Shown one piece after another: positions 1-58,943 of a DNA stretch of 58,943 nt. The DNA comes from an uncultured Bacteroidota bacterium (lineage in GTDB: Bacteria > Bacteroidota > Bacteroidia > Chitinophagales > Chitinophagaceae): assembly GCA_903881585.1 (NCBI GenBank), contig CAIRTW010000034.1:1-58943 (forward strand), written 5' to 3'. A model generated the notes under the pieces. The model was not told where the DNA came from. It made no database searches and worked only from the letters and a program-made list of their open reading frames with translations. The stretch's first letter is position 1. Each line of letters starts with the position of its first letter. The translations under genes and the position numbers were made by a program.

Positions 1-92
1 CTTGAAATTGCATTAAAGCCAATACAGTAAAGAGTTTTGGGCATATTTAATGTTGTTCCATTTTTTCTCTTACCTATTTATGCTTGCTAATT

Positions 93-118
93 TTACCCCT
101 GAATTCAAGACAGGGTAA
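93..118. promoter_or_regulatory. Imperfect palindrome upstream of the first HTH gene
   Basis: TTACCCCTG and CAGGGTAA form inverted arms (one unpaired base) around a short AT-rich centre, about 40 bases ahead of the first gene. This could be an operator for the HTH protein it precedes, or part of an element end. A second small palindrome, AACTTTTAAAGTT, lies just before the start codon. Function is inference from position only. Confidence 0.3.
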
Positions 119-154
119 GCGCTTATTCATTTTTTAACTTTTAAAGTTTTTAAA

Positions 155-448
155 ATGGATAATTTCCAAACAATCGGGCTAAGGCTCACAAACATTGAAA
201 ATAGTCTTGCAGCCTCAAAAGAGGTGCTAACAGTTGATGAAACAGCCCGGCTAACAGGCTTTTCAAAGAGCTACCTATATAAGCTCACCAGTGCTGGCAT
301 TATACCACATAGCAAGCCATTAGGCAAGCACCTGTTTTTTAACCGGGCACAGGTGGAGGCATGGCTATTAGGTAAGCCAATTAAAACACTTGCAGAGATA
401 AGTAAGGATGCTGCCAATTATGTAACCCTTAAAACTGGCAAGCCATGA
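155..448 (+). CDS. Excisionase-like helix-turn-helix DNA-binding protein
   Basis: A 97-residue protein whose residues about 24-76 match the MerR-like winged helix used by excisionases and plasmid/phage regulators: LTVDETARLTGFS, then SYLYKLTSAGIIPHSKP, then a wing and the tail NRAQVEAWLLG. Such proteins bind element DNA to direct excision or control replication genes. It is the first gene of an AT-rich mobile segment and its stop overlaps the next start by four bases (ATGA), so the two are probably translated together. The target site is unknown; nearby palindromes are candidates. The fold call is firm, the excisionase role is inferred from family and neighbours. Confidence 0.75.
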   Translation: MDNFQTIGLRLTNIENSLAASKEVLTVDETARLTGFSKSYLYKLTSAGIIPHSKPLGKHLFFNRAQVEAWLLGKPIKTLAEISKDAANYVTLKTGKP

Positions 449-915
449 AAAAAGTAATATTCACAAGCTATTACAAATTTGAAAAGCTTACCTCAGCAGG
501 ATTTAGGTATGATGCAACCATGAGCACAGGCAATTACCCATACTTTGAAAGCTTACTTATTAATAAGCGGAAATTCAATGTAGGGGGGCTGAGCTTGAAT
601 TATGTAGATAGGCCGGATAAATGGAAAGGTGAGCCAGGGCGAAGGGCTGAAAAGGCACTTACTAAGGGTACAATAAATCTTAGTAGTGTATTTGTGCCTG
701 ACATACTTCAGCACTTTATAGGGTATGGCGATATGAACGGCACAACCGATGCACTTATTATGGTGTTTAATGCCAGCTATACAGTTATTGAGGTATTCAT
801 TGCCAATGGTTATGTAAACAACATGATAGGGCTATATACCTATGTAAAGGAGGGTTATTTTACTCAAGAATTTGAGCTATTAAGGGCTATTGCAAAGAAT
901 GTATTCAAAGGCTGA
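445..915 (+). CDS. Accessory-element protein of unknown function
   Basis: A 156-residue soluble protein that I do not recognise. It is rich in Tyr, Phe and Asn, with no signal peptide, membrane segment or recognisable catalytic motif. The start overlaps the stop of the HTH gene (ATGA), which supports translation as a pair. A strong hairpin with a T-run follows 30 bases after the stop. In elements carrying a gene II/X-type initiator the genes between regulator and initiator are usually small element-specific proteins, so a replication or regulatory accessory is possible but untested. Low GC matches its neighbours and sets it apart from the chromosome to the right. Confidence 0.6.
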   Translation: MKKVIFTSYYKFEKLTSAGFRYDATMSTGNYPYFESLLINKRKFNVGGLSLNYVDRPDKWKGEPGRRAEKALTKGTINLSSVFVPDILQHFIGYGDMNGTTDALIMVFNASYTVIEVFIANGYVNNMIGLYTYVKEGYFTQEFELLRAIAKNVFKG

Positions 916-1030
916 GTTACTGAATCGGTAACCAAAAATATGCAGGGGGTGAGTGTTTGACATTCATTAGTGCTCACCCCTTTTATCAATTCTCTATATC
1001 AATACATACTTAGTTACAGAATCAGTTACC
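916..1030. repeat. Pair of 18-bp near-identical repeats flanking the rep upstream region
   Basis: GTTACTGAATCGGTAACC (916-933) and GTTACAGAATCAGTTACC (1013-1030) agree at 15 of 18 positions. The first is itself an inverted repeat (GTTAC/GTAAC). The second ends four bases before the rep start codon. They could be iterons bound by the initiator, operator sites autoregulating rep, or part of a double-strand origin. Confidence 0.5.
946..984 (+). terminator. Hairpin with T-run between unknown gene and rep
   Basis: GGGGTGAG (946-953) pairs exactly with CTCACCCC (973-980), with further G-T pairs inside, and TTTT follows directly. This is a plausible intrinsic terminator for the first two genes. Because it sits between two repeats just ahead of a rolling-circle-type initiator gene it could instead be the stem of the replication origin. 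Confidence 0.5.
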
Positions 1031-1033
1031 TAA

Positions 1034-1960
1034 ATGGATACCATAACACTAAAGCTCACAAAGGAGCAAGCCGGGAATATTGATATACTTGCTGAGATAC
1101 CAGCAAACCTAAGCCATATTTCACAGCATGATTTTGGTAATGGTTTAATCATTTCAGGCAGGCTAAACAATATGAAAGTAACAGCGAGTGAAAGAGGGGT
1201 GAAAATTGAAAACAGCCTTACTAAATACTATTTGGGTGACAACATACAAGTAATGAGGCGCTCTGATATTGAAAGGGCTATTGAAAAGTTAAGTGATGAA
1301 TTGCACCTGCCAGTAAAAGAGGGAATAGTTACCCGTTTTGATTTTGCTAAAAATATCCCACTAATTCAAGATGTTGAAAATTACCTGAAATATTTGGGAG
1401 ATATAAGTAGATATCAGCGATACCCAAGCAAAAGAGGTCTTAATTATAAAATAGCTGGCAGGGAGCTGGCAATCTATGATAAGATAGCAGAGATGAAATT
1501 TAACCGGGAAATAGTACCGGGAATTTATGAGGGTAAAAATATAATGAGGATTGAAAAAAGGTATTTGAATAAGGTAGCCAGTTATTTTAACATGCCAGTA
1601 ATAACAGGCAGCGACTTGTATAATGAGGCGTTTTATATGCAGGTTTTGGATGACTGGCATAATGATTACAGCAGGATTGATAAACTAAACAATACAGTAA
1701 TTGATATGAGCACAGTAACCACAAAAAGACAGCTTTATAATATGGGTGTGCTGGCATTGGTACAAATGCAAGGGGGTGAGATTGCAGCCATTAAGCAGGT
1801 ACAGGAAAGGCAGAGTAAAGGTGAGCTAACTAAAAAGCAAGCATTAGACCTAAGAAATGCCATAAAAGCCAGCAGCAAGGAAAGGATTAAGGCAAAAGAA
1901 AATGAGCTATTGAATGAGCTTGAAAAAAAGGTTAAAGAGGCAATCATTTATTACAGGTAA
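1034..1960 (+). CDS. Filamentous-phage/plasmid-type replication initiation protein (gene II/X-like)
   Basis: A 308-residue protein resembling the phage/plasmid replication protein of the gene II/X (Phage_CRI) type, which nicks one strand to start rolling-circle replication. Visible support: RFDFAKN at 101-107 (the R-x-D core strand), IAGRELAIYDKIAEM at 140-154 with Tyr148 as a possible nucleophile, and MRIEKRY at 171-177 supplying acidic and basic residues. The C-terminal third is a charged helical region (KAKENELLNELEKKVKEA). No helicase or primase domain is present, as usual for this class. It follows a hairpin and paired repeats that could be its origin. Family assignment is from motif layout, not alignment; an unrelated Rep_trans-type initiator remains possible. 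Confidence 0.65.
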   Translation: MDTITLKLTKEQAGNIDILAEIPANLSHISQHDFGNGLIISGRLNNMKVTASERGVKIENSLTKYYLGDNIQVMRRSDIERAIEKLSDELHLPVKEGIVTRFDFAKNIPLIQDVENYLKYLGDISRYQRYPSKRGLNYKIAGRELAIYDKIAEMKFNREIVPGIYEGKNIMRIEKRYLNKVASYFNMPVITGSDLYNEAFYMQVLDDWHNDYSRIDKLNNTVIDMSTVTTKRQLYNMGVLALVQMQGGEIAAIKQVQERQSKGELTKKQALDLRNAIKASSKERIKAKENELLNELEKKVKEAIIYYR

Positions 1961-1977
1961 CCACTAAAAAAATTAAG

Positions 1978-2646
1978 ATGCAACCAAAAGAAAAGGGTTT
2001 ACAAAAGTTGACAGAATCAGAGATGAAAGTAAATGCACTTTTTGATCAAAAACAAATTACAAAACAGGATTTTGATGCTTTAAATGAGCTGGAAAAACCA
2101 ATTTTCCTAAAGATTGTAAATGAGAGAATAAACACTTACAAAGGCAAAAAGAAAGATGCTTTACTATTGCAAATTGAATCAATAACAGACCAAAACACAA
2201 AGAATGAAATTTGGGAAATAAACCACAACCAAATTACATGGGCAATATCAACATTAATGCAGGATTTTGGGCGGATGCCCTCAAAAAGGGAGATAGCAGA
2301 TAAAACGGAATTGAGCAGGCAAACAGTACATAAGCACTTGCAAGAGTATAGAGATAGCCCCCTTTATCAGCAGCAAATAGAATGGTTTAAATTTATGAGT
2401 GCAAAGGTGTTGGCTAAGGTGTTCAAATTTGCAGTTAATGGCGATATTAGAGCGGCAAGGCTATACTTTGATGTAGTAGGCAGCCTAAGCCAGCAAGAGG
2501 CAGGAAGCACCCTGATTAAGCGCCAAAACAACTATATCCAAATCAATAGCATGGTATTAAGTCAGGATAATATTAAGAGCCTGAAACCCGAGCAGGTTTT
2601 ACAGATTGAAGCGATTCTAAAGGCTGCATTACCTCAGCCCGTTTAG
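1978..2646 (+). CDS. HTH-containing accessory protein of the replicon
   Basis: A 222-residue protein starting 17 bases after rep, so probably cotranscribed. Residues about 85-125 form a helix-turn-helix: QDFGRMPSKREIADKTELSR then QTVHKHLQEYRDS, resembling the N-terminal HTH of small phage DNA-packaging or plasmid regulatory proteins. The N-terminal part is charged and helical. A middle stretch (KVFKFAVNGDIRAARLYFDVVG) recalls proteins in which phage-encoded HTHs are followed by a helical dimer domain. It has no catalytic motif I recognise. Role as regulator of copy number, partition or DNA packaging is inference. Confidence 0.6.
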   Translation: MQPKEKGLQKLTESEMKVNALFDQKQITKQDFDALNELEKPIFLKIVNERINTYKGKKKDALLLQIESITDQNTKNEIWEINHNQITWAISTLMQDFGRMPSKREIADKTELSRQTVHKHLQEYRDSPLYQQQIEWFKFMSAKVLAKVFKFAVNGDIRAARLYFDVVGSLSQQEAGSTLIKRQNNYIQINSMVLSQDNIKSLKPEQVLQIEAILKAALPQPV

Positions 2647-2668
2647 CATGTTTACTTAGTCGGACAGA

Positions 2669-2814
2669 TACGCGCGCGGGTAATTCCAAAATACACCCGT
2701 TTTTCAGAGAGGTACGCGCGCGAGGGTATAGGAATAAAGATATCAAAAGAAAACAGGAAAGATTTTATCTACATCATACACGCGTATATGGGAAAGCCCT
2801 TTACGCGCGAGGGT
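2669..2814. repeat. CpG-rich iteron-like repeats TACGCGCG(CG)AGGGT
   Basis: Three related copies occur in an otherwise AT-rich stretch: TACGCGCGCGGGTA (2669-2682), TACGCGCGCGAGGGTA (2713-2728) and TACGCGCGAGGGTG (2802-2815). A related near-palindrome, ATACACGCGTAT, lies at 2776-2787. Runs of CGCG are very unusual in this segment, so the repeats look selected. The first is followed by a weak hairpin (CGGGT/ACCCG then TTTTT) that could terminate the upstream gene. Confidence 0.55.
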
Positions 2815-3120
2815 GTCAACAAAAGTCAACATTTAGAACCTGATAAAACCTATTATCCAAAATCAAAAAGGTACTTTGAAAGAATAATTAATGACTGGCA
2901 GTATATGCAACACTCCAAAAACAATAGTGAGTGCAATATTTCAATTCAAGGAGTAAAGGAAAGGAGTAAAATATTGCAGGATTATAAAATCCTGATTTTG
3001 TTTTGTAGGTTTATGGAAAACCATTTTTATGCCAGATGCAGGAGGATTAGTTTATATTGTTTTGATAGCCGTTTCTTTTATTATCGGTGTTTTCATTACC
3101 CGGTGGGTTTTTGGCATTGA
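2788..3120 (+). CDS. Doubtful small ORF, possibly frameshifted
   Basis: An open frame of 110 codons. The first ~65 residues are hydrophilic and plausible as protein. The last ~35 (SLYCFDSRFFYYRCFHYPVG) are the out-of-frame shadow of the next, better-supported gene. The start lies inside the CpG-rich repeats. Either a short gene has lost its natural stop, or the frame is chance within a structured non-coding region. Confidence 0.2.
   Translation: MGKPFTREGVNKSQHLEPDKTYYPKSKRYFERIINDWQYMQHSKNNSECNISIQGVKERSKILQDYKILILFCRFMENHFYARCRRISLYCFDSRFFYYRCFHYPVGFWH
2932..2994. repeat. Nested inverted and direct repeats
   Basis: TGCAATATTT (2932-2941) is the exact reverse complement of AAATATTGCA (2969-2978). 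Between them AAGGAGTAAA occurs twice (2948-2957, 2961-2970). Directly after, CAGGAT and ATCCTG form a six-pair hairpin (2977-2994) followed by ATTTTGTTTT. This could be a terminator, a single-strand origin or a packaging signal of a single-stranded replicon. Confidence 0.4.
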
Positions 3121-3349
3121 AATTATAATTGATAATCTAAAGAAACAGACTGATTTTTTGGAAGAACAAAATCGTGCAATGATAGACCAAAGAGCAATTC
3201 TGAAATTGTTACTCATTGACCGACTATCCGACAATAGAAAAATAGAGGTTACTGATAAAAAAGACGGCAAAATTATTTATCCAACGTTACGCGATTGGAT
3301 TGAAAAGTATTCCAGTGACAGATACACAACAGAGATAATAAAAAATTAG
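3029..3349 (+). CDS. Small membrane-anchored protein of the accessory segment
   Basis: A 106-residue protein with one hydrophobic helix at about residues 7-30 (VYIVLIAVSFIIGVFITRWVFG) and a long charged cytoplasmic or periplasmic tail with coiled-coil character (IDNLKKQTDFLEEQNRAMI). It has no signal-peptidase site and no known domain. Small single-span proteins are common in filamentous phages and conjugative elements, but this one cannot be assigned to a coat or assembly protein. It overlaps the tail of the doubtful ORF at 2788 in another frame and is the more credible of the two. Confidence 0.5.
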   Translation: MPDAGGLVYIVLIAVSFIIGVFITRWVFGIEIIIDNLKKQTDFLEEQNRAMIDQRAILKLLLIDRLSDNRKIEVTDKKDGKIIYPTLRDWIEKYSSDRYTTEIIKN

Positions 3350-3413
3350 GTCTATCCGGCAAAAGCACTCAAATAGCTGGCATTATTACACATTTTGTCC
3401 CCCTATTGTCCTT

Positions 3414-3788
3414 TTAAAGGGTAATGAAGCGCTGAAATGCTTGCCAGTAAGGCAATACAGAAAATAGTTGTGTGCCAGTCCCGGGCACCAGAGTGGAAAG
3501 GTTGGAATTATTTCCTCCCTTTCCATTTTTATTTTCCTTAGAACCATTGTTGGGAGCGGTTATCAGCGTTATGGCTCTATTCTCTTTCGTGGTTCGATAA
3601 GTATTATTCTCGAAAATCAGTTTTTCAACAAATATCGAACCGATTATTTGCTGTTTTCCGGCAAGATCAGCCTCCACAAAGTGTTTGTCAATATTTTTGA
3701 GCAATGAAAACCCTCTATCCGTCAACAGGCTGAACCCAGCAACGCTCACGTTACGCAATGGCGTACTTGCATCCATGAAGCTGAACAT
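3414..3788 (-). pseudogene. C-terminal remnant of a serine recombinase
   Basis: The 124-codon minus-strand frame holds the C-terminal end of a Bacteroidota-type serine site-specific recombinase: FSLLKNIDKHF, GSIFVEKLIFENNTYRTTKENRAI is the typical tail, in which the N-terminal catalytic domain (about 400 residues) is missing. The frame ends with LVPGTGTQ, the kind of tail seen when a recombinase gene reads into a tRNA 3' end. The first ~20 residues overlap the plus-strand gene at 3775 and are probably not genuine. It lacks the catalytic serine domain, so it cannot move DNA. It marks the right part of an old integrated element. Confidence 0.55.
3473..3490 (+). other. tRNA 3'-end-like sequence, possible attachment-site remnant
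   Basis: AGTCCCGGGCACCA resembles the T-stem/acceptor/CCA end of a tRNA, but there is no T-loop consensus or tRNA body in front of it. It sits at the 3' end of the recombinase remnant, as expected for an integration scar at a tRNA. The partner copy would lie left of the window. Confidence 0.25.
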
Positions 3789-4608
3789 AGGCCATGCGGC
3801 AAAAAGGTTGCGCTGGAGCTATATCACGCCGAATGAGGCGAAGAAAAAAGGCATGGATATGCAAAAGTGGAAGAAGCTGGTGCAGGTAAGGCAAAAGCTG
3901 GATAACATTTTTTATGGCGCCGGCGGCAAGCCAGAGAACCTCAAAAAATCGGTATTGAAAGGTAAGGGCAACAAGGATAAGGCAATACATGGCCTGGACG
4001 GCTTTGCATATGAGCATGAAGCACATCATATGAATATGCACACACCGCTGCATAAACTGCTCGGCCCCGAACTTTTTTATGCCGAAAATGAAGGCATTCA
4101 CGGCGCAGACGATTTGGGCGACCTCGGCGAACCGGTAACGCTTGCGACCATAACCGCAGCATCAGGGATTATTGCCGCCGTGGTCGGCATGATCAAAAAG
4201 GTCGGGGACGTATTTGGCGGTAAGGGCGACAATGCCGCTGATTTTGACCCTAAAGCAAATGCGGATGCGGAAGGGAGCATACCAGGAGCGGACGGTTCAT
4301 CCGCAGACCCGGCAACCGGGGATGACGGACAAGGGGCCACAGGTGAAGATAAAACTCAGGGTGATGGTACGCAGGATAATCCCGGTGACGGAACAAATAA
4401 TAATGACAACAACAGCGATGATATGAATAAACCAAAAAGTGCCGGTAAGAGCATGGCCGTAGCCAAATCAGGCGGTACAAATACCGACCTCGACAAAACA
4501 ACAGACAACCCCGGCGGAACACCCCCTGCCGATGACGAGGGGTTCTGGCAAAAACACAAGAAGTGGTTATTGCCAGGCTTGCAGATTTTCAACAAACTCC
4601 AGTTTTGA
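3775..4608 (+). CDS. Low-complexity protein of unknown function, probably truncated
   Basis: The ORF opens at 3685, but its first 30 codons are the antisense of the recombinase remnant, so I place the start at the internal ATG (MKLNIGHAAKRLRWSYITP), giving 277 residues. Order: a basic helical region, a GEPVTLATITAASGIIAAVVGMIKKVG-type hydrophobic segment near the middle, then an Asp/Gly/Asn-rich linker (DGTNNNDNNSDD), then KHKKWLLPG. The end LQIFNKLQF is read from DinB antisense sequence, so the natural C-terminus, perhaps a membrane anchor after KKWLLPG, is likely lost. GC is higher than in the segment to the left. Function unknown; structural or surface roles are guesses. Confidence 0.45.
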   Translation: MKLNIGHAAKRLRWSYITPNEAKKKGMDMQKWKKLVQVRQKLDNIFYGAGGKPENLKKSVLKGKGNKDKAIHGLDGFAYEHEAHHMNMHTPLHKLLGPELFYAENEGIHGADDLGDLGEPVTLATITAASGIIAAVVGMIKKVGDVFGGKGDNAADFDPKANADAEGSIPGADGSSADPATGDDGQGATGEDKTQGDGTQDNPGDGTNNNDNNSDDMNKPKSAGKSMAVAKSGGTNTDLDKTTDNPGGTPPADDEGFWQKHKKWLLPGLQIFNKLQF

Positions 4609-4932
4609 TGTCGACATATTATCTGGTGAAGTGATAAAGGCGTTGACACCCACATTGCCAACCTTTTCGAGATAGGTTGCAACAACTTTATCGTAGCTGC
4701 CGGATGGGCGGTTGCTTTTGCCCCAATTGGCGAGCATCACCTCGGGCTTGCCGAACAAGCCGACGAGCGGTTTTACGGCAAGAAACAAGTGTTCCACGTT
4801 CTCTGCAACCGACCATTTTCCGGAAACGGGCCTTTGAAAGAAGTTTGCTTCTGGAACAAGACCGGCAGCGGTTTCAACTTCGGCGAACGCAGTATGCAAT
4901 TTTTCAATGATCTTCTTTTGAGTCATAAACAA
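4567..4932 (-). pseudogene. DinB-family protein, 3'-truncated
   Basis: The 121-residue frame begins as a DinB/YfiT-like four-helix protein: KWSVAENVEHLFLAVKPL carries the first metal-ligand His region and WGKSNRPSGSYDKVVATYLEK is typical of the family. Full-length members are about 160-175 residues; here the last helices with the second and third His ligands are missing and the frame stops as it meets the convergent gene at 3775-4608. Metal-dependent activity is therefore unlikely. It sits about 50 bases downstream of a Crp/Fnr gene, a common Bacteroidota arrangement. Start may be the second Met (MTQKK). Confidence 0.65.
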
Positions 4933-4981
4933 AGTGTTTTATGAGGTAAAGTTGGCGATCATTCCGCTTTCAAAAATTGAC

Positions 4982-5578
4982 CTATGTTACAATCGTTGTT
5001 GCCTTGGATAATTTTTTTCGCAGCCGGCTCAGGCTCTCCCGCTCAATGCCGAGGTAAGAGGCGATATGATAGAGCGGTACTTGCTCAAACACGCGGGGAT
5101 AGGTTTTGACTAAATTGAGATAGCGTTCTTCAGCATCAAGGAACAATAAACTCTCTATTCGCTTTTCGGAAATGATGTAGCTTTTTTCAGCAATGATCCG
5201 GCCAAATTTATTCCATAAATGAGAGTGTTCGTAGGCGTTCTGCAAAGTGTCGTGTGCTACTGTTATCAGCTCACAATCTTCCAGCGCCTGTATAAAATAC
5301 CTGCCGGGTCTCTGCTGCAGGAGGCTTTGAAAAGATGTTGCAAAATCATTTTCAAAGAAGAACATCGTGTTTATCTCCTTGCCGGCAGGCGAGAGATAGT
5401 ACATCCGCAGCACACCCTTGTTTACGAAAGCCATTTCGCGGCATATTTCATTTTCCCGGATCAAAAAATCTTTCGCCTTTAGATTTCTGAACTTCTTTTC
5501 AGAGGAGAAAAACGCATCACATTCCTCTTCGGGAATAGGTAGTATCTTCTGGACTCTTGAACGGAATTTGGAATACAT
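4982..5578 (-). CDS. Crp/Fnr-family transcriptional regulator
   Basis: A 198-residue protein with an N-terminal cyclic-nucleotide-binding-type beta roll (residues about 20-130, including FVNKGVLRMYYLSPAGKEINTMFFFENDF) and a short C-terminal winged helix ending VPLYHIASYLGIERESLSRLRKKL. The Fnr iron-sulfur cysteines and the canonical cAMP-binding R-x-x-x-x-A phosphate cassette are not evident, as in many Bacteroidota paralogues, so ligand is unknown. It is probably cotranscribed with the DinB gene downstream. Members of this subgroup commonly regulate stress or adjacent genes. Start at the ORF-track Met fits the family's MYSKFR-type N-terminus. Confidence 0.85.
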   Translation of the reverse strand: MYSKFRSRVQKILPIPEEECDAFFSSEKKFRNLKAKDFLIRENEICREMAFVNKGVLRMYYLSPAGKEINTMFFFENDFATSFQSLLQQRPGRYFIQALEDCELITVAHDTLQNAYEHSHLWNKFGRIIAEKSYIISEKRIESLLFLDAEERYLNLVKTYPRVFEQVPLYHIASYLGIERESLSRLRKKLSKATTIVT

Positions 5579-5691
5579 AGCCTTATTATTTTGAACGAAT
5601 ATGCAGCAAAAATCAAGCTACTGCTGCTAAATGTCTTATCCCCAAGCGCTCCCCGGAACAAGGCCCCGCTTTTGCGGGAGGGGCGGGCGGG

Positions 5692-6399
5692 TTAGCACCT
5701 CGCCGTTTTCTTCTTCTTCCCAATGCCATTTTTCGCTTCTGCTTTTTCAATGTAGTCAACAGCGAAAGGAACCTTGCAGGCTGTGTCACCCATATCTACC
5801 TGTACCTTGCCTATTTTTAGTGCGGTTTGTTTGGCGAGTGCATTCAGCTCTTTTACATAGATGCCTACGGCGATCATAAAACGATTCATAGTTGACTTTA
5901 CGCGGTTTGGGCTGCCGTCTATTGTTGTTGCCGCTTTGCCGAGCAATTCTTTTAACATTGGAATATCGAGTTCGCTATCGTCTGTGATGGACACTATATC
6001 AGCGAGGATAGCCCAGCCAGCGCTGGCGATGCCGGGGTCTTTAGATGCGATCCATTTCTTTGCCAGCTCCAATCCATGTTTACTTTCGGCCGCAACAGGC
6101 GCTACTGTATTTTCATAGAGCACAGGTGCATTGGCCAATTTTACCCACTCCTGCAAATCCTTTATGGTCATCTTCTCCGGCTCTGCTATCAGGCCTGCGA
6201 GATACATGGCATCATATACGCCGGTTCTGAAAAGTTGCAGAGACAGTTCATGCCCGTCTTTTATTTTCTTCTGTATCTTTTTCAGTTCCTCTATTTTCAC
6301 GCCGTATAACGGTTCTTTAATACCGTGCTTCAGCAGTACATTTTTTATAGATGGCTGGCCAAGTGTTTCCAGTTGTTTCAGAATGTCGTTTGAGGTCAT
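5692..6399 (-). CDS. AlkD-like DNA alkylation repair protein
   Basis: A 235-residue HEAT-like helical protein of the DNA alkylation repair family (AlkC/AlkD superfamily), whose members remove positively charged alkylated bases such as 3-methyladenine. Evidence: the N-terminal YGVKIEELKKIQKKIK segment, the LFRTGVYDAMYLAGLI helix where AlkD proteins have L-W-x-S-x-x-x-E, and the later helical repeats. The tail is lysine-rich (GIGKKKKTARC). The AlkD catalytic Trp and Asp are not obvious, so this is a divergent member and activity is uncertain. It stands alone between the Crp gene and the porin pair; a TAttTTTG element lies just upstream on its strand (6423-6430). Confidence 0.75.
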   Translation of the reverse strand: MTSNDILKQLETLGQPSIKNVLLKHGIKEPLYGVKIEELKKIQKKIKDGHELSLQLFRTGVYDAMYLAGLIAEPEKMTIKDLQEWVKLANAPVLYENTVAPVAAESKHGLELAKKWIASKDPGIASAGWAILADIVSITDDSELDIPMLKELLGKAATTIDGSPNRVKSTMNRFMIAVGIYVKELNALAKQTALKIGKVQVDMGDTACKVPFAVDYIEKAEAKNGIGKKKKTARC

Positions 6400-6604
6400 A
6401 AGAGTGGAAAGATTGAACCCTGCAAAAATAGTAAGTATTGCAATAGCCCGAAGCGCTCAGATGTACTACAGATTATTGTTTGCGTGAATTACAGCCTGCA
6501 GGCAGCCGCAGATTTGTTTTACACAAAAAATAGTTCAATCTTTAGCGTAGTAATACCTATGAATTAAATCATTGCTAACTAATTTAAACCAATCGTCGTA
6601 ACTT

Positions 6605-7408
6605 ATGAAACTAGTACAGAAAATATCTGCCATCACCGCCGGATGCTTATTACTTATCAGCGGGACTACCCATGCCCAGCGTGGATTTGATATAGGCGTA
6701 AAAGGCGCTTTCCAGGCAACAGGATTATTGAACCAGACGGACGAAGACGCAGGCCCTGAGCTGGATTTTAAAAATAAATTCGGGTTTGCAGCAGGCGCAT
6801 CGGTAGGGTACACATTCACCAAGCATATAGGCCTTGAGATAGGCGTACTTTATTCAAAGCAGGGCTGGTCATATAAGGGCGAAGTTGACCGGGTAAACCC
6901 AGTTGGTAACGGTATTCTTATTCTTTCTGATGAATTTTATGGGCTTGCCCACTCTAATAATCTTACTTTTACAGGCACTTATACAGCAGATATTTCCCTG
7001 ACCTACATTAAAATTCCGCTGTTGTTCCGATATACCGGAAACAGCGCTAACAGGACATATTTCAGTGGCTTTTTAGGGCCGCAGATCGATATACTTAATT
7101 CTGCTGTGGAGCAGGTAAATGGTAAGACTACTTCATTTACTGCATATAACTTTAAAACGACAGATCTTTATAAAAAACAGACTATGGATGCTGTATTAGG
7201 TTTGGGTTTTGCGGTAAGGCTGCCAGCTAATCTTACCGTTTCCGCCCACATCCGTTTCGACTATGGGCTTGGCGATGCGGAAGACAAGAGCAAGACGATA
7301 ACAGCTGCCAACTCAAAAGTATATGACCCTAAGCGCGCGGTAACAAATAATGCAACTGCGGGGTTGATGATCGGTGTAAACTATAAGCTGAAGATGGGTA
7401 AAAAGTAG
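6605..7408 (+). CDS. Outer-membrane beta-barrel protein (PorT-like), first copy
   Basis: A 267-residue protein with a signal peptide (ISAITAGCLLLISGTTHAQ) followed by alternating amphipathic strands typical of the small outer-membrane barrel/PorT-like family: ASVGYTFTKHIGLEIGVLYSKQGWSYKG, then IKIPLLFRYTGN, FLGPQIDIL and a final strand GLMIGVNYKLK. Such proteins sit in the outer membrane; their cargo is generally unknown. It is followed 64 bases later by a close paralogue with the same strand order, so the two arose by tandem duplication. Upstream regions share TAAACCAATC. Confidence 0.85.
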   Translation: MKLVQKISAITAGCLLLISGTTHAQRGFDIGVKGAFQATGLLNQTDEDAGPELDFKNKFGFAAGASVGYTFTKHIGLEIGVLYSKQGWSYKGEVDRVNPVGNGILILSDEFYGLAHSNNLTFTGTYTADISLTYIKIPLLFRYTGNSANRTYFSGFLGPQIDILNSAVEQVNGKTTSFTAYNFKTTDLYKKQTMDAVLGLGFAVRLPANLTVSAHIRFDYGLGDAEDKSKTITAANSKVYDPKRAVTNNATAGLMIGVNYKLKMGKK

Positions 7409-7472
7409 TTCTTTTTAGCTCACTGATGATCACAAATGATTTTAACCAATTAAACCAATCTGCAAATAGGGT

Positions 7473-8360
7473 ATGAAACTAATGAAGAAAATATCGGACA
7501 GACTAAATGTTGTAACGGCAATTTCTACGAGGAAATGTGTAGCCGCAGGGTGCTTATTATTTATTGGCGCACCATCGTTTGCACAGAGCGGATTTGATTT
7601 TGGATTAAAGGGGTTTCTTGGGACGTCTTCATTGTTAAACAGCACAGACCAGGCGGCCGGCCCGGAGCTTGATTATAAGAATAGTATAAAAATAGCCGGA
7701 GGGATTTCCGGGGGCTATAACTTTAATAAGCATATAGGCGTGGAGCTGAATGTGCTGTATGCCAAACAGGGACAAAGCTATAAAGGAGAAGTTTCACAGA
7801 TAACACCTTCCGCCAATGGCGCGCTGATATTGAGTGATGAATTTGCATCGCTGGCTGCGTACAACAATGTAGCTTTTTCAGGCAACTATACAGCCGATAT
7901 ATCAACGACCTGCATAAAGATACCGGTGCTGTTCAGGTACACAGGCGACAATACGAAAGGTGTATATTTCAGTTCTTTCATCGGGCCGCAGATCGATATA
8001 CTTAATTCTGCAAATGTGCAGGTAAATGGCCAAAGTGTTTCGCTTGCAGCATATAATATTAAGGAAGAGGATCTTTATAAAAAGACCACGGTGGATGCAG
8101 TGCTGGGGTTGGGTGTTGGAATTAATCTCCCCGCTAACCTGGTGCTTTCAGCACATCTCCGTTTTGACTACGGGCTAGGTGATGTTGAAAATAAAAGTGA
8201 GACCGTAAGTGCGTTTGGCAGTTCTGTGAGGGTTTATAGCAGTGAACGTGCCGCCACCAATAATGCTACAGGCGGCCTGCTGATAAGCCTCAATTATAAG
8301 CTGGTAAAGAAACCTGTAACAAAGAGTAAGACTCATACAGTTTCAAAAACGAAAAGCTAG
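7473..8360 (+). CDS. Outer-membrane beta-barrel protein (PorT-like), second copy
   Basis: A 295-residue paralogue of the preceding gene, sharing PGPELDYKN-type, NKHIGVELNVLYAKQGQSYKGEV and GPQIDILNSANVQVNGQS segments at matching positions. It has a longer N-terminus before the signal peptide (CVAAGCLLFIGAPSFAQ), so the second Met or a later start is possible. A basic Ser/Thr/Lys tail (KKPVTKSKTHTVSKTKS) extends past the last strand and is absent from the first copy. The pair is followed by a strong terminator. Function is unknown beyond an outer-membrane location. Confidence 0.85.
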   Translation: MKLMKKISDRLNVVTAISTRKCVAAGCLLFIGAPSFAQSGFDFGLKGFLGTSSLLNSTDQAAGPELDYKNSIKIAGGISGGYNFNKHIGVELNVLYAKQGQSYKGEVSQITPSANGALILSDEFASLAAYNNVAFSGNYTADISTTCIKIPVLFRYTGDNTKGVYFSSFIGPQIDILNSANVQVNGQSVSLAAYNIKEEDLYKKTTVDAVLGLGVGINLPANLVLSAHLRFDYGLGDVENKSETVSAFGSSVRVYSSERAATNNATGGLLISLNYKLVKKPVTKSKTHTVSKTKS

Positions 8361-8387
8361 GCGCAGGTAGCTGCCCGGTACATACTC

Positions 8388-8430
8388 AAAGCGGAGTTTT
8401 TAATCATTCTTAATGTTCAAACTCCGCTTT
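8388..8430 (+). terminator. Intrinsic terminator after the barrel pair
   Basis: AAAGCGGAGTTT (8388-8399) and AAACTCCGCTTT (8419-8430) are exact reverse complements, flanked by A and T tracts, 28 bases after the stop codon. The symmetric form would work for both strands and also serves the convergent small gene. Confidence 0.75.
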
Positions 8431-8498
8431 TGGTATTTCGTAAGATCAACTTTCAATGAAGTGGTGAGTTTGACAAGTGTACTCCTACCCTATGCTAA

Positions 8499-8684
8499 CT
8501 ATTGATTCTTCAGGTTTTTTTCGAGCTCCTTATCCAGCCAGTCGTCGGCTTTTTTCTTATCATCGGCAAATTCCTCAAGCGCTTTTGCTTTTACTTTTTT
8601 CAGGTCTTGTTCTTCGGTCTCCGTCTCCACCTTTGGAAGCCTGAATTGCGGGCGTTTTTTTACTATTAGTTTTCTTTCAGCCAT
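8499..8684 (-). CDS. Small charged protein of unknown function
   Basis: A 61-residue, highly charged helical protein (KVKAKALEEFADDKKKADDWLDKELEK) with no signal peptide or known domain. It lies between convergent genes, with its own short upstream region. Composition suggests a real expressed small protein rather than antisense noise, since no gene overlaps it, but nothing indicates its role. Confidence 0.5.
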   Translation of the reverse strand: MAERKLIVKKRPQFRLPKVETETEEQDLKKVKAKALEEFADDKKKADDWLDKELEKNLKNQ

Positions 8685-8792
8685 GCTGGTCGTTTTTAGT
8701 TTTGAATGCTATTCAGTAGCATTTCCCTGTGTCATTTACTTTACAAAGCTAAATGATTTGGCGCGAAGAAACACAAGGCATTCCGTAATATG

Positions 8793-9704
8793 CTACTTAG
8801 CTACAGGCTCAATAAATAATTGCTTTTCCCGCGGAAATTCTGTCTTTATCAGCTTAGTAATTCTTTCGATCGCGTCGGTGATTTCCTGCGTTGTCATGCC
8901 TGTTTTAAAAACTGCGATCAATTGCAGCAATACTTCCTCGGGCGCCAGGTAAGTTGAGAAATGTTTTTTTACTTTAATAATGGCGGCATCTGCTTCTGCA
9001 ATTGCAACAATTTTGCGTAATGCCACTTTGTTAACGGTTTCTCCCATTAACAAACTTTTGCTTTCACGAACGAGGAGCATAGAAATAACGATCAGGATAA
9101 GCCCGATTACCATAGACGCTATTCCATCGTAGTGCGGGTTATGAAATAATCTGCCCAGATACACCCCAAGGAAAGCAACCCCAAGTCCCAGCATATCTCC
9201 CACATCACCCAGCAATACAATAAATGTGGAGGGATCTTTACTCTGAGTTACCGCTCTTAAAAGAGAAATATCTCCCCGCTGTTTATTAAAGGCTCTGAAT
9301 GCAGTAGTTATTGAAATTCCGGTAAAAATAGCTGCTATTGCTAATGTGAGGTAACTAAGGTTAGGGCTGCCTGTAAATTCAGGTTTACTAAATCGCCTTA
9401 TACCCTCATAAAATGATATGCAACCACCCAAAAGGAACATAACGAGTGACACCATAAATGACCAGAAATAGAGCTCTCTTCCATATCCGAAAGGCCGGTC
9501 ATCATCAGCCTTCTTTTTACTTGTTTTCACCCCCCATATCAGCATTAGCTGGCTTGCGGCATCTATTACAGAATGGACGCCCTCAGATTCCATAGAGGAA
9601 CTGCCGGTAATGCCTGCAGCAATAAATTTGGATATAGCAATCACTATATCCGCAGCCAGCGATACATAAATGAATAGTCTTGATCTCATATCCTTACCTT
9701 GCAA
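8793..9704 (-). CDS. Cation diffusion facilitator (CDF) family transporter
   Basis: A 303-residue inner-membrane transporter that exchanges divalent metal ions (typically Zn, Fe, Mn or Co) for protons. Six hydrophobic segments are visible. TM2 carries EGVHSVIDAASQ with the metal-site His44 and Asp48; TM5 carries GDVGDMLGLGVAF with paired Asp residues. The cytoplasmic C-terminal domain (KIVAIAEADAAIIKVKKHFSTYLAPEEVLLQL) matches the CDF dimerisation region. Metal specificity cannot be told from sequence. It is transcribed alone, divergent from the unknown gene at 9761. The start could also be the second Met (MRSRLF). Confidence 0.9.
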   Translation of the reverse strand: MQGKDMRSRLFIYVSLAADIVIAISKFIAAGITGSSSMESEGVHSVIDAASQLMLIWGVKTSKKKADDDRPFGYGRELYFWSFMVSLVMFLLGGCISFYEGIRRFSKPEFTGSPNLSYLTLAIAAIFTGISITTAFRAFNKQRGDISLLRAVTQSKDPSTFIVLLGDVGDMLGLGVAFLGVYLGRLFHNPHYDGIASMVIGLILIVISMLLVRESKSLLMGETVNKVALRKIVAIAEADAAIIKVKKHFSTYLAPEEVLLQLIAVFKTGMTTQEITDAIERITKLIKTEFPREKQLFIEPVAK

Positions 9705-9760
9705 ACAAAATAATCGTGCCTAAGAACAGGGGGTAATTTGTTCCCAAATATTGTAAAGCC

Positions 9761-10372
9761 ATGTTACAAAACCGCGTAAACCCATTTGGCGATATTATTA
9801 AAACTCCTGAGCGCGGCTCCTGGCTGGGCAACCGGGGCGTACTGCACAACCGTCAACAGGAAATTGTCCGCTCATATAGGCTGAAAGCATGGATCACCTG
9901 TGCTTTAGATTTCAGGGGCAGGCACCGCGAAGTGATGCAGCCGGACTGCTGGACCGAGCTTTTTTTCCAGGACGAGGCAACCGCTTTTTCAGCAGGCCAC
10001 CGCCCTTGTTTTCAATGCCGGTATAAAGATCATCAACGGTTTAAGAAATTTTGGCTGGAGGGAAATGCGAAATATAATTTCAACATGAAGACCCCAATTG
10101 CACAGATAGATCACATATTGCATTCAGAAAGGATTGCCCCTGACAAATCAAAGGTGACATACGAAGAGCGGCTGAACTTGCTGCCTGATGGCACTTTTAT
10201 ATCGCACAATGGTAAACCATACCTGCTTGTAAACAGCCTATTGTATTTATGGTCTCCCGGCGGTTATGATAAGCCGACTCATTTTCCGGATGCAGCTACA
10301 CTGCAAATACTGACACCCAGGTCTCTTGTGAATATGTATCGTGTGGGTTATGTGCCGCAAATGGATGTTTAA
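9761..10372 (+). CDS. Conserved unknown protein with GHRPCFQCR motif
   Basis: A 203-residue soluble protein that belongs to a conserved but, to my knowledge, uncharacterised bacterial family beginning NRVNPFGDIIKTPERGSWLGNRG. A central motif AFSAGHRPCFQCRYKDHQRF has His and two Cys in a C-x-x-C arrangement, resembling the Cys-containing region of Ada-type alkyl-transfer or metal-binding proteins. A later block SHNGKPYLLVNSLLYLWSPGGY is also well formed. Position next to a metal transporter may be accidental. No catalytic role can be claimed; metal or nucleic-acid binding is a reasonable guess. Confidence 0.65.
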   Translation: MLQNRVNPFGDIIKTPERGSWLGNRGVLHNRQQEIVRSYRLKAWITCALDFRGRHREVMQPDCWTELFFQDEATAFSAGHRPCFQCRYKDHQRFKKFWLEGNAKYNFNMKTPIAQIDHILHSERIAPDKSKVTYEERLNLLPDGTFISHNGKPYLLVNSLLYLWSPGGYDKPTHFPDAATLQILTPRSLVNMYRVGYVPQMDV

Positions 10373-10522
10373 GCTGGATGTGATTTTGCCTGACATCGAA
10401 TCCTGTCTGAAAATCAAATGGATCTGACGGTATGATTTTTGTATTTTTTTAACTTTTAGCATTAAGCGTTTCAGAAAACTTATAGTCAAAGAACTACTTC
10501 TCAATATTCAAAATCAATTGTC

Positions 10523-11263
10523 ATGAAAATCAGGTTTCTTTTTATTATTCTTGTTTGCTTGCTTACCGGCAAAGTAAATGCTCAATCTTCAAGGATCGAT
10601 ACGGTAGCCGTCTCTGTGCTTGACCGCATGAGCGCGACGATCAACGAACTGACTTCGTGCAGCGTTCACGTAAGATCGAATTACGATGTCAGTAACCAGG
10701 CCCTGGGGCTGGTGAAACATTCTGATGAGGAAAACGTTTACATCGGCGGTGCTGACAAGTTGCTGATACGTTCTGAAGGCGATAAGGGGAACAAATACAT
10801 ACACTATGATGGTAAAATACTGAGTTATTATTCGCTGGACAAAAATCATTATTCGCAGGTGCCTGTGCCAGCTACGGTGATGGAAATGATCGATCATATG
10901 AATAAAACCTACGGTATCGTTTTCCCTGTAGCTGATTTTCTTTATCCCGGCTTCGTAGATGATATCCTTGCAGAGTCAACTGATATAGTGCTGTTGGGAA
11001 TGACTAAAGTAGACGGCAAAGACTGCTACCATATTGCCGGTGTTGCAAAAGATAAAACGTTCCAGTTTTGGATAAATGACGATCCGTTTTATCTGCCTGT
11101 AAAAATGGTGATCGTATACACCAGCAAACCAATGAACCCGCAATTTGAAGCATCCTATTCGGATTGGCAGATCAACCCAAACCTTCCTGCCGCTATATTT
11201 GATTTCAAAGTGCCACCTGGCGCTAAGAAAATAAAATTGACCCCATTGTCAGCCAAGAAATAA
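10523..11263 (+). CDS. DUF2092-family secreted protein
   Basis: A 246-residue exported protein with a cleavable signal (FLFIILVCLLTGKVNAQ) and the DUF2092 layout: DRMSATINELTSCSVHVRS near the start, YIHYDGKILSYYSLDKNHYSQVPVP in the middle and FWINDDPFYLPVKMVIVYTSKP toward the end. The fold resembles periplasmic lipoprotein-carrier (LolA/LolB-like) half-barrels. It is 26 bases ahead of a DUF6515 gene; the two families are often adjacent, suggesting one cell-envelope function, still unknown. Confidence 0.8.
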   Translation: MKIRFLFIILVCLLTGKVNAQSSRIDTVAVSVLDRMSATINELTSCSVHVRSNYDVSNQALGLVKHSDEENVYIGGADKLLIRSEGDKGNKYIHYDGKILSYYSLDKNHYSQVPVPATVMEMIDHMNKTYGIVFPVADFLYPGFVDDILAESTDIVLLGMTKVDGKDCYHIAGVAKDKTFQFWINDDPFYLPVKMVIVYTSKPMNPQFEASYSDWQINPNLPAAIFDFKVPPGAKKIKLTPLSAKK

Positions 11264-11288
11264 TTTCTACATCAAATCATTTTAAGTC

Positions 11289-12128
11289 ATGAAAACGTTC
11301 GATCAAATGAAATTCGCAAGCTTAATCAGTATTATATGTTTCTCGCTGTTCTGTTTTCCGCAGGATAGTATGGCCCAGCGTTTCGGCCACGGAGCTGGAG
11401 GCGGAGCCAGAGGAGGAGGAGGAGGAGGAGGAGTGGCTCCACGAGGCGGTGGCGGAGGAGGAATGGCTCCACGAGGTGGTGGTTTCAATGGTGGCAGTCG
11501 CAATGTGGCCCCCCGGGTTTATAATGCACCAGCGCCCGCAGCCCGTGTTGAGCGGCCAGCGGGAGGAGGATTTCGTGAAGGTGGCGCTGCACGTGAAGGT
11601 GGTGTTGTGCACGTAGGCGGTGGCGGTGTTATCCGCAATGAAGGCATATATCATCACGAGTACAGCGTTCATCCGTACTTCTATCACCCGTTTCACCCTT
11701 ATGTTTGGGGTGCGCGCTGGCATCCATTCGGTTTTTTTGCCGGTGCGCTTGCCGCCGACGCGATATTATACAACTGGGGCAACCAGCAATATTATTATGA
11801 CGATGGTGTTTATTACCAGCCATCGGGCTCGGGATATTCTGTTGTAAATCCACCGATAGGTGCAGTAGTATCTTATTTGCCGGCCGGCTATCTGACAGTG
11901 CCGCTCGGAGATGACACTTATTACTATTATGGTGGCACCTTTTATGTTAGCGAAGGAGGCTCTTTCCGGGTAGTTCCGGCTCCACCGGGGGCGATAGTAA
12001 CAGAGATACCTGAAGGTGCAGCAGAGCAGTCGATCAACGGCCAGAACTATCTGCTCTATAATAACACCTATTACCAGCCAATTTCCCAGGACGGGCAGGA
12101 TGCGTATGAGGTAGTACAGGTAAATTAA
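11289..12128 (+). CDS. DUF6515-family glycine-rich secreted protein
   Basis: A 279-residue exported protein: signal peptide (about residues 9-29, ending SMAQR), a glycine/arginine-rich low-complexity part (GGGARGGGGGGGVAPRGGGG) to about residue 115, a His/Tyr/Phe-rich hinge (HHEYSVHPYFYHPFHPYVWG) with a hydrophobic stretch, then DUF6515-type repeats: YYYDDGVYYQPSGSGYSVVNPP, PLGDDTYYYYGGTFYV and NGQNYLLYNNTYYQP, each followed by a PxGA-V-type strand. It is likely surface or periplasmic. It forms an operon with DUF2092, closed by a hairpin just after the stop. Function unknown. Confidence 0.8.
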   Translation: MKTFDQMKFASLISIICFSLFCFPQDSMAQRFGHGAGGGARGGGGGGGVAPRGGGGGGMAPRGGGFNGGSRNVAPRVYNAPAPAARVERPAGGGFREGGAAREGGVVHVGGGGVIRNEGIYHHEYSVHPYFYHPFHPYVWGARWHPFGFFAGALAADAILYNWGNQQYYYDDGVYYQPSGSGYSVVNPPIGAVVSYLPAGYLTVPLGDDTYYYYGGTFYVSEGGSFRVVPAPPGAIVTEIPEGAAEQSINGQNYLLYNNTYYQPISQDGQDAYEVVQVN

Positions 12129-12153
12129 TGCAGCAGATATTTCAGTCAGTACG

Positions 12154-12180
12154 AGAGCAGCCTATATCCGGCTGCTCTTT
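12154..12180 (+). terminator. Terminator after the DUF2092/DUF6515 operon
   Basis: AGAGCAGCC (12154-12162) pairs exactly with GGCTGCTCT (12170-12178), seven-base loop, followed by TTTG. It separates the envelope operon from the next gene and argues for the later start of that gene. Confidence 0.75.
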
Positions 12181-12241
12181 GTTATTCCGGGTATTTATAA
12201 TTCCCATAAAGCACTATTTTCACAGCCAAATCACCATCGAT

Positions 12242-12622
12242 ATGGATGAAAGGGACAAGATCATTGACCACGAAGAAAAACTGTTGGCAGCATTTGCAAA
12301 TAAAGACTTGGCGGTCATCAGCGAACTGTTGCATGACGATGCGATTTTCGTTTACCCGAATGGACAAGCCCTAACAAAGACAAATGTGCTGGACAACTAC
12401 CGATCGGGTAATTCTGCATTTACTACCATTGCAGCAACAGACCAGCTAATAAACCTCATAGATGACACAGCCGTGGTCACCATGATCCTGGAATTAAAAG
12501 GCAACTACTTCGACCAGGTGATAAGCGCACTATTCAGGTATATACGGGTATGGAAATTAATTGATGGCAACTGGCGGGTGATAGCAGTAAGCGGGGTACC
12601 GATAAATGAAAAACAAGAGTAA
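12242..12622 (+). CDS. NTF2-like (SnoaL/DUF4440-type) protein
   Basis: I take the Met at 12242 (MDERDKIIDHEEKLLAAF), giving 126 residues; the longer ORF from 12128 would read through the terminator hairpin. The sequence fits the cone-shaped NTF2-like fold: N-terminal helix LLAAFANKDLAVISELLHDDAIFVYPNGQ, then strand pairs TTIAATDQLINLIDDTAVVTMILELKG and a final YIRVWKLIDGNWRVIAVSG. Such proteins bind small ligands or act as simple enzymes; no active site is diagnosable. It is the first gene of a compact operon: two bases separate its stop from the pentapeptide gene. Confidence 0.8.
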   Translation: MDERDKIIDHEEKLLAAFANKDLAVISELLHDDAIFVYPNGQALTKTNVLDNYRSGNSAFTTIAATDQLINLIDDTAVVTMILELKGNYFDQVISALFRYIRVWKLIDGNWRVIAVSGVPINEKQE

Positions 12623-12624
12623 TA

Positions 12625-13203
12625 ATGGAACAGATATTCAGCGAAACAGTTTTTGATAAAAAAGACTTTAAGGAAGCTCACTTACCGAAGGGTGAGTATG
12701 AAAAGTGCATTTTCAAGAATTGTGATTTTTCCAACTCAGACCTCGCAGAAATAATATTCTGGGAATGCGAATTTATTTCGTGTAATCTGAGCCTGGCAAA
12801 ACTTACAAAAACAGCGTTTCGCGATGCGAAGTTCATCAATTGCAAAATGCTGGGCCTGCACTTCAATGACTGCAACAAATTTGCACTTGCATTCAGTTTC
12901 GAGAATTGCCTGCTGCACCATTCATCATTCTACCAGGCTAAAATAAAAGGAACGATTTTCAGAAATACACAATTGCTTGAGGCCGACTTTGCGCAGTGTG
13001 ACCTTACCGGCGCAGTCTTTGAGAATTGCGACTTTACAGGCGCTTCATTTGACAATACAAATTTGGAGAAGGCGGATCTTCGCAGCTCATTTAGCTATTC
13101 CATAGATCCTGCACAGAATAAAATAAAGAAAGCCCAATTTTCCCTATCCGGCATAAGTGGCCTGCTTGACAAATACGATATTGAAATTGACACCGCGCAC
13201 TAA
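12625..13203 (+). CDS. Pentapeptide repeat protein (Qnr/McbG-like fold)
   Basis: A 192-residue protein built almost wholly of A(D/N)LxX-type repeats forming a right-handed quadrilateral beta-helix: KCIFKNCDFSNSDLAEIIF, FENCLLHHSSFYQAKI, EADFAQCDLTGAVFENCDF and so on, with a less regular segment in the middle and a C-terminal helix (GLLDKYDIEI). Pentapeptide proteins such as Qnr and McbG mimic DNA and shield gyrase. Length is close to these. The stop codon overlaps the next start (TAATG), so it is translationally coupled to a GyrI-like gene. Gyrase as target is inference from family and partner; other pentapeptide proteins have unrelated roles. Confidence 0.85.
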   Translation: MEQIFSETVFDKKDFKEAHLPKGEYEKCIFKNCDFSNSDLAEIIFWECEFISCNLSLAKLTKTAFRDAKFINCKMLGLHFNDCNKFALAFSFENCLLHHSSFYQAKIKGTIFRNTQLLEADFAQCDLTGAVFENCDFTGASFDNTNLEKADLRSSFSYSIDPAQNKIKKAQFSLSGISGLLDKYDIEIDTAH

Positions 13204-13688
13204 TGATCCCAACAATAAAAACAATCCCGGAAAGAATACTCATTGGAAAATCATTGACGATGTCTTTGACCGCCAACAGAACAGGTGAGCTATGGCGTGG
13301 CTTCATGGCACGGCGCAATGAAATAAAGAATATCGTTGGCACTGATCTGTATTCATTGCAACTATATAGCCCTCATTATTTTGAGGCGTTTGAACCAGGT
13401 GCAACATCTGTAAAATGGGCTGCAGTAGAGGTTTCAGATATCAATGAAGTGCCGGAGAACATGGAGACAATCACGGTGCCCGGTGGAACATACGCGGTCT
13501 TTAACTATAGAGGTCCTGCAAGCGCTGGTGCGCAAGTATTCCAATATATTTTCGGCACATGGCTGCCCGCATCCGGATATACGCTGGATAACAGGCCACA
13601 TTTTGAGATCCTGGGCGAAAAATACGAAAACGACTCCCCCGAATCAGAAGAGGAAATTTGGATACCAATAGTGCAGAAGATAGAATAA
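13203..13688 (+). CDS. GyrI-like small-molecule-binding domain protein
   Basis: A 161-residue stand-alone GyrI-like (AraC effector-binding/SOUL-like) domain: KTIPERILIGKSLTMSL at the start, SLQLYSPHYFEAFEPGATSVKWAAVEV, then ENMETITVPGGTYAVFNYRGPAS and a C-terminal RPHFEILGEKYENDSPESEEEIWIPI. The conserved late Glu before the IPI strand is present, the hallmark of ligand-binding members; DNA-binding HTH is absent. The E. coli relative SbmC/GyrI binds gyrase and protects from microcin B17. Start codon overlaps the pentapeptide stop. Function as ligand sensor or gyrase modulator remains inference. Confidence 0.85.
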   Translation: MIPTIKTIPERILIGKSLTMSLTANRTGELWRGFMARRNEIKNIVGTDLYSLQLYSPHYFEAFEPGATSVKWAAVEVSDINEVPENMETITVPGGTYAVFNYRGPASAGAQVFQYIFGTWLPASGYTLDNRPHFEILGEKYENDSPESEEEIWIPIVQKIE

Positions 13689-13720
13689 TTATGTCGCAAG
13701 AAAAAACGTTCTGCACTACC

Positions 13721-14281
13721 CTATTTCTCCGTTTTTATGCATTGAATATAGTGCATGATGGCTGTTGCACTATCAGCTGCAAATTTCCGCTCCGTTGTGC
13801 CTAGTGTGTATTTCACGATCTTCCTGGTAGTAAACTCTTTGTAGTTCCCATCGTCAATAGGGAAATAGAGCGTCCTGATCACTTCGGCTTTATCGTCGGT
13901 CAGGTCATGATTGATCTGTACCGTATCTGTTGACAATATTGTGTGATCATCAAACTCTATTTTCATTGTCTTTTCCTTCGTTTCCACGATCTTATCACCG
14001 GGGGCAGTTGTAAATATTGATGCTACATCCCCACCCGGAATCCGGAAAATAATAAAAAAATTGTCGTAGCCATCATCTTCCGGGTTGGAGTCGATAGTTC
14101 GTGTTATCCTTATCGCGGGCATGTTCTTCTCGGTGAATGGAGAAAAATAGTTGCGGTTATAGCCATCAGGAGTTATCTCTTTCTTTATCTTTTTGCAGAA
14201 ATCCTGCCCGTTAGCGGTTTGCAAGGAAGCGAAAATTAAAAACAGAGCGGCGGCATTAACTGACAATCGATTGAAATTCAT
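13721..14281 (-). CDS. Secreted protein of unknown function
   Basis: The ORF opens at 14290; I prefer the Met at 14281 (MNFNRLSV), giving 186 residues, because the signal peptide (AALFLIFASLQTANGQ) then starts close to the N-terminus. The mature part is mixed beta, with no domain I recognise (FIIFRIPGGDVASIF, RKIVKYTLGTTERKF). It ends near the convergent GyrI gene and stands divergent from the antiporter gene. Periplasmic location is the only supported statement. Confidence 0.65.
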   Translation of the reverse strand: MNFNRLSVNAAALFLIFASLQTANGQDFCKKIKKEITPDGYNRNYFSPFTEKNMPAIRITRTIDSNPEDDGYDNFFIIFRIPGGDVASIFTTAPGDKIVETKEKTMKIEFDDHTILSTDTVQINHDLTDDKAEVIRTLYFPIDDGNYKEFTTRKIVKYTLGTTERKFAADSATAIMHYIQCIKTEK

Positions 14282-14355
14282 AAACAGCATTTTAGCAACC
14301 TTAAATATACATAATCATACTGGCAAATGATTATTTTGTACCCGAAATCAGACGA

Positions 14356-15747
14356 ATGAAACGAAGAACGGGAGTACTACTTTATTGTTTTTCTTTTATT
14401 GGGGTCATGATCCTCGCCTGGTTCGTGTTTAGTGCTGGCAAGCTGCTGGAGCATATTCCGGCAAGCGCACTGCACTCGCCCGGAGGAAGAACCAATAGCA
14501 CCAATACCGTGACAGACGCTCTGCTTCATCCTGTGGCAATATTTATACTGCAGCTTATTCTCATCATCGCTGCATCGCAGGCTTGTGCATGGCTGTTCAA
14601 AAAGATAGGCCAGCCGGCCGTTATGGGCGAGATCATGGCAGGTATTTTGCTTGGCCGTTCGCTTATGGGGTCATTGCTACCCTCTTTCAGCGCATTTGTA
14701 TTCCCGGTTGCCTCGCTGGGCAATATTCAGATGCTTAGCCAGGTTGGCCTTATACTCTTCATGTTCGTTATAGGCATGGAGCTGGATATGGATGTGCTGA
14801 AAAAACGGGCGGGCACAGCCTTGTTCATCAGCTATTTCAGCATCATTGTTCCATTCGGGCTGGGGATAGTGTTATCCTATTTTTTGTACCCCATGTATGC
14901 CCCGGCAAATATTCCCTTCTATGCATTTGCACTATTTATGGGCATTGCTATGAGCATAACGGCATTCCCGGTGCTGGCCCGCATTATCCGTGAGCGCGGG
15001 CTTACCGGCACTAAGGTGGGCGTTACCGCTATTACTGCAGCGGCGGCCGGCGACGTGGCAGCATGGTGTATGCTGGCGGCAATTATTGCTATGGTTAAAG
15101 CTGGCTCTTTTAGTTCGTCTTTATATACTTTGATACCTGCTGTGATCTACATCCTGGTTATGCTTTTCGTTGTAAGGCCGCTGCTCACTAAACTGGCAAT
15201 GAAGAACAGCAACAACCCAGTTATGAAGCGGTCGGTGATGGCTGTAATATTCGTAACATTGCTGCTAAGTGCTTATTGCTGTGAGGTCATTGGCATACAT
15301 GCATTGTTTGGCGCTTTCCTGGCAGGTATCATAATGCCGCGCGAGCCTGGTTTCCGCACAGCGCTCATAGACAAAATAGAAGATGTGGCACTGGTTTTAC
15401 TACTGCCCTTATTTTTTGTCGCTACAGGGCTGCGCACTGAAATAGGATTACTGAACACATCATCGCTCTGGATGATCTGTGGCTGGATAACCCTCGCGGC
15501 GATAGCCGGAAAATTTGGCGGCAGCGCTATTGCAGCGCGGATAACCGGTGAAACTATAAAAGACTCACTTACTATAGGTGCGCTAATGAATACAAGAGGA
15601 TTGGTGGAACTGGTGGTACTAAACATCGGCTACGACCTGCACATACTATCGCCGCAGGTATTTACAATGATGGTGTTTATGGCATTGGCCACTACTTTTA
15701 TGACAAACCCTATGATCAACCTTATCAATAGAACGTATAAAGAGTAG
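14356..15747 (+). CDS. Cation:proton antiporter (CPA2/KefB-type membrane domain)
   Basis: A 463-residue inner-membrane protein with an extra N-terminal helix followed by about 12 hydrophobic segments of the Na_H_Exchanger family: IGQPAVMGEIMAGILLGRS, LILFMFVIGMELDMDVLKK, MSITAFPVLARIIRERG and the ion-site region ITAAAAGDVAAWCML, whose Asp is expected to carry the transported ion. It lacks the cytoplasmic regulatory (TrkA-N or Usp) domain of larger relatives. It exchanges Na+ or K+ for protons to maintain pH or ion balance. The stop is eight bases from the convergent DUF5686 gene. Confidence 0.9.
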   Translation: MKRRTGVLLYCFSFIGVMILAWFVFSAGKLLEHIPASALHSPGGRTNSTNTVTDALLHPVAIFILQLILIIAASQACAWLFKKIGQPAVMGEIMAGILLGRSLMGSLLPSFSAFVFPVASLGNIQMLSQVGLILFMFVIGMELDMDVLKKRAGTALFISYFSIIVPFGLGIVLSYFLYPMYAPANIPFYAFALFMGIAMSITAFPVLARIIRERGLTGTKVGVTAITAAAAGDVAAWCMLAAIIAMVKAGSFSSSLYTLIPAVIYILVMLFVVRPLLTKLAMKNSNNPVMKRSVMAVIFVTLLLSAYCCEVIGIHALFGAFLAGIIMPREPGFRTALIDKIEDVALVLLLPLFFVATGLRTEIGLLNTSSLWMICGWITLAAIAGKFGGSAIAARITGETIKDSLTIGALMNTRGLVELVVLNIGYDLHILSPQVFTMMVFMALATTFMTNPMINLINRTYKE

Positions 15748-15755
15748 GCAAAAAA

Positions 15756-18299
15756 CTACCACTCGCTATGTGTCACATTATTTCGTGATGTTGAGATTTG
15801 ACTGAGGCCAAACCGGATACCGGAGTTGTGGCCCATGTAGCTATCCCACGACTGCACAAAATCTATGCGCAGTATCCGCACCAGCTTCCAGCCTATGTTG
15901 TCAATGCCTATGAATGCCTCGGTATAATAATCGTTCTGGCGGGCATAAAAAGCATTGCCGCCCATTACCAGGTAGTAGCGTGCCTGCCTCAGCAGTGGTA
16001 TCTTATTGCTCAGCAGCCCGTTGAGATGATACTCCAGGTGGGCCTCGCCATAGATCGGCTCTTTATTGCTGAAGTCGTAATACTGCGCCATCTGGAAGCT
16101 CTGGAGATATGGCGCTGCATAACCAATGCCCCGGTTGCCATATAAGTGCATAAGGTCTGGTACGGCTACGTAAGTACTGTTCAGGAAGCCTCCGCAGCCC
16201 ACATTATATTTCAGTAGTCCAAAAAGCTTCAGCGACACATCGTCATGTATCATAAAGCGCCACTTATCGAAATTCGAGACACTGTTGGCAATGCCCGGTA
16301 TGCCCTTGTCATAAGTTAACGTCATTCGGGGCCACGAGCTGCTATTGGCTACCTTGTAGTCGGGGTATTGTGTATAAGTAAAGCCCGGCTTGTAAGAAAT
16401 GGAAACATGCAGCAACGCGGCATCATTAGGTACGCAGGCGGGCGCTACAGCAGCCAGATGGGCAGGCAAATTTGAGTCGAACGGAAGATCGCCCCACCGG
16501 GTGACCACATAATTGGTGGTATTTTCCAGTGGTAACCTGTGCTGATAAGATGCCTTTACAAACCAGTTCAGCCCATTGCCGTAATTGTGGGCCACAAAGG
16601 CATTGCCCTCATAGCGCTCATATAATTTGAGGTCGTTCTCCTGGTAAAAAAGCGCTGTATAAGTATTGAACCACGGGTTCACGGGGTTTTCAGGGTTATA
16701 TTGAAATACGTATTTACCACCCTCAATACCATACATCCACGACCGGCCCCGCCATGCCCTGTCGCGATCTACGTAGTACAACCTGCCAATAGCATTAAAG
16801 TGGGTATTACTGAAACCATATCTCACCACCGCATCTCCGTACAGGTATTTGCCGGTATCGAGCATATGCTGCCAGTTCAGTTTTGGCGCCACATTAAAGC
16901 CTTCTACAATATTATAGTTGACAATATTTGGCTCACCCAATCCGAAAAGTAAATTATTGACGGTAAAGCGGTCTTTATTCTCTTTGGTAGAATAGCTATA
17001 GTCAGAGAACAAAAAACTCAGGGGTTTGAATTTGTTCCTTTTCCTCCGCATAGAGTCCTGGTGCTCAGGATTGTCGAATTTTTTCACTAGGCTATCCTTC
17101 ATTACAAAGTCGCGCTTCTCATCATGTTCCAGCGGTATGGGGCGGTTGTTCCAGTAAGAAGTGTCTTTCTTGTTAGCGGTCTTATCATATGTGCTGATGA
17201 TCTTGCCCGCGAATATAGAATCAGGAATAGGCTCGTTCACCTTTTGGTTGTTATAAACGGTTACCCCGCTGGCAGTGATGTCAAAGCCCAGCAGATTGAC
17301 CGTAAAGTAGATGACCTGGTTTTTTATCACCCAGTTATCTTTTGCAAGTGGCAGATACACCTGGTCCACTTTCAGTGTGTCCACTATGTCCATGCCCGAT
17401 TGTTTTGCCAGGGTCATGTTCAGGCTGTGAATGGCCCAGTCTTCGTCCACAATATAGATGGTGCCATTAAAGCATGGCTCATACGACCTCTTCTGCGTTA
17501 CCTGTATCTTGTAGATCGTTTTTCCCTGCTCCACAAATTCACCGAGCAACTTATACTTGTAGTAGCTGAGTGCGTTATCGCTCACCGGCGATATAAATCC
17601 GCGTGAGTTATTCCTGAATATATTTACATTATTATCGTAAAATGTGATCACAGACGGGAATTGAGAGAACCCCAGCCCGCTCTGGTTACCGCTTTCATGC
17701 ACCGAGTGGATCACTGTCTTTTGCCGGTTGCCATCTGAATAGTAGTCTGCCTTTTCCTCAGTAAGGTAGAGTACACCCTTGCCTGCACTATCTATGGCAT
17801 CAGTTTCGTCCTTTACTTTTTGGCCCATGAACTTCTCGGGCATTTTACGGGAGCGCGCCACCCCCTTGAGGTATATTCTGGTTTGGAATGATTTCACCTG
17901 GTCCAGGTGAAATTTCCGCCTTTTTATTGTGTTGCGGATTATGGGATAGGCTGGGTCTTCAGCAGACGCATGGACCACCACTTCTTTCATATCCAAGGCT
18001 TCATCCTTTAAGACGAAAACATGTTCTATGGTCTCTTCTCCTTTGATCGTGAGATTGAAAGTAGTTTGCTTGTACCCTATATATTGGCAGATAACCTTGT
18101 ACAGCCCCGGTGTTACGGGCAGCTCGTAATTACCGCTTCCGTTGGCGCTCACACCTACAGTAGTGCCCTGCAGGTATATGGTGGCATATGGCATAGGAGT
18201 ACCCTTGTCGTCCGTAACTTTGCCTTTAAGCACGCCGGCAAAAACACAGGATGGAACCAAAAATGCGATAAGTACTAAAAGGTATCTCAGTTTATTCAT
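15756..18299 (-). CDS. DUF5686 protein with N-terminal carboxypeptidase-regulatory domain
   Basis: An 847-residue outer-membrane protein. Signal peptide (LRYLLVLIAFLVPSCVFA), then a CarboxypepD_reg-like beta-sandwich (GKVTDDKGTPMPYATIYLQGTTVGVSANGSGNYELPV, residues about 24-100), then the long DUF5686 region with Asp/Asn-rich strands and a C-terminal barrel-like half (LLRQARYYLVMGGNAFYARQNDYYTEAFIGIDN). The same N-terminal domain precedes TonB-dependent receptors, but plug and receptor barrel are absent. Proteins of this type are common and conserved in Bacteroidota; their molecular role is not established. Transcribed alone, convergent with the antiporter. Confidence 0.85.
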   Translation of the reverse strand: MNKLRYLLVLIAFLVPSCVFAGVLKGKVTDDKGTPMPYATIYLQGTTVGVSANGSGNYELPVTPGLYKVICQYIGYKQTTFNLTIKGEETIEHVFVLKDEALDMKEVVVHASAEDPAYPIIRNTIKRRKFHLDQVKSFQTRIYLKGVARSRKMPEKFMGQKVKDETDAIDSAGKGVLYLTEEKADYYSDGNRQKTVIHSVHESGNQSGLGFSQFPSVITFYDNNVNIFRNNSRGFISPVSDNALSYYKYKLLGEFVEQGKTIYKIQVTQKRSYEPCFNGTIYIVDEDWAIHSLNMTLAKQSGMDIVDTLKVDQVYLPLAKDNWVIKNQVIYFTVNLLGFDITASGVTVYNNQKVNEPIPDSIFAGKIISTYDKTANKKDTSYWNNRPIPLEHDEKRDFVMKDSLVKKFDNPEHQDSMRRKRNKFKPLSFLFSDYSYSTKENKDRFTVNNLLFGLGEPNIVNYNIVEGFNVAPKLNWQHMLDTGKYLYGDAVVRYGFSNTHFNAIGRLYYVDRDRAWRGRSWMYGIEGGKYVFQYNPENPVNPWFNTYTALFYQENDLKLYERYEGNAFVAHNYGNGLNWFVKASYQHRLPLENTTNYVVTRWGDLPFDSNLPAHLAAVAPACVPNDAALLHVSISYKPGFTYTQYPDYKVANSSSWPRMTLTYDKGIPGIANSVSNFDKWRFMIHDDVSLKLFGLLKYNVGCGGFLNSTYVAVPDLMHLYGNRGIGYAAPYLQSFQMAQYYDFSNKEPIYGEAHLEYHLNGLLSNKIPLLRQARYYLVMGGNAFYARQNDYYTEAFIGIDNIGWKLVRILRIDFVQSWDSYMGHNSGIRFGLSQISTSRNNVTHSEW

Positions 18300-18403
18300 A
18301 TACGGAAAGGGCCGGAGCTAAAGCTACATCGCCGGGCAACAACGAAATGTTACATTTTTTATAAAATACTTTGCTCCGAAATACCCGCCGGATAAACGTT
18401 AAC

Positions 18404-19048
18404 TCACTTTTTGCTAAAAAGCCCGTGCAGCTGTGCATCTATCTTGCGCACCACATCGGCGAGGTCTTCTTCTTTATCAGCGAAGTTGCAGTTGTCAACA
18501 TCTATTACTAAAAGCGGGCCATCATCATACTTGTCTATCCACTTGTTGTAAAAGCCGTTCAGCCGTTTCAGGTAATCGAGCCGGATATTCTCTTCATACT
18601 CCCTGCCGCGTTTTTGTATCTGGTCAACCAGGGCGGGCAGGGATGCCTTAAGATATATGAGCAGATCTGGGGCTTTAATCAGTGGTTTCAGGTGCTCAAA
18701 AAAGGAGGAGTAATTTTCGAAGTCGCGCTTGGTCATCAGGCCCATGTCAAAGAGGTTGGGGGCGAAAATATACGCGTCTTCATATATGGTACGGTCCTGT
18801 ATCACTGTGTCTTTGCCGTTCCTTATATCTGTCAGGGTTTTGATACGATGGTTCAGAAAGTACACCTGCAGATTGAACGACCACCGGGGCATATCCTCAT
18901 AAAAATCCACGAGGTAAGGGTTGTGTTCTATATCCTCAAAATGTGGCTCCCACTTGTAGTGCTTCGCAAGCATACCAGTTAGTGTGGTTTTTCCGGAGCC
19001 TATGTTGCCGGCTATAGCTATATGTTTGGTTGTGGACTTTGGGGGCAT
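18404..19048 (-). CDS. Deoxynucleoside kinase
   Basis: A 214-residue cytosolic kinase that phosphorylates deoxynucleosides in nucleotide salvage. The Walker A loop is AIAGNIGSGKTTLT near residue 12-25. EDIEHNPYLVDFYEDMPRW and FNLQVYFLNHRIK match the substrate pocket. QDRTIYEDAYIFA is the DRS-type motif, and KRGREYEENIRLDYLKRLNGFYNKWIDKY gives the LID region and the final helix. Length suits the family. Base specificity (dA, dG or dC/dT) cannot be read reliably. It is a single gene upstream of DUF5686 on the same strand with a 104-base gap. Confidence 0.9.
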   Translation of the reverse strand: MPPKSTTKHIAIAGNIGSGKTTLTGMLAKHYKWEPHFEDIEHNPYLVDFYEDMPRWSFNLQVYFLNHRIKTLTDIRNGKDTVIQDRTIYEDAYIFAPNLFDMGLMTKRDFENYSSFFEHLKPLIKAPDLLIYLKASLPALVDQIQKRGREYEENIRLDYLKRLNGFYNKWIDKYDDGPLLVIDVDNCNFADKEEDLADVVRKIDAQLHGLFSKK

Positions 19049-19207
19049 GCACTAAAAGTAAAACGTAAAAATTCAAAAATCAAAAGTAATGTAAGATTAA
19101 TTAATGGGAGATGGAAAATTGGACGATAAAATTACAGATCACCAGAAAAACAGGCTATCGCGGAATTTATACCTTTAGAAAAAAAAATAATTACTTTAGC
19201 ATAAGGT

Positions 19208-19603
19208 ATGATGACTAAAGAAGAGCATATTGCGCACTGGCTCAAATCTTCAGAAGATGATGAAATAACCATGATGTCACTATTCAAGGATGGGCGTTAT
19301 ACCCATTGCTTGTTTTTCGGACATTTGTATCTGGAAAAAATCTGCAAAGCATTATGGGTAAAAAACAATCGAGAGAACACGCCTCCATTTATTCATAATC
19401 TTATTAAGTTATTACAAAACTCCAAGGAAACAGGATTATCGGAAAACGATATGTCTTTCCTCGATAAATTGAATACATATCAATTGTCCGGCAGGTATCC
19501 TGATTACACTTATTCATTAAAACAAAAAACCACTAAAGAGTTTACAGCAAGTTGTATTCAAACAATTAAATCGATCAGCGAATGTTTACGAAAAAAGATC
19601 TGA
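19208..19603 (+). CDS. HEPN-domain protein of a HEPN/MNT pair
   Basis: A 131-residue helical protein of the HEPN class: HWLKSSEDDEITMMSLFKDGRYTHCLFFGHLYLEKICKALWVKN then a short loop and HNLIKLLQNS, ending YTYSLKQKTTKEFTASCIQTIKSISECL. Many HEPN partners are RNases with an R-x(4-6)-H site. Here the nearest arrangement is Arg-ENTPPFI-His (seven between) with no Tyr two residues on, so catalytic activity and the HepT-style AMPylation site are doubtful. Overlaps the nucleotidyltransferase gene by 22 bases in another frame. May be a toxin or a substrate-recognition subunit. Confidence 0.85.
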   Translation: MMTKEEHIAHWLKSSEDDEITMMSLFKDGRYTHCLFFGHLYLEKICKALWVKNNRENTPPFIHNLIKLLQNSKETGLSENDMSFLDKLNTYQLSGRYPDYTYSLKQKTTKEFTASCIQTIKSISECLRKKI

Positions 19604-19908
19604 AGAAGTATATATCAGATTACATATCCGAATGCAATAAGTTAGGCGTACACTTTAAAAAAGTAATATTATTTGGCTCATACGCCCGTAATACTGCACA
19701 TAAATGGAGCGATGTGGACCTGGCGCTTGTTTCAGATGATTTTAGTGATATGGGTTGGGATGACCGTGGCAAAATATCAATGGCAAATATAAAATTCGCA
19801 GACATAGAACCCCATATGTTTAACAGCGCCTATTTCGAAAAAGGCGATCCTTTTATAGAAGAAATTATAAAAACAGGTAAAGAAATATCGCTTGTTCAAG
19901 TAAGCTAG
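19582..19908 (+). CDS. Minimal nucleotidyltransferase (MNT) partner of HEPN
   Basis: A 108-residue nucleotidyltransferase with the active-site signature intact: LFGSYARNTAHKWSDVDLALVSDDF gives the G-S and D-x-D residues that bind metal and NTP. The third acidic strand is ANIKFADIEPHMF. In HEPN/MNT toxin-antitoxin pairs the MNT modifies and silences the HEPN protein with AMP groups; other pairs have unknown roles. It starts inside the HEPN gene, so they are coupled. It converges on trpS with 21 bases between stops. Confidence 0.88.
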   Translation: MFTKKDLKKYISDYISECNKLGVHFKKVILFGSYARNTAHKWSDVDLALVSDDFSDMGWDDRGKISMANIKFADIEPHMFNSAYFEKGDPFIEEIIKTGKEISLVQVS

Positions 19909-19929
19909 TAATGTCGCCTGGGAGAGGAC

Positions 19930-20928
19930 CTAATAATAATTTATCCCTATCCTTTTCCGTGCGCCTTCAATTGTTACCGAAGCGCTTGCCTTAGCCTTTT
20001 CTGCGCCTTCTTTCAATATCTTCCTTAGCAGTGCTTCATCCTGCTGCAATGATGCTGCATGTTCTCTTATGGGGCGCACAAAAGCGGCCATATCTTCCGC
20101 CATCTGTTTCTTCATATCACCATAGCGGATGTTGCAATTGTTGTATGCACTTCTGAATGTGTCGGCAATTTCCGGTTTAGAAGACAGTTGCATCAGCAGG
20201 AACAGGTTCTGAATATAATCCGGCATTTCAGCATTGGGCTCTGTGGGGCCGGCATCTGTCTTGGCCTTCATTATTTTCTTCTTTATGGTATCGTCATCAT
20301 CGCTGAGGTATATGGTGGCGTTCACGTTCTCGCTCTTGCTCATCTTCCCTACCCCATCCAGGCTCATTATCTTCACCGCATCCTGGTTGAACCGGAACAC
20401 CTGTGGCTCCGGGAAAAACTCACCATAACGGGTATTAAAGCGGTGTGCAAAGTTGCGCGCCATTTCCAGGTGCTGCTCCTGGTCTTTGCCTACAGGTACT
20501 TTTACCGCACGGTGTATGAGTATATCTGCTGCCATCAGCACAGGGTAAGTAAGCAGGCCGGAATTTACATTGTCTGGCTGGGAGCGTACTTTTTCTTTAA
20601 ACGTAGGCACCTTCTCCAGTTCGCCTACATAGGCCATCATATTCAGCATCAGGTATAGCTCCGGGATCTCGGGCACATCGCTCTGGGCATATAGTGCTAC
20701 TTTCTCCGGGTTAAGGCCGCTGGCAATATTCTCAGCTACCACGCGGAACACATTTTGCTTCAGGTCCTTAGGATCGGGATGCGTGGTGAGGGAATGATAA
20801 TCTGCAACAAAAAAGTAGCAGTCATGCCCTTCCTGCATTTTCACATAATTCTGTATAGCGCCAAAATAGTTACCGAGGTGCAGATGCCCCGTGGAGCGTA
20901 TGCCGCTCACTACAATCTCCTTACTCAT
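19930..20928 (-). CDS. trpS: Tryptophanyl-tRNA synthetase
   Basis: A 332-residue class I aminoacyl-tRNA synthetase that charges tRNA-Trp in the cytosol. The HIGH-type motif GHLHLGNYFGAI is at about 15-26 and the KMSKS loop is GVGKMSKSEN at about 194-203. Middle signature VGKDQEQHLEMARNFAHRFN and the C-terminal anticodon-binding helix region are normal and length fits bacterial enzymes. A Bacteroidota -7 promoter element ends four bases before the ATG, so the mRNA may be nearly leaderless. Transcribed alone, convergent with the HEPN/MNT pair. Confidence 0.97.
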   Translation of the reverse strand: MSKEIVVSGIRSTGHLHLGNYFGAIQNYVKMQEGHDCYFFVADYHSLTTHPDPKDLKQNVFRVVAENIASGLNPEKVALYAQSDVPEIPELYLMLNMMAYVGELEKVPTFKEKVRSQPDNVNSGLLTYPVLMAADILIHRAVKVPVGKDQEQHLEMARNFAHRFNTRYGEFFPEPQVFRFNQDAVKIMSLDGVGKMSKSENVNATIYLSDDDDTIKKKIMKAKTDAGPTEPNAEMPDYIQNLFLLMQLSSKPEIADTFRSAYNNCNIRYGDMKKQMAEDMAAFVRPIREHAASLQQDEALLRKILKEGAEKAKASASVTIEGARKRIGINYY

Positions 20929-20932
20929 GGCG

Positions 20933-20940
20933 CAAAGATA
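20933..20940 (-). promoter_or_regulatory. Bacteroidota -7 element for trpS
   Basis: On the minus strand TATCTTTG matches TAnnTTTG exactly and is followed by CGCC and the trpS ATG. I do not see a well-spaced -33 TTG. Transcription would start at or within a few bases of the start codon. Confidence 0.5.
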
Positions 20941-20982
20941 ATGGGTAAGGCAAGAAATACCTTACTTCACCAATACTTGTAC

Positions 20983-22593
20983 TTATTCTTTTACAAATTT
21001 CCTTGTTTCATAACCATTGACTTTAACGTAGTAAACTCCCGTTGGCAGCCCGGAAATATCTATTTGTAGTTTCTCCTGATCATAAGTCCCAGCTACCAGC
21101 ACCTGCCCCAAGAGATTAGCAATTGACACCTCCCGAATGCTTGATGCGGAAGAAATGTTCAGTTTATCATGAGCAGGGTTAGGAAAAATATTGAATGAAC
21201 TATTTATGGCATTTATATTTTGTATAGCAACAGGAACGGCTACAAAACTGCCGCAAATGTTGCTGGCCTTATCCACGTAGGTGTATGATTTTGAACGCCA
21301 ATGGTTGAGGTGATAATCCTTGAAGGAAATACCGGTCTGTCCATAGCCTATGCCGTAGGAGAAATTTGAGTAGCCAACATCTGAATTATCATCATCTGCC
21401 TGGAATACAACTTCGCCACCATATCCATAGTCAACATTTGTGGTGTAAACCGCCGAGATACAAGTAGTGCTCAAACCGGGCGGGGCTGCGTTTGCGGAAG
21501 CATAATAGTTGTAGAAATTGGGTGAACGCCATTCCTCTGGCAATTTATGAAGATCGAACAACAGCGAGGTGTCTGCTGAAAGAGTGGCGGTGTCCCTGCT
21601 TTCCGTCATACTGGTGGTGTATGTGGCACCTACCAGTGTACCAACAGTTACGTTTGTACGCTCTATCATTTGGTAAGTAACGGTATAAGGGGTTGTGGTC
21701 CTGGAAATCACTGTGTCCAAAGTATTTACCGAAGTGTAACCGGCAGTATCCAGAAAAGTATAGTCGCCCGACTCGTACACATCACCGATGCTGAAATCGT
21801 ATATCTCCATCAATGTAGGGTTATGGAATGCAAATAGATGAAAGACCGAGTTGACCGTGTCAGGTGCGTTTGGTATCGGTGAATAACAAACTACATCTGA
21901 TGTACCAAGGTTTCCCAATAGAAGGTCGAGATAATAGTCGAAGAACTGGCGGTGCGAATTAATTGTGTCAGGTTTGTGATAAGGGAATGTATAAAGATCA
22001 AACACCTGCACAAAACCATTGTTCTTACTAAGTATTATCTGGAAATTGTTTACCGGGTCCAGTGGGTTAACTACCCCACCGCTGTCTGCTTCTATGGTTA
22101 TCTTCTTGATCGAGTCTAGTGATCCCAGCACAGTCATGGTATCAGTAGCCGTAACAGTGGCCTTGTAGGAAACCTGTGTCGTATCGCTGAATAAAACCCA
22201 TGAATCGCCAAGGTGGGCCTGTGTTTCTATGATGGCGGTGTCGTTCCAGATGTTGTCAAACAGGAAGGTACCATTCGCCTGCTTTATCACTTTTTTGCCC
22301 AGCCAGCTTCCACCGGTGCTGTCCATATGCTGCGGCCCAGTACCGCAGAAAAAATATGCGCCCCTTTCGGTATGATATGGATAGAAGATAGTATCTGCAC
22401 CCATTGCCCTGACAGAATCAATGCGCATAGCGCGCAAATATCCGTTCCCGTTCAAAAAATATTTTGTGGAGCCAGCCTGAAGTGCGCTGTAAACAAGGGA
22501 ACGTTTTACCGGCCCATATTGAAGACACTGATAATTTTGTGCCCGGCATAAAAAACCGGATATAATAAGAACTAAAGACAGGATTTTTTTCAC
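20983..22593 (-). CDS. Secreted protein with type IX sorting domain
   Basis: I place the start at a GTG (22593; VKKILSLVLIISGFLCRAQ), giving 536 residues, because the longer ORF adds an unlikely segment before the signal peptide. The body is a large secreted beta-rich protein without a recognisable enzyme domain, containing repeated T/D-rich strands. The C-terminal ~80 residues are a T9SS type A sorting domain: INSSFNIFPNPAHDKLNISS, SIANLLGQVLVAG and LPTGVYYVKVNGYETRKFVKE, which is cleaved after export through the type IX secretion system and may attach the protein to the cell surface. Divergent from the Nramp gene. Confidence 0.8.
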   Translation of the reverse strand: MKKILSLVLIISGFLCRAQNYQCLQYGPVKRSLVYSALQAGSTKYFLNGNGYLRAMRIDSVRAMGADTIFYPYHTERGAYFFCGTGPQHMDSTGGSWLGKKVIKQANGTFLFDNIWNDTAIIETQAHLGDSWVLFSDTTQVSYKATVTATDTMTVLGSLDSIKKITIEADSGGVVNPLDPVNNFQIILSKNNGFVQVFDLYTFPYHKPDTINSHRQFFDYYLDLLLGNLGTSDVVCYSPIPNAPDTVNSVFHLFAFHNPTLMEIYDFSIGDVYESGDYTFLDTAGYTSVNTLDTVISRTTTPYTVTYQMIERTNVTVGTLVGATYTTSMTESRDTATLSADTSLLFDLHKLPEEWRSPNFYNYYASANAAPPGLSTTCISAVYTTNVDYGYGGEVVFQADDDNSDVGYSNFSYGIGYGQTGISFKDYHLNHWRSKSYTYVDKASNICGSFVAVPVAIQNINAINSSFNIFPNPAHDKLNISSASSIREVSIANLLGQVLVAGTYDQEKLQIDISGLPTGVYYVKVNGYETRKFVKE

Positions 22594-22670
22594 AGTTATA
22601 TATTTGGTATAAAAGTAAGAAAACGGCTGCTTAATAATCGAGCTAAGATCTCCTTGCATTTTCCACTCCT

Positions 22671-22719
22671 GATAAACGATATGGTTTATCTAAAATAATT
22701 TATTAGATTTGCCTAATAA
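22671..22719. promoter_or_regulatory. Two tandem perfect palindromes at the Nramp start
   Basis: GATAAAC-6-GTTTATC (22671-22690) and TTATTAG-6-CTAATAA (22700-22719) each have perfect 7-bp arms around 6 bases, and the second reaches the A of the ATG. A further pair ATCTAA/TTAGAT (22688-22693, 22703-22708) overlaps. The TTAG-N6-CTAA shape resembles DtxR/MntR-family operators, which would fit metal-dependent repression of a metal importer. Confidence 0.6.
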
Positions 22720-24593
22720 TGAGTGGGGACAACGAAAAATCTCTCAACGAGGTACACCATAAAATAGACCCGTCAAAAGCAGGCAGCAAGTGGAAGAAAG
22801 CATTCGCATTCTTTGGGCCGGCATACCTGGTGAGCGTGGGCTATATGGACCCCGGCAACTGGGCTACCGACATAGCCGGTGGCAGCCAGTTTGGCTACGG
22901 ACTGATATGGGTGCTGCTCATGAGCAACTTCATGGCGCTGTTCCTGCAATCGCTCAGCGCACGGCTGGGCATAGTGCAGGGCCGCGACCTGGCGCAGTGC
23001 AGCCGCGAGGCTTATCCACCAGCAGTAAATGTTACCTTGTATATACTTGCCGAAATAGCCATAGCCGCCTGCGACCTTGCCGAAGTGCTGGGCATGGCTA
23101 TAGGGCTTAACCTGCTGTGTGGCCTGCCCATCATCTGGGGCGTGCTTGTTACCCTGCTGGACACTATACTGCTGCTCTACCTGCAGAAGCTGGGCATGCG
23201 CAAGCTGGAGGCATTTATCATTACCCTTATTGCTATCATTGGCGGCTGCTTCCTTATAGAAATGTTTTACGCAAAACCCGACCTGCATGAAGTAGTGAAA
23301 GGGTTTGTACCGCGCCTGCCGAATCACGCAGCATTGTATATCGCAATAGGTATAATAGGCGCCACGGTGATGCCGCACAATCTGTACCTGCACTCCGCGC
23401 TGGTGCAAACCCGAAAAATAAACCGCAACCATGGCTCAATAATGAAATCGCTGCGGCTTAACAATATTGATAGCGCCCTAGCGCTCAATATTGCATTCTT
23501 CGTGAACGCTGCGATACTGATACTTGCAGCGGCCGCATTTTTCAATACAGGGCACCACGAGATAGCATCGCTCCAGGATGCACACAAACTGCTTGCGCCA
23601 TTGCTTGGCAGTAAATGGGCGCCGATGTTGTTTGCCATCGCGCTTATCGCCGCAGGCCAGAGCTCCACCGTTACCGGTACACTGGCAGGGCAAATAATAA
23701 TGGAGGGCTATCTGCGCATCCGCATTAACCCTGTTGTGCGCCGACTCATCACCCGTCTGCTGGCTATTGTGCCTACACTCATCGTGATACTGGTAGCCGG
23801 TGATAAAATGGTGGACCAACTGCTCATCTTCAGCCAGGTGCTGCTGAGCATGCAACTGGCTTTTGCGGTGATACCGCTTATACACTTTGTGAGCGATAAA
23901 GATAAAATGGGTGTCTATGCGATCAGCAATACTACGAAGGCAATTGCCTGGTGCATTGCAGCACTGATAGTGGTATTGAATCTAAAGCTGTTCCTTGACA
24001 GCATTTCCGACTGGATGCACGGCACTACCAGCCTGCCCGTTCAGATGCTGCTGGTGCTTTTTGTAATACTCGTGGGCGTATTGCTGCTTATCACTATAGT
24101 CTATCCCTTTATGCTGAAAAGAAGGGCAAGAAATATCAGTGTACATGGCAACGTACCACAAACGTTAACCACTGAAAATATAAAACCGTTTACCCATATA
24201 GCACTTGCACTAGACTATGGCGACAACGATATGAAAGTAATGCACTACGCTATGCGCCTTGCAAATATTGATACGGAACTGGTGCTGATACATGTGGTGG
24301 AAAGCGTATCGGCACGTATGATGGGCAGTGAAGCAGATGACTATGAGGCCCGCAAAGACCAGGATCACATTAATGAATATGTGAAGTTGCTGGAAGAAAA
24401 AGGATTTAAGGCTACCGGCATACTGGGATTTAAAAACCGCTCACCGGAAATAGCACGAATAATAAAGGAAAACAACTGCGACCTGCTGATCATAGGCAGT
24501 CATGGCCATACCGGTGTTCTCGACTGGCTCTTCGGTGAAACCATCAACACGGTGCGGCATATGATAAAGATACCGGTGTTTATAGCAAGGTAA
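22719..24593 (+). CDS. Nramp divalent-metal transporter fused to a UspA domain
   Basis: A 624-residue fusion. Residues about 25-470 are an Nramp/MntH proton-coupled Mn2+/Fe2+ importer with 11-12 membrane segments: TM1 has YMDPGNWATDIAGGSQFG (the D-P-G-N metal motif), TM6 has GATVMPHNLYLHSALVQT (M-P-H). Residues about 485-624 are a universal stress protein domain: FTHIALALDYGDNDMKVMHYAMRLA and ending IIGSHGHTGVLDWLFGETINTV, the G-2x-G-9x-G nucleotide-binding motif. The fusion suggests that nucleotide or stress state tunes metal uptake, an inference. Regulation is suggested by palindromes overlapping the start. Divergent from the T9SS protein. Confidence 0.95.
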   Translation: MSGDNEKSLNEVHHKIDPSKAGSKWKKAFAFFGPAYLVSVGYMDPGNWATDIAGGSQFGYGLIWVLLMSNFMALFLQSLSARLGIVQGRDLAQCSREAYPPAVNVTLYILAEIAIAACDLAEVLGMAIGLNLLCGLPIIWGVLVTLLDTILLLYLQKLGMRKLEAFIITLIAIIGGCFLIEMFYAKPDLHEVVKGFVPRLPNHAALYIAIGIIGATVMPHNLYLHSALVQTRKINRNHGSIMKSLRLNNIDSALALNIAFFVNAAILILAAAAFFNTGHHEIASLQDAHKLLAPLLGSKWAPMLFAIALIAAGQSSTVTGTLAGQIIMEGYLRIRINPVVRRLITRLLAIVPTLIVILVAGDKMVDQLLIFSQVLLSMQLAFAVIPLIHFVSDKDKMGVYAISNTTKAIAWCIAALIVVLNLKLFLDSISDWMHGTTSLPVQMLLVLFVILVGVLLLITIVYPFMLKRRARNISVHGNVPQTLTTENIKPFTHIALALDYGDNDMKVMHYAMRLANIDTELVLIHVVESVSARMMGSEADDYEARKDQDHINEYVKLLEEKGFKATGILGFKNRSPEIARIIKENNCDLLIIGSHGHTGVLDWLFGETINTVRHMIKIPVFIAR

Positions 24594-24770
24594 CGGATCT
24601 CCCCGGTCCCCGCTTTTCATCAATATTACATACGGGCAAAGAATTTGTTTTTAGGAATAAAATAGTATTTTGGCGAAAAATTATTATAAAATAATAAGAA
24701 TGCCAGCTGCTTATAGTTACGTTCATTCAAAATACGAACGAGCAGCGCAGCATTTGCAAACCTACAAACA

Positions 24771-25460
24771 ATGAAAAAAGCCCTGTTTATAACCCTGTTA
24801 TGCTGCTGCTGCATTAAAGGTTTTTCTGACTCTTATTATTTCGCCTGGGATGGTATCGGCCTCTCTACAAAGTATAACTACAATGCGGGGCAGAGCTGGG
24901 GCACCTACCAGTATAAAGGAATTGCCAATGGCCTTGGTACCGGTTTTATGGAGATCAACCAGCAATTCAATCTGAACTATGTAAACAACGGCACTACCAG
25001 CCCCTTCGGAAGCAACATAAGATACAATGCCAATTATTATTTTCTTGCGCCAATGGTTGTGTTCCAGCTAAACAAATCGGGCTCGCTACAGTGTTATGTG
25101 GACGGCGGCGCCGGCTACAGCCAGAGCGGCACTGCTACGCTCAACAAATGGCAACACGTTTCCTGGTCACAAGGCGGCGTATATGACAGCTCCATAGATG
25201 AAACGACGAACATCAGCACATTCGCATTCCGGGCAGGTTTCGGCTTTACCCAGTTTTATGCTTTAGGCGGCAACTTTCATTTATTCCTCAACGAAGATTT
25301 CGGATTCCTGCTATCCCCACTGATGCAAACCGATTATAATACCCAGACTTTAAGCGGCACCCAGCAATTCTTCCAGCCTAGTTATTTTTCGCTGCGCATC
25401 GGCATTGCATTTATCACACACTCAAAGGACGCCGAATCGCCTTACCGGATATATCTTTAA
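24771..25460 (+). CDS. Secreted, probable outer-membrane protein of unknown function
   Basis: A 229-residue protein with a signal peptide (MKKALFITLLCCCCIKGFS) followed by aromatic, Asn-rich amphipathic strands (YYFAWDGIGLSTKYNYNAGQ, IRYNANYYFLAPMVVFQLNK, FYALGGNFHLFLNEDFGFLL) and a final strand YFSLRIGIAFITHS. This strand pattern suggests a small outer-membrane barrel. No domain is recognised. It lies 177 bases after the Nramp gene and a further 119 from NmrA, with no shared transcript evident. Confidence 0.7.
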   Translation: MKKALFITLLCCCCIKGFSDSYYFAWDGIGLSTKYNYNAGQSWGTYQYKGIANGLGTGFMEINQQFNLNYVNNGTTSPFGSNIRYNANYYFLAPMVVFQLNKSGSLQCYVDGGAGYSQSGTATLNKWQHVSWSQGGVYDSSIDETTNISTFAFRAGFGFTQFYALGGNFHLFLNEDFGFLLSPLMQTDYNTQTLSGTQQFFQPSYFSLRIGIAFITHSKDAESPYRIYL

Positions 25461-25579
25461 GGGTCTTCCGTTGCCGGTCATCTGTCTCAAAACAGTGGAT
25501 TTGGCTACAACAATAGTATATCAGGTTATCTCTGCTCTTTTATTGTGCAGGATCTTTGTGCTAATAAAAAACAGCAAAA

Positions 25580-26482
25580 ATGAAGATCACAATAACCGGC
25601 TCATTAGGGCACATCAGCAAGCCATTAGCACAGGAGTTAATAAAGAAAGGCCGTACGGTCACTGTTATCAGCAGCAAGCCGGAAAGACAAAAAGATATTG
25701 AAGCCATGGGCGCAATAGCGGCTATAGGCACTATGGAAGACGCTGATTTCCTTGCAGCGGCTTTTAAAGATGCAGACATAGTTTATGTTATGGAAACGAT
25801 GGGCGCACATAGCTTCATGGACAAAAACCTGGACCTTATGGCTGCCATCAGCCAGATCGGGCAAAATTACAAACAAGCCATTGAGCAGTCTGGTGTAAAG
25901 CAGGTGGTGCATCTCAGCAGCATTGGCGCCCATACTAATATAGGCAACGGTATTCTTGCTTTTCATTACAATGTAGAAAACATTTTGAAACAGCTGCCAA
26001 GCGATGTTTCCATTAAATTTATGCGGCCTGTTGGGTTTTACTACAATATGTTTGCGTTTATACCAACTATAAAAACACAGGGCGCCATCGTTGCCAATTA
26101 CGGCGGTGACAGCAAAGAACCCTGGGTATCGCATCTCGACATAGCAGCCGTGATAGCCGAAGAAATGGAAAAACCTTTTGCCGGCAGAGAGATCCGCTAC
26201 ATAGCAAGCGATGAAGTTTCACCAAATGAAGTGGCCGCTATTTTAGGAGCAGCTATCGGCAAACCTGATCTGAAATGGATCGCCATACCCGATGAACAAA
26301 TGATGCAGGGAATGATGGCCGCAGGCATGAACCCCGCAATAGCTAAAGGCCTTGTTGAAATGAACGCAAGCAGGCGCGGCGATGTATTGTATGAAGATTA
26401 TAACCACAACAGGCCAATACTGAGTAAAATTAAACTGAAAGAATTTGCAAAAGAATTTGCCGCAGTTTATAACAAACAATAA
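25580..26482 (+). CDS. NmrA-family NAD(P)-binding protein
   Basis: A 300-residue atypical short-chain dehydrogenase/reductase of the NmrA/TMR type. The N-terminal Rossmann loop KITITGSLGHISKPLAQELIKKG carries G-x-x-G-x-x-x-x-x-L; VISSKPERQKDIEAMGA gives the dinucleotide-ribose strand. The region GVKQVVHLSSIGAHTNIGNG follows, then SIKFMRPVGFYYNMF. The Tyr-x-x-x-Lys catalytic pair of classical SDRs is not evident, so it may sense NAD(P) or act on quinone-like substrates. It is 12 bases before the AraC gene, so it is likely cotranscribed with its regulator. Confidence 0.85.
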   Translation: MKITITGSLGHISKPLAQELIKKGRTVTVISSKPERQKDIEAMGAIAAIGTMEDADFLAAAFKDADIVYVMETMGAHSFMDKNLDLMAAISQIGQNYKQAIEQSGVKQVVHLSSIGAHTNIGNGILAFHYNVENILKQLPSDVSIKFMRPVGFYYNMFAFIPTIKTQGAIVANYGGDSKEPWVSHLDIAAVIAEEMEKPFAGREIRYIASDEVSPNEVAAILGAAIGKPDLKWIAIPDEQMMQGMMAAGMNPAIAKGLVEMNASRRGDVLYEDYNHNRPILSKIKLKEFAKEFAAVYNKQ

Positions 26483-26494
26483 CTACATTGCTAT

Positions 26495-27415
26495 ATGGCA
26501 AACAGTCAACCACTCAGGATAAAAACGATAAGCCAATACCACGAGGTTATGGGACTTCCTAAGCCGGAGCATCCTCTTGTGAGCGTGGTAAATATGGAAA
26601 GTATTGAGCGATCGCCTGTCTCGGCCTCGATAAGCCTGGTATTCGACTTCTATTCCGTCTCTCTTAAAAGAAATTTCAATGCCAAAATAAAATACGGCCA
26701 GGAGGAATATGACTTTGACGAGGGTGTTATGTTTTTTATTGCTCCTGGCCAGGTTTTTGGGATCGAAGCAAGGAAAGGAGAAACGGTAAAACGGTCGGGG
26801 TGGATGCTGCTTATCCATCCCGACTTTTTATGGCATACGCCATTGGCCAAAACAATAAAGCAATACGAATATTTTGATTACTCAGTGCATGAAGCCCTGT
26901 TCCTGTCCGAAAAAGAAGAAACAACCATCATCGGCATTATGCACAACATTCAGCAGGAATACCATTCAAGTATTGATAAATATAGCCAGAATGTTATCAT
27001 TGCCCATCTTGAACTGCTGCTCACGTATGCTGAGCGGTTTTATCAGCGCCAATTCATAACCCGCAAGATCACCAATCATAAAATACTCGACCGGATGGAA
27101 AACATCCTTTCGGAATATTTCGCGGGCGATATGCTCTTGAAAAAAGGCCTGCCCACCGTCCAGTCTATAGCCTCGGAGCTCAATGTATCACCGAATTACC
27201 TCAGCAGCCTGCTTAAAGCATGGACCGGCCAAAGCACCCAGCAGCACCTGCACAACAAGCTGATTGAAAAAGCAAAAGAAAGGCTATCCACCACCGAATT
27301 GTCTGTTAGTGAGATCGCTTACGAATTAGGGTTTGAGCATCCACAATCGTTCAGTAAGCTGTTCAAGACCAAAACCAAGCTTTCACCACTGGAATTCAGG
27401 CATTCGTTCAATTGA
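26495..27415 (+). CDS. AraC-family transcriptional regulator
   Basis: A 306-residue regulator. The N-terminal ~170 residues are a cupin-like sensing domain (DFYSVSLKRNFNAKIKYGQEEYDFDEGVMFFIAPGQVFG). The C-terminal ~110 residues are two helix-turn-helix subdomains: VQSIASELNVSPNYLSSLLKAW and then LSVSEIAYELGFEHPQSFSKLFKTKTKLSPLEFRHSF, the classical AraC signature. Immediately downstream of NmrA, it probably controls that oxidoreductase in response to a small molecule; the ligand is unknown. Confidence 0.92.
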   Translation: MANSQPLRIKTISQYHEVMGLPKPEHPLVSVVNMESIERSPVSASISLVFDFYSVSLKRNFNAKIKYGQEEYDFDEGVMFFIAPGQVFGIEARKGETVKRSGWMLLIHPDFLWHTPLAKTIKQYEYFDYSVHEALFLSEKEETTIIGIMHNIQQEYHSSIDKYSQNVIIAHLELLLTYAERFYQRQFITRKITNHKILDRMENILSEYFAGDMLLKKGLPTVQSIASELNVSPNYLSSLLKAWTGQSTQQHLHNKLIEKAKERLSTTELSVSEIAYELGFEHPQSFSKLFKTKTKLSPLEFRHSFN

Positions 27416-27457
27416 GTCTGCGGTTACCATCATCGTTCTGGCCTCAGTTGTTCAGCT

Positions 27458-28084
27458 TTAAAAATGCCACTCCTGCTGCCACCTCATGAGCAGGTAGTCC
27501 TCTAGCCGCGGTATTTGATTTCCCGGATTTTGAATATTGTATGCCTCGTGCTGATAAGCGGCATCCCCTGATGGCGTGATCAGCTTCCGCTGCCGGATAG
27601 TATTGTGGTTGCAGTAGTGGGCAACCGGGTTCCAGAGGTGCCTCCAGAAAGCCTCTGTTACACTCCTCGTCAAATAGACATTCTTAATTGAGGGATGACG
27701 GTGAAGCAGCTGTACTATATTGACATACGTAAAGTCCTCGAAGTTATGAATGATGGCATTGTCGGAAAAGCCACCCAGCATCTTCTGGTGCTCGGGATTA
27801 TCGGGGTCGGCATCATCTATTGAACTGAAAATATCGGTAATGGCTATTTGCTTATCATGGCAGAACTGTTTCCACTCTGCCGGGCTTGCGCCGATAAGTG
27901 ACTCTCCTCCATACAGCCGGGGCAAAATATCCCAGAAGCAACTGCTGGCGGTGCGACCGTAAAACCATTCAGCGCTATTGCTCAACGGCCACTCCGGATT
28001 GAACGTCCCAACGATCAGTGTAAGGGGCTCAAAATCGAGCTTACCGAGATCAAGGTCATTTCTAAATTTGTGATTACAGGCCAT
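27458..28084 (-). CDS. Uracil-DNA-glycosylase-fold protein of unknown specificity
   Basis: I take the Met at 28084 (MACNHKFRNDLDLGKLDFEPL), giving 208 residues; the ORF track extends to 28189 with a Cys-rich stretch that looks like leader. The first part resembles the uracil-DNA-glycosylase-like superfamily: LTLIVGTFNPEWPLSNSAEWFYGRTASSCFWDILPRLYG parallels the motif G-x-x-P-G-x-N-Q-G-x-x-F-W of that fold, and a later block HPSIKNVYLTRSVTEAFWRHLW with LITPSG may be the second motif. A base-excision role is possible but the diagnostic catalytic residues are not clear. Transcribed alone. Confidence 0.6.
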   Translation of the reverse strand: MACNHKFRNDLDLGKLDFEPLTLIVGTFNPEWPLSNSAEWFYGRTASSCFWDILPRLYGGESLIGASPAEWKQFCHDKQIAITDIFSSIDDADPDNPEHQKMLGGFSDNAIIHNFEDFTYVNIVQLLHRHPSIKNVYLTRSVTEAFWRHLWNPVAHYCNHNTIRQRKLITPSGDAAYQHEAYNIQNPGNQIPRLEDYLLMRWQQEWHF

Positions 28085-28310
28085 TGGACAACAATCTTTT
28101 TTGCAGCACCAAATATAGATGCATTGCACAAAAAAGCTGCTGTAACTTTCGCTGCGCGGTATATCTGCGCCCCTGGCTGAAATAATCAAACCAACGGTAA
28201 TGGAGCATTAACCGATCTGTGGCCTGTATCTGCAGGTTAAATATTATGTTAGTAGCTAATAGCGGATCAGCAAAACATATTATGTATATTTACGAAAACA
28301 ATTTAAAGCC

Positions 28311-29366
28311 ATGCGCTCATCAATTAGGTTTACACTGCTGTTACTATTCGGCATGGCTTTGTGCGCTACAGGTCATGCGCAAACTGCAAACATCGCCTAT
28401 GAATTTACCCCCGGCGACAAAGTGATCTTCGAAGATGATTTCAGCAAAGACAGTGTTGGGGCTTTTCCTTCAAAATGGCACATCTCTTCGTGTAATGAAT
28501 ATTATGCTCACGACACTTCAAACAGGCATTTATGGCGAGTGGAAAAAGATACTGACGACCATACGCTCCTGGTCATGACCAACGGCAGTTATTTAGACCC
28601 TGATATTGAACCCAGGTTCTACCTGCACGATAGCTTTGCCGTTGAGTTTGATTTCCGGTTCAATTCAGCAAACGGGGGTGCCGAACTTGTCTTTTACCCT
28701 TATGAGAACCCCAATCCATGCTTTAAAGAGCGTATCCAGATATGGTCTTCAGGGCAGCTGCGCAGGGACGTCAGTTCAGGAAGCCACTTCGAAAAAGCCT
28801 TAGGCAAATACCCCGTTCCGTTCATAAAAAACACCTGGCACCATTTTGCACTCGCTTATAAAAACAAGGCTGCTGATTTTTATATCGATGAATCCCTTGT
28901 TGCATCGCTGCCCGATTGCGGTTTTTCACCCTATGGCATTTCCATCGGCAGTCACAACCCCGTATCCTATAAACACTTCAGGATGACAACAGGTAAAAAC
29001 AGCTATGACTTTACTAAGATACTGGCAGGCAGCACACTCGTCACTCACGCTATCAACTTTGATGTGAATAAATCGGTTATCAATGCAGAGGGTTTGGCGT
29101 TCATCGCGCAACTAGGGCAATTTTTGAGGTCAAACCCATTTCTGAAATTAGAGATAGATGGCCATACAGACAGTGATGGTGATGCCGATGCAAATATGAA
29201 ATTATCCCAGGAACGCGCTGATGCTGTAAAAAAACAATTGGAGTCCGTAGGCATAGACGGCAGCAGGCTTATTCCGGTAGGCTATGGCTTCACCAAGCCC
29301 AAAGTACCTAACGCCACACCTGAAGGCAAAGCTGAAAACCGCCGGGTGGAATTTGTGAAGCAATAA
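28311..29366 (+). CDS. OmpA-family protein with LamG-like N-terminal domain
   Basis: A 351-residue exported protein. After the signal peptide (LLLLFGMALCATGHAQ) comes a concanavalin-like beta-sandwich (about 35-215; FEDDFSKDSVGAFPSKWHIS, FYLHDSFAVEFDFRFNS, TWHHFALAYKNKAADFYIDE). It ends with the OmpA peptidoglycan-binding domain: INFDVNKSVINAEGLAFIA, LEIDGHTDSDGDADANMKLSQERADAVKKQL and AENRRVEFVKQ, with the Asp and Arg that contact diaminopimelate. The ligand-binding role is a family inference; it would tie the outer membrane to peptidoglycan. Confidence 0.88.
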   Translation: MRSSIRFTLLLLFGMALCATGHAQTANIAYEFTPGDKVIFEDDFSKDSVGAFPSKWHISSCNEYYAHDTSNRHLWRVEKDTDDHTLLVMTNGSYLDPDIEPRFYLHDSFAVEFDFRFNSANGGAELVFYPYENPNPCFKERIQIWSSGQLRRDVSSGSHFEKALGKYPVPFIKNTWHHFALAYKNKAADFYIDESLVASLPDCGFSPYGISIGSHNPVSYKHFRMTTGKNSYDFTKILAGSTLVTHAINFDVNKSVINAEGLAFIAQLGQFLRSNPFLKLEIDGHTDSDGDADANMKLSQERADAVKKQLESVGIDGSRLIPVGYGFTKPKVPNATPEGKAENRRVEFVKQ

Positions 29367-29406
29367 TACAACCCGAACAATAAGTTCCTCCAAATACAAA
29401 ATTGTA

Positions 29407-29414
29407 TATTTTTG
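29407..29414 (+). promoter_or_regulatory. Possible -7 element for the cyclase
   Basis: TATTTTTG fits TAnnTTTG and ends five bases before the ATG at 29420. No clear -33 TTG at the right distance. If real the transcript would be nearly leaderless. Confidence 0.35.
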
Positions 29415-29419
29415 TTGAG

Positions 29420-31213
29420 ATGCGCCAGCTAACCCTCACCATTTTTCTTTTAGTGGCCTGTTACCTTTCTGCCCGTGGAGCAGCAGAAGACACCGTGCTT
29501 GCACGACTGATGCGCATCAGCAACGACAGCCTGCGGATGGAATCGTTTCGTGATTATGCAGATAAAGAATTGGTCAACCATCCGAGGGAAATAATAAGTA
29601 TCGGTAAAAACCTGCAACAGCACGCTGAAACCGCAGGAAAACCACTGCAAGCAGCAATAGCGGATAAGCTGATAGCCGATGGTTATCAACAAATAACAGA
29701 TTACCCAAAAAGTTTGCAGTACCGGCTGGAAGCGCTCCGCATTCATAAAGACCTGAAGGACTACAGGCAGCAAATAAACGACCTGATCAACATATCGTAT
29801 TTGTATGAACTTACCGAAGACTTACCAGCCAAGAAAAAATGCGTGGAAGAGGCCATGGCCATTACCAATCAGCACCTGGATAATGAAAAGATACGAAAGA
29901 AGCGCCCGATGGTAATGGGTTTCCTTGCCACTGTTTATAAACAACAGGGGCTTTCTGATACCGCCATCAAGCTATATAACGCAGCTATAAACCTGGCACG
30001 TAAGGAACACGATAAAGGGGCCGAAATGGCGTCTTTGTGCAATCTCGCGATCGTGCTGAAAAGCACCGGAAAGTATGAAGCCTCGCTTACCAACTATAAA
30101 CAGGCGCTCACCCTCATAGACTCTACGGATGACGGCTATGCTGAGGGTATTATCACAGACAATATGGCCATACTGTTTTATGAAATGGGCGACATGGCCC
30201 GCAGCGAACAGGCCGCATTAAAAGCAATGACCCTGCTGAACAAATTGCACCTCGTGGACGGAATGAAAGACGCTTACGAGACCCTTCTGAAGGTCTACAC
30301 AAAACAGAAAAAATACCCCGAAGCTCTTGATTACAGCCAGAAGTTAAGCGCCCTGAAAGATTCTATCCTTAACAAAGAGAAATCACAGCAATTGAAACTG
30401 CTGCAAGTCAAGTTTGACTCTGACGACAAAGACAAACAGATAGCCGGACAGGAGAAAGCGCTGAAATACAACCGCAAGCTGAATATACCGCTGGTGCTTA
30501 GCTCCACGCTGTTTCTTATGCTTGGCATTTTTGTATACCGCAACCTGGCAACGCAGAGAAAATATAATAAGGCCCTTGCGATCGAGAAAAAAAGATCTGA
30601 GGACCTGCTGCTAAACATTCTGCCGGCAGAGGTTGCTGAAGAACTTAAAGAGAATGGCATGTCCGCAGCTCGCCATTTCGATAATGTTACCGTGCTGTTC
30701 ACAGATTTTGTCAACTTCACAAATGCAAGTGAGCGCATGACGCCCCAGCAACTTATAGACGAGCTGCACTTCTGCTTCAAAGCTTTTGATGACATTATCG
30801 GCAGACACAATATTGAAAAAATAAAAACCATCGGCGATTCCTATCTTGCCGTATCTGGCCTGCCCGCCGCCAGTGCTGATCATGCCGAAAACATTATAAC
30901 CGCAGCGCTTGAAATAAATGCGTTCATCAACCAGCGCAGGAAGCAACTGGGCAATGCCGCGTTCGAAATGCGCACCGGTGTGCATAGCGGCAGCGTAGTA
31001 GCGGGCATAGTGGGCGTAAAAAAATTCTCTTACGACATATGGGGTGATACGGTAAATACCGCAGCCCGCATGGAGCAGACAAGTGAAGCCGGGAAAATAA
31101 ATATCTCTCAGACTACATACGACCTGGTAAAAGGTAAATTTAAATGCATTTACCGCGGCGAGGTGGAAGCCAAGAACAAGGGCCTCCTGAAAATGTATTT
31201 CGTGGAGCAATGA
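29420..31213 (+). CDS. TPR-containing class III adenylate/guanylate cyclase
   Basis: I use the Met at 29420 (MRQLTLTIFLLVACYLS), giving 597 residues. Signal peptide, then about six TPR helices in the periplasm (residues about 60-350, e.g. GFLATVYKQQGLSDTAIKLYNAAINLA). A single membrane helix LVLSSTLFLMLGIFVYR follows, then the cytoplasmic cyclase domain. FTDFVNF and KTIGDSYL supply both metal-binding Asp residues; the Lys before TIGD and the Asp in YDIWGDTVNTAARM are the adenine-selecting pair, so cAMP is the likely product. Convergent and back-to-back with UbiA. A Crp/Fnr gene exists at 4982 but no link is shown. Confidence 0.9.
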   Translation: MRQLTLTIFLLVACYLSARGAAEDTVLARLMRISNDSLRMESFRDYADKELVNHPREIISIGKNLQQHAETAGKPLQAAIADKLIADGYQQITDYPKSLQYRLEALRIHKDLKDYRQQINDLINISYLYELTEDLPAKKKCVEEAMAITNQHLDNEKIRKKRPMVMGFLATVYKQQGLSDTAIKLYNAAINLARKEHDKGAEMASLCNLAIVLKSTGKYEASLTNYKQALTLIDSTDDGYAEGIITDNMAILFYEMGDMARSEQAALKAMTLLNKLHLVDGMKDAYETLLKVYTKQKKYPEALDYSQKLSALKDSILNKEKSQQLKLLQVKFDSDDKDKQIAGQEKALKYNRKLNIPLVLSSTLFLMLGIFVYRNLATQRKYNKALAIEKKRSEDLLLNILPAEVAEELKENGMSAARHFDNVTVLFTDFVNFTNASERMTPQQLIDELHFCFKAFDDIIGRHNIEKIKTIGDSYLAVSGLPAASADHAENIITAALEINAFINQRRKQLGNAAFEMRTGVHSGSVVAGIVGVKKFSYDIWGDTVNTAARMEQTSEAGKINISQTTYDLVKGKFKCIYRGEVEAKNKGLLKMYFVEQ

Positions 31214-32128
31214 TCACCACGCCGTTACGTGATCAACTACAAATATTATCGTAAAACACACCACCATACACACTGCCGATATTTTGTTCATCCGCATCAT
31301 ATGCGCATAGTCGGCATTTTGTCTGTCCTTAATTGTTACTGAAAACCAGTAGAGAAAATACACCATTACAGGAGTGAGGCATGCCGAGAAAATGAAAAAA
31401 TCGGCAATCCTGCCAGACGTGGTGAAATAATAAAACAGCATACCCGCAGCAGTAAGAAACATCACAAGTGTAAAAATAAATGTCCCTTTAATACCCATTC
31501 TGTAACTGATAGTATGATCCCCCCTGCTGCTGTCCTCCTTATGCTGGTATATTTGTGTAAGTGGATAAGATCCTCCTATCAGCAACGAGGCTATCGCCAT
31601 CCCCAATACATTCTGCGCATTAAACCAGCTTGCATGAACATTGTTTTCCGCCACCATTTTAGCCAGCATAAAGGTGTAACCACCCTGGAAGAAAGCGATC
31701 ACCAGCCAACTGGCAAACGGGTATTTTTTCAGTCGTATCCCGTGCCAGCTATATGCTTTTGAGAAGGCCACATATAGCGCCATGAGGAGCATATTTTGCA
31801 ACCCTGTGCAGGCGCAGAGAAATAAGCCAGTCACATCGCACACGATACTCGCATAATACAATTTCCGTGTTACCGGCGGCGGATTTTTCAGCCCCCCAAT
31901 ACTGCCTGTGTCCTTGTCCATATAACTGTTGTATATGTTGCTGCCAGGGTATATGAAAAAGTGCATGGCAACAAAAACAATAAGTGTATGGGCAATATGG
32001 ACAGAAGAAGCCTGGCTGATCCCAAAGCAAAATACAGGCAGCAGGAAAAAAGAGAACGGGATGCGCAGATGCAATATTGTATCCCTATCAAAAATAAACC
32101 GGGAATTATGAGACCAGTTGCCGTTCAA
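31214..32128 (-). CDS. UbiA-family prenyltransferase
   Basis: A 304-residue membrane protein with about eight hydrophobic segments, whose first cytoplasmic loop carries the Asp-rich motif NIYNSYMDKDTGSIGG (N-x-x-x-D-x-x-x-D-like), with a second motif QIYQHKEDSSRGDHTISYRMG. UbiA enzymes attach polyprenyl chains to aromatic rings in quinone, heme, lipid or pigment synthesis. Substrate is not deducible. Its stop codon directly abuts the cyclase stop (TGATCA). Confidence 0.8.
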   Translation of the reverse strand: MNGNWSHNSRFIFDRDTILHLRIPFSFFLLPVFCFGISQASSVHIAHTLIVFVAMHFFIYPGSNIYNSYMDKDTGSIGGLKNPPPVTRKLYYASIVCDVTGLFLCACTGLQNMLLMALYVAFSKAYSWHGIRLKKYPFASWLVIAFFQGGYTFMLAKMVAENNVHASWFNAQNVLGMAIASLLIGGSYPLTQIYQHKEDSSRGDHTISYRMGIKGTFIFTLVMFLTAAGMLFYYFTTSGRIADFFIFSACLTPVMVYFLYWFSVTIKDRQNADYAHMMRMNKISAVCMVVCFTIIFVVDHVTAW

Positions 32129-32308
32129 AATCAGGAATGATTTATGTTATCGGGAATATAAAGATCAGATTTGATTTCCACCCCATGTCCATAAAACATT
32201 TCACTCACGCTTGGCGGGCTTAAAAACAAAATAAGTGAATTGCGAGCTTTGCGGCTTTGCGCGAAACCTTTTTTCACCGTTGCGAGAGACTTTTTAGCCA
32301 TACCTATG

Positions 32309-32746
32309 CTACAACCACAGCTTCGCTATCGCATCAGTCAATGCCACAAGCGCCTGGTAAGAATCGGGCTTGGTAACAAAACAATTAGCCCCAAGTTTGT
32401 AAGATGCCTCCCGGTCCCTGGAAGACGATGATGTCGTAACCACGATCACAGGTATTGGCTTCAGGTCATCATTCTTTTTGATCTCTTTCAGCACTTCCCT
32501 GCCATCCATTCCCGGCATATTAAGATCAAGGAGAATAAGCGATGGATGTTTCTTAATACTATCATCCGAAAAATGCCCGATCAGCTGGTTCCCATTTTGC
32601 ATGAATACATAATTATGGCTATGCTTATTTTCCATAAACGCGTCGCGAATAGACATACGGTCGTCCTCATCATCATCTACAATAAAAACGGAGTGTTTCG
32701 GCGATTGGATCATCATGGCGTTCTTTTCAACTGAAAAATAAGACAT
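32309..32746 (-). CDS. Stand-alone response-regulator receiver
   Basis: A 145-residue receiver domain without output domain. HSVFIVDDDEDD supplies the acidic pocket, LILLDLNMPGMDG the phospho-acceptor Asp, IPVIVVTTSSSSRD the conserved Thr and GANCFVTKPDSYQ the Lys. The shorter start at the second or third Met (MIQSPKHS) is plausible. It lies 52 bases downstream of a PAS histidine kinase on the same strand, which is the natural phosphodonor, so it probably acts as a phosphorelay shuttle or binds another protein. Confidence 0.9.
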   Translation of the reverse strand: MSYFSVEKNAMMIQSPKHSVFIVDDDEDDRMSIRDAFMENKHSHNYVFMQNGNQLIGHFSDDSIKKHPSLILLDLNMPGMDGREVLKEIKKNDDLKPIPVIVVTTSSSSRDREASYKLGANCFVTKPDSYQALVALTDAIAKLWL

Positions 32747-32798
32747 TTATCACAGATTTCACGAACTATTCTCATTTCACCCTGATAACAGACCCCAT

Positions 32799-35700
32799 TT
32801 ACACAGGGATCACTATCGTAAATGTAGCCCCTTCATTAACTTTTCCCGAAGCAAAGATCGCACCTCCATGATTTTCCACGATCCGCTTGCATACCGCAAG
32901 ACCTATCCCCGTGCCTTCATATTCCGACCTGCCATGCAGTCTTTGGAATATCGCAAATATCTTGCCGGAATACTGATTATCAAACCCAATTCCGTTGTCC
33001 TGCACCTCTATTTGCAGGTACCGCTTTGCCTTGGCTAGTTCCCGCCGTGCTACCGCCGCAGCCGGAAGGAATCTGTGTGATATCTTTATCTCCGGCATAA
33101 CGCCAACTCGCTGAAACTTCAGCGAGTTACCAACAAGGTTTAAAAAAAGCTGGCTGAACTGGGCGGGCACTACGGCCACCATAGGCAGGTCATCGGAATC
33201 AACGATCGCATTTAGTTCTTCTATTTTATGATCAAGTGGTTGCAGGGCTTCTGATAAAATTAAATTAAGATCGCTGAGCTGGTACTCCTTGTTACCTGTA
33301 ATAGTGGAAACATACAGCAAGTCATTGACCATTTTCTGCATACGCCGCGATGACTCTATTATTTTACCAAGGTATAGTTTTCCGTCGTCGCTGAGCGTTG
33401 CCGACTGGCTGGTAAGCATCCGGTCGCTGAAAGTCACTATCTTTCTCAGCGGCTCCTTCAGGTCGTGACTGGCTACATATGCATAGTCCTCCAGGCTGGT
33501 ATTGGATTGCTGCAGTTGCAGATTCTTTTGGTACACAGCCTGTTCCGCTTCTTCCTGCTCCGTTACATCAATAGATATATTCAGGATACTCTCTACCAAT
33601 CCGCTTTCATTGCGCTCAAAAATGGTGCCGAATGTATGAAACCACTTATACGCACCTTCATTATTTTTCATCCTGTACTTAAACTCTACCACCGGCTCTT
33701 CGGCTCCGGGCAGCAGCATGTTGGCTTCTTCAAGCGCCCTGGCATTCTTCTCCATCAGTGCCTGCAGGTCATCGGGGTGTGTTATAGATACAAAGAACGG
33801 AACGCCGCCTTCCATCACTTCCGAAACAGGATATCCTAGTTGTTTTTCGATTGCACCGTTGATAAACGAAAATTGCCCGCTTTGAATATTATATGCCGCA
33901 ATTATAGAGGGCGTCACATCTGTTATCTTCTGGATAAATTCCTGCGAATCCTCCAGTTTCTTCTCCACGAGTTTTTGCGCCGTTACATCTTGTATCGTGC
34001 CAATCACCTTATACGTCTTGCCCGCTTTGTCAATCAGCGCCTCTGTGCGGGCATACAGCGTTTTCCTGCTTCCATCCTTCAGCACAGCACGGTAATAGGT
34101 CTCCATGGGCTTGCCTGTATCTATGCAATCCTGTAGATTTTGTTTTATTTTCACACGATCTTCCGGATCGTTGAGTACCATCACTTTGTCAAACGTAATC
34201 TCGGTACCCGGTTGCCGCCCATATATGCGATACAGTTCATCCGACCAGATGATCTTGCCACTTACCAGGTCCCACGACCAGTTGCCTATATGCGACAGCT
34301 CCTGCGCCTGCTTCGACAAAGCATCACTTTCCTTTAGCTTTTCAAACAACAACTGTTTCTCCGTAACATCCTGTACCGTGCCATACAACCCAATGGCTTT
34401 GCCGTGCTCGTCAAAGGATGCCTCGCCCTTTACATGAAGGTATTTCAGCTTTGCTGAAGGCAGATTTATCCGGAAAATATAGTCTGATGGAACATACTCT
34501 TCCCTTAGCCGCCGCTCCTGTTCATCAACCATCGCTACATCATCAGGGTGCCGGTAAGACCTTGTCATGCCCGGTTCAATTTTACCAAACGGCGGCTCGA
34601 GTTCATATATCCGGAATAGCTCATCAGACCATGAATATTCATTGGTTTCCAGGTTACAATTCCAGTTGCCGATCTGTGACAATTGTTGTGCCTGCTGATA
34701 TAGCGCTCTGCTCTCCAGCAGTTCCCGTAGCATTTTGTGCCGGTTGGTCACGTCCATTGCCGTTCCTATCATCACTTTTCGCCCATTCCTAACAGTAACA
34801 GAGCCCCTCGTCCATAAAATTTTCTCATTCCCGTTTATGATGTACCTGTACTCATTATCATACATGCCACCTTCTCTTATTGCCCTGTCCCGGTTCTTAT
34901 TTATCCTTTCCTTGTCATCGGGATGTACGTGGTCTATAAGATTCGAAAGGTCGAATTCGTCAAGCTCATAGATCGTCTTGAATTGTGGTGTAACAACCAT
35001 TTTCCCCGTCTCTGGTTCTAGCTCAAAACTGCCAAGATTTGTGAGCGCCTGCGCTTCCAGCAGCTGTTTTTCACTGAGTACCAGCTTATCTGATATTTCC
35101 TTTTCCTTATCAATATTAAGTATGATACCCACTATTTCAGAGGGAGTGCCGGCATCATCCCTTTTGTAAACAGAAGCATAATTACGCATCCACGGATAGC
35201 TACCGTCTTCGGCCCTGAGCCTGAACTCCCACGAAATGACAGATCCATCAACGGCAGCGGCACATTTTTCAAGCGCTTCAATTGTCAGCTGCACATCATC
35301 CGGATGCACATTATTTGCTATTATGGTACTGCCCATTTGCTGCATTTCCTCAACAGAATTGCCGAAGAAGGTAACGGCATTCTTATTCGCATATTTTATG
35401 GAGCGGCTGCCAAGGTCAAAAATATAATTCAGCCCCGGTGTGGTGTTAGATAATATCTCTGTGAAAAAAGCCTGCTCGCTGATCCGGTCTTTCAGCAGCT
35501 TTATATACACATTGGTCGCCGCAATGTCATTATGCACGCTAAGCGCGTCTATCTCATTTATTATTTCTATCGCTTCATTCAGGTCATTAGTGTAGGCAGG
35601 CAGAAATTTCACCAGCGATTTTTTTCGCACATACCCTGCATAGGTAATGTCTTGCGCCGTCAGGTCCTCCTTCTTCATGATCACCAGTTGGTCCGACACC

Positions 35701-36008
35701 CATTTATTCAAAGACACCTCAAGATGCTCTTTTAGTGTATTGTGCTCAGCGCTGGTGAGAAATAGCCTGTGCGATTCAATGCCCATCATCACCAATTCAT
35801 CGTCACTTATGCCCTCCAGAAATTTCATCATCGGCAGGTCTATTGTCCTGCATATGACCACCTGTTCTTTTATGTAGGGTATCAGGCAATTGTCCCGGAT
35901 AAATGCCGCATAGCCCGGCAAGTACCTGAAAACAAGGCTTTCGTTTGAATATGGTTTTGCGGGCTGATCGTTTATAATAGCTTCTTCCACGAACATAAAT
36001 TTACGCAC
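32799..36008 (-). CDS. Multi-PAS sensor histidine kinase
   Basis: A 1069-residue soluble kinase with no membrane segment. The first ~175 residues are a helical domain resembling RsbR-type N-terminal sensor modules (FRYLPGYAAFIRDNCLIPYIKEQ). Five PAS domains follow at about 185-310, 315-430, 435-560, 570-690 and 700-830, each with the N-terminal FIFDLG/WNCNLE/WSWDLVSG-type strand and closing I-G-x-x-x-D-V-T. The HisKA box is YAYVASHDLKEPLRKIVTFS with His848, then HATPase motifs NLVGNSLKFQ, EVQDNGIGFDN and GTGIGLAVCKRIVENHGG. Its partner is the receiver 52 bases downstream. Stimulus is unknown. Confidence 0.95.
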   Translation of the reverse strand: MRKFMFVEEAIINDQPAKPYSNESLVFRYLPGYAAFIRDNCLIPYIKEQVVICRTIDLPMMKFLEGISDDELVMMGIESHRLFLTSAEHNTLKEHLEVSLNKWVSDQLVIMKKEDLTAQDITYAGYVRKKSLVKFLPAYTNDLNEAIEIINEIDALSVHNDIAATNVYIKLLKDRISEQAFFTEILSNTTPGLNYIFDLGSRSIKYANKNAVTFFGNSVEEMQQMGSTIIANNVHPDDVQLTIEALEKCAAAVDGSVISWEFRLRAEDGSYPWMRNYASVYKRDDAGTPSEIVGIILNIDKEKEISDKLVLSEKQLLEAQALTNLGSFELEPETGKMVVTPQFKTIYELDEFDLSNLIDHVHPDDKERINKNRDRAIREGGMYDNEYRYIINGNEKILWTRGSVTVRNGRKVMIGTAMDVTNRHKMLRELLESRALYQQAQQLSQIGNWNCNLETNEYSWSDELFRIYELEPPFGKIEPGMTRSYRHPDDVAMVDEQERRLREEYVPSDYIFRINLPSAKLKYLHVKGEASFDEHGKAIGLYGTVQDVTEKQLLFEKLKESDALSKQAQELSHIGNWSWDLVSGKIIWSDELYRIYGRQPGTEITFDKVMVLNDPEDRVKIKQNLQDCIDTGKPMETYYRAVLKDGSRKTLYARTEALIDKAGKTYKVIGTIQDVTAQKLVEKKLEDSQEFIQKITDVTPSIIAAYNIQSGQFSFINGAIEKQLGYPVSEVMEGGVPFFVSITHPDDLQALMEKNARALEEANMLLPGAEEPVVEFKYRMKNNEGAYKWFHTFGTIFERNESGLVESILNISIDVTEQEEAEQAVYQKNLQLQQSNTSLEDYAYVASHDLKEPLRKIVTFSDRMLTSQSATLSDDGKLYLGKIIESSRRMQKMVNDLLYVSTITGNKEYQLSDLNLILSEALQPLDHKIEELNAIVDSDDLPMVAVVPAQFSQLFLNLVGNSLKFQRVGVMPEIKISHRFLPAAAVARRELAKAKRYLQIEVQDNGIGFDNQYSGKIFAIFQRLHGRSEYEGTGIGLAVCKRIVENHGGAIFASGKVNEGATFTIVIPV

Positions 36009-36224
36009 TCCGGTAAAAATAAACAGTAATTTCTACTTGCGTAAAAATCATGCCAGCAGTTGCAGTTCTGCAATATGGCTTATCACAAATACAATTATAA
36101 GATATTCCGCACGAAGCGTAATATACTGCTCCTCGAAAAAAAATCTTAACCATCTATAAAACCTAAAGACAAAACGCACCGTAGATGTCTCTATAATATT
36201 TCTAACCAACCAAAAACACTTTTT

Positions 36225-36779
36225 ATGAAACGCATCCTTTTGATTCCCGTATTTGCTGTCGCCATGATAGCAGGACATTCAGTAACCACCTTTGCACAAG
36301 GCACAGTGATGGTAGGCGGTGCAGCCATGTATCCGCAAAAGAACATTGTTGAGAACGCTGTAAATTCCAAAGACCACACCACGCTCGTGGCCGCAGTAAA
36401 GGCCGCAGGTCTGGTCCCCACCTTGCAAAGCGATGGCCCATTCACCGTATTTGCACCTACTAACGAAGCCTTCGCCGCATTACCATCCGGCACAGTTGAC
36501 AACCTCCTGAAGCCAGAAAACAAAGCAACCCTCACATCCGTGCTAACCTACCACGTAGTAGCCGGCAAGATGGACTCCAAAGACCTGATGGACAAAGTAA
36601 AAGCTGGTGGTGGTATGGCAAAACTGACAACTGTGCAGGGCGAAGAGCTCACCATCATGAAGAAGGGCAAACACCTGGAAATAAAAGATAGCAAAGGCGG
36701 AGTAGCTATGGTAACAATAAAAGACGTGTACCAGAAAAACGGAGTGATACACGTGATAGACAAGGTGTTGATGCCATAG
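36225..36779 (+). CDS. Fasciclin (FAS1)-domain secreted protein
   Basis: A 184-residue exported protein with signal peptide (LLIPVFAVAMIAGHSVTTFAQ) and one FAS1 adhesion domain over about residues 40-184: NIVENAVNSKDHTTLVAAVKAAGLV, GPFTVFAPTNEAFAALPSGT, LTSVLTYHVVAGKM and GVIHVIDKVLMP are the family's H1, core and H2 blocks. Such domains mediate cell-surface or matrix contact. Followed by an intrinsic terminator. No signs of lipoprotein or sorting signal. Confidence 0.93.
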   Translation: MKRILLIPVFAVAMIAGHSVTTFAQGTVMVGGAAMYPQKNIVENAVNSKDHTTLVAAVKAAGLVPTLQSDGPFTVFAPTNEAFAALPSGTVDNLLKPENKATLTSVLTYHVVAGKMDSKDLMDKVKAGGGMAKLTTVQGEELTIMKKGKHLEIKDSKGGVAMVTIKDVYQKNGVIHVIDKVLMP

Positions 36780-36794
36780 TGAAATTCCAAAGAG

Positions 36795-36833
36795 AAAAAT
36801 CCAAATTCCAACTCCATTGGGATTTGGATTTTT
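36795..36833 (+). terminator. Terminator after the fasciclin gene
   Basis: AAAAATCCAAAT (36795-36806) pairs with ATTTGGATTTTT (36822-36833), 12 bp, 15-base loop, T-rich 3' arm. Confidence 0.65.
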
Positions 36834-36860
36834 TTGTGCCATATAATTTCTTTTTGGCGG

Positions 36861-36949
36861 AATTTCTCTTTTGTGCCTTGGAATTTGGAATTTCAGTTCG
36901 GGAATTTTTAAGACACTTTTGGAATTCGGAATTTCATCTTTGGAATTTA
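36861..36949. repeat. Irregular GGAATTT repeats upstream of sdaA
   Basis: TTGGAATTT-type units recur at least six times in about 90 bases (GGCGGAATTTC, TTGGAATTTGGAATTTC, GGGAATTTTTA, TGGAATTCGGAATTTC, TTGGAATTTAGCC). No coding frame fits. Could be slippage or an operator array. Confidence 0.4.
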
Positions 36950-36972
36950 GCCAACTTGCTTATGTATCTTTG
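36939..36972 (+). promoter_or_regulatory. Bacteroidota-type promoter for the L-serine dehydratase gene
   Basis: TTTG at 36939-36942 and TATCTTTG at 36965-36972 match the -33/-7 pair with a spacer of 22, just ahead of a GTG start at 37000. Confidence 0.6.
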
Positions 36973-36999
36973 CACACTAATAAATCAAGAAAAATAAAA

Positions 37000-38424
37000 G
37001 TGGCCCAGGAAAGCATTTCGGTATTCGACATTTTTAAGATAGGAATAGGACCCAGCAGCTCACATACACTTGGCCCATGGCGAGCCGCCCAACGGTTTAT
37101 AGCCACTATAAGATCTAAAGGCATTAACGACGTCAGCTCCGTGCGCGTATTGCTCTACGGCTCGCTCGCCAAAACCGGCAAAGGCCACGGCACTGATGTA
37201 GCAGTCCTTTTGGGACTATGCGGAGAAGACCCCGTTACCTTCGATGTGAATGAAGTCACCCCGCGCCTGGAGCAAATTACAACCCTCAAAAAACTCCTGC
37301 TCAACGGTGAAAAAGAAATAGATTTCGATCCAACTGTTGATGTTGTTTTCCTGTTTGATGAAAGCCTGCCCTACCACCCCAATGCACTTACATTTTTATG
37401 CTCATTTAATAATGGCGATGAAATAGCCGAGACCTATTATTCGGTAGGGGGTGGCTTTGTAGTAAAAGAAGGGGAAGACGATGGCCATAACAGCCATGTA
37501 AAACTACCCTACCCTATAGAAATTGCAGCCGACCTGGAAGCCGCCTGCGAAAAAACCGGGCTGAACCTCTCCGGCCTGGTAATGGAAAATGAGAACGCCA
37601 TTCGCAGTGCGGAAGAAACACGCAAGGGTGTACTAGCCATTTGGGCAGCCATGCGCGACTGCATATACCGCGGAGCCCACATAGGCGGCGAATTGCCCGG
37701 CGGGCTGCAGGTAAAGCGCCGCGCAGATGCGATGAACAAAAAACTAACCAACGGAAAACCATACAACAACTTCAACGAATGGCTCGATGTCATACGCAGC
37801 GGTGGCCAGTCATTCATTTACACCCTCGACTGGGTAAGCTGCTTCGCCCTTGCCGTGAATGAGGAGAACGCAGCATTCAGCCGTGTGGTTACTGCACCTA
37901 CCAACGGTGCTGCAGGCGTAGTACCAGCCGTGCTGCTCTACTTCATTGCATTCTGCGATGGCTACGACGAAGACAAGATCATTAAATTCCTCCTCACCGC
38001 TTCAGAGATCGGCAGCATCTTTAAGAAAGGCGCCACCCTCTCCGCAGCCATGGGCGGCTGCCAGGCAGAGATAGGCGTATCCTCATCTATGGCCGCAGCA
38101 GCCCTTGCAGAGTCTCTTGGCGGCACGGTAGAGCAATGCCTCCAGGCCGCAGAAATAGCCATGGAGCACCACCTCGGCCTCACCTGCGACCCCGTAGGCG
38201 GCCTCGTACAAGTGCCGTGCATAGAGCGCAATACCATGGGCGCCATAAAAGCCATCACCGCTACCCAGCTCGCACTGCAAGCCACCTCCGGCCACGCACG
38301 CATTTCATTGGACACTGTCGTCAATACCATGTGGGAAACTGCCCTCGACATGAACCACAAATACAAAGAAACCGCCGAAGGCGGCCTCGCCGTGCAGTTG
38401 CCGATCAGTTTGAGTGAGTGTTAA
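37000..38424 (+). CDS. sdaA: L-serine ammonia-lyase (serine dehydratase, iron-sulfur)
   Basis: The ORF track begins at 36871 inside repeats and promoter; I place the start at the GTG in [23 protein letters not shown], giving 474 residues, the normal length for single-chain enzymes. It deaminates L-serine to pyruvate and ammonia using a 4Fe-4S cluster. Visible support: [15 protein letters not shown], then the C-terminal half with [16 protein letters not shown] and [19 protein letters not shown], the cluster-binding Cys region. Also [16 protein letters not shown]. Cytosolic, transcribed alone. No regulator gene near. Confidence 0.95.
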
Positions 38425-38795
38425 AAATATCAATGGCAGCTTAGTGAAAGGATTGAGTGAATGCCGATAATACCCAATAAGCCCGATCAAAGGCCCCGCT
38501 ATTCATAGCCAGGCCGTGCGCATAGGGTGTGTGCTACAGCAATCTCCTCACCTGTGAACTTAGCCCAACCGACCAACACTTATAATGATTGCATCGCTCG
38601 TATCCGCAATAAAATAGCCGCATAACTACATTGCAATACCCTGATTCACTTCAGAAAAACCTTAAATAAAATTAAGTGTGCGTTTGCACCTTGATCTCAC
38701 AATGGGCTAACTATCAATATAATACATAAAAAGTTAATTATTGGTTAACTAAGCTATTTTATTTACCTTTGCAAACTACTAAACGTACGACCATC
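38425..38795. other. Intergenic region before the FKBP gene
   Basis: About 370 bases without a convincing frame on either strand. The left 200 bases hold no structure I recognise. The right end contains the FKBP promoter. No tRNA or riboswitch pattern seen. Confidence 0.5.
38741..38771 (+). promoter_or_regulatory. Bacteroidota-type promoter for FKBP gene
   Basis: TTG at 38741-38743 and TACCTTTG at 38764-38771, with a 20-base spacer, match the -33/-7 consensus. Transcription should start near 38776, 20 bases before the ATG at 38796. The ORF-track start at 38769 (TTG) would lie inside this promoter and is rejected. Confidence 0.75.
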
Positions 38796-39230
38796 ATGAA
38801 TGTCACCGACAAACTATTTCAAATGAAGGAAGAAAGAGGAGCAGCGAATCTTAAAGCCGGCCAGGAATTCCTTGCGGCAAACAAGCTAAAACCAGGTGTT
38901 ACCGAAACACCCAGTGGCTTGCAATACGAAATAATTACCGAAGGTACTGGCCCAAAGCCTACGGCTTCTGATACCGTTACCTGCCACTATCATGGTACCG
39001 TTATTGATGGCTCCATCTTTGATAGCTCCGTGCAGCGAGGCAAGCCAGCTTCATTCCCGCTAAACCAGGTAATAAAGGGCTGGACAGAAGGTGTGGCACT
39101 GATGCCAACCGGCAGTAAATGGCGTTTTTTCATTCCTCCGCACCTTGGCTATGGCGACAGGCAGGTAAGTGCAGTGATAGGCCCGAACAGCACTTTGATA
39201 TTCGAAGTAGAACTGCTCAGCATCAATTAA
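38796..39230 (+). CDS. FKBP-type peptidyl-prolyl cis-trans isomerase
   Basis: A 144-residue FKBP domain preceded by a short helical N-terminal region (FQMKEERGAANLKAGQEFLAANK). The start is the Met after the promoter (MNVTDKLF). Core motifs: ETPSGLQYEIITEGTGPKP, CHYHGTVIDGSIFDSSVQRGKPASFPLNQVIKGW and PHLGYGDR, typical of the FkpA/FklB group; it accelerates proline isomerisation during folding. No signal peptide, so probably cytosolic. Confidence 0.93.
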   Translation: MNVTDKLFQMKEERGAANLKAGQEFLAANKLKPGVTETPSGLQYEIITEGTGPKPTASDTVTCHYHGTVIDGSIFDSSVQRGKPASFPLNQVIKGWTEGVALMPTGSKWRFFIPPHLGYGDRQVSAVIGPNSTLIFEVELLSIN

Positions 39231-39326
39231 ACTAAGGAAATTCACTTCCTGATTGAATAACTATATATCGCCACCGGTGATCTGTAGTTGCAATTTCTGT
39301 ATATTGATGTACCAATTTGCAACAAC

Positions 39327-40760
39327 ATGAATAAACTACTGCTGCTTGTCTGCACATTCATTTCTGCTTCTGTAAATGCGCAGGGCCTTGATAAATATTT
39401 TGAAAGCATCAGGAATAATACCGCGGAGCTTACTGCTTTTTTTTCACAGATGCCAAAGGGTGGCGACCTGCACAATCATTACAGCGGATCGGTATATGCC
39501 GAAACCTACATCAACTACGTTGTGCAGCAAGACTACGTGGTCAATGAAACTACACTTGAAGTAAGATCAGCTCCACCAAAAGAAACGAAAAACTGGGTTC
39601 ATTTTTCTAAATTGAACGATAGCGGACTGCTTGCTGCATACAAGCAAAAGCTGATACAGAAATGGTCAGTGAAAGATTACAACGGCGTCAGCTATCCATC
39701 AGACAAACAATTTTTTGAGACCTTTTCAGGATTCGGCATTGCCAATGACGGCCCCGGCAGGCTGGATTCAGGGCTCATGGAGCTGAAACGCCGTGCAGTG
39801 AATGAAAACGTGAGTTACATCGAAACGATGTTTACCTCTATCCATTGCGAAAACATAAAGATACTCGATACCAGTTTCAACCGGCTGCTGGAAAATGCGC
39901 AACGGACCCGCGATGAAGCACAGACCACTGCACTGCTCGATAAGATATATAAAACCGTACAGGACAAAAACGTAAAGGCATGTGCTGCTGCATATAATAA
40001 TGACGTGATCTCAAAGCTGCATTACGGGCTCAAAATAGATGACTCATTATTTACAATGCGCTACCAGAATTATGTAGTGCGAGTGGTGCCGCCAGCAGAT
40101 GTTTTCAAGAACCTGGTACTTGCATTTGAGTCGGCGAATACCTGCCCGCTGATCGTTGGCGTAAATATTGTAGCTCCTGAAGATAACGAGATATCTATGA
40201 GAGATTATTGGCTGCACATGCAAATGTTTAAATACTGCCACAATAAGTACCCTGATGTAAAGTACTCAATGCATGCAGGTGAGCTTACACTGGGCATGGT
40301 AAAACCCGAAGACCTTACCTGGCACATAAATGCAGCGGTGAGAACTGCGGGGGCGAACCGCATAGGCCACGGCGCTGATATGGCATACGAGCATAACAGC
40401 TATGACCTGTTGCAGTATATGGCAACCCACAAAATACCAATAGAAATAAACCTGGCCAGTAACGAATTCATACTAAAAGTAAAGGACGACCAGCACCCTG
40501 TCACATTGTACAAAGAGTTTGGTGTACCTATAGTAATATGCAGTGATGATGCCGGTGTATTGAGGAGCAATCTGACCTATCAATATGTGCTGCTGGCAAA
40601 ACGATATAAAGACGTTTCCTACGAGGATATTAAGCAGTATGTATTCAATAGTATTGACCACAGCTTTATTAAAGAAGATGCAGTAAAAGAAAAAATAAAG
40701 ACCCAGCTAAAGGAAAGATTTAGTGATTTTGAAAAGAAAGTGCTGGCGACACACAAGTAA
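39327..40760 (+). CDS. Secreted adenosine deaminase-family hydrolase
   Basis: The start is the Met of MNKLLLLVCTFISASVNAQG, a clear signal peptide, giving 477 residues; the ORF-track start at 39288 reads upstream sequence. The TIM-barrel metal ligands and active site are complete: KGGDLHNHYSGS (H-x-H), SMHAGELT (His, Glu), RIGHGADM (His) and ICSDDAGV (Asp-Asp). The family turns adenosine to inosine. Periplasmic or surface location suggests scavenging of extracellular nucleosides. Substrate could differ in this secreted branch (ADGF-like). Confidence 0.88.
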   Translation: MNKLLLLVCTFISASVNAQGLDKYFESIRNNTAELTAFFSQMPKGGDLHNHYSGSVYAETYINYVVQQDYVVNETTLEVRSAPPKETKNWVHFSKLNDSGLLAAYKQKLIQKWSVKDYNGVSYPSDKQFFETFSGFGIANDGPGRLDSGLMELKRRAVNENVSYIETMFTSIHCENIKILDTSFNRLLENAQRTRDEAQTTALLDKIYKTVQDKNVKACAAAYNNDVISKLHYGLKIDDSLFTMRYQNYVVRVVPPADVFKNLVLAFESANTCPLIVGVNIVAPEDNEISMRDYWLHMQMFKYCHNKYPDVKYSMHAGELTLGMVKPEDLTWHINAAVRTAGANRIGHGADMAYEHNSYDLLQYMATHKIPIEINLASNEFILKVKDDQHPVTLYKEFGVPIVICSDDAGVLRSNLTYQYVLLAKRYKDVSYEDIKQYVFNSIDHSFIKEDAVKEKIKTQLKERFSDFEKKVLATHK

Positions 40761-40783
40761 TACAAAACCAGGAAAGTCAAGAA

Positions 40784-40835
40784 TAACAATCCAAATTCCT
40801 AATAACTAATAACCAATTCCCAATTCCATTTACCA
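40784..40835. repeat. CCAATTCC-type repeats upstream of the HEAT gene
   Basis: CCAAATTCC, CCAATTCC, CCCAATTCC and ATTCCATTTACC follow each other within 50 bases. Their reverse complement resembles the GGAATTT repeats at 36861-36949. Confidence 0.4.
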
Positions 40836-40837
40836 AA

Positions 40838-41593
40838 ATGAGCTTTTACGAACTTGGAAAAGAACAACGGAATACGCTTGTTGAAAAAATAAACAAGGAA
40901 ATTGCGGATAACCTCCGGGCAGGGACATTGCAAGGTATTATCCCTTTTTTTGCAGATGACGACACTTATATCAGGAAGACGGCCTACCTGGCTATTGGCC
41001 GGATATACCTAACCAATAGTAAGCTACAGGAAAAGATCATAGACGTTTTGGAATCCCTGCTAAAAGATGATGACGCCAAGACCCGGCAAACAAGTATCAA
41101 TGCGGCCGGGGAAATAGGGAAACATGACTTCGCGGCTGTAAAACATTTTTTTGACATCGGTCTTTTTGATAAGCACCATTCTGTTCGCAACGCGGTAATA
41201 GGTTCTGTAAAAAAAATGGGTGAGAAAAACCCCGCGCCCATCATCGAATGGGCATATACCTACCTTCACCACCCGGATAAAGAAATACGCCGCGAAATAT
41301 GCCATGGCATAGAGCTAAGGGGCCGGACGCACCCGGAAGATATACTGCCGCTGCTCAGGGAGTTGCAGCACGACAAAACGAAGCGGGTAAGGGATACCCT
41401 GGTTCACGTAATAGGGCAGATCAGCTATAAAAAAGCCTGCCTTGAAAAAGTAATGGCCGACATTACTACATGGGATAACAAAGCACTCATCGCCGATGTT
41501 ATCGAAGAGATCATTGATGTACACGACCGCTACCGGAATTTCAGTTTTTACACACAAGAAGAGGCGCGGAAGTGTATGGAAGCATACCGATAA
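40838..41593 (+). CDS. HEAT-repeat protein
   Basis: A 251-residue all-helical protein with about six HEAT/PBS-lyase-type repeats: DDDTYIRKTAYLAIGRIY, DDDAKTRQTSINAAGEIGK, KHHSVRNAVIGSVKKMGE and DKTKRVRDTLVHVIGQI recur at about 38-40 residue intervals, each with the xVRxxA-type second helix. No signal peptide, so cytosolic. Such domains act as binding scaffolds. No partner or enzyme is evident. Confidence 0.82.
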   Translation: MSFYELGKEQRNTLVEKINKEIADNLRAGTLQGIIPFFADDDTYIRKTAYLAIGRIYLTNSKLQEKIIDVLESLLKDDDAKTRQTSINAAGEIGKHDFAAVKHFFDIGLFDKHHSVRNAVIGSVKKMGEKNPAPIIEWAYTYLHHPDKEIRREICHGIELRGRTHPEDILPLLRELQHDKTKRVRDTLVHVIGQISYKKACLEKVMADITTWDNKALIADVIEEIIDVHDRYRNFSFYTQEEARKCMEAYR

Positions 41594-41652
41594 AATGCTG
41601 CTTCCAAGTGAATGAAAACAGCATCCTTCCTGATCATGAACAACCTCATTTC

Positions 41653-42117
41653 TTATTGCGGCGAGCAACCATTGCAGGAGTTGCCATCGGCCGGCGCAAA
41701 TCCCCTGTAATTGCTGATAACCGTGTGTTGCGGCGCCATATCCGGGCTTACGCTTTTGCTTTCTTTTTCTGATTCTTTGTCCGGGTAATAACCCAGGAAT
41801 GTGCCTTCGCCATTGTATTGTATAGCGCCGGTGTTGTCATAAAAGGCGTTAGGGCATTCCTTAACTACAATATTGTGCTGCGTATAACTGTAGCATGGTT
41901 CAGCAGCCGGAGATGTGGGCACATAGGTATTTGGGACATGTGGCAGCACTAACACATAAGGTGGCAAATAGGGTTGCTTATTATAGTCCGGCGCAGTGCC
42001 ATGATGCACAATAGCGACTTTGTGATTGGTTGGCTTACTGGGGCAGTTATTTTTATTTTGAGCATAGCCATTTACTGTACTTAAACCTATAAATGCTATT
42101 AACAGTATCGTTTTCAT
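41653..42117 (-). CDS. Secreted Cys/Pro-rich protein of unknown function
   Basis: I use the Met at 42117 (MKTILLIAFIGLSTVNGYAQ), giving 154 residues with a clear signal peptide; the longer ORF to 42249 is unlikely because it overlaps the promoter of the divergent dipeptidase. The mature part is rich in Pro, Tyr and Cys (TAPDYNKQPYLPPYVLVLP, EPCYSYTQHN, GNSCNGCSPQ). At least five Cys residues suggest disulfides in the periplasm. No domain recognised. Confidence 0.65.
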   Translation of the reverse strand: MKTILLIAFIGLSTVNGYAQNKNNCPSKPTNHKVAIVHHGTAPDYNKQPYLPPYVLVLPHVPNTYVPTSPAAEPCYSYTQHNIVVKECPNAFYDNTGAIQYNGEGTFLGYYPDKESEKESKSVSPDMAPQHTVISNYRGFAPADGNSCNGCSPQ

Positions 42118-42224
42118 AACTTTCGTTTTGTTCTGATCAAATAACAAAAAGAACAAGCCACGGAGTGTTAAAGGAATATGAAGAATGCGCCGCGAACAAT
42201 TAACAATATTATTCCAGAGAGTAT

Positions 42225-42232
42225 TACATTTG
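42225..42232 (+). promoter_or_regulatory. Possible -7 element for the M20 dipeptidase
   Basis: TACATTTG fits TAnnTTTG, 20 bases before the ATG at 42252. No clear -33 match. Confidence 0.4.
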
Positions 42233-42251
42233 GTCTCTAAAATAAACACAC

Positions 42252-43625
42252 ATGCAAGCCTGGAAAGATTATCAAGAACAAAATAAAGACCGCTTTCTCA
42301 ATGAACTGCTCGACCTGTTGCGTATACCTTCCGTAAGCGCAGACAGTAAGTATAAAGCCGATGTTGCCCGCTGTGCTGACGCTGTAAAAGAACACCTGGT
42401 AAAAGCAGGCTGTGATACAGCGCAGATATGCACCACTGCCGGCCATCCCATTGTTTATGGCGAGAAGATCATAGATCCCAAACTGCCTACGGTTTTGGTT
42501 TACGGCCACTACGATGTGCAGCCACCCGATCCACTGAACTTGTGGACCAGCGGCCCTTTTGAGCCCGTTATAAAAGACGGCAAGATATTCGCCCGCGGTG
42601 CGTGTGATGACAAGGGACAAATGTTCATGCACATAAAGGCGCTGGAGATAATGGCTAAGACCAATACCCTGCCCTGCAATGTAAAAGTGATGATAGAGGG
42701 CGAGGAAGAAGTAGGTTCCAGCAACCTGGGTAAATTCCTGGAAGACAATAAAGAAAAACTGAAAGCTGATGTGGTGCTCGTATCTGACACCTCTATGATC
42801 AGCATGGAGCACCCATCCATCGAGAGCGGCCTTCGTGGCCTCTCTGCCGTAGAGATAGAAGTGACCGGCCCTAACCGCGATCTGCACAGCGGTGTATATG
42901 GCGGCGCAGTGGCTAATCCACTGAATATGCTTTGCAAACTGGTCGCGTCACTGCATGATGAGAACGGGCATATTACTATACCCGGCTTTTATGATAAGGT
43001 ACTGGAACTAACGCCGGAAGAGCGCAAGAACCTCAACCTCGCACCGTTCAACCTGGAGGAATACAAACAAGAACTCGGTATAAAAGAAGTGTGGGGCGAG
43101 AAAGGATACACAACACTGGAGCGTACCGGTGTGCGGCCTACCCTTGACCTCAACGGCATATGGGGCGGCTACCAGGGCGAGGGCTCAAAGACCGTCCTCC
43201 CATCCAAGGCAAACGCCAAGATCACGATGAGGCTGGTACCCAACCAGCGCCCCGCGGAAATACGTGAACTTTTCCAGAAACATTTTGAAAGCATAGTTCC
43301 CGGCTATGTAACCGTAAAGGTTACCGGCGGACACGGCGGCGAGCCAGTGGTAACACCCACTGATTCCCCTGCCTACAAAGCAGCCGCAAAAGCCATAAAA
43401 ACCACCTTTGGCAAAGACCCTATACCAACCCGCGGCGGTGGCAGCATTCCGATCGTAGCCTTGTTTGAAAAAACACTCGGCCTGAAAACCGTCCTCCTCG
43501 GCTTCGGTCTTGACAATGACAACATACACTCACCAAATGAGAAGTTTGACGTAGCCAATTTCTACAAGGGCATTGAGACTATACCTTATTTTCATAAGTA
43601 TTTTACTGAGTCTGTGCAAGGGTAA
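42252..43625 (+). CDS. M20-family dipeptidase
   Basis: A 457-residue di-zinc amidohydrolase of the CNDP/M20 dipeptidase type. The first domain carries VLVYGHYDVQPPD (His ligand and Asp), FARGACDDKGQMF (bridging Asp) and IEGEEEVGSSNL (catalytic Glu pair), and GLDNDNIHSPNEKF supplies the last His ligand. The inserted dimerisation domain lies between. No signal peptide: cytosolic hydrolysis of dipeptides. Convergent with the membrane dehydratase gene and separated by a strong terminator. Confidence 0.93.
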   Translation: MQAWKDYQEQNKDRFLNELLDLLRIPSVSADSKYKADVARCADAVKEHLVKAGCDTAQICTTAGHPIVYGEKIIDPKLPTVLVYGHYDVQPPDPLNLWTSGPFEPVIKDGKIFARGACDDKGQMFMHIKALEIMAKTNTLPCNVKVMIEGEEEVGSSNLGKFLEDNKEKLKADVVLVSDTSMISMEHPSIESGLRGLSAVEIEVTGPNRDLHSGVYGGAVANPLNMLCKLVASLHDENGHITIPGFYDKVLELTPEERKNLNLAPFNLEEYKQELGIKEVWGEKGYTTLERTGVRPTLDLNGIWGGYQGEGSKTVLPSKANAKITMRLVPNQRPAEIRELFQKHFESIVPGYVTVKVTGGHGGEPVVTPTDSPAYKAAAKAIKTTFGKDPIPTRGGGSIPIVALFEKTLGLKTVLLGFGLDNDNIHSPNEKFDVANFYKGIETIPYFHKYFTESVQG

Positions 43626-43646
43626 TAAGTCTTGTAAAAGAACCAA

Positions 43647-43685
43647 AAAAGGGAAAAGCATCATAAACTGATGCTTTTCCCTTTT
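43647..43685. terminator. Bidirectional terminator
   Basis: AAAAGGGAAAAGCATCA (43647-43663) is the exact reverse complement of TGATGCTTTTCCCTTTT (43669-43685), five-base loop, A- and T-runs at both ends. It separates two convergent genes. Confidence 0.9.
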
Positions 43686-43729
43686 AAGTCTTTACTATTT
43701 CAGTTGAAAGATACCCATCATCCTACTAC

Positions 43730-45667
43730 CTACGTATTCGGCACTTTTATCTTTTCATAAGCTACATTGTTGCTCACGAATTCAGGTACCAGTTCCTTCA
43801 TCAGATATACAGTTTCCAGCGTATAGTGCTGGCGGGCGCTGCTCAGGAGCTTGTTGATACGCTTTTCCACCAGCCCAAAATCATACTGGCGCACATCGGC
43901 TATCATTATTTTTTCGTGGTAAGTAGGACGTGCATTCTCTGCATTGCTCAGCAGTTCTTCATATAGTTTTTCACCTGGCCTTAGCCCGGTGTAGATGATC
44001 TTAATGTCAATGTCGGGTTCTTTTCCGGCCAGCTTTATCACTTTTCTTGCGAGGTCAGATATCTTCACGGGCTTGCCCATATCAAACACGAATATCTCTC
44101 CACCCTGCCCCATTACACCTGCTTCTATCACCAGCAGACAAGCTTCCGGAATGGTCATAAAGTAGCGGGTGATCTCAGGATGCGTCACGGTAAGCGGGCC
44201 GCCTTTTTCCAACTGCTTTTTAAACCTCGGTATCACCGACCCGTTAGAACCCAGCACATTGCCAAAGCGCGTGGTCACAAACTTGGTAATGATCTTTTCG
44301 TTACCGGTCGTGTCGCCTGCGTTTTCAGTGGGTTCCAGGTCCTTTGTCAGGTGCCGGTAATAGCTCTGGGTGTATATCTCGGCTATTCGCTTTGATGCGC
44401 CCATTACGTTGGTCGGGTTCACCGCTTTGTCGGTGGATACCATAACAAACTTCTCCACATCGTTAGCTACAGATAGCTCTGCCAATGTTTTGGTACCGTT
44501 CACATTGTTCATTACCGCTATCGATGGGTTCTCTTCCATCAGCGGCACATGCTTGTATGCCGCCGCATGAAACACGATCTGAGGGTTGTACACCTCAAAC
44601 AAATGCTCCATTCGCTGGCGGTCACATATATCGCCCAGGTATGCTTTTACATTCGCGCCTTTATGTTTCTCCTGTATCTCCAGCATGAACTCATGCATCG
44701 GCGTCTCTGCCATATCACACAGTATCAGCAGCGATGGGCGGTATTGCAGCAGTTGCCTTACCAGTTCGCTGCCTATAGATCCTGCCGCTCCGGTCACCAG
44801 TATCTTCTTTCCCTTCAGTTCTGTGTAGATAGCCTCGTTGTGTATTTTTATCACCTCGCGCTCCAGCAGGTCTTCTATATTAATGTCCTGTAATTGCTGT
44901 GTATCCAGCTTGCCATTCAGCCAGTCCAGCATAGCGGGCACTTGCTGTATGCGGATGCCATGTGCCAGGCAATTGTCTACAAGGTCGTTGAGCTTGCTCT
45001 TCTCCATGTTTTTGTTGGCCAGGATCAGTAGCTCCACCCCTTCATTGCGCAGCTTTAGCAGGCTGGCCTCACTCGTATTATATATAGGTATCCCTTCCAG
45101 CAATTTGCCCGCTGTGCTAAAAGAATCATCCAGGAACGCCACTACCTGCATATCACCGTTTGGCAGGCTGTTCATCACTTTCTTTATGTGCAATCCGTCT
45201 GCCGAGGTATCATAAACAACCACTTTCTTCTTCAGCAATTTATCTCCCTGCGACAATGACTTATAAAAATTAAAGCAATACCTCACCGCAAGGCGGTAAG
45301 AAATGATGCCGAACGTGGTGATAAAGAAGTTGATCGCTACGATCTGGAGCGTAAAATAATTACCGTTCTTTAGCACAAATGTATTGAGAACAACATATAA
45401 GAAAGAGGCGATGGCATTTACCATTACCAGCCGTGAGGTGTCTTCAAGATTGGTAAACCTTACTATGCCTGCGTAGCTCTTGAAAATATAAAAAAGCACG
45501 GCATTGATCGTAAGCACCACCCCTATCATGAACCTCATCCCAACATTCACATGCTCCAGGTTGAAATTCATCTTCAGCATCCTCGACAGGAAAATGCAGA
45601 AACAAACCAGGAAGAGGTCGAACAGAAAAACTAACCAGCGAGGAAGAATACGTATTTTATGCGCCAT
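43730..45667 (-). CDS. Membrane UDP-N-acetylglucosamine 4,6-dehydratase-type protein (WbpM/CapD-like)
   Basis: A 645-residue enzyme: four N-terminal membrane helices (about 10-130), a first nucleotide-binding domain (KKKVVVYDTSADGLHIKKV) and a C-terminal NAD-dependent epimerase/dehydratase domain starting KKILVTGAAGSIGSELVRQLL at about 288. Motif VMVSTDKAVNPTNVMGASKR provides S-x(n)-M-x-x-x-K, the Met-for-Tyr substitution found in WbpM-class dehydratases. It supplies 4-keto-6-deoxy sugars for surface polysaccharide. Genes for glycosyltransferases are not adjacent in the window, so a polysaccharide locus is not shown. Confidence 0.92.
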   Translation of the reverse strand: MAHKIRILPRWLVFLFDLFLVCFCIFLSRMLKMNFNLEHVNVGMRFMIGVVLTINAVLFYIFKSYAGIVRFTNLEDTSRLVMVNAIASFLYVVLNTFVLKNGNYFTLQIVAINFFITTFGIISYRLAVRYCFNFYKSLSQGDKLLKKKVVVYDTSADGLHIKKVMNSLPNGDMQVVAFLDDSFSTAGKLLEGIPIYNTSEASLLKLRNEGVELLILANKNMEKSKLNDLVDNCLAHGIRIQQVPAMLDWLNGKLDTQQLQDINIEDLLEREVIKIHNEAIYTELKGKKILVTGAAGSIGSELVRQLLQYRPSLLILCDMAETPMHEFMLEIQEKHKGANVKAYLGDICDRQRMEHLFEVYNPQIVFHAAAYKHVPLMEENPSIAVMNNVNGTKTLAELSVANDVEKFVMVSTDKAVNPTNVMGASKRIAEIYTQSYYRHLTKDLEPTENAGDTTGNEKIITKFVTTRFGNVLGSNGSVIPRFKKQLEKGGPLTVTHPEITRYFMTIPEACLLVIEAGVMGQGGEIFVFDMGKPVKISDLARKVIKLAGKEPDIDIKIIYTGLRPGEKLYEELLSNAENARPTYHEKIMIADVRQYDFGLVEKRINKLLSSARQHYTLETVYLMKELVPEFVSNNVAYEKIKVPNT

Positions 45668-45951
45668 AGAAGCTCCTTTTTTAGTCTGCGTGTCTTAAAT
45701 CGATCTAATCTAACTCCAATCCAATTCTATAGGGTCATCTACACAATAATACTAAATAATCTTAGCAGCGAAGGGGGCTTAACACGGAATTAATAGGGTC
45801 TTTATAATCAGTTGCTAATTCGATTGAAGCATATGCAATATACCGTATTTAATCAAATTTTGCTAATTATTAACATTGTTGCAAAAATCGAACCAATTTT
45901 TTCAAGATGCCCTAAATTACGAAATAATCGGCATAAATCTTATCTTGCAGT

Positions 45952-46155
45952 ATGGATACAAAAAAACAAACAACACCCGCAGCGGCAGATGGTAAAGCCG
46001 CACCAGCAAAAAAAGCCGGCCCGGTAAGATTGCCTTCTAAACCAATATCGTTCTCTAACCACCCGACCGCTAAAGGCGGCAAGCAGGCAAAAACAATGGT
46101 GAACAAAAGCAAAAAAGGCGGCGTAAACCTGATGAAAAAGCTGTCTGGCATGTAA
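45952..46155 (+). CDS. Small basic Lys/Ala/Pro-rich protein
   Basis: A 67-residue protein with low complexity and high positive charge (TKKQTTPAAADGKAAPAKKAGPVRLPSKP; TMVNKSKKGGVNLMKKLSGM), no membrane helix. A TATCTTG-like sequence precedes the start. Such proteins may bind nucleic acids, but this is only composition. Confidence 0.5.
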   Translation: MDTKKQTTPAAADGKAAPAKKAGPVRLPSKPISFSNHPTAKGGKQAKTMVNKSKKGGVNLMKKLSGM

Positions 46156-46165
46156 CCACTACCGG

Positions 46166-46735
46166 CTACTGTCCTTCACTTAACCTGAGCATCTTATTAT
46201 CTACCGACTGAAAAAAGTCATGGGGCTGGAAGGTGCGCCAGTTAGGGCTATCCATGAGTTTTATGTAATAGTCTATATGCGACCGGAGAAAATCGTATTG
46301 GGTTTGCGCCGGCATGTTTATAGCCACGATCCATCCGCCATCGTCTTTTATGTCCTCGTACCATTCCTCGTAGTAGTCGGTATCGCTGCTATGAAAGTTA
46401 AGCACATTCTCCGTGATCAGTATGAACTTATAGATGTGCTTCGCGGTCATCAGGTCTATTACCGACCGCTTTAAGTGCATCACATCATTCTCCACCGCAT
46501 CGTTCCACTCCCCTATGAGTTCTATTATGGCATAGTTCAATTCGTAGTCAACAAAGAGCACTTTCATATACAGCGTCTTCGACCCGAACTCATCCCATTG
46601 CGGGTGTATATAGTAGTTATAAACCGTGTTGGAATATTCAAACTCGCTGTGCTCCACACCATAAAATGGAGAGGCTTCGTCTTCCTCTGAAATATATAAG
46701 TGACGCCAGTTGTAAAAGGGCTCTATCTCGTGCAT
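46166..46735 (-). CDS. Conserved protein of unknown function
   Basis: A 189-residue acidic, aromatic-rich soluble protein (YNWRHLYISEEDEASPFYG, YSNTVYNYYIHPQWDEFGS, YYEEWYEDIKDDGGWIVAIN). I see no known domain. No signal peptide. It precedes the giant repeat protein's terminus on the same strand with a 70-base gap, but the latter is transcribed toward it, so cotranscription from that gene is possible. Confidence 0.65.
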   Translation of the reverse strand: MHEIEPFYNWRHLYISEEDEASPFYGVEHSEFEYSNTVYNYYIHPQWDEFGSKTLYMKVLFVDYELNYAIIELIGEWNDAVENDVMHLKRSVIDLMTAKHIYKFILITENVLNFHSSDTDYYEEWYEDIKDDGGWIVAINMPAQTQYDFLRSHIDYYIKLMDSPNWRTFQPHDFFQSVDNKMLRLSEGQ

Positions 46736-46808
46736 TATCAGGCAAAAATGTTCGGGTCAAAAGTAAGGATAAAGGCTGAAAAGAGCCGGTGCTTTTCCTG
46801 TTTTCGCA

Positions 46809-49800
46809 CTAGTTTTTCACAAACGTTCTTGCGCCCATCTTCATACCGTCTTTCACAAGCACTACAGAGTAAACTCCTTGTGCAAGCCCGGATACATCTA
46901 TACTCCCTTTGCCAGACACCAGCGCACATCCGGTTATTTCCTTGCCCAGCATATCAAATAGTTTCACACTTACCTGGTTGTTATTATTCAGGCCCTTTAC
47001 CTCTATGAATACTTTGGAATCGGCAGGGTTCGGGAACAAAATGAATTCCAGATGTTCTACCGAGGTATAAGCTACTTCTACCGATGGCGGTGTCACATAG
47101 TATGCTTTCTGTAAACAGCCGCCATGAACGGTCATTACCCAATAGTACCCATGTATAAAATCAGGTGTTGGCTGGTTGTAGGTCTGCGAGGTTTCTCCGG
47201 GTATTATTGAGGAATCAAGGCTATTGCCATTGTCATAACCCCATTGGTAACTGTCTGCTGAATTATCAGTACAAGTGAAGGTAGACGCCGAATAAGTAAT
47301 GCCGGAGGCGGAAGATTCACCGCTTCCTACGCTGGTAACAAATGTATCAGATACCGCACAACCTGTCAGCAACAGCTGGCTTGTCAATGTTACCATAGCC
47401 ACACCCGCTGCTGGGAATGATACCAGAGCACCTTGTTTGTTCGGGCTTATGCTGTTTATGTCTGCATTGATGGCACCCCATGTATAAACAAAACCCACCG
47501 GCTGCGGAAGAACAGTGCCAATATTCATGTACTGCGTATTGGCACATATCGTGGCGCCGGGGTGAACCGTAAGATACGGACTTGCCGGTAGCTCATCAAT
47601 AATAACGGAAGCGCGCTTCACAGCCGCACACCCGCTGAACACCGTATATACTACTGTATCCAGGCCGTACCCAACTGCAGTTAATATGCCGCTTGACGCA
47701 TCGATGGTGGCTTTTACCGGGTTGGTACTGCTCCATATGCCGCCCGGCGATGCATCCAGCATTGTGTCTGTGCCGTACTGGCATACCGTATTATTGCCTG
47801 TGATCTCATCAAGTATTACTTCAGGCCCCACAGTAATGGGCCAGGTAGTCTTTTCTGTACTGCAATACTGGGTAACGGTATAAGTGATCGTATCATTGCC
47901 TGCTGCCAGGCCGGTAACCATTCCGTTCAGCGGATTGACATAAGCCACAGTAGGATTGTTGCCACTCCATACGCCGCCATATGCCGCATCGGTAAGCTGA
48001 ATAGTTGACGAAATGCATACGGACGAATAACCACCGATAACTCCGGCAACCGCCATCGGAGCAATGATCACCGCAGTTGTTGCCGCACAACCACCGGGTA
48101 AGGTATAACTGATCGTAGCCGTGCCGCCGGCTACTGCCGTAATAAGTCCCGTGATCGGCGAGGCGAAAGCTATACCCGGATCACTGCTGCTCCAGGTACC
48201 TCCGGAATAAACGTCCGTAAATGTTTCTGATTGTGGTACACAGAAATGCATGGTTCCGCTGATCGCCGAAGGCGTCTGTGTGACTGTAACTACGACTACC
48301 GAATTGCAAACTGAACTGAGACTATAGGTGATGGTTGCAACGCCAACGCTCACGCCGCCAACAACACCTGTGCCTAAACCAACTGTTGCCACTGAAGTGT
48401 TGCTGCTGCTCCAGTGTCCTCCAGGCGAACCATCCGTCAGTGTACTTGTACTGCCGGTGCATACATGGGCATCACCGGCTACATCAACCGGTGCGGCATT
48501 CACAGAGACTATTGCAATTGCCTTACAGCCAGACGCCACTACATAAGAAAAAGTATCCCTGCCCGGAGCAACGCCTGTTACATTCCCCGTAGCATCTATA
48601 GTGCCAAAAGCATTACTGGCGTTCCAGGTACCTCCGGCCGTTACATCGCTAAGAAATATAGATGCGCCTATACAAACATTTATTGGCCCTGTTATCGCAG
48701 CGGGAGATTGATTGACGGTAAGGGTAAGAATCGAAGTGCAGCCACTGGCCAGGTTATAAGTGATCGTTGCCGTACCGCCTGATATGCCGGATACAACTCC
48801 GGCTAATGAACCGACAGTAGCTACAGCAGTATTACTGCTGCTCCAGCGGCCACCAGTAGGCGTATCGCTCAATGTTAGTGTAGTGCCAGAGCAAATAACG
48901 CCTGTACCTGCAACGATGGCCGCCGGTATCGGGTCCACGGTAACGGTTTTAGTCTTCGAACAGCCGGTACTGAGTGTGTAAGTGATCGTGGTAGTGCCGG
49001 TTGTCACCGCAAGCGCACCACCCGACGACGAACCAATTGATGCAACAGATGAGTTACTACTGCTCCAGGTACCACCTGCAGTAGCATCTGTAAAGGAAAA
49101 GTAGCCGCTGATACAAAGTATTGCCGGCCCTGCTATTGCCGAAGGAACAACGTTTACGGTAACCACGGTTGTGGCCTTACAGCCAGCGCCCAGCGAATAC
49201 GCGATCGTTGCCGTACCATTCAACTCCCCGGTCACAACGCCGGCAGCAGTAATCGGCGCAGTCGAATAACTGCTGCTGCTCCAGGTGCCGCCGGCCACTG
49301 CATCGCTTAGCGTGCTGGTAGCGCCCATACAAATAATTGTAGTGCCCGTAATTGGGGCCGGAGACGGATTTACCGTGACTATTGCGGTCTTGTAACAACC
49401 GGCGGCTATAGTGTAAGTGATAGTAGCCGTACCTGCCGCCACACCCGAAACATTACCTGAGGTAAGGATAACGGCAGCAATACCAGGAGCGCTGCTAACC
49501 CATGTACCGCTGCCAACCGGATCGGTGAGGGACGTAATACTTCCCGCACACACAGTCCTGGTACCGTAAAGGGCAGTGGGAGATGCCGCAACCGTAACGA
49601 TAAGTGTAGACCGGCAACCCGCTGCCAGTGTATAAGAAATCGAAACGGTTCCCGCATTTATGCCCGTCACCACTCCTGATCCCGAGCCAACAGATGCCAC
49701 TGAACCGGTACCGCTGCTCCATGAACCGCCTGTTGTGGCATCGCTCAAAGTGATAGTGGAACCTGCGCAAACATTTCCCGCCCCTGCGACTGCGGCAGGT

Positions 49801-52800
49801 GATGGGTTAACGGTTACTACCGCCGTCATGATACAGCCAGTGCCCAAAGTATAAGTGATGGTAACGGTTCCTGGTGCCACACCAAAGGCCATGCCTGATA
49901 TAATGCCTATGGAACCTACAGCGGGATTACTGCTGCTCCAGGTACCGCCTGTGAGCACATTATTGAGCGGTGTTTCCAGGCCCTGGCAAACATGCAGTAC
50001 GCCACCTATACCACCGGGCAATGTATTAACGGTTACTATCGTAGTGATCTTGCACCCGGTAGGCGCAGTATAAGTTACCACGGATGTTCCTGCCACGTGG
50101 CCAGATACCAGGCCGCTCCCAGACCCTATCGTAGCCACGGTAGTGTTAGTGCTCACCCAGGTGCCGCCGCTCGTAGCATCGGTGAGTGTGGTAGTTAGTC
50201 CCGCACAAACAAAGGCCATCCCCGATATTTCTGCGGGAAATGGATTTACCACCAGCGTTTTGATAGCCGTGCAACCTGTAGGCAGTGTGTAAATAATGTG
50301 TGTTGAGCCCGAATTAATACCGCTTGCCAGGCCATAACCCGAGATAGTAGCCGCCGGCAGGTTATCGCTGCTCCAGGTACCGCCTATTGAGGCGTCTGTC
50401 AACAACGTTGTGTTGCCAGCGCATACTGCACTCGCGCCATTTATCGGCAACGGCAAAGGATGCACTGTGAATAATATAGTTTTGATACAGCCCGTGCCAA
50501 GAGTATAAGTTATCGTTGTAGTGCCCGCAGCGGTCCCGGTTACGGTTCCTGCGGCGTCAATAGTGGCAACAGCTGTATTGCTGCTGCTCCAGCTGCCGCC
50601 AGCTGCCTCGGTCAGGGTCACAGAGGAACCTGCACATACACTGGTTAGCCCGCTGATAGGTGATGGCAGCGGCTCCACGGTTACTATCGTGGAAATAATA
50701 CAGCCTGTGGTGACCTTATAAGTGATGGTGGCCGTACCCGCAGCTACGCCGGTCACAACGCCGCTTCCTGCACTTATACCTGCTATGCCCACATTGCCGC
50801 TTGTCCATGTTCCGCCGGTTGTTGCGTCCGTAAGCGTAGCTGTCAGCCCGGTACATACTGCCCCCGGCCCCGCGATCGCCGGCGGTAATGGATTTACTGT
50901 TACCACTGCAGTGCGCAAACAACCGGTGCCAAGAGTATAGGTGATCACATTCGTCCCTGCACTGAGGCCGGTAACAAAACCAGCTCCGTCAATACTTACA
51001 TTGCCCGGAGCCCCGGCAGCCCACACACCGCCAGTTGTAGCATCACTTAGCGAGATCATTAACCCGTCACAAACATGCAGGGTACCATTTAGCGCACCTG
51101 GCAGGGGATTAACAGTAACGGTAGCGACCGTACGGCATCCATCTCCCAAAGTATAAGTAATATTCGCCGTTCCGCTGCCGCCTCCTGTTACGATCCCGGT
51201 TCCACCTACTGTTGCCACCGGATTATAGGAGCTCACCCACGTACCCGCCCCCACAGCATCACTCAACGCTGTGGTCAGGCCCGCACACACAACGGTAGTA
51301 CCTGTTATTGGCGCAGGAGCTATGTTCACCGTCATCGTTGTCACCATCAGGCAGCTGGCACTGAGCTGGTAAGTAATACCGGTTGTACCTGCGGAAATAG
51401 CCAAAAATGTGCCCGTGCCGCTGCCGATCGTACCAACAGCAGGGTTGGCGCTTATCCATGCACCGCCGGCAGTAGCATCCATCAGGGTAGCAGTATTGCC
51501 TGCACATATACCGCCGCCGCCGCCAATACCTGCAGGCCCCGGCGTTACGGTCATTATTTTGGTGGCCATACACCCGGTGCCAAGTTTATAGGTGATCGTG
51601 GCAACGCCCACTGTGATGCCTGTAGCAATGCCGCTGGCGGAACCAATTGTAACTACCGCAGGGTAACTCGAAGACCACGAACCGCCTGCGGTCGTGTCGC
51701 TGAACACAGCAGGAGAACCGGCACATACGGTCGGATAGCCTGTAACAGCGCCCGGTGTTTCATTTATAAAAACAGTAGTAGTGCGCACACAACTGGCTGC
51801 CGATGTATAAGTGATCGTTGCCGTACCAGTGCCAACGGTAATAAGTGTGCCGGTGCCTGTGACATTTGCTACGGCCAAATTGCTGCTGGTCCAGGTGCCT
51901 CCGCCTGCGGCATCGCTGAGCGTACCGCTTGTGCCCATGCACAAACTGGTATTACCCAATATTGCAGGTGGCAGTCCGTTTACAACAAAAGGTGTCGTGA
52001 TCTTACAGCCGGTGAGCAGCGCATAGGTGATCGTCATAGAGCCTGCCGCCACACCGGTCACATTACCTGTCCCATCTACCGTTCCAACTGCCGTGTTACT
52101 GCTGCTCCAGAAACCGCCGCCTGATGCATCTGTCAGCGCCGAGGAAAACCCGATGCAGACATTTGCTGTGCCGGTTATTGCCGGGGGCAACGGATTCACA
52201 GTAACGGTCGTATATGTCAGGCAACCCGTGCCCAGTGTATAAGTAATTGTTGTTGTAGCTGCGCTGATACCCGAGACCACTCCGCTTACAGAAATTGCTG
52301 CAATCGTAATATCCCCGCTGCTCCAGGTGCCACCGCCTGTAGCATCACTGAGCGCAGTTGCTGTGCCGACACACATATGCAGCGTACCCGCAATTGCTGT
52401 TGGCAGGGCGTTTACCGTCACCACTTTGGTTACACGGCATCCGGTTGCAAAAGAATAACTGATCGTTGCAGTACCAGCAACGCCGCTCGTCACATTGCCA
52501 GAACCATCTATACTGGCAACCGCAATATTGCTGCTGCTCCAGGCACCGCCGGGTGCCGCGTCCGTTAGAATTGTTCCCGTGCCCGCACACATACTGGCTA
52601 CTCCCGCTATCGCTGATGGCAACGGGTTTATCGTCATTGCAGCTGTAATAATGCAGCCAGTAGCCGGAAGCTGATAACTGATAACAGGATTGCCTGCACC
52701 TATCGCCGCAACAAACCCCGTGCCCGAAATAACGGCCTCGGTCCCATCGCTGCTGCTCCAGGTACCGCCCGCTGTAATATCCGTAAATGTTGTAGCAGCT

Positions 52801-54254
52801 CCCTGGCACAGAGCCAGTGTGCCGGTTATGGCGGGTGGCAATGCATTAATGGTAACAACCCTTGTTGTATAACAGCCAGGCGCGGACGTATAGGTAACAA
52901 CAGCCGTGCCCGCCGAGAGGCCTGCCACATTTCCCGAACCATCCACGGTAGCCAGCCCACTCAGTGAGCTCCAGGCGCCGCCCGCAGAAGTATCGATCAA
53001 AGTCGTTGACATCCCGACACAAACTTTTGCGGTGCCGGTTATTGCAGATGGGAGGGGATTCACTGTAACCAGTATTGTGGTCAGGCATCCGGTTGCCAGT
53101 TTGTAAGAAATGGTAGGTGTACCGGCAGAAACGCCGGTAACTATCCCCGCAGATGATATAGTTGCAAGGGCAGTATTGCTGCTGCTCCAGGTGCCACCGG
53201 CACTGGCGTCGCTGAGATGTGTGGCCTGCCCCACACAGACCTGCGTGGTGCCGGATATTGCTGCCGGCAAAGCATTTACCGTCACATTCGCCGTCCGGAA
53301 ACAACCGTCCGAAAGCTGGTAAGTGACTATCGCCGTTCCGGCCGACTCCCCGGTTACAAACCCTGAACCTGATGCTACCGCTGCAACTGCGGCATTATTA
53401 CTGCTCCATTCTCCCGATGACGTAACATCGGTAAGCAGGGTAAGTGAACCGGCACAAACGGACAACGTACCAGAAATACCAACTGGCAACGGGTTGATCG
53501 TCATGTACATGATCGCAGCACAACCTGTGTTCATCGTATAGTGGATCACGGTATAGCCCATTCCTTCGCCGGTTACCACACCGGTAGTACTGCCTACTGC
53601 CGAGGTAAGTGTATTTGTACTGGTCCAAATACCGCCCGGAAGCGCGTCTGTAAGTGTATCGGTCGCGCCGGTACATACGTTATTGGAACCAACTATAGCC
53701 GACGGTGTGGCGTTAACCGTAAATGTCTCGTAACGGTAACAACCGGGCACTTTTGTAAATGTTATGCTGGCAACGCCACTGCTGATGCCTAATAAATTGC
53801 CGGTAGTCACACCAATATTTGCAATGGTCGAATCGCTGCTCGTCCATGTGCCCGAACCTGCGGCATCGCCCAGCAGCACAGATGACCCGGCGCAGACAGT
53901 ACTCGCGCCAGATATTGCTGCCGTAGCTGCATTCACCGTCACCGGATAAGTAACCACGGTAGTGCCACTTCCATCAGTAACCGAGTAAGATATCACTGCG
54001 GTACCAACACCACTACCGCTCACAACCCCTGTAGCGCTCACAGACGCAACCCCTGAATTACTGCTGGTCCATGAGCCTCCGGTAGTAGCATCAGAAAATG
54101 AAAATGTATTGCCCAGGCATACCGGCGAGGTCCCGGTAATAGGCCCCACCGCCGGCGCCGGATAAAGCAGAAACTCTGCAAAACCTGGGATGTCCCGTCC
54201 ATAGGTAAATATAACACAAAGGCCAAGAACAGCAGTGAGGAGAAGTCTCTTCAT
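46809..54254 (-). CDS. Giant secreted protein with ~30 Ig-like repeats and T9SS sorting domain
   Basis: A 2481-residue protein: signal peptide (about 1-20), then about 30 tandem Ig-like (bacterial Big_2-type) repeats of about 71 residues, each with a conserved Cys near the start (VCAG or similar), GGTWSSSN-type and ATITY-type blocks. I counted 30 VCxG-like starts. A different region from about residue 2190 (PASPYLTVHPGATICANTQYMNI) leads into the C-terminal T9SS sorting domain (HLEFILFPNPADSKVFIEVKG ... GVYSVVLVKDGMKM). It should be exported across the outer membrane and displayed or released, probably for adhesion. Repeat number likely varies between strains. Confidence 0.92.
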   Translation of the reverse strand: MKRLLLTAVLGLCVIFTYGRDIPGFAEFLLYPAPAVGPITGTSPVCLGNTFSFSDATTGGSWTSSNSGVASVSATGVVSGSGVGTAVISYSVTDGSGTTVVTYPVTVNAATAAISGASTVCAGSSVLLGDAAGSGTWTSSDSTIANIGVTTGNLLGISSGVASITFTKVPGCYRYETFTVNATPSAIVGSNNVCTGATDTLTDALPGGIWTSTNTLTSAVGSTTGVVTGEGMGYTVIHYTMNTGCAAIMYMTINPLPVGISGTLSVCAGSLTLLTDVTSSGEWSSNNAAVAAVASGSGFVTGESAGTAIVTYQLSDGCFRTANVTVNALPAAISGTTQVCVGQATHLSDASAGGTWSSSNTALATISSAGIVTGVSAGTPTISYKLATGCLTTILVTVNPLPSAITGTAKVCVGMSTTLIDTSAGGAWSSLSGLATVDGSGNVAGLSAGTAVVTYTSAPGCYTTRVVTINALPPAITGTLALCQGAATTFTDITAGGTWSSSDGTEAVISGTGFVAAIGAGNPVISYQLPATGCIITAAMTINPLPSAIAGVASMCAGTGTILTDAAPGGAWSSSNIAVASIDGSGNVTSGVAGTATISYSFATGCRVTKVVTVNALPTAIAGTLHMCVGTATALSDATGGGTWSSGDITIAAISVSGVVSGISAATTTITYTLGTGCLTYTTVTVNPLPPAITGTANVCIGFSSALTDASGGGFWSSSNTAVGTVDGTGNVTGVAAGSMTITYALLTGCKITTPFVVNGLPPAILGNTSLCMGTSGTLSDAAGGGTWTSSNLAVANVTGTGTLITVGTGTATITYTSAASCVRTTTVFINETPGAVTGYPTVCAGSPAVFSDTTAGGSWSSSYPAVVTIGSASGIATGITVGVATITYKLGTGCMATKIMTVTPGPAGIGGGGGICAGNTATLMDATAGGAWISANPAVGTIGSGTGTFLAISAGTTGITYQLSASCLMVTTMTVNIAPAPITGTTVVCAGLTTALSDAVGAGTWVSSYNPVATVGGTGIVTGGGSGTANITYTLGDGCRTVATVTVNPLPGALNGTLHVCDGLMISLSDATTGGVWAAGAPGNVSIDGAGFVTGLSAGTNVITYTLGTGCLRTAVVTVNPLPPAIAGPGAVCTGLTATLTDATTGGTWTSGNVGIAGISAGSGVVTGVAAGTATITYKVTTGCIISTIVTVEPLPSPISGLTSVCAGSSVTLTEAAGGSWSSSNTAVATIDAAGTVTGTAAGTTTITYTLGTGCIKTILFTVHPLPLPINGASAVCAGNTTLLTDASIGGTWSSDNLPAATISGYGLASGINSGSTHIIYTLPTGCTAIKTLVVNPFPAEISGMAFVCAGLTTTLTDATSGGTWVSTNTTVATIGSGSGLVSGHVAGTSVVTYTAPTGCKITTIVTVNTLPGGIGGVLHVCQGLETPLNNVLTGGTWSSSNPAVGSIGIISGMAFGVAPGTVTITYTLGTGCIMTAVVTVNPSPAAVAGAGNVCAGSTITLSDATTGGSWSSGTGSVASVGSGSGVVTGINAGTVSISYTLAAGCRSTLIVTVAASPTALYGTRTVCAGSITSLTDPVGSGTWVSSAPGIAAVILTSGNVSGVAAGTATITYTIAAGCYKTAIVTVNPSPAPITGTTIICMGATSTLSDAVAGGTWSSSSYSTAPITAAGVVTGELNGTATIAYSLGAGCKATTVVTVNVVPSAIAGPAILCISGYFSFTDATAGGTWSSSNSSVASIGSSSGGALAVTTGTTTITYTLSTGCSKTKTVTVDPIPAAIVAGTGVICSGTTLTLSDTPTGGRWSSSNTAVATVGSLAGVVSGISGGTATITYNLASGCTSILTLTVNQSPAAITGPINVCIGASIFLSDVTAGGTWNASNAFGTIDATGNVTGVAPGRDTFSYVVASGCKAIAIVSVNAAPVDVAGDAHVCTGSTSTLTDGSPGGHWSSSNTSVATVGLGTGVVGGVSVGVATITYSLSSVCNSVVVVTVTQTPSAISGTMHFCVPQSETFTDVYSGGTWSSSDPGIAFASPITGLITAVAGGTATISYTLPGGCAATTAVIIAPMAVAGVIGGYSSVCISSTIQLTDAAYGGVWSGNNPTVAYVNPLNGMVTGLAAGNDTITYTVTQYCSTEKTTWPITVGPEVILDEITGNNTVCQYGTDTMLDASPGGIWSSTNPVKATIDASSGILTAVGYGLDTVVYTVFSGCAAVKRASVIIDELPASPYLTVHPGATICANTQYMNIGTVLPQPVGFVYTWGAINADINSISPNKQGALVSFPAAGVAMVTLTSQLLLTGCAVSDTFVTSVGSGESSASGITYSASTFTCTDNSADSYQWGYDNGNSLDSSIIPGETSQTYNQPTPDFIHGYYWVMTVHGGCLQKAYYVTPPSVEVAYTSVEHLEFILFPNPADSKVFIEVKGLNNNNQVSVKLFDMLGKEITGCALVSGKGSIDVSGLAQGVYSVVLVKDGMKMGARTFVKN
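47550..54180 (-). repeat. Tandem ~213-219 bp repeat array within the giant gene
   Basis: The DNA units underlying the Ig repeats share the recurring core CTGCTGCTCCAGGTACC (plus-strand view) with divergence between units. Chance open frames on the opposite strand in this interval are products of the repeat and not genes. Confidence 0.85.
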
Positions 54255-54504
54255 AGAACAAATTATATCATTATAACTCCCTGCCTTTTCTGGTATGAGA
54301 AGTTAATCATCCAAAGATAATATTACACAGTAAACCCAATATTAACAAAGATACAAAATGCACATCATATTCGCCTTTTCAAAAATAACAAAAATGACCG
54401 GAAATAGCCGCTCCAAAGCAACAGGAGGGAACAAAGGTTGAAATAAAAAATGAGTGTGATCATGCGGTACGCACAATTGCACTCATTCGTTTCATACAAG
54501 GTAA

Positions 54505-55167
54505 TTAACCTATCATATTTGCGATCCTTTCAAAGAATCCGGGCTTTTCCGTTTCATGGCTGGCGTCTTCGTTTATACTTCTCACAGCCAGCTTGCTCAG
54601 GTCTTCATCAGCTTGTTTTTCCTCAGCCAGGGTCTTTTCCAGAATTTCCGACACTTTTTGTAAACCCAGTGTGCGCGCCAACTCCGCGAGACTGCCGTAT
54701 GTGGCTATCTCGTAGTGTTCCACTTTTTGTGCCGCGAAAATGAGGCCGACATCTCTCGTCTCCGTTCCTTTCTCTGTTTCGTCTATTATATCATCGCCCT
54801 CCTTTGTTATCCCCGCCATAGCCTCACATTTCATGGCAACAGGTTTTTGCTTTAATAAACCAAACACATCTTCAAGGCGCGTTACATGCCCTTCCGTAAC
54901 ACCGCGGTGGTCTGCAAATGCCGCTTTCAGGGCCGCTGCCGTAGCGTTCTTTTCCATCTTGGTAAGGGCCTTAATCAGGTGCTTCTCGGCCCAGTAGATG
55001 TCTTTTAGTTCATTAAGAAAAAAGTTCGCCAGCATATCTTTGTCCGACGGCTTTACTGCAACCTTTTTCGCAGTTGCGGCCTTCTTCTGCGCAACTTTTT
55101 TTAGAACTGGCGCCTGCCTTACAACAGACTTCTTTTTCGGTACGGTTGATTTTTTTACTGTGGGCAT
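54505..55167 (-). CDS. DUF892 ferritin-like protein (YciE/YciF type) with basic tail
   Basis: A 220-residue protein. Residues about 45-200 form the ferritin-like DUF892 domain: FFLNELKDIYWAEKHLIKALTKM (metal-ligand Glu/His helix), HRGVTEGHVTRLEDVFGLL, and HYEIATYGSLAELARTLG, with repeated E-x-x-H pairs for a di-iron site. The first ~40 residues are Lys/Ala/Pro-rich, histone H1-like (KKKSVVRQAPVLKKVAQKKAATAKKVAVK). The family is linked to stress and envelope conditions; the enzymatic role is unclear. The tail may bind DNA or simply be flexible. Confidence 0.9.
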   Translation of the reverse strand: MPTVKKSTVPKKKSVVRQAPVLKKVAQKKAATAKKVAVKPSDKDMLANFFLNELKDIYWAEKHLIKALTKMEKNATAAALKAAFADHRGVTEGHVTRLEDVFGLLKQKPVAMKCEAMAGITKEGDDIIDETEKGTETRDVGLIFAAQKVEHYEIATYGSLAELARTLGLQKVSEILEKTLAEEKQADEDLSKLAVRSINEDASHETEKPGFFERIANMIG

Positions 55168-55289
55168 ACAATAATTTTTTAGTTGCGTACCTGCACTAAA
55201 TTATCATGCCACGTAATATCTCTACACTAAACCAAAATCAACGCTTCCAGTTGGCACAGGATTTATCAGCTGTTTATTAAAAAACAACA

Positions 55290-55730
55290 ATGAGCCATAA
55301 CATAGTAAGCAAAAGTATTCGCATAAAGGCAGAACCCAAACAAGTCTGGGACGCACTCACCAACCCCGAAAAAACAAAAAAATATTTCTTCCACTGCGAA
55401 GTACTGTCTGAATGGAAAATGGGTAGCGCCATAACCTTCAAAGGGAAAATGTTTTTCATTATCGGCATTGAAATGACCGGAACGATATTGGAAATAGAAC
55501 CCGGCCGATATCTGAAATACACACTCAAAAATGGTAAAAACGATGATGCTTCAGCAGGCTATTCCACAATTACCGACACACTGAATTATGAAGACGGTGA
55601 GACGATACTATCCATCACGGATGACGTAGGCGATGGCGAGGAGGCAGAAAAAAGATTAGAAAAATCAGAAGAAGGCTGGGAAAAAGTACTTGCAGGGCTA
55701 AAGGAATTAGTAGAAAATGAAGAGACGTGA
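55290..55730 (+). CDS. SRPBCC (AHSA1-like) domain protein
   Basis: A 146-residue helix-grip protein: SIRIKAEPKQVWDALTNPEKTKKYFF is the opening strand/helix of the polyketide-cyclase/AHSA1 fold, followed by SEWKMGSAITFKGK and a C-terminal helix (KSEEGWEKVLAGLKELVEN). It binds a hydrophobic ligand or acts as a chaperone helper; ligand unknown. Ends 13 bases before the convergent unknown gene. Confidence 0.88.
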   Translation: MSHNIVSKSIRIKAEPKQVWDALTNPEKTKKYFFHCEVLSEWKMGSAITFKGKMFFIIGIEMTGTILEIEPGRYLKYTLKNGKNDDASAGYSTITDTLNYEDGETILSITDDVGDGEEAEKRLEKSEEGWEKVLAGLKELVENEET

Positions 55731-55743
55731 TCTGTCATGCCGT

Positions 55744-56304
55744 CTATTTTAAATCTACCGGCTGTTCGTTATTGGATGTGATCTTAAATGCAGCCATTTT
55801 CCATGGTCCGGGAGGATTCCTTAATTCACGATGACGAATCTCGTAAATACCTGGCTGTATATTTATTCGTAGCGGTGTCGCATCTTTAAAATTTAAAGTA
55901 TCAAAAGCCTGGAATTTATCGCCTACCTGCTTGCTTAAAATTGCTGTAATTGCATTTTCACCACAAACAAATTTTACAGATCCAGGCTGCGGAATCGTCA
56001 CCACAGATTCGTCATAGTCCATATCCAGGTTTCTTTCTATTGGCGGAAAGGTATTTATCGTCACGTGATAATTCCCTCTATCATATTCCACCACTTCCGC
56101 ACATTTTTGCTCCTTCACAAAGTTCTTATCCTTATCACGATTAATAACCCTCGCCATGAAATCCACTGGCCTGTTTGGCGCACTAAGATATTCAAAGGAA
56201 AGTTTGCAACGGGACCCCGTCTTATCCTGTAAGCCATTTGGACCTTGTGCAAATGAGGCAATCGGCAGTAACAATAACGGCAGCAACCTAAATGGTCCTT
56301 TCAT
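55744..56304 (-). CDS. Secreted beta-rich protein of unknown function
   Basis: I prefer the Met at 56304 (MKGPFRLLPLLLLPIASFAQG), giving 186 residues with a clean signal peptide. The mature part has beta strands including YHVTINTFPPIERNLDMDYDESVVTIPQPGSVKFV and INIQPGIYEIRHREL, resembling the C-terminal beta-sandwich of Bacteroidota VWA/lipoprotein surface proteins, but no diagnostic domain. Envelope location is the safe statement. Confidence 0.65.
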   Translation of the reverse strand: MKGPFRLLPLLLLPIASFAQGPNGLQDKTGSRCKLSFEYLSAPNRPVDFMARVINRDKDKNFVKEQKCAEVVEYDRGNYHVTINTFPPIERNLDMDYDESVVTIPQPGSVKFVCGENAITAILSKQVGDKFQAFDTLNFKDATPLRINIQPGIYEIRHRELRNPPGPWKMAAFKITSNNEQPVDLK

Positions 56305-56411
56305 AAAACACAACTTGGTTCAATAATTTTTTGTATCGGGACTATAAAGCAGTGTGACATATTTGAGTTTTCTTGCCGATAAATTTATCATTGAATTTTT
56401 AGAAGCCATGA

Positions 56412-57077
56412 TTACAAATAATTCAACGCCAGCAAAGCCAATCTGGCATTTTCAACGAATTTCCGATAAGAGGGTAAAGAGCTCAACCGATCTAAGGTAA
56501 TTTTCTGGCCTATTGGCAAATAAAGATCCGCAATTGTTATTTCGTATTGTTTCTTTCTTTTAGGAACTTCTTCCTGCGCAATGTTTATTGCGTTTTTAAT
56601 AATCTCTTTCGGGTTTGCAATAGACTCAGGTTGACGTGTAAGCTGTAACGTCTCATTACTTTTATCAGTCATCAACTCGTTTTTGATTAATTGTATATCT
56701 GCTAGCATCCATGACTCCGTCATTTGTACCGGAACTACCGGAACTAAATTTCTGCACACTGCAGCATTCGACATATTTACTTCATGAAACGCGGGCAGAA
56801 TTTTGTTATCAAAACTCGCTTTATCATTTCTTGCATCTGCATCAATATGTATACACAGTATCATCACGCCAGTTTCCTCAGCGATGCTTGCGGCATTCAC
56901 AACATTATTATTAAAATTATCGGGAATTGATCTGATTATTTCAATTGGATAAATATCAGGCAACTCATTACTTTCAGAAATTATCAATTCCTCAAAAGTG
57001 CGGGATATAACACTGCTTAAAAAACGAACATCGGTTGTGCCCTCTGTCATGAGGCCGAGAATCAAAGGTCTACTCAT
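56412..57077 (-). CDS. TOPRIM/DUF4276-like protein partnered with an AAA ATPase
   Basis: A 221-residue protein with the TOPRIM-like pattern of DUF4276/OLD-type nucleases: GLMTEGTTDVRFLSSVI (Glu12 and Asp16), LCIHIDADARND (Asp79, Asp81), and QMTESWMLAD downstream, characteristic of DUF4276. TOPRIM proteins bind Mg2+ and cut or modify nucleic acid. Its start overlaps the end of the ATPase gene by eight bases, so they are coupled and likely form one complex, in the manner of Gabija, PARIS or OLD-type systems. Nuclease activity is inferred; residues for a full OLD TOPRIM (third acidic site) are not all confirmed. Confidence 0.7.
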   Translation of the reverse strand: MSRPLILGLMTEGTTDVRFLSSVISRTFEELIISESNELPDIYPIEIIRSIPDNFNNNVVNAASIAEETGVMILCIHIDADARNDKASFDNKILPAFHEVNMSNAAVCRNLVPVVPVQMTESWMLADIQLIKNELMTDKSNETLQLTRQPESIANPKEIIKNAINIAQEEVPKRKKQYEITIADLYLPIGQKITLDRLSSLPSYRKFVENARLALLALNYL

Positions 57078-58488
57078 TTATGCCTAAATCTACAATTGTT
57101 TTTTCTACATCTTTTGCATGCTCCAAATACCTTCGTAACTGCGCAAGAGCAAGTTTTTTTTCTTCGGGGAAATTAAAGCTGCCCTGATTGTTAATATCCT
57201 TTTTCGTGTCGGAATCAACTGAAATTATTTTGCTTATATAAATTTTCACCCTTTCGTCCTCTACTTTTACTATTGACGTAACTAGCTGAGACAACCAAAC
57301 TGAGATATTATCCTTACCCAAATCAAAAAGTTCGCTAACAAGAATGGGTGAATGGGTATTAATTATTACTTGTCGCAGCGGACTATCGACATCTGAAAAG
57401 TCAACACTTAGGTCGCTTAACAAATAAGCCATTTCCTTCATACGCGCAGGGTGTACCCCATTCTCCGGCTCTTCAAAACATAATAACCCATTATGTAGAT
57501 CATCGTACTGAAAAACGCACAGAGCTAACAGCCTTAGCGTACCTTCTGATAAAACACGAGAGGAAAACTCTCTTCCATCTTCGCTTTTTATTTTTATGAT
57601 GAATTGTTTATTTGCCGAGTCATTGTAAACGTTCACTTCGACAAGCGAGGGTAATAAATTGTTTAGTTTTCTGGAAATATTTTTTAACGCATGTCTATCA
57701 TTTATGTGAATTCGCCAAAGAGCTGCTGCAAGATTTTCACCACTCTGTGTAATCACATCACGCATACCAATATCCTGTCTCGTAGGTTCTCTTAATGCCT
57801 GCGGGTTTAATTGTAAAAACTTCCAACTAATAAGTTCTTGTTTAAAAGCAAATGCATGACGAAAATCGACCGAATTAATACTACTTAAAATAGTTTGGGT
57901 AATTCCTGGATTTATTGGAAACTCTTTTTTACCGCCACCACCGCCATCTTGCCTTAAAATAATAGCATGCGAATCTTCCGTTTCAATATATGGAAAACCC
58001 CTGCGCCCGGTTGCAACTTTCGGCCGCCATGCTATTCTTTGTTTTGACTTAATAAAATTTTTCACCCACTCATCCTCTTCATGCTTTAAAGCAACTAGTC
58101 GTTCAGCTATAATTATTAAATCTTCCAATCCGTTTCCTTTCTCTTCTCTTTTAATTGAAAGTTCATACCGCAACCGGGTGTATTTAAGAACCGCGTTTTT
58201 CCCCCAGTTATCCCGAACTTCTTTATTTAATAATACTTCAACCGCAAAAGTCATATTGGTTTCATAAGTATTATCACCGTATTGTGTAAAAAGTTCCGCT
58301 GCACTTCCCCGTTGCTCGCTAAATGCAGTTCTTAAATCAGTTTCAGCAATTCTTGAGAGTAAATTAAGTGCATCGAATAGATTACTTTTCCCAGACGCAT
58401 TAGTTCCCGCTATCACCGTCAGTGGAGAAAATTGCATCTGAAAATTGCGAAATGTCTTAAACCCGTTTATCTCGATCCTGGATATCAT
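57070..58488 (-). CDS. AAA-family ATPase (AAA_21/OLD-like)
   Basis: A 472-residue SMC/RecF-type ATPase. The N-terminus is FKTFRNFQMQFSPLTVIAGTNASGKSNLFDALNLLSRI with Walker A GTNASGKSN at about 28-36. Then DNA-sensing insert, ABC-type signature SEGTLRLLAL, Walker B LLCFEEPENGVHP and the switch His in IINTHSPILVS. The C-terminal ~100 residues form a partner-specific helical tail. AT-rich codon usage differs from the genes to the left. It is first in a two-gene operon with the TOPRIM-like protein. Likely an ATP-gated sensor, activity in defence is inference. Confidence 0.88.
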   Translation of the reverse strand: MISRIEINGFKTFRNFQMQFSPLTVIAGTNASGKSNLFDALNLLSRIAETDLRTAFSEQRGSAAELFTQYGDNTYETNMTFAVEVLLNKEVRDNWGKNAVLKYTRLRYELSIKREEKGNGLEDLIIIAERLVALKHEEDEWVKNFIKSKQRIAWRPKVATGRRGFPYIETEDSHAIILRQDGGGGGKKEFPINPGITQTILSSINSVDFRHAFAFKQELISWKFLQLNPQALREPTRQDIGMRDVITQSGENLAAALWRIHINDRHALKNISRKLNNLLPSLVEVNVYNDSANKQFIIKIKSEDGREFSSRVLSEGTLRLLALCVFQYDDLHNGLLCFEEPENGVHPARMKEMAYLLSDLSVDFSDVDSPLRQVIINTHSPILVSELFDLGKDNISVWLSQLVTSIVKVEDERVKIYISKIISVDSDTKKDINNQGSFNFPEEKKLALAQLRRYLEHAKDVEKTIVDLGINE

Positions 58489-58802
58489 TTAGCAGAAGTT
58501 ATCAAGCGCAGATTAGTTTTTTGTTGTTAGATGCACCACATTGAACACAACGCATTCCTTGATAGTATTCTCATAGAAAAAAAAACTAACATCAAAATTA
58601 ATAAACAATATTACACAATCTAAGTAAAAAACGCCTCCTGCCCGTGTACTCCATCCTAATTTTTTACTCGAATTTTATTTGTAAAATATACGGCATGCTG
58701 CACATTAAGAGAAGAAGATTCATAAAGCACTTACAGCGGCATAAATTGTCCGTTTTCTGCGCGTTTTTGACAAAATTGCCGAAGATTTTTCACTAAACTC
58801 TT
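58489..58802. other. AT-rich intergenic region between the ATPase and the inverted repeat
   Basis: About 310 bases without a convincing ORF. Homopolymer A runs (GAAAAAAAAAC near 58590) and a very low GC content. No tRNA or riboswitch pattern. Presumed to hold the ATPase promoter and to be the edge of a horizontally gained segment. Confidence 0.5.
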
Positions 58803-58849
58803 TAAAAGTACAATAGGGACGCTGTTTTTGCGTCCCTATTGTACTTTTA
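58803..58849. terminator. Perfect 20-bp inverted repeat, likely terminator of the tRNA
   Basis: 58803-58822 and 58830-58849 are exact reverse complements (core GTACAATAGGGACGC, 7-base loop TGTTTTT), with A/T at the outer ends. On the minus strand it follows the tRNA 3' end by about 43 bases. Terminator is the likeliest reading; the length and perfection also fit a recombination or small mobile-repeat remnant. Confidence 0.7.
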
Positions 58850-58891
58850 CCTTTTAGACCTCTTTAGTGACCTTCTGGGTTCACCTTCGTG

Positions 58892-58943
58892 TGACCTTGT
58901 CAGGATTCAAACCTGAAACCTTCTCATCCGTAGTGAGATGCTC
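58892..58943 (-). tRNA. tRNA-Arg(ACG), 3' portion, cut by the window edge
   Basis: Read on the minus strand: GAGC closes the D stem, TCTCA/TGAGA form the anticodon stem, the loop CTACGGA gives anticodon ACG (Arg), the T arm is TCAGG-TTTGAAT-CCTGA, and CAAGGTC plus discriminator A end the acceptor. CCA is not encoded. The 5' half lies beyond 58943. A second GTGACCTT copy at 58867-58874 outside the tRNA could be a trace of earlier integration. Confidence 0.85.

Follow-up and report, generated by a model that had tools for sequence, protein, structure and literature searches.

A HEC-01-type pair of ATPase and DUF4276 genes beside tRNA-Arg(ACG) in an uncultured Chitinophagaceae bacterium, a candidate anti-phage system

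Assignment of the gene pair to HEC-01

Near the right end of the window, by which we mean the whole 58,943-nucleotide stretch of DNA that was analysed, lie two overlapping genes that are an instance of the catalogued candidate defence system HEC-01 and not an undescribed branch. The first (57070-58488, minus strand) encodes an OLD/ABC-class ATPase of 472 residues and the second (56412-57077, minus strand) a DUF4276 protein of 221 residues, a probable TOPRIM-like nuclease; both assignments draw on PADLOC, Pfam and motifs. The ATPase matches the PADLOC profile HEC-01A (PDLC04184) with E=6e-130, residues 1-457 aligning with profile positions 1-459 of 464, and the partner matches HEC-01B (PDLC04212) with E=2e-45, residues 6-221 aligning with positions 5-221 of 222. 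Given these full-length matches to both components in PADLOC-DB 2.0, and a two-gene unit laid out alike, the pair belongs to the catalogued candidate system, to which it adds a well-preserved member.

The name HEC denotes an Hma-embedded candidate, a class described, as cited in PMC12255303, in the preprint of Payne et al. 2024 (doi 10.1101/2024.01.29.577857). Unlike its namesake, the pair in the window stands without an Hma locus, alone beside a tRNA-Arg gene. According to PMC12988326, several HECs are active, HEC-06 being named among them, and validation is lacking for most related PDC candidates. HEC-01 itself is listed among the predicted systems of Desulfovibrio piger (PMC12724379), and our literature search found no experiment on HEC-01 or on this pair.

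The ATPase falls into Pfam family AAA_21 (E=9e-30), with similarity to AAA_15 and SMC_N as well. The sequence-only reading had recognised an SMC/OLD-type ATPase with its motifs intact, and this proved correct: Walker A (AGxNxxGKSN, residues 27-36), the signature (LSEGTLR, 313-319), Walker B (CFEEPENG, 337-344) and the switch histidine (H379, in NTHS) are all present and invariant in 11 homologues. An AlphaFold model of the ATPase from a three-sequence alignment was too poor for use (pLDDT 33.5). The two genes overlap by exactly 8 bp (57070-57077, minus strand). Their GC content is 37.6% against 45.4% for the window, a weak point since the adjacent 1-2 kb are already at about 40%; in the window, and likewise at 8 of 10 homologous loci, the pair is richer in AT than its surroundings. 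Upstream of the pair there is no match to the Bacteroidota -33/-7 promoter pattern, and the single match in the window is no better than chance.

Several known systems combine proteins of these kinds. As in PARIS, the OLD-type ATPase and TOPRIM-like genes are separate and in tandem, and DUF4276 aligns distantly with DUF4435. However, the PARIS effector AriB is a DUF4435 protein, whereas the partner here has no DUF4435 match (Pfam, E<=0.1), and the ATPase matches AriA with E=2.5e-31, ranked below HEC-01A; for want of a DUF4435 effector and of AriA as best ATPase family, membership in PARIS was rejected. AbiL (AbiLi/AbiLii) is likewise a two-gene unit of an ATPase and a TOPRIM-like effector, and the ATPase matches AbiLi weakly (E=7e-21); AbiL was rejected as the partner has no AbiLii/RloB match at E<=1. 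Gabija (GajA/GajB) and the single-gene OLD nucleases share with the pair an ABC ATPase together with predicted TOPRIM chemistry, but GajA fuses ATPase and TOPRIM, whereas here they are two genes with no UvrD-like GajB beside them. Gabija was rejected on the separate genes, and no other gene lies between the pair and the tRNA. The ATPase also resembles MAD3 of the MADS system (mad3), but with 157 bits against an NCBIfam cutoff of 420, an adjacent DUF4276 partner and no mad genes beside the pair, MADS was rejected as well.

The earlier view that the pair departs from PARIS with its DUF4435 effector and from the GajA arrangement is therefore borne out by negative sequence membership tests for both. 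The accompanying suggestion of a less-studied branch holds only in part: the pair is little studied, but its full-length PADLOC matches place it in a family that is already catalogued.

The DUF4276 partner and its relation to TOPRIM effectors

The partner matches Pfam DUF4276 above cutoff (E=2e-9) and carries the motifs E12-G13...D16, H77-x-D79-A-D81 and E121-x-W123. In an alignment of 34 DUF4276 proteins, E12 and G13 are each conserved in 28 of 30, D79 in 33 of 34, D81 in 31 of 34 and E121 in all 34, and the order hhEGxxD followed by DxD is in register with DUF4435. When the profile of this alignment was compared with that of DUF4435/AriB, built from DUF4435 proteins of the same order as the window genome, the two aligned over 97 columns with a score of 40.9 (P=7.6e-5; the merged DUF4276 alignment was one among several profile pairings tried), while the highest score in 60 column-shuffled controls was 15.7. 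The alignment places EG..D on EG..D and DxD on DxD. Against DUF4435 and OLD TOPRIM combined, the DUF4276 profile gave P=9e-6; pairings with OLD TOPRIM alone were weak, as was the alignment of the EG motif in them. The 11 HEC-01B sequences by themselves also gave weak profile scores, and their best alignment still superposes the EG motifs.

An AlphaFold model of the partner built from three sequences (pLDDT 72.2, pTM 0.71) has a strand-helix order that fits TOPRIM, with pLDDT of about 55-65 across much of the N-terminal catalytic part. Foldseek with this low-confidence model returned no match at E<=0.001, and a sequence search found no PDB relatives of the partner. The proposal that the second protein is TOPRIM-like is thus upheld by its motifs and by the profile comparison with DUF4435/AriB, while a confident fold was not obtained from the weak model. 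Judged from its sequence, the partner is probably TOPRIM-like, and E12, D79 and D81 are predicted to be the residues of a metal-dependent nuclease.

Proposed action of the pair

We consider it probable that the two genes form an anti-phage operon of HEC-01 type that acts in a PARIS-like manner, the ATPase restraining a TOPRIM-like nuclease effector. In PARIS, a hexamer of AriA keeps AriB inactive until a phage protein binds AriA and so releases AriB, which dimerises and cleaves tRNA (PMC12409363). By analogy, the ATPase most likely acts as a sensor that also restrains the DUF4276 protein, the nuclease effector. Under this scenario, the OLD-class ABC ATPase would assemble as a multimer and hold the smaller TOPRIM-like protein inactive in a complex. 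A signal induced by phage would then alter the ATPase, freeing or activating its partner, and the freed partner, as a metal-dependent nuclease using the predicted E12, D79 and D81, would cut host or phage nucleic acid. Such cutting would halt the infection, probably with an abortive outcome, as AriA and AriB do.

A variant that overlaps with this explanation differs in the target. Here the pair would attack incoming plasmid or phage DNA directly, as a nickase or exonuclease in the manner of Gabija and OLD, instead of aborting infection through a PARIS-like tRNase. The TOPRIM domains of OLD and GajA do cleave DNA (PMC10568477), and the EG motif of DUF4276 aligns, if weakly, with that of OLD TOPRIM. 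Against this, DUF4435, the AriB family, is the better profile match and the separate genes resemble the layout of PARIS, neither of which settles the substrate. We regard direct DNA targeting as possible but the less probable form of a nuclease-based defence.

Distribution of the pair and the tRNA-Arg(ACG) site

Among 101 relatives, the ATPase has a match at E<=1e-30 in seven genomes, that of the window included, and the pair is patchy, occurring in 6 of 84 good-quality relatives. In 10 of 10 homologous loci whose ATPase gene is readable, the DUF4276 gene lies directly downstream of it, the spacing being -8 to +15 bp across 11 homologous loci, and in an order-wide scan a homologous ATPase adjoins 27 of 30 DUF4276 loci. 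In the near group, the ATPases are 47-59% and the partners 34-48% identical to the window proteins; in the distant loci L020 and L021 the figures are 31-32% and 17-22%, respectively. The window genome (G000) encodes at least two more ATPase/DUF4276 pairs, on contigs C23 and C95. A DUF4276 locus is also found on its contig C174; an adjacent ATPase was established for those on C23 and C95.

The near homologues are solo insertions among unrelated genes, for example beside recQ-like (L018), ruvB-like (L024) and aroA-like (L011) genes, these neighbours being named by reading their sequences and not by profile search. The distant pair of L020 sits inside a type III restriction-modification (R-M) operon (L020:740-8832), between Mod with a HEC-04-like ATPase on one side and Res on the other; the methylase matches its type III profile with E=8e-182 and the restriction subunit with E=1e-68. 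Since the flanking genes differ from genome to genome, a conserved housekeeping position, which the sequence-only reading had named as grounds for abandoning a defence role, is ruled out. Scans of viral contigs found no close relative and only distant ATPases. One match in a phage collection, MT836135.1 (L024, filed as 'Bacteriophage sp.'), does carry a HEC-01 pair, but its gene content, ruvB-like and otherwise housekeeping-like, looks like that of a bacterial scaffold, and carriage by a prophage is unsupported.

In the window, the pair neighbours a tRNA-Arg(ACG) gene of which the 3' two thirds are present (58892-58943, minus strand; Rfam RF00005, 34.4 bits, the cutoff being 29). The gene turns its 3' side towards the pair, and 404 bp separate its 3' end from the start of the ATPase gene. 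The window is the whole of contig C34, whose end truncates the tRNA gene, and for this reason ARAGORN finds no tRNA in it. The missing 5' half ends contig C208 of the same genome, which has 19 bases in common with the window end, and the junction of the two contigs falls inside the tRNA (window 58943 / C208:6860). Strains that differ at the insertion site may account for this break. On C208 an RlmH-like gene reads away from the tRNA, an arrangement that recurs in sister species. The anticodon ACG and the Arg identity are assigned by homology, the orthologues being typed as tRNA-Arg(acg) by ARAGORN. Together, the Rfam match, the 5' half on C208 and the orthologues confirm the tRNA-Arg that had been noticed near the pair.

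Between tRNA and pair lies a perfect 20-bp inverted repeat with a 7-nt loop (58803-58849), probably a terminator that would separate the transcription units of the two. When the window was searched for a copy of the tRNA 3' end that would mark an att duplication, none was found, and no integrase or further defence gene was seen in the examined parts of the window. The pair probably inserted at the tRNA.

In sister species, varied cargo lies on the 3' side of the orthologous tRNA-Arg(ACG), with regions at L072 5811-11142, L073 6206-7486 and L077 6148-10015. In G009 this side bears a type I R-M methylase, a specificity gene and a PtuA-like (Septu-like) ATPase, in G025 the candidate pair PDC-M62A/B, in G012 a tyrosine recombinase and in G006 a gene with a transposase/terminase-like HTH. 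Plain hisS occupies the position in G017, and G010, G015 and G018 have no clear defence or mobile gene there. The 3' side of this tRNA is likely a genus-wide defence hotspot and as such a place to seek more defence genes in the genus. This hotspot and the link between DUF4276 and AriB (DUF4435) are modest additions to what is catalogued for HEC-01. More tentatively, and with considerable doubt, DUF4276 could form a separate effector family distantly akin to AriB as its sister, in which case HEC-01 would comprise PARIS-like sensor/effector modules with different triggers, and perhaps different RNA targets, housed at the genus-wide hotspot.

The HEC-01A and HEC-01B matches, the patchy distribution, the shifting neighbourhoods and the defence-loaded tRNA site support the original designation of the genes as a candidate anti-phage pair. 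The overlapping two-gene layout and the solo insertions would also suit an addiction module of the toxin-antitoxin kind, a selfish or stabilising element whose TOPRIM nuclease toxin would be neutralised by the ATPase, with any phage defence incidental or absent. Pairs of AAA ATPase and TOPRIM_OLD do neutralise each other in E. coli toxicity assays (PMC10440598). However, the R-M genes that flank the pair in L020 and the defence-loaded tRNA site argue against such a module, which we hold to be unlikely; moreover, the authors of that study suspect the ATPase:TOPRIM_OLD pairs of being abortive-infection systems, so the addiction and defence readings overlap. Least probable, and by our estimate very unlikely, is a pair for DNA repair or chromosome maintenance, a RecF/SbcCD-like ATPase with a TOPRIM partner and no defence role: the ATPase is similar to SMC_N and AAA_15, and the archaeal OLD protein Cran1 works in the cell cycle, a non-defence role (PMC12796447), but the presence of the pair in so few good-quality relatives, in varying neighbourhoods and with several paralogous pairs per genome, speaks against this, and the best profile matches are all to candidate defence families. 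The PARIS-like defence operon thus remains the explanation that we favour.

On the far side of the pair from the tRNA, a small signal-peptide-like protein (55744-56313, minus strand), for which there is no Pfam family, matches part of long reading frames, of about 660-890 residues, in most genomes of the genus, and it may be a detached domain. Further to the left, a secreted protein of 2481 residues (46809-54254, minus strand) is rich in Ig-like repeats of the Big_2 family and also has a Por secretion tail; repetitive genes that resemble it also occur near the tRNA in L073, L075 and L076.
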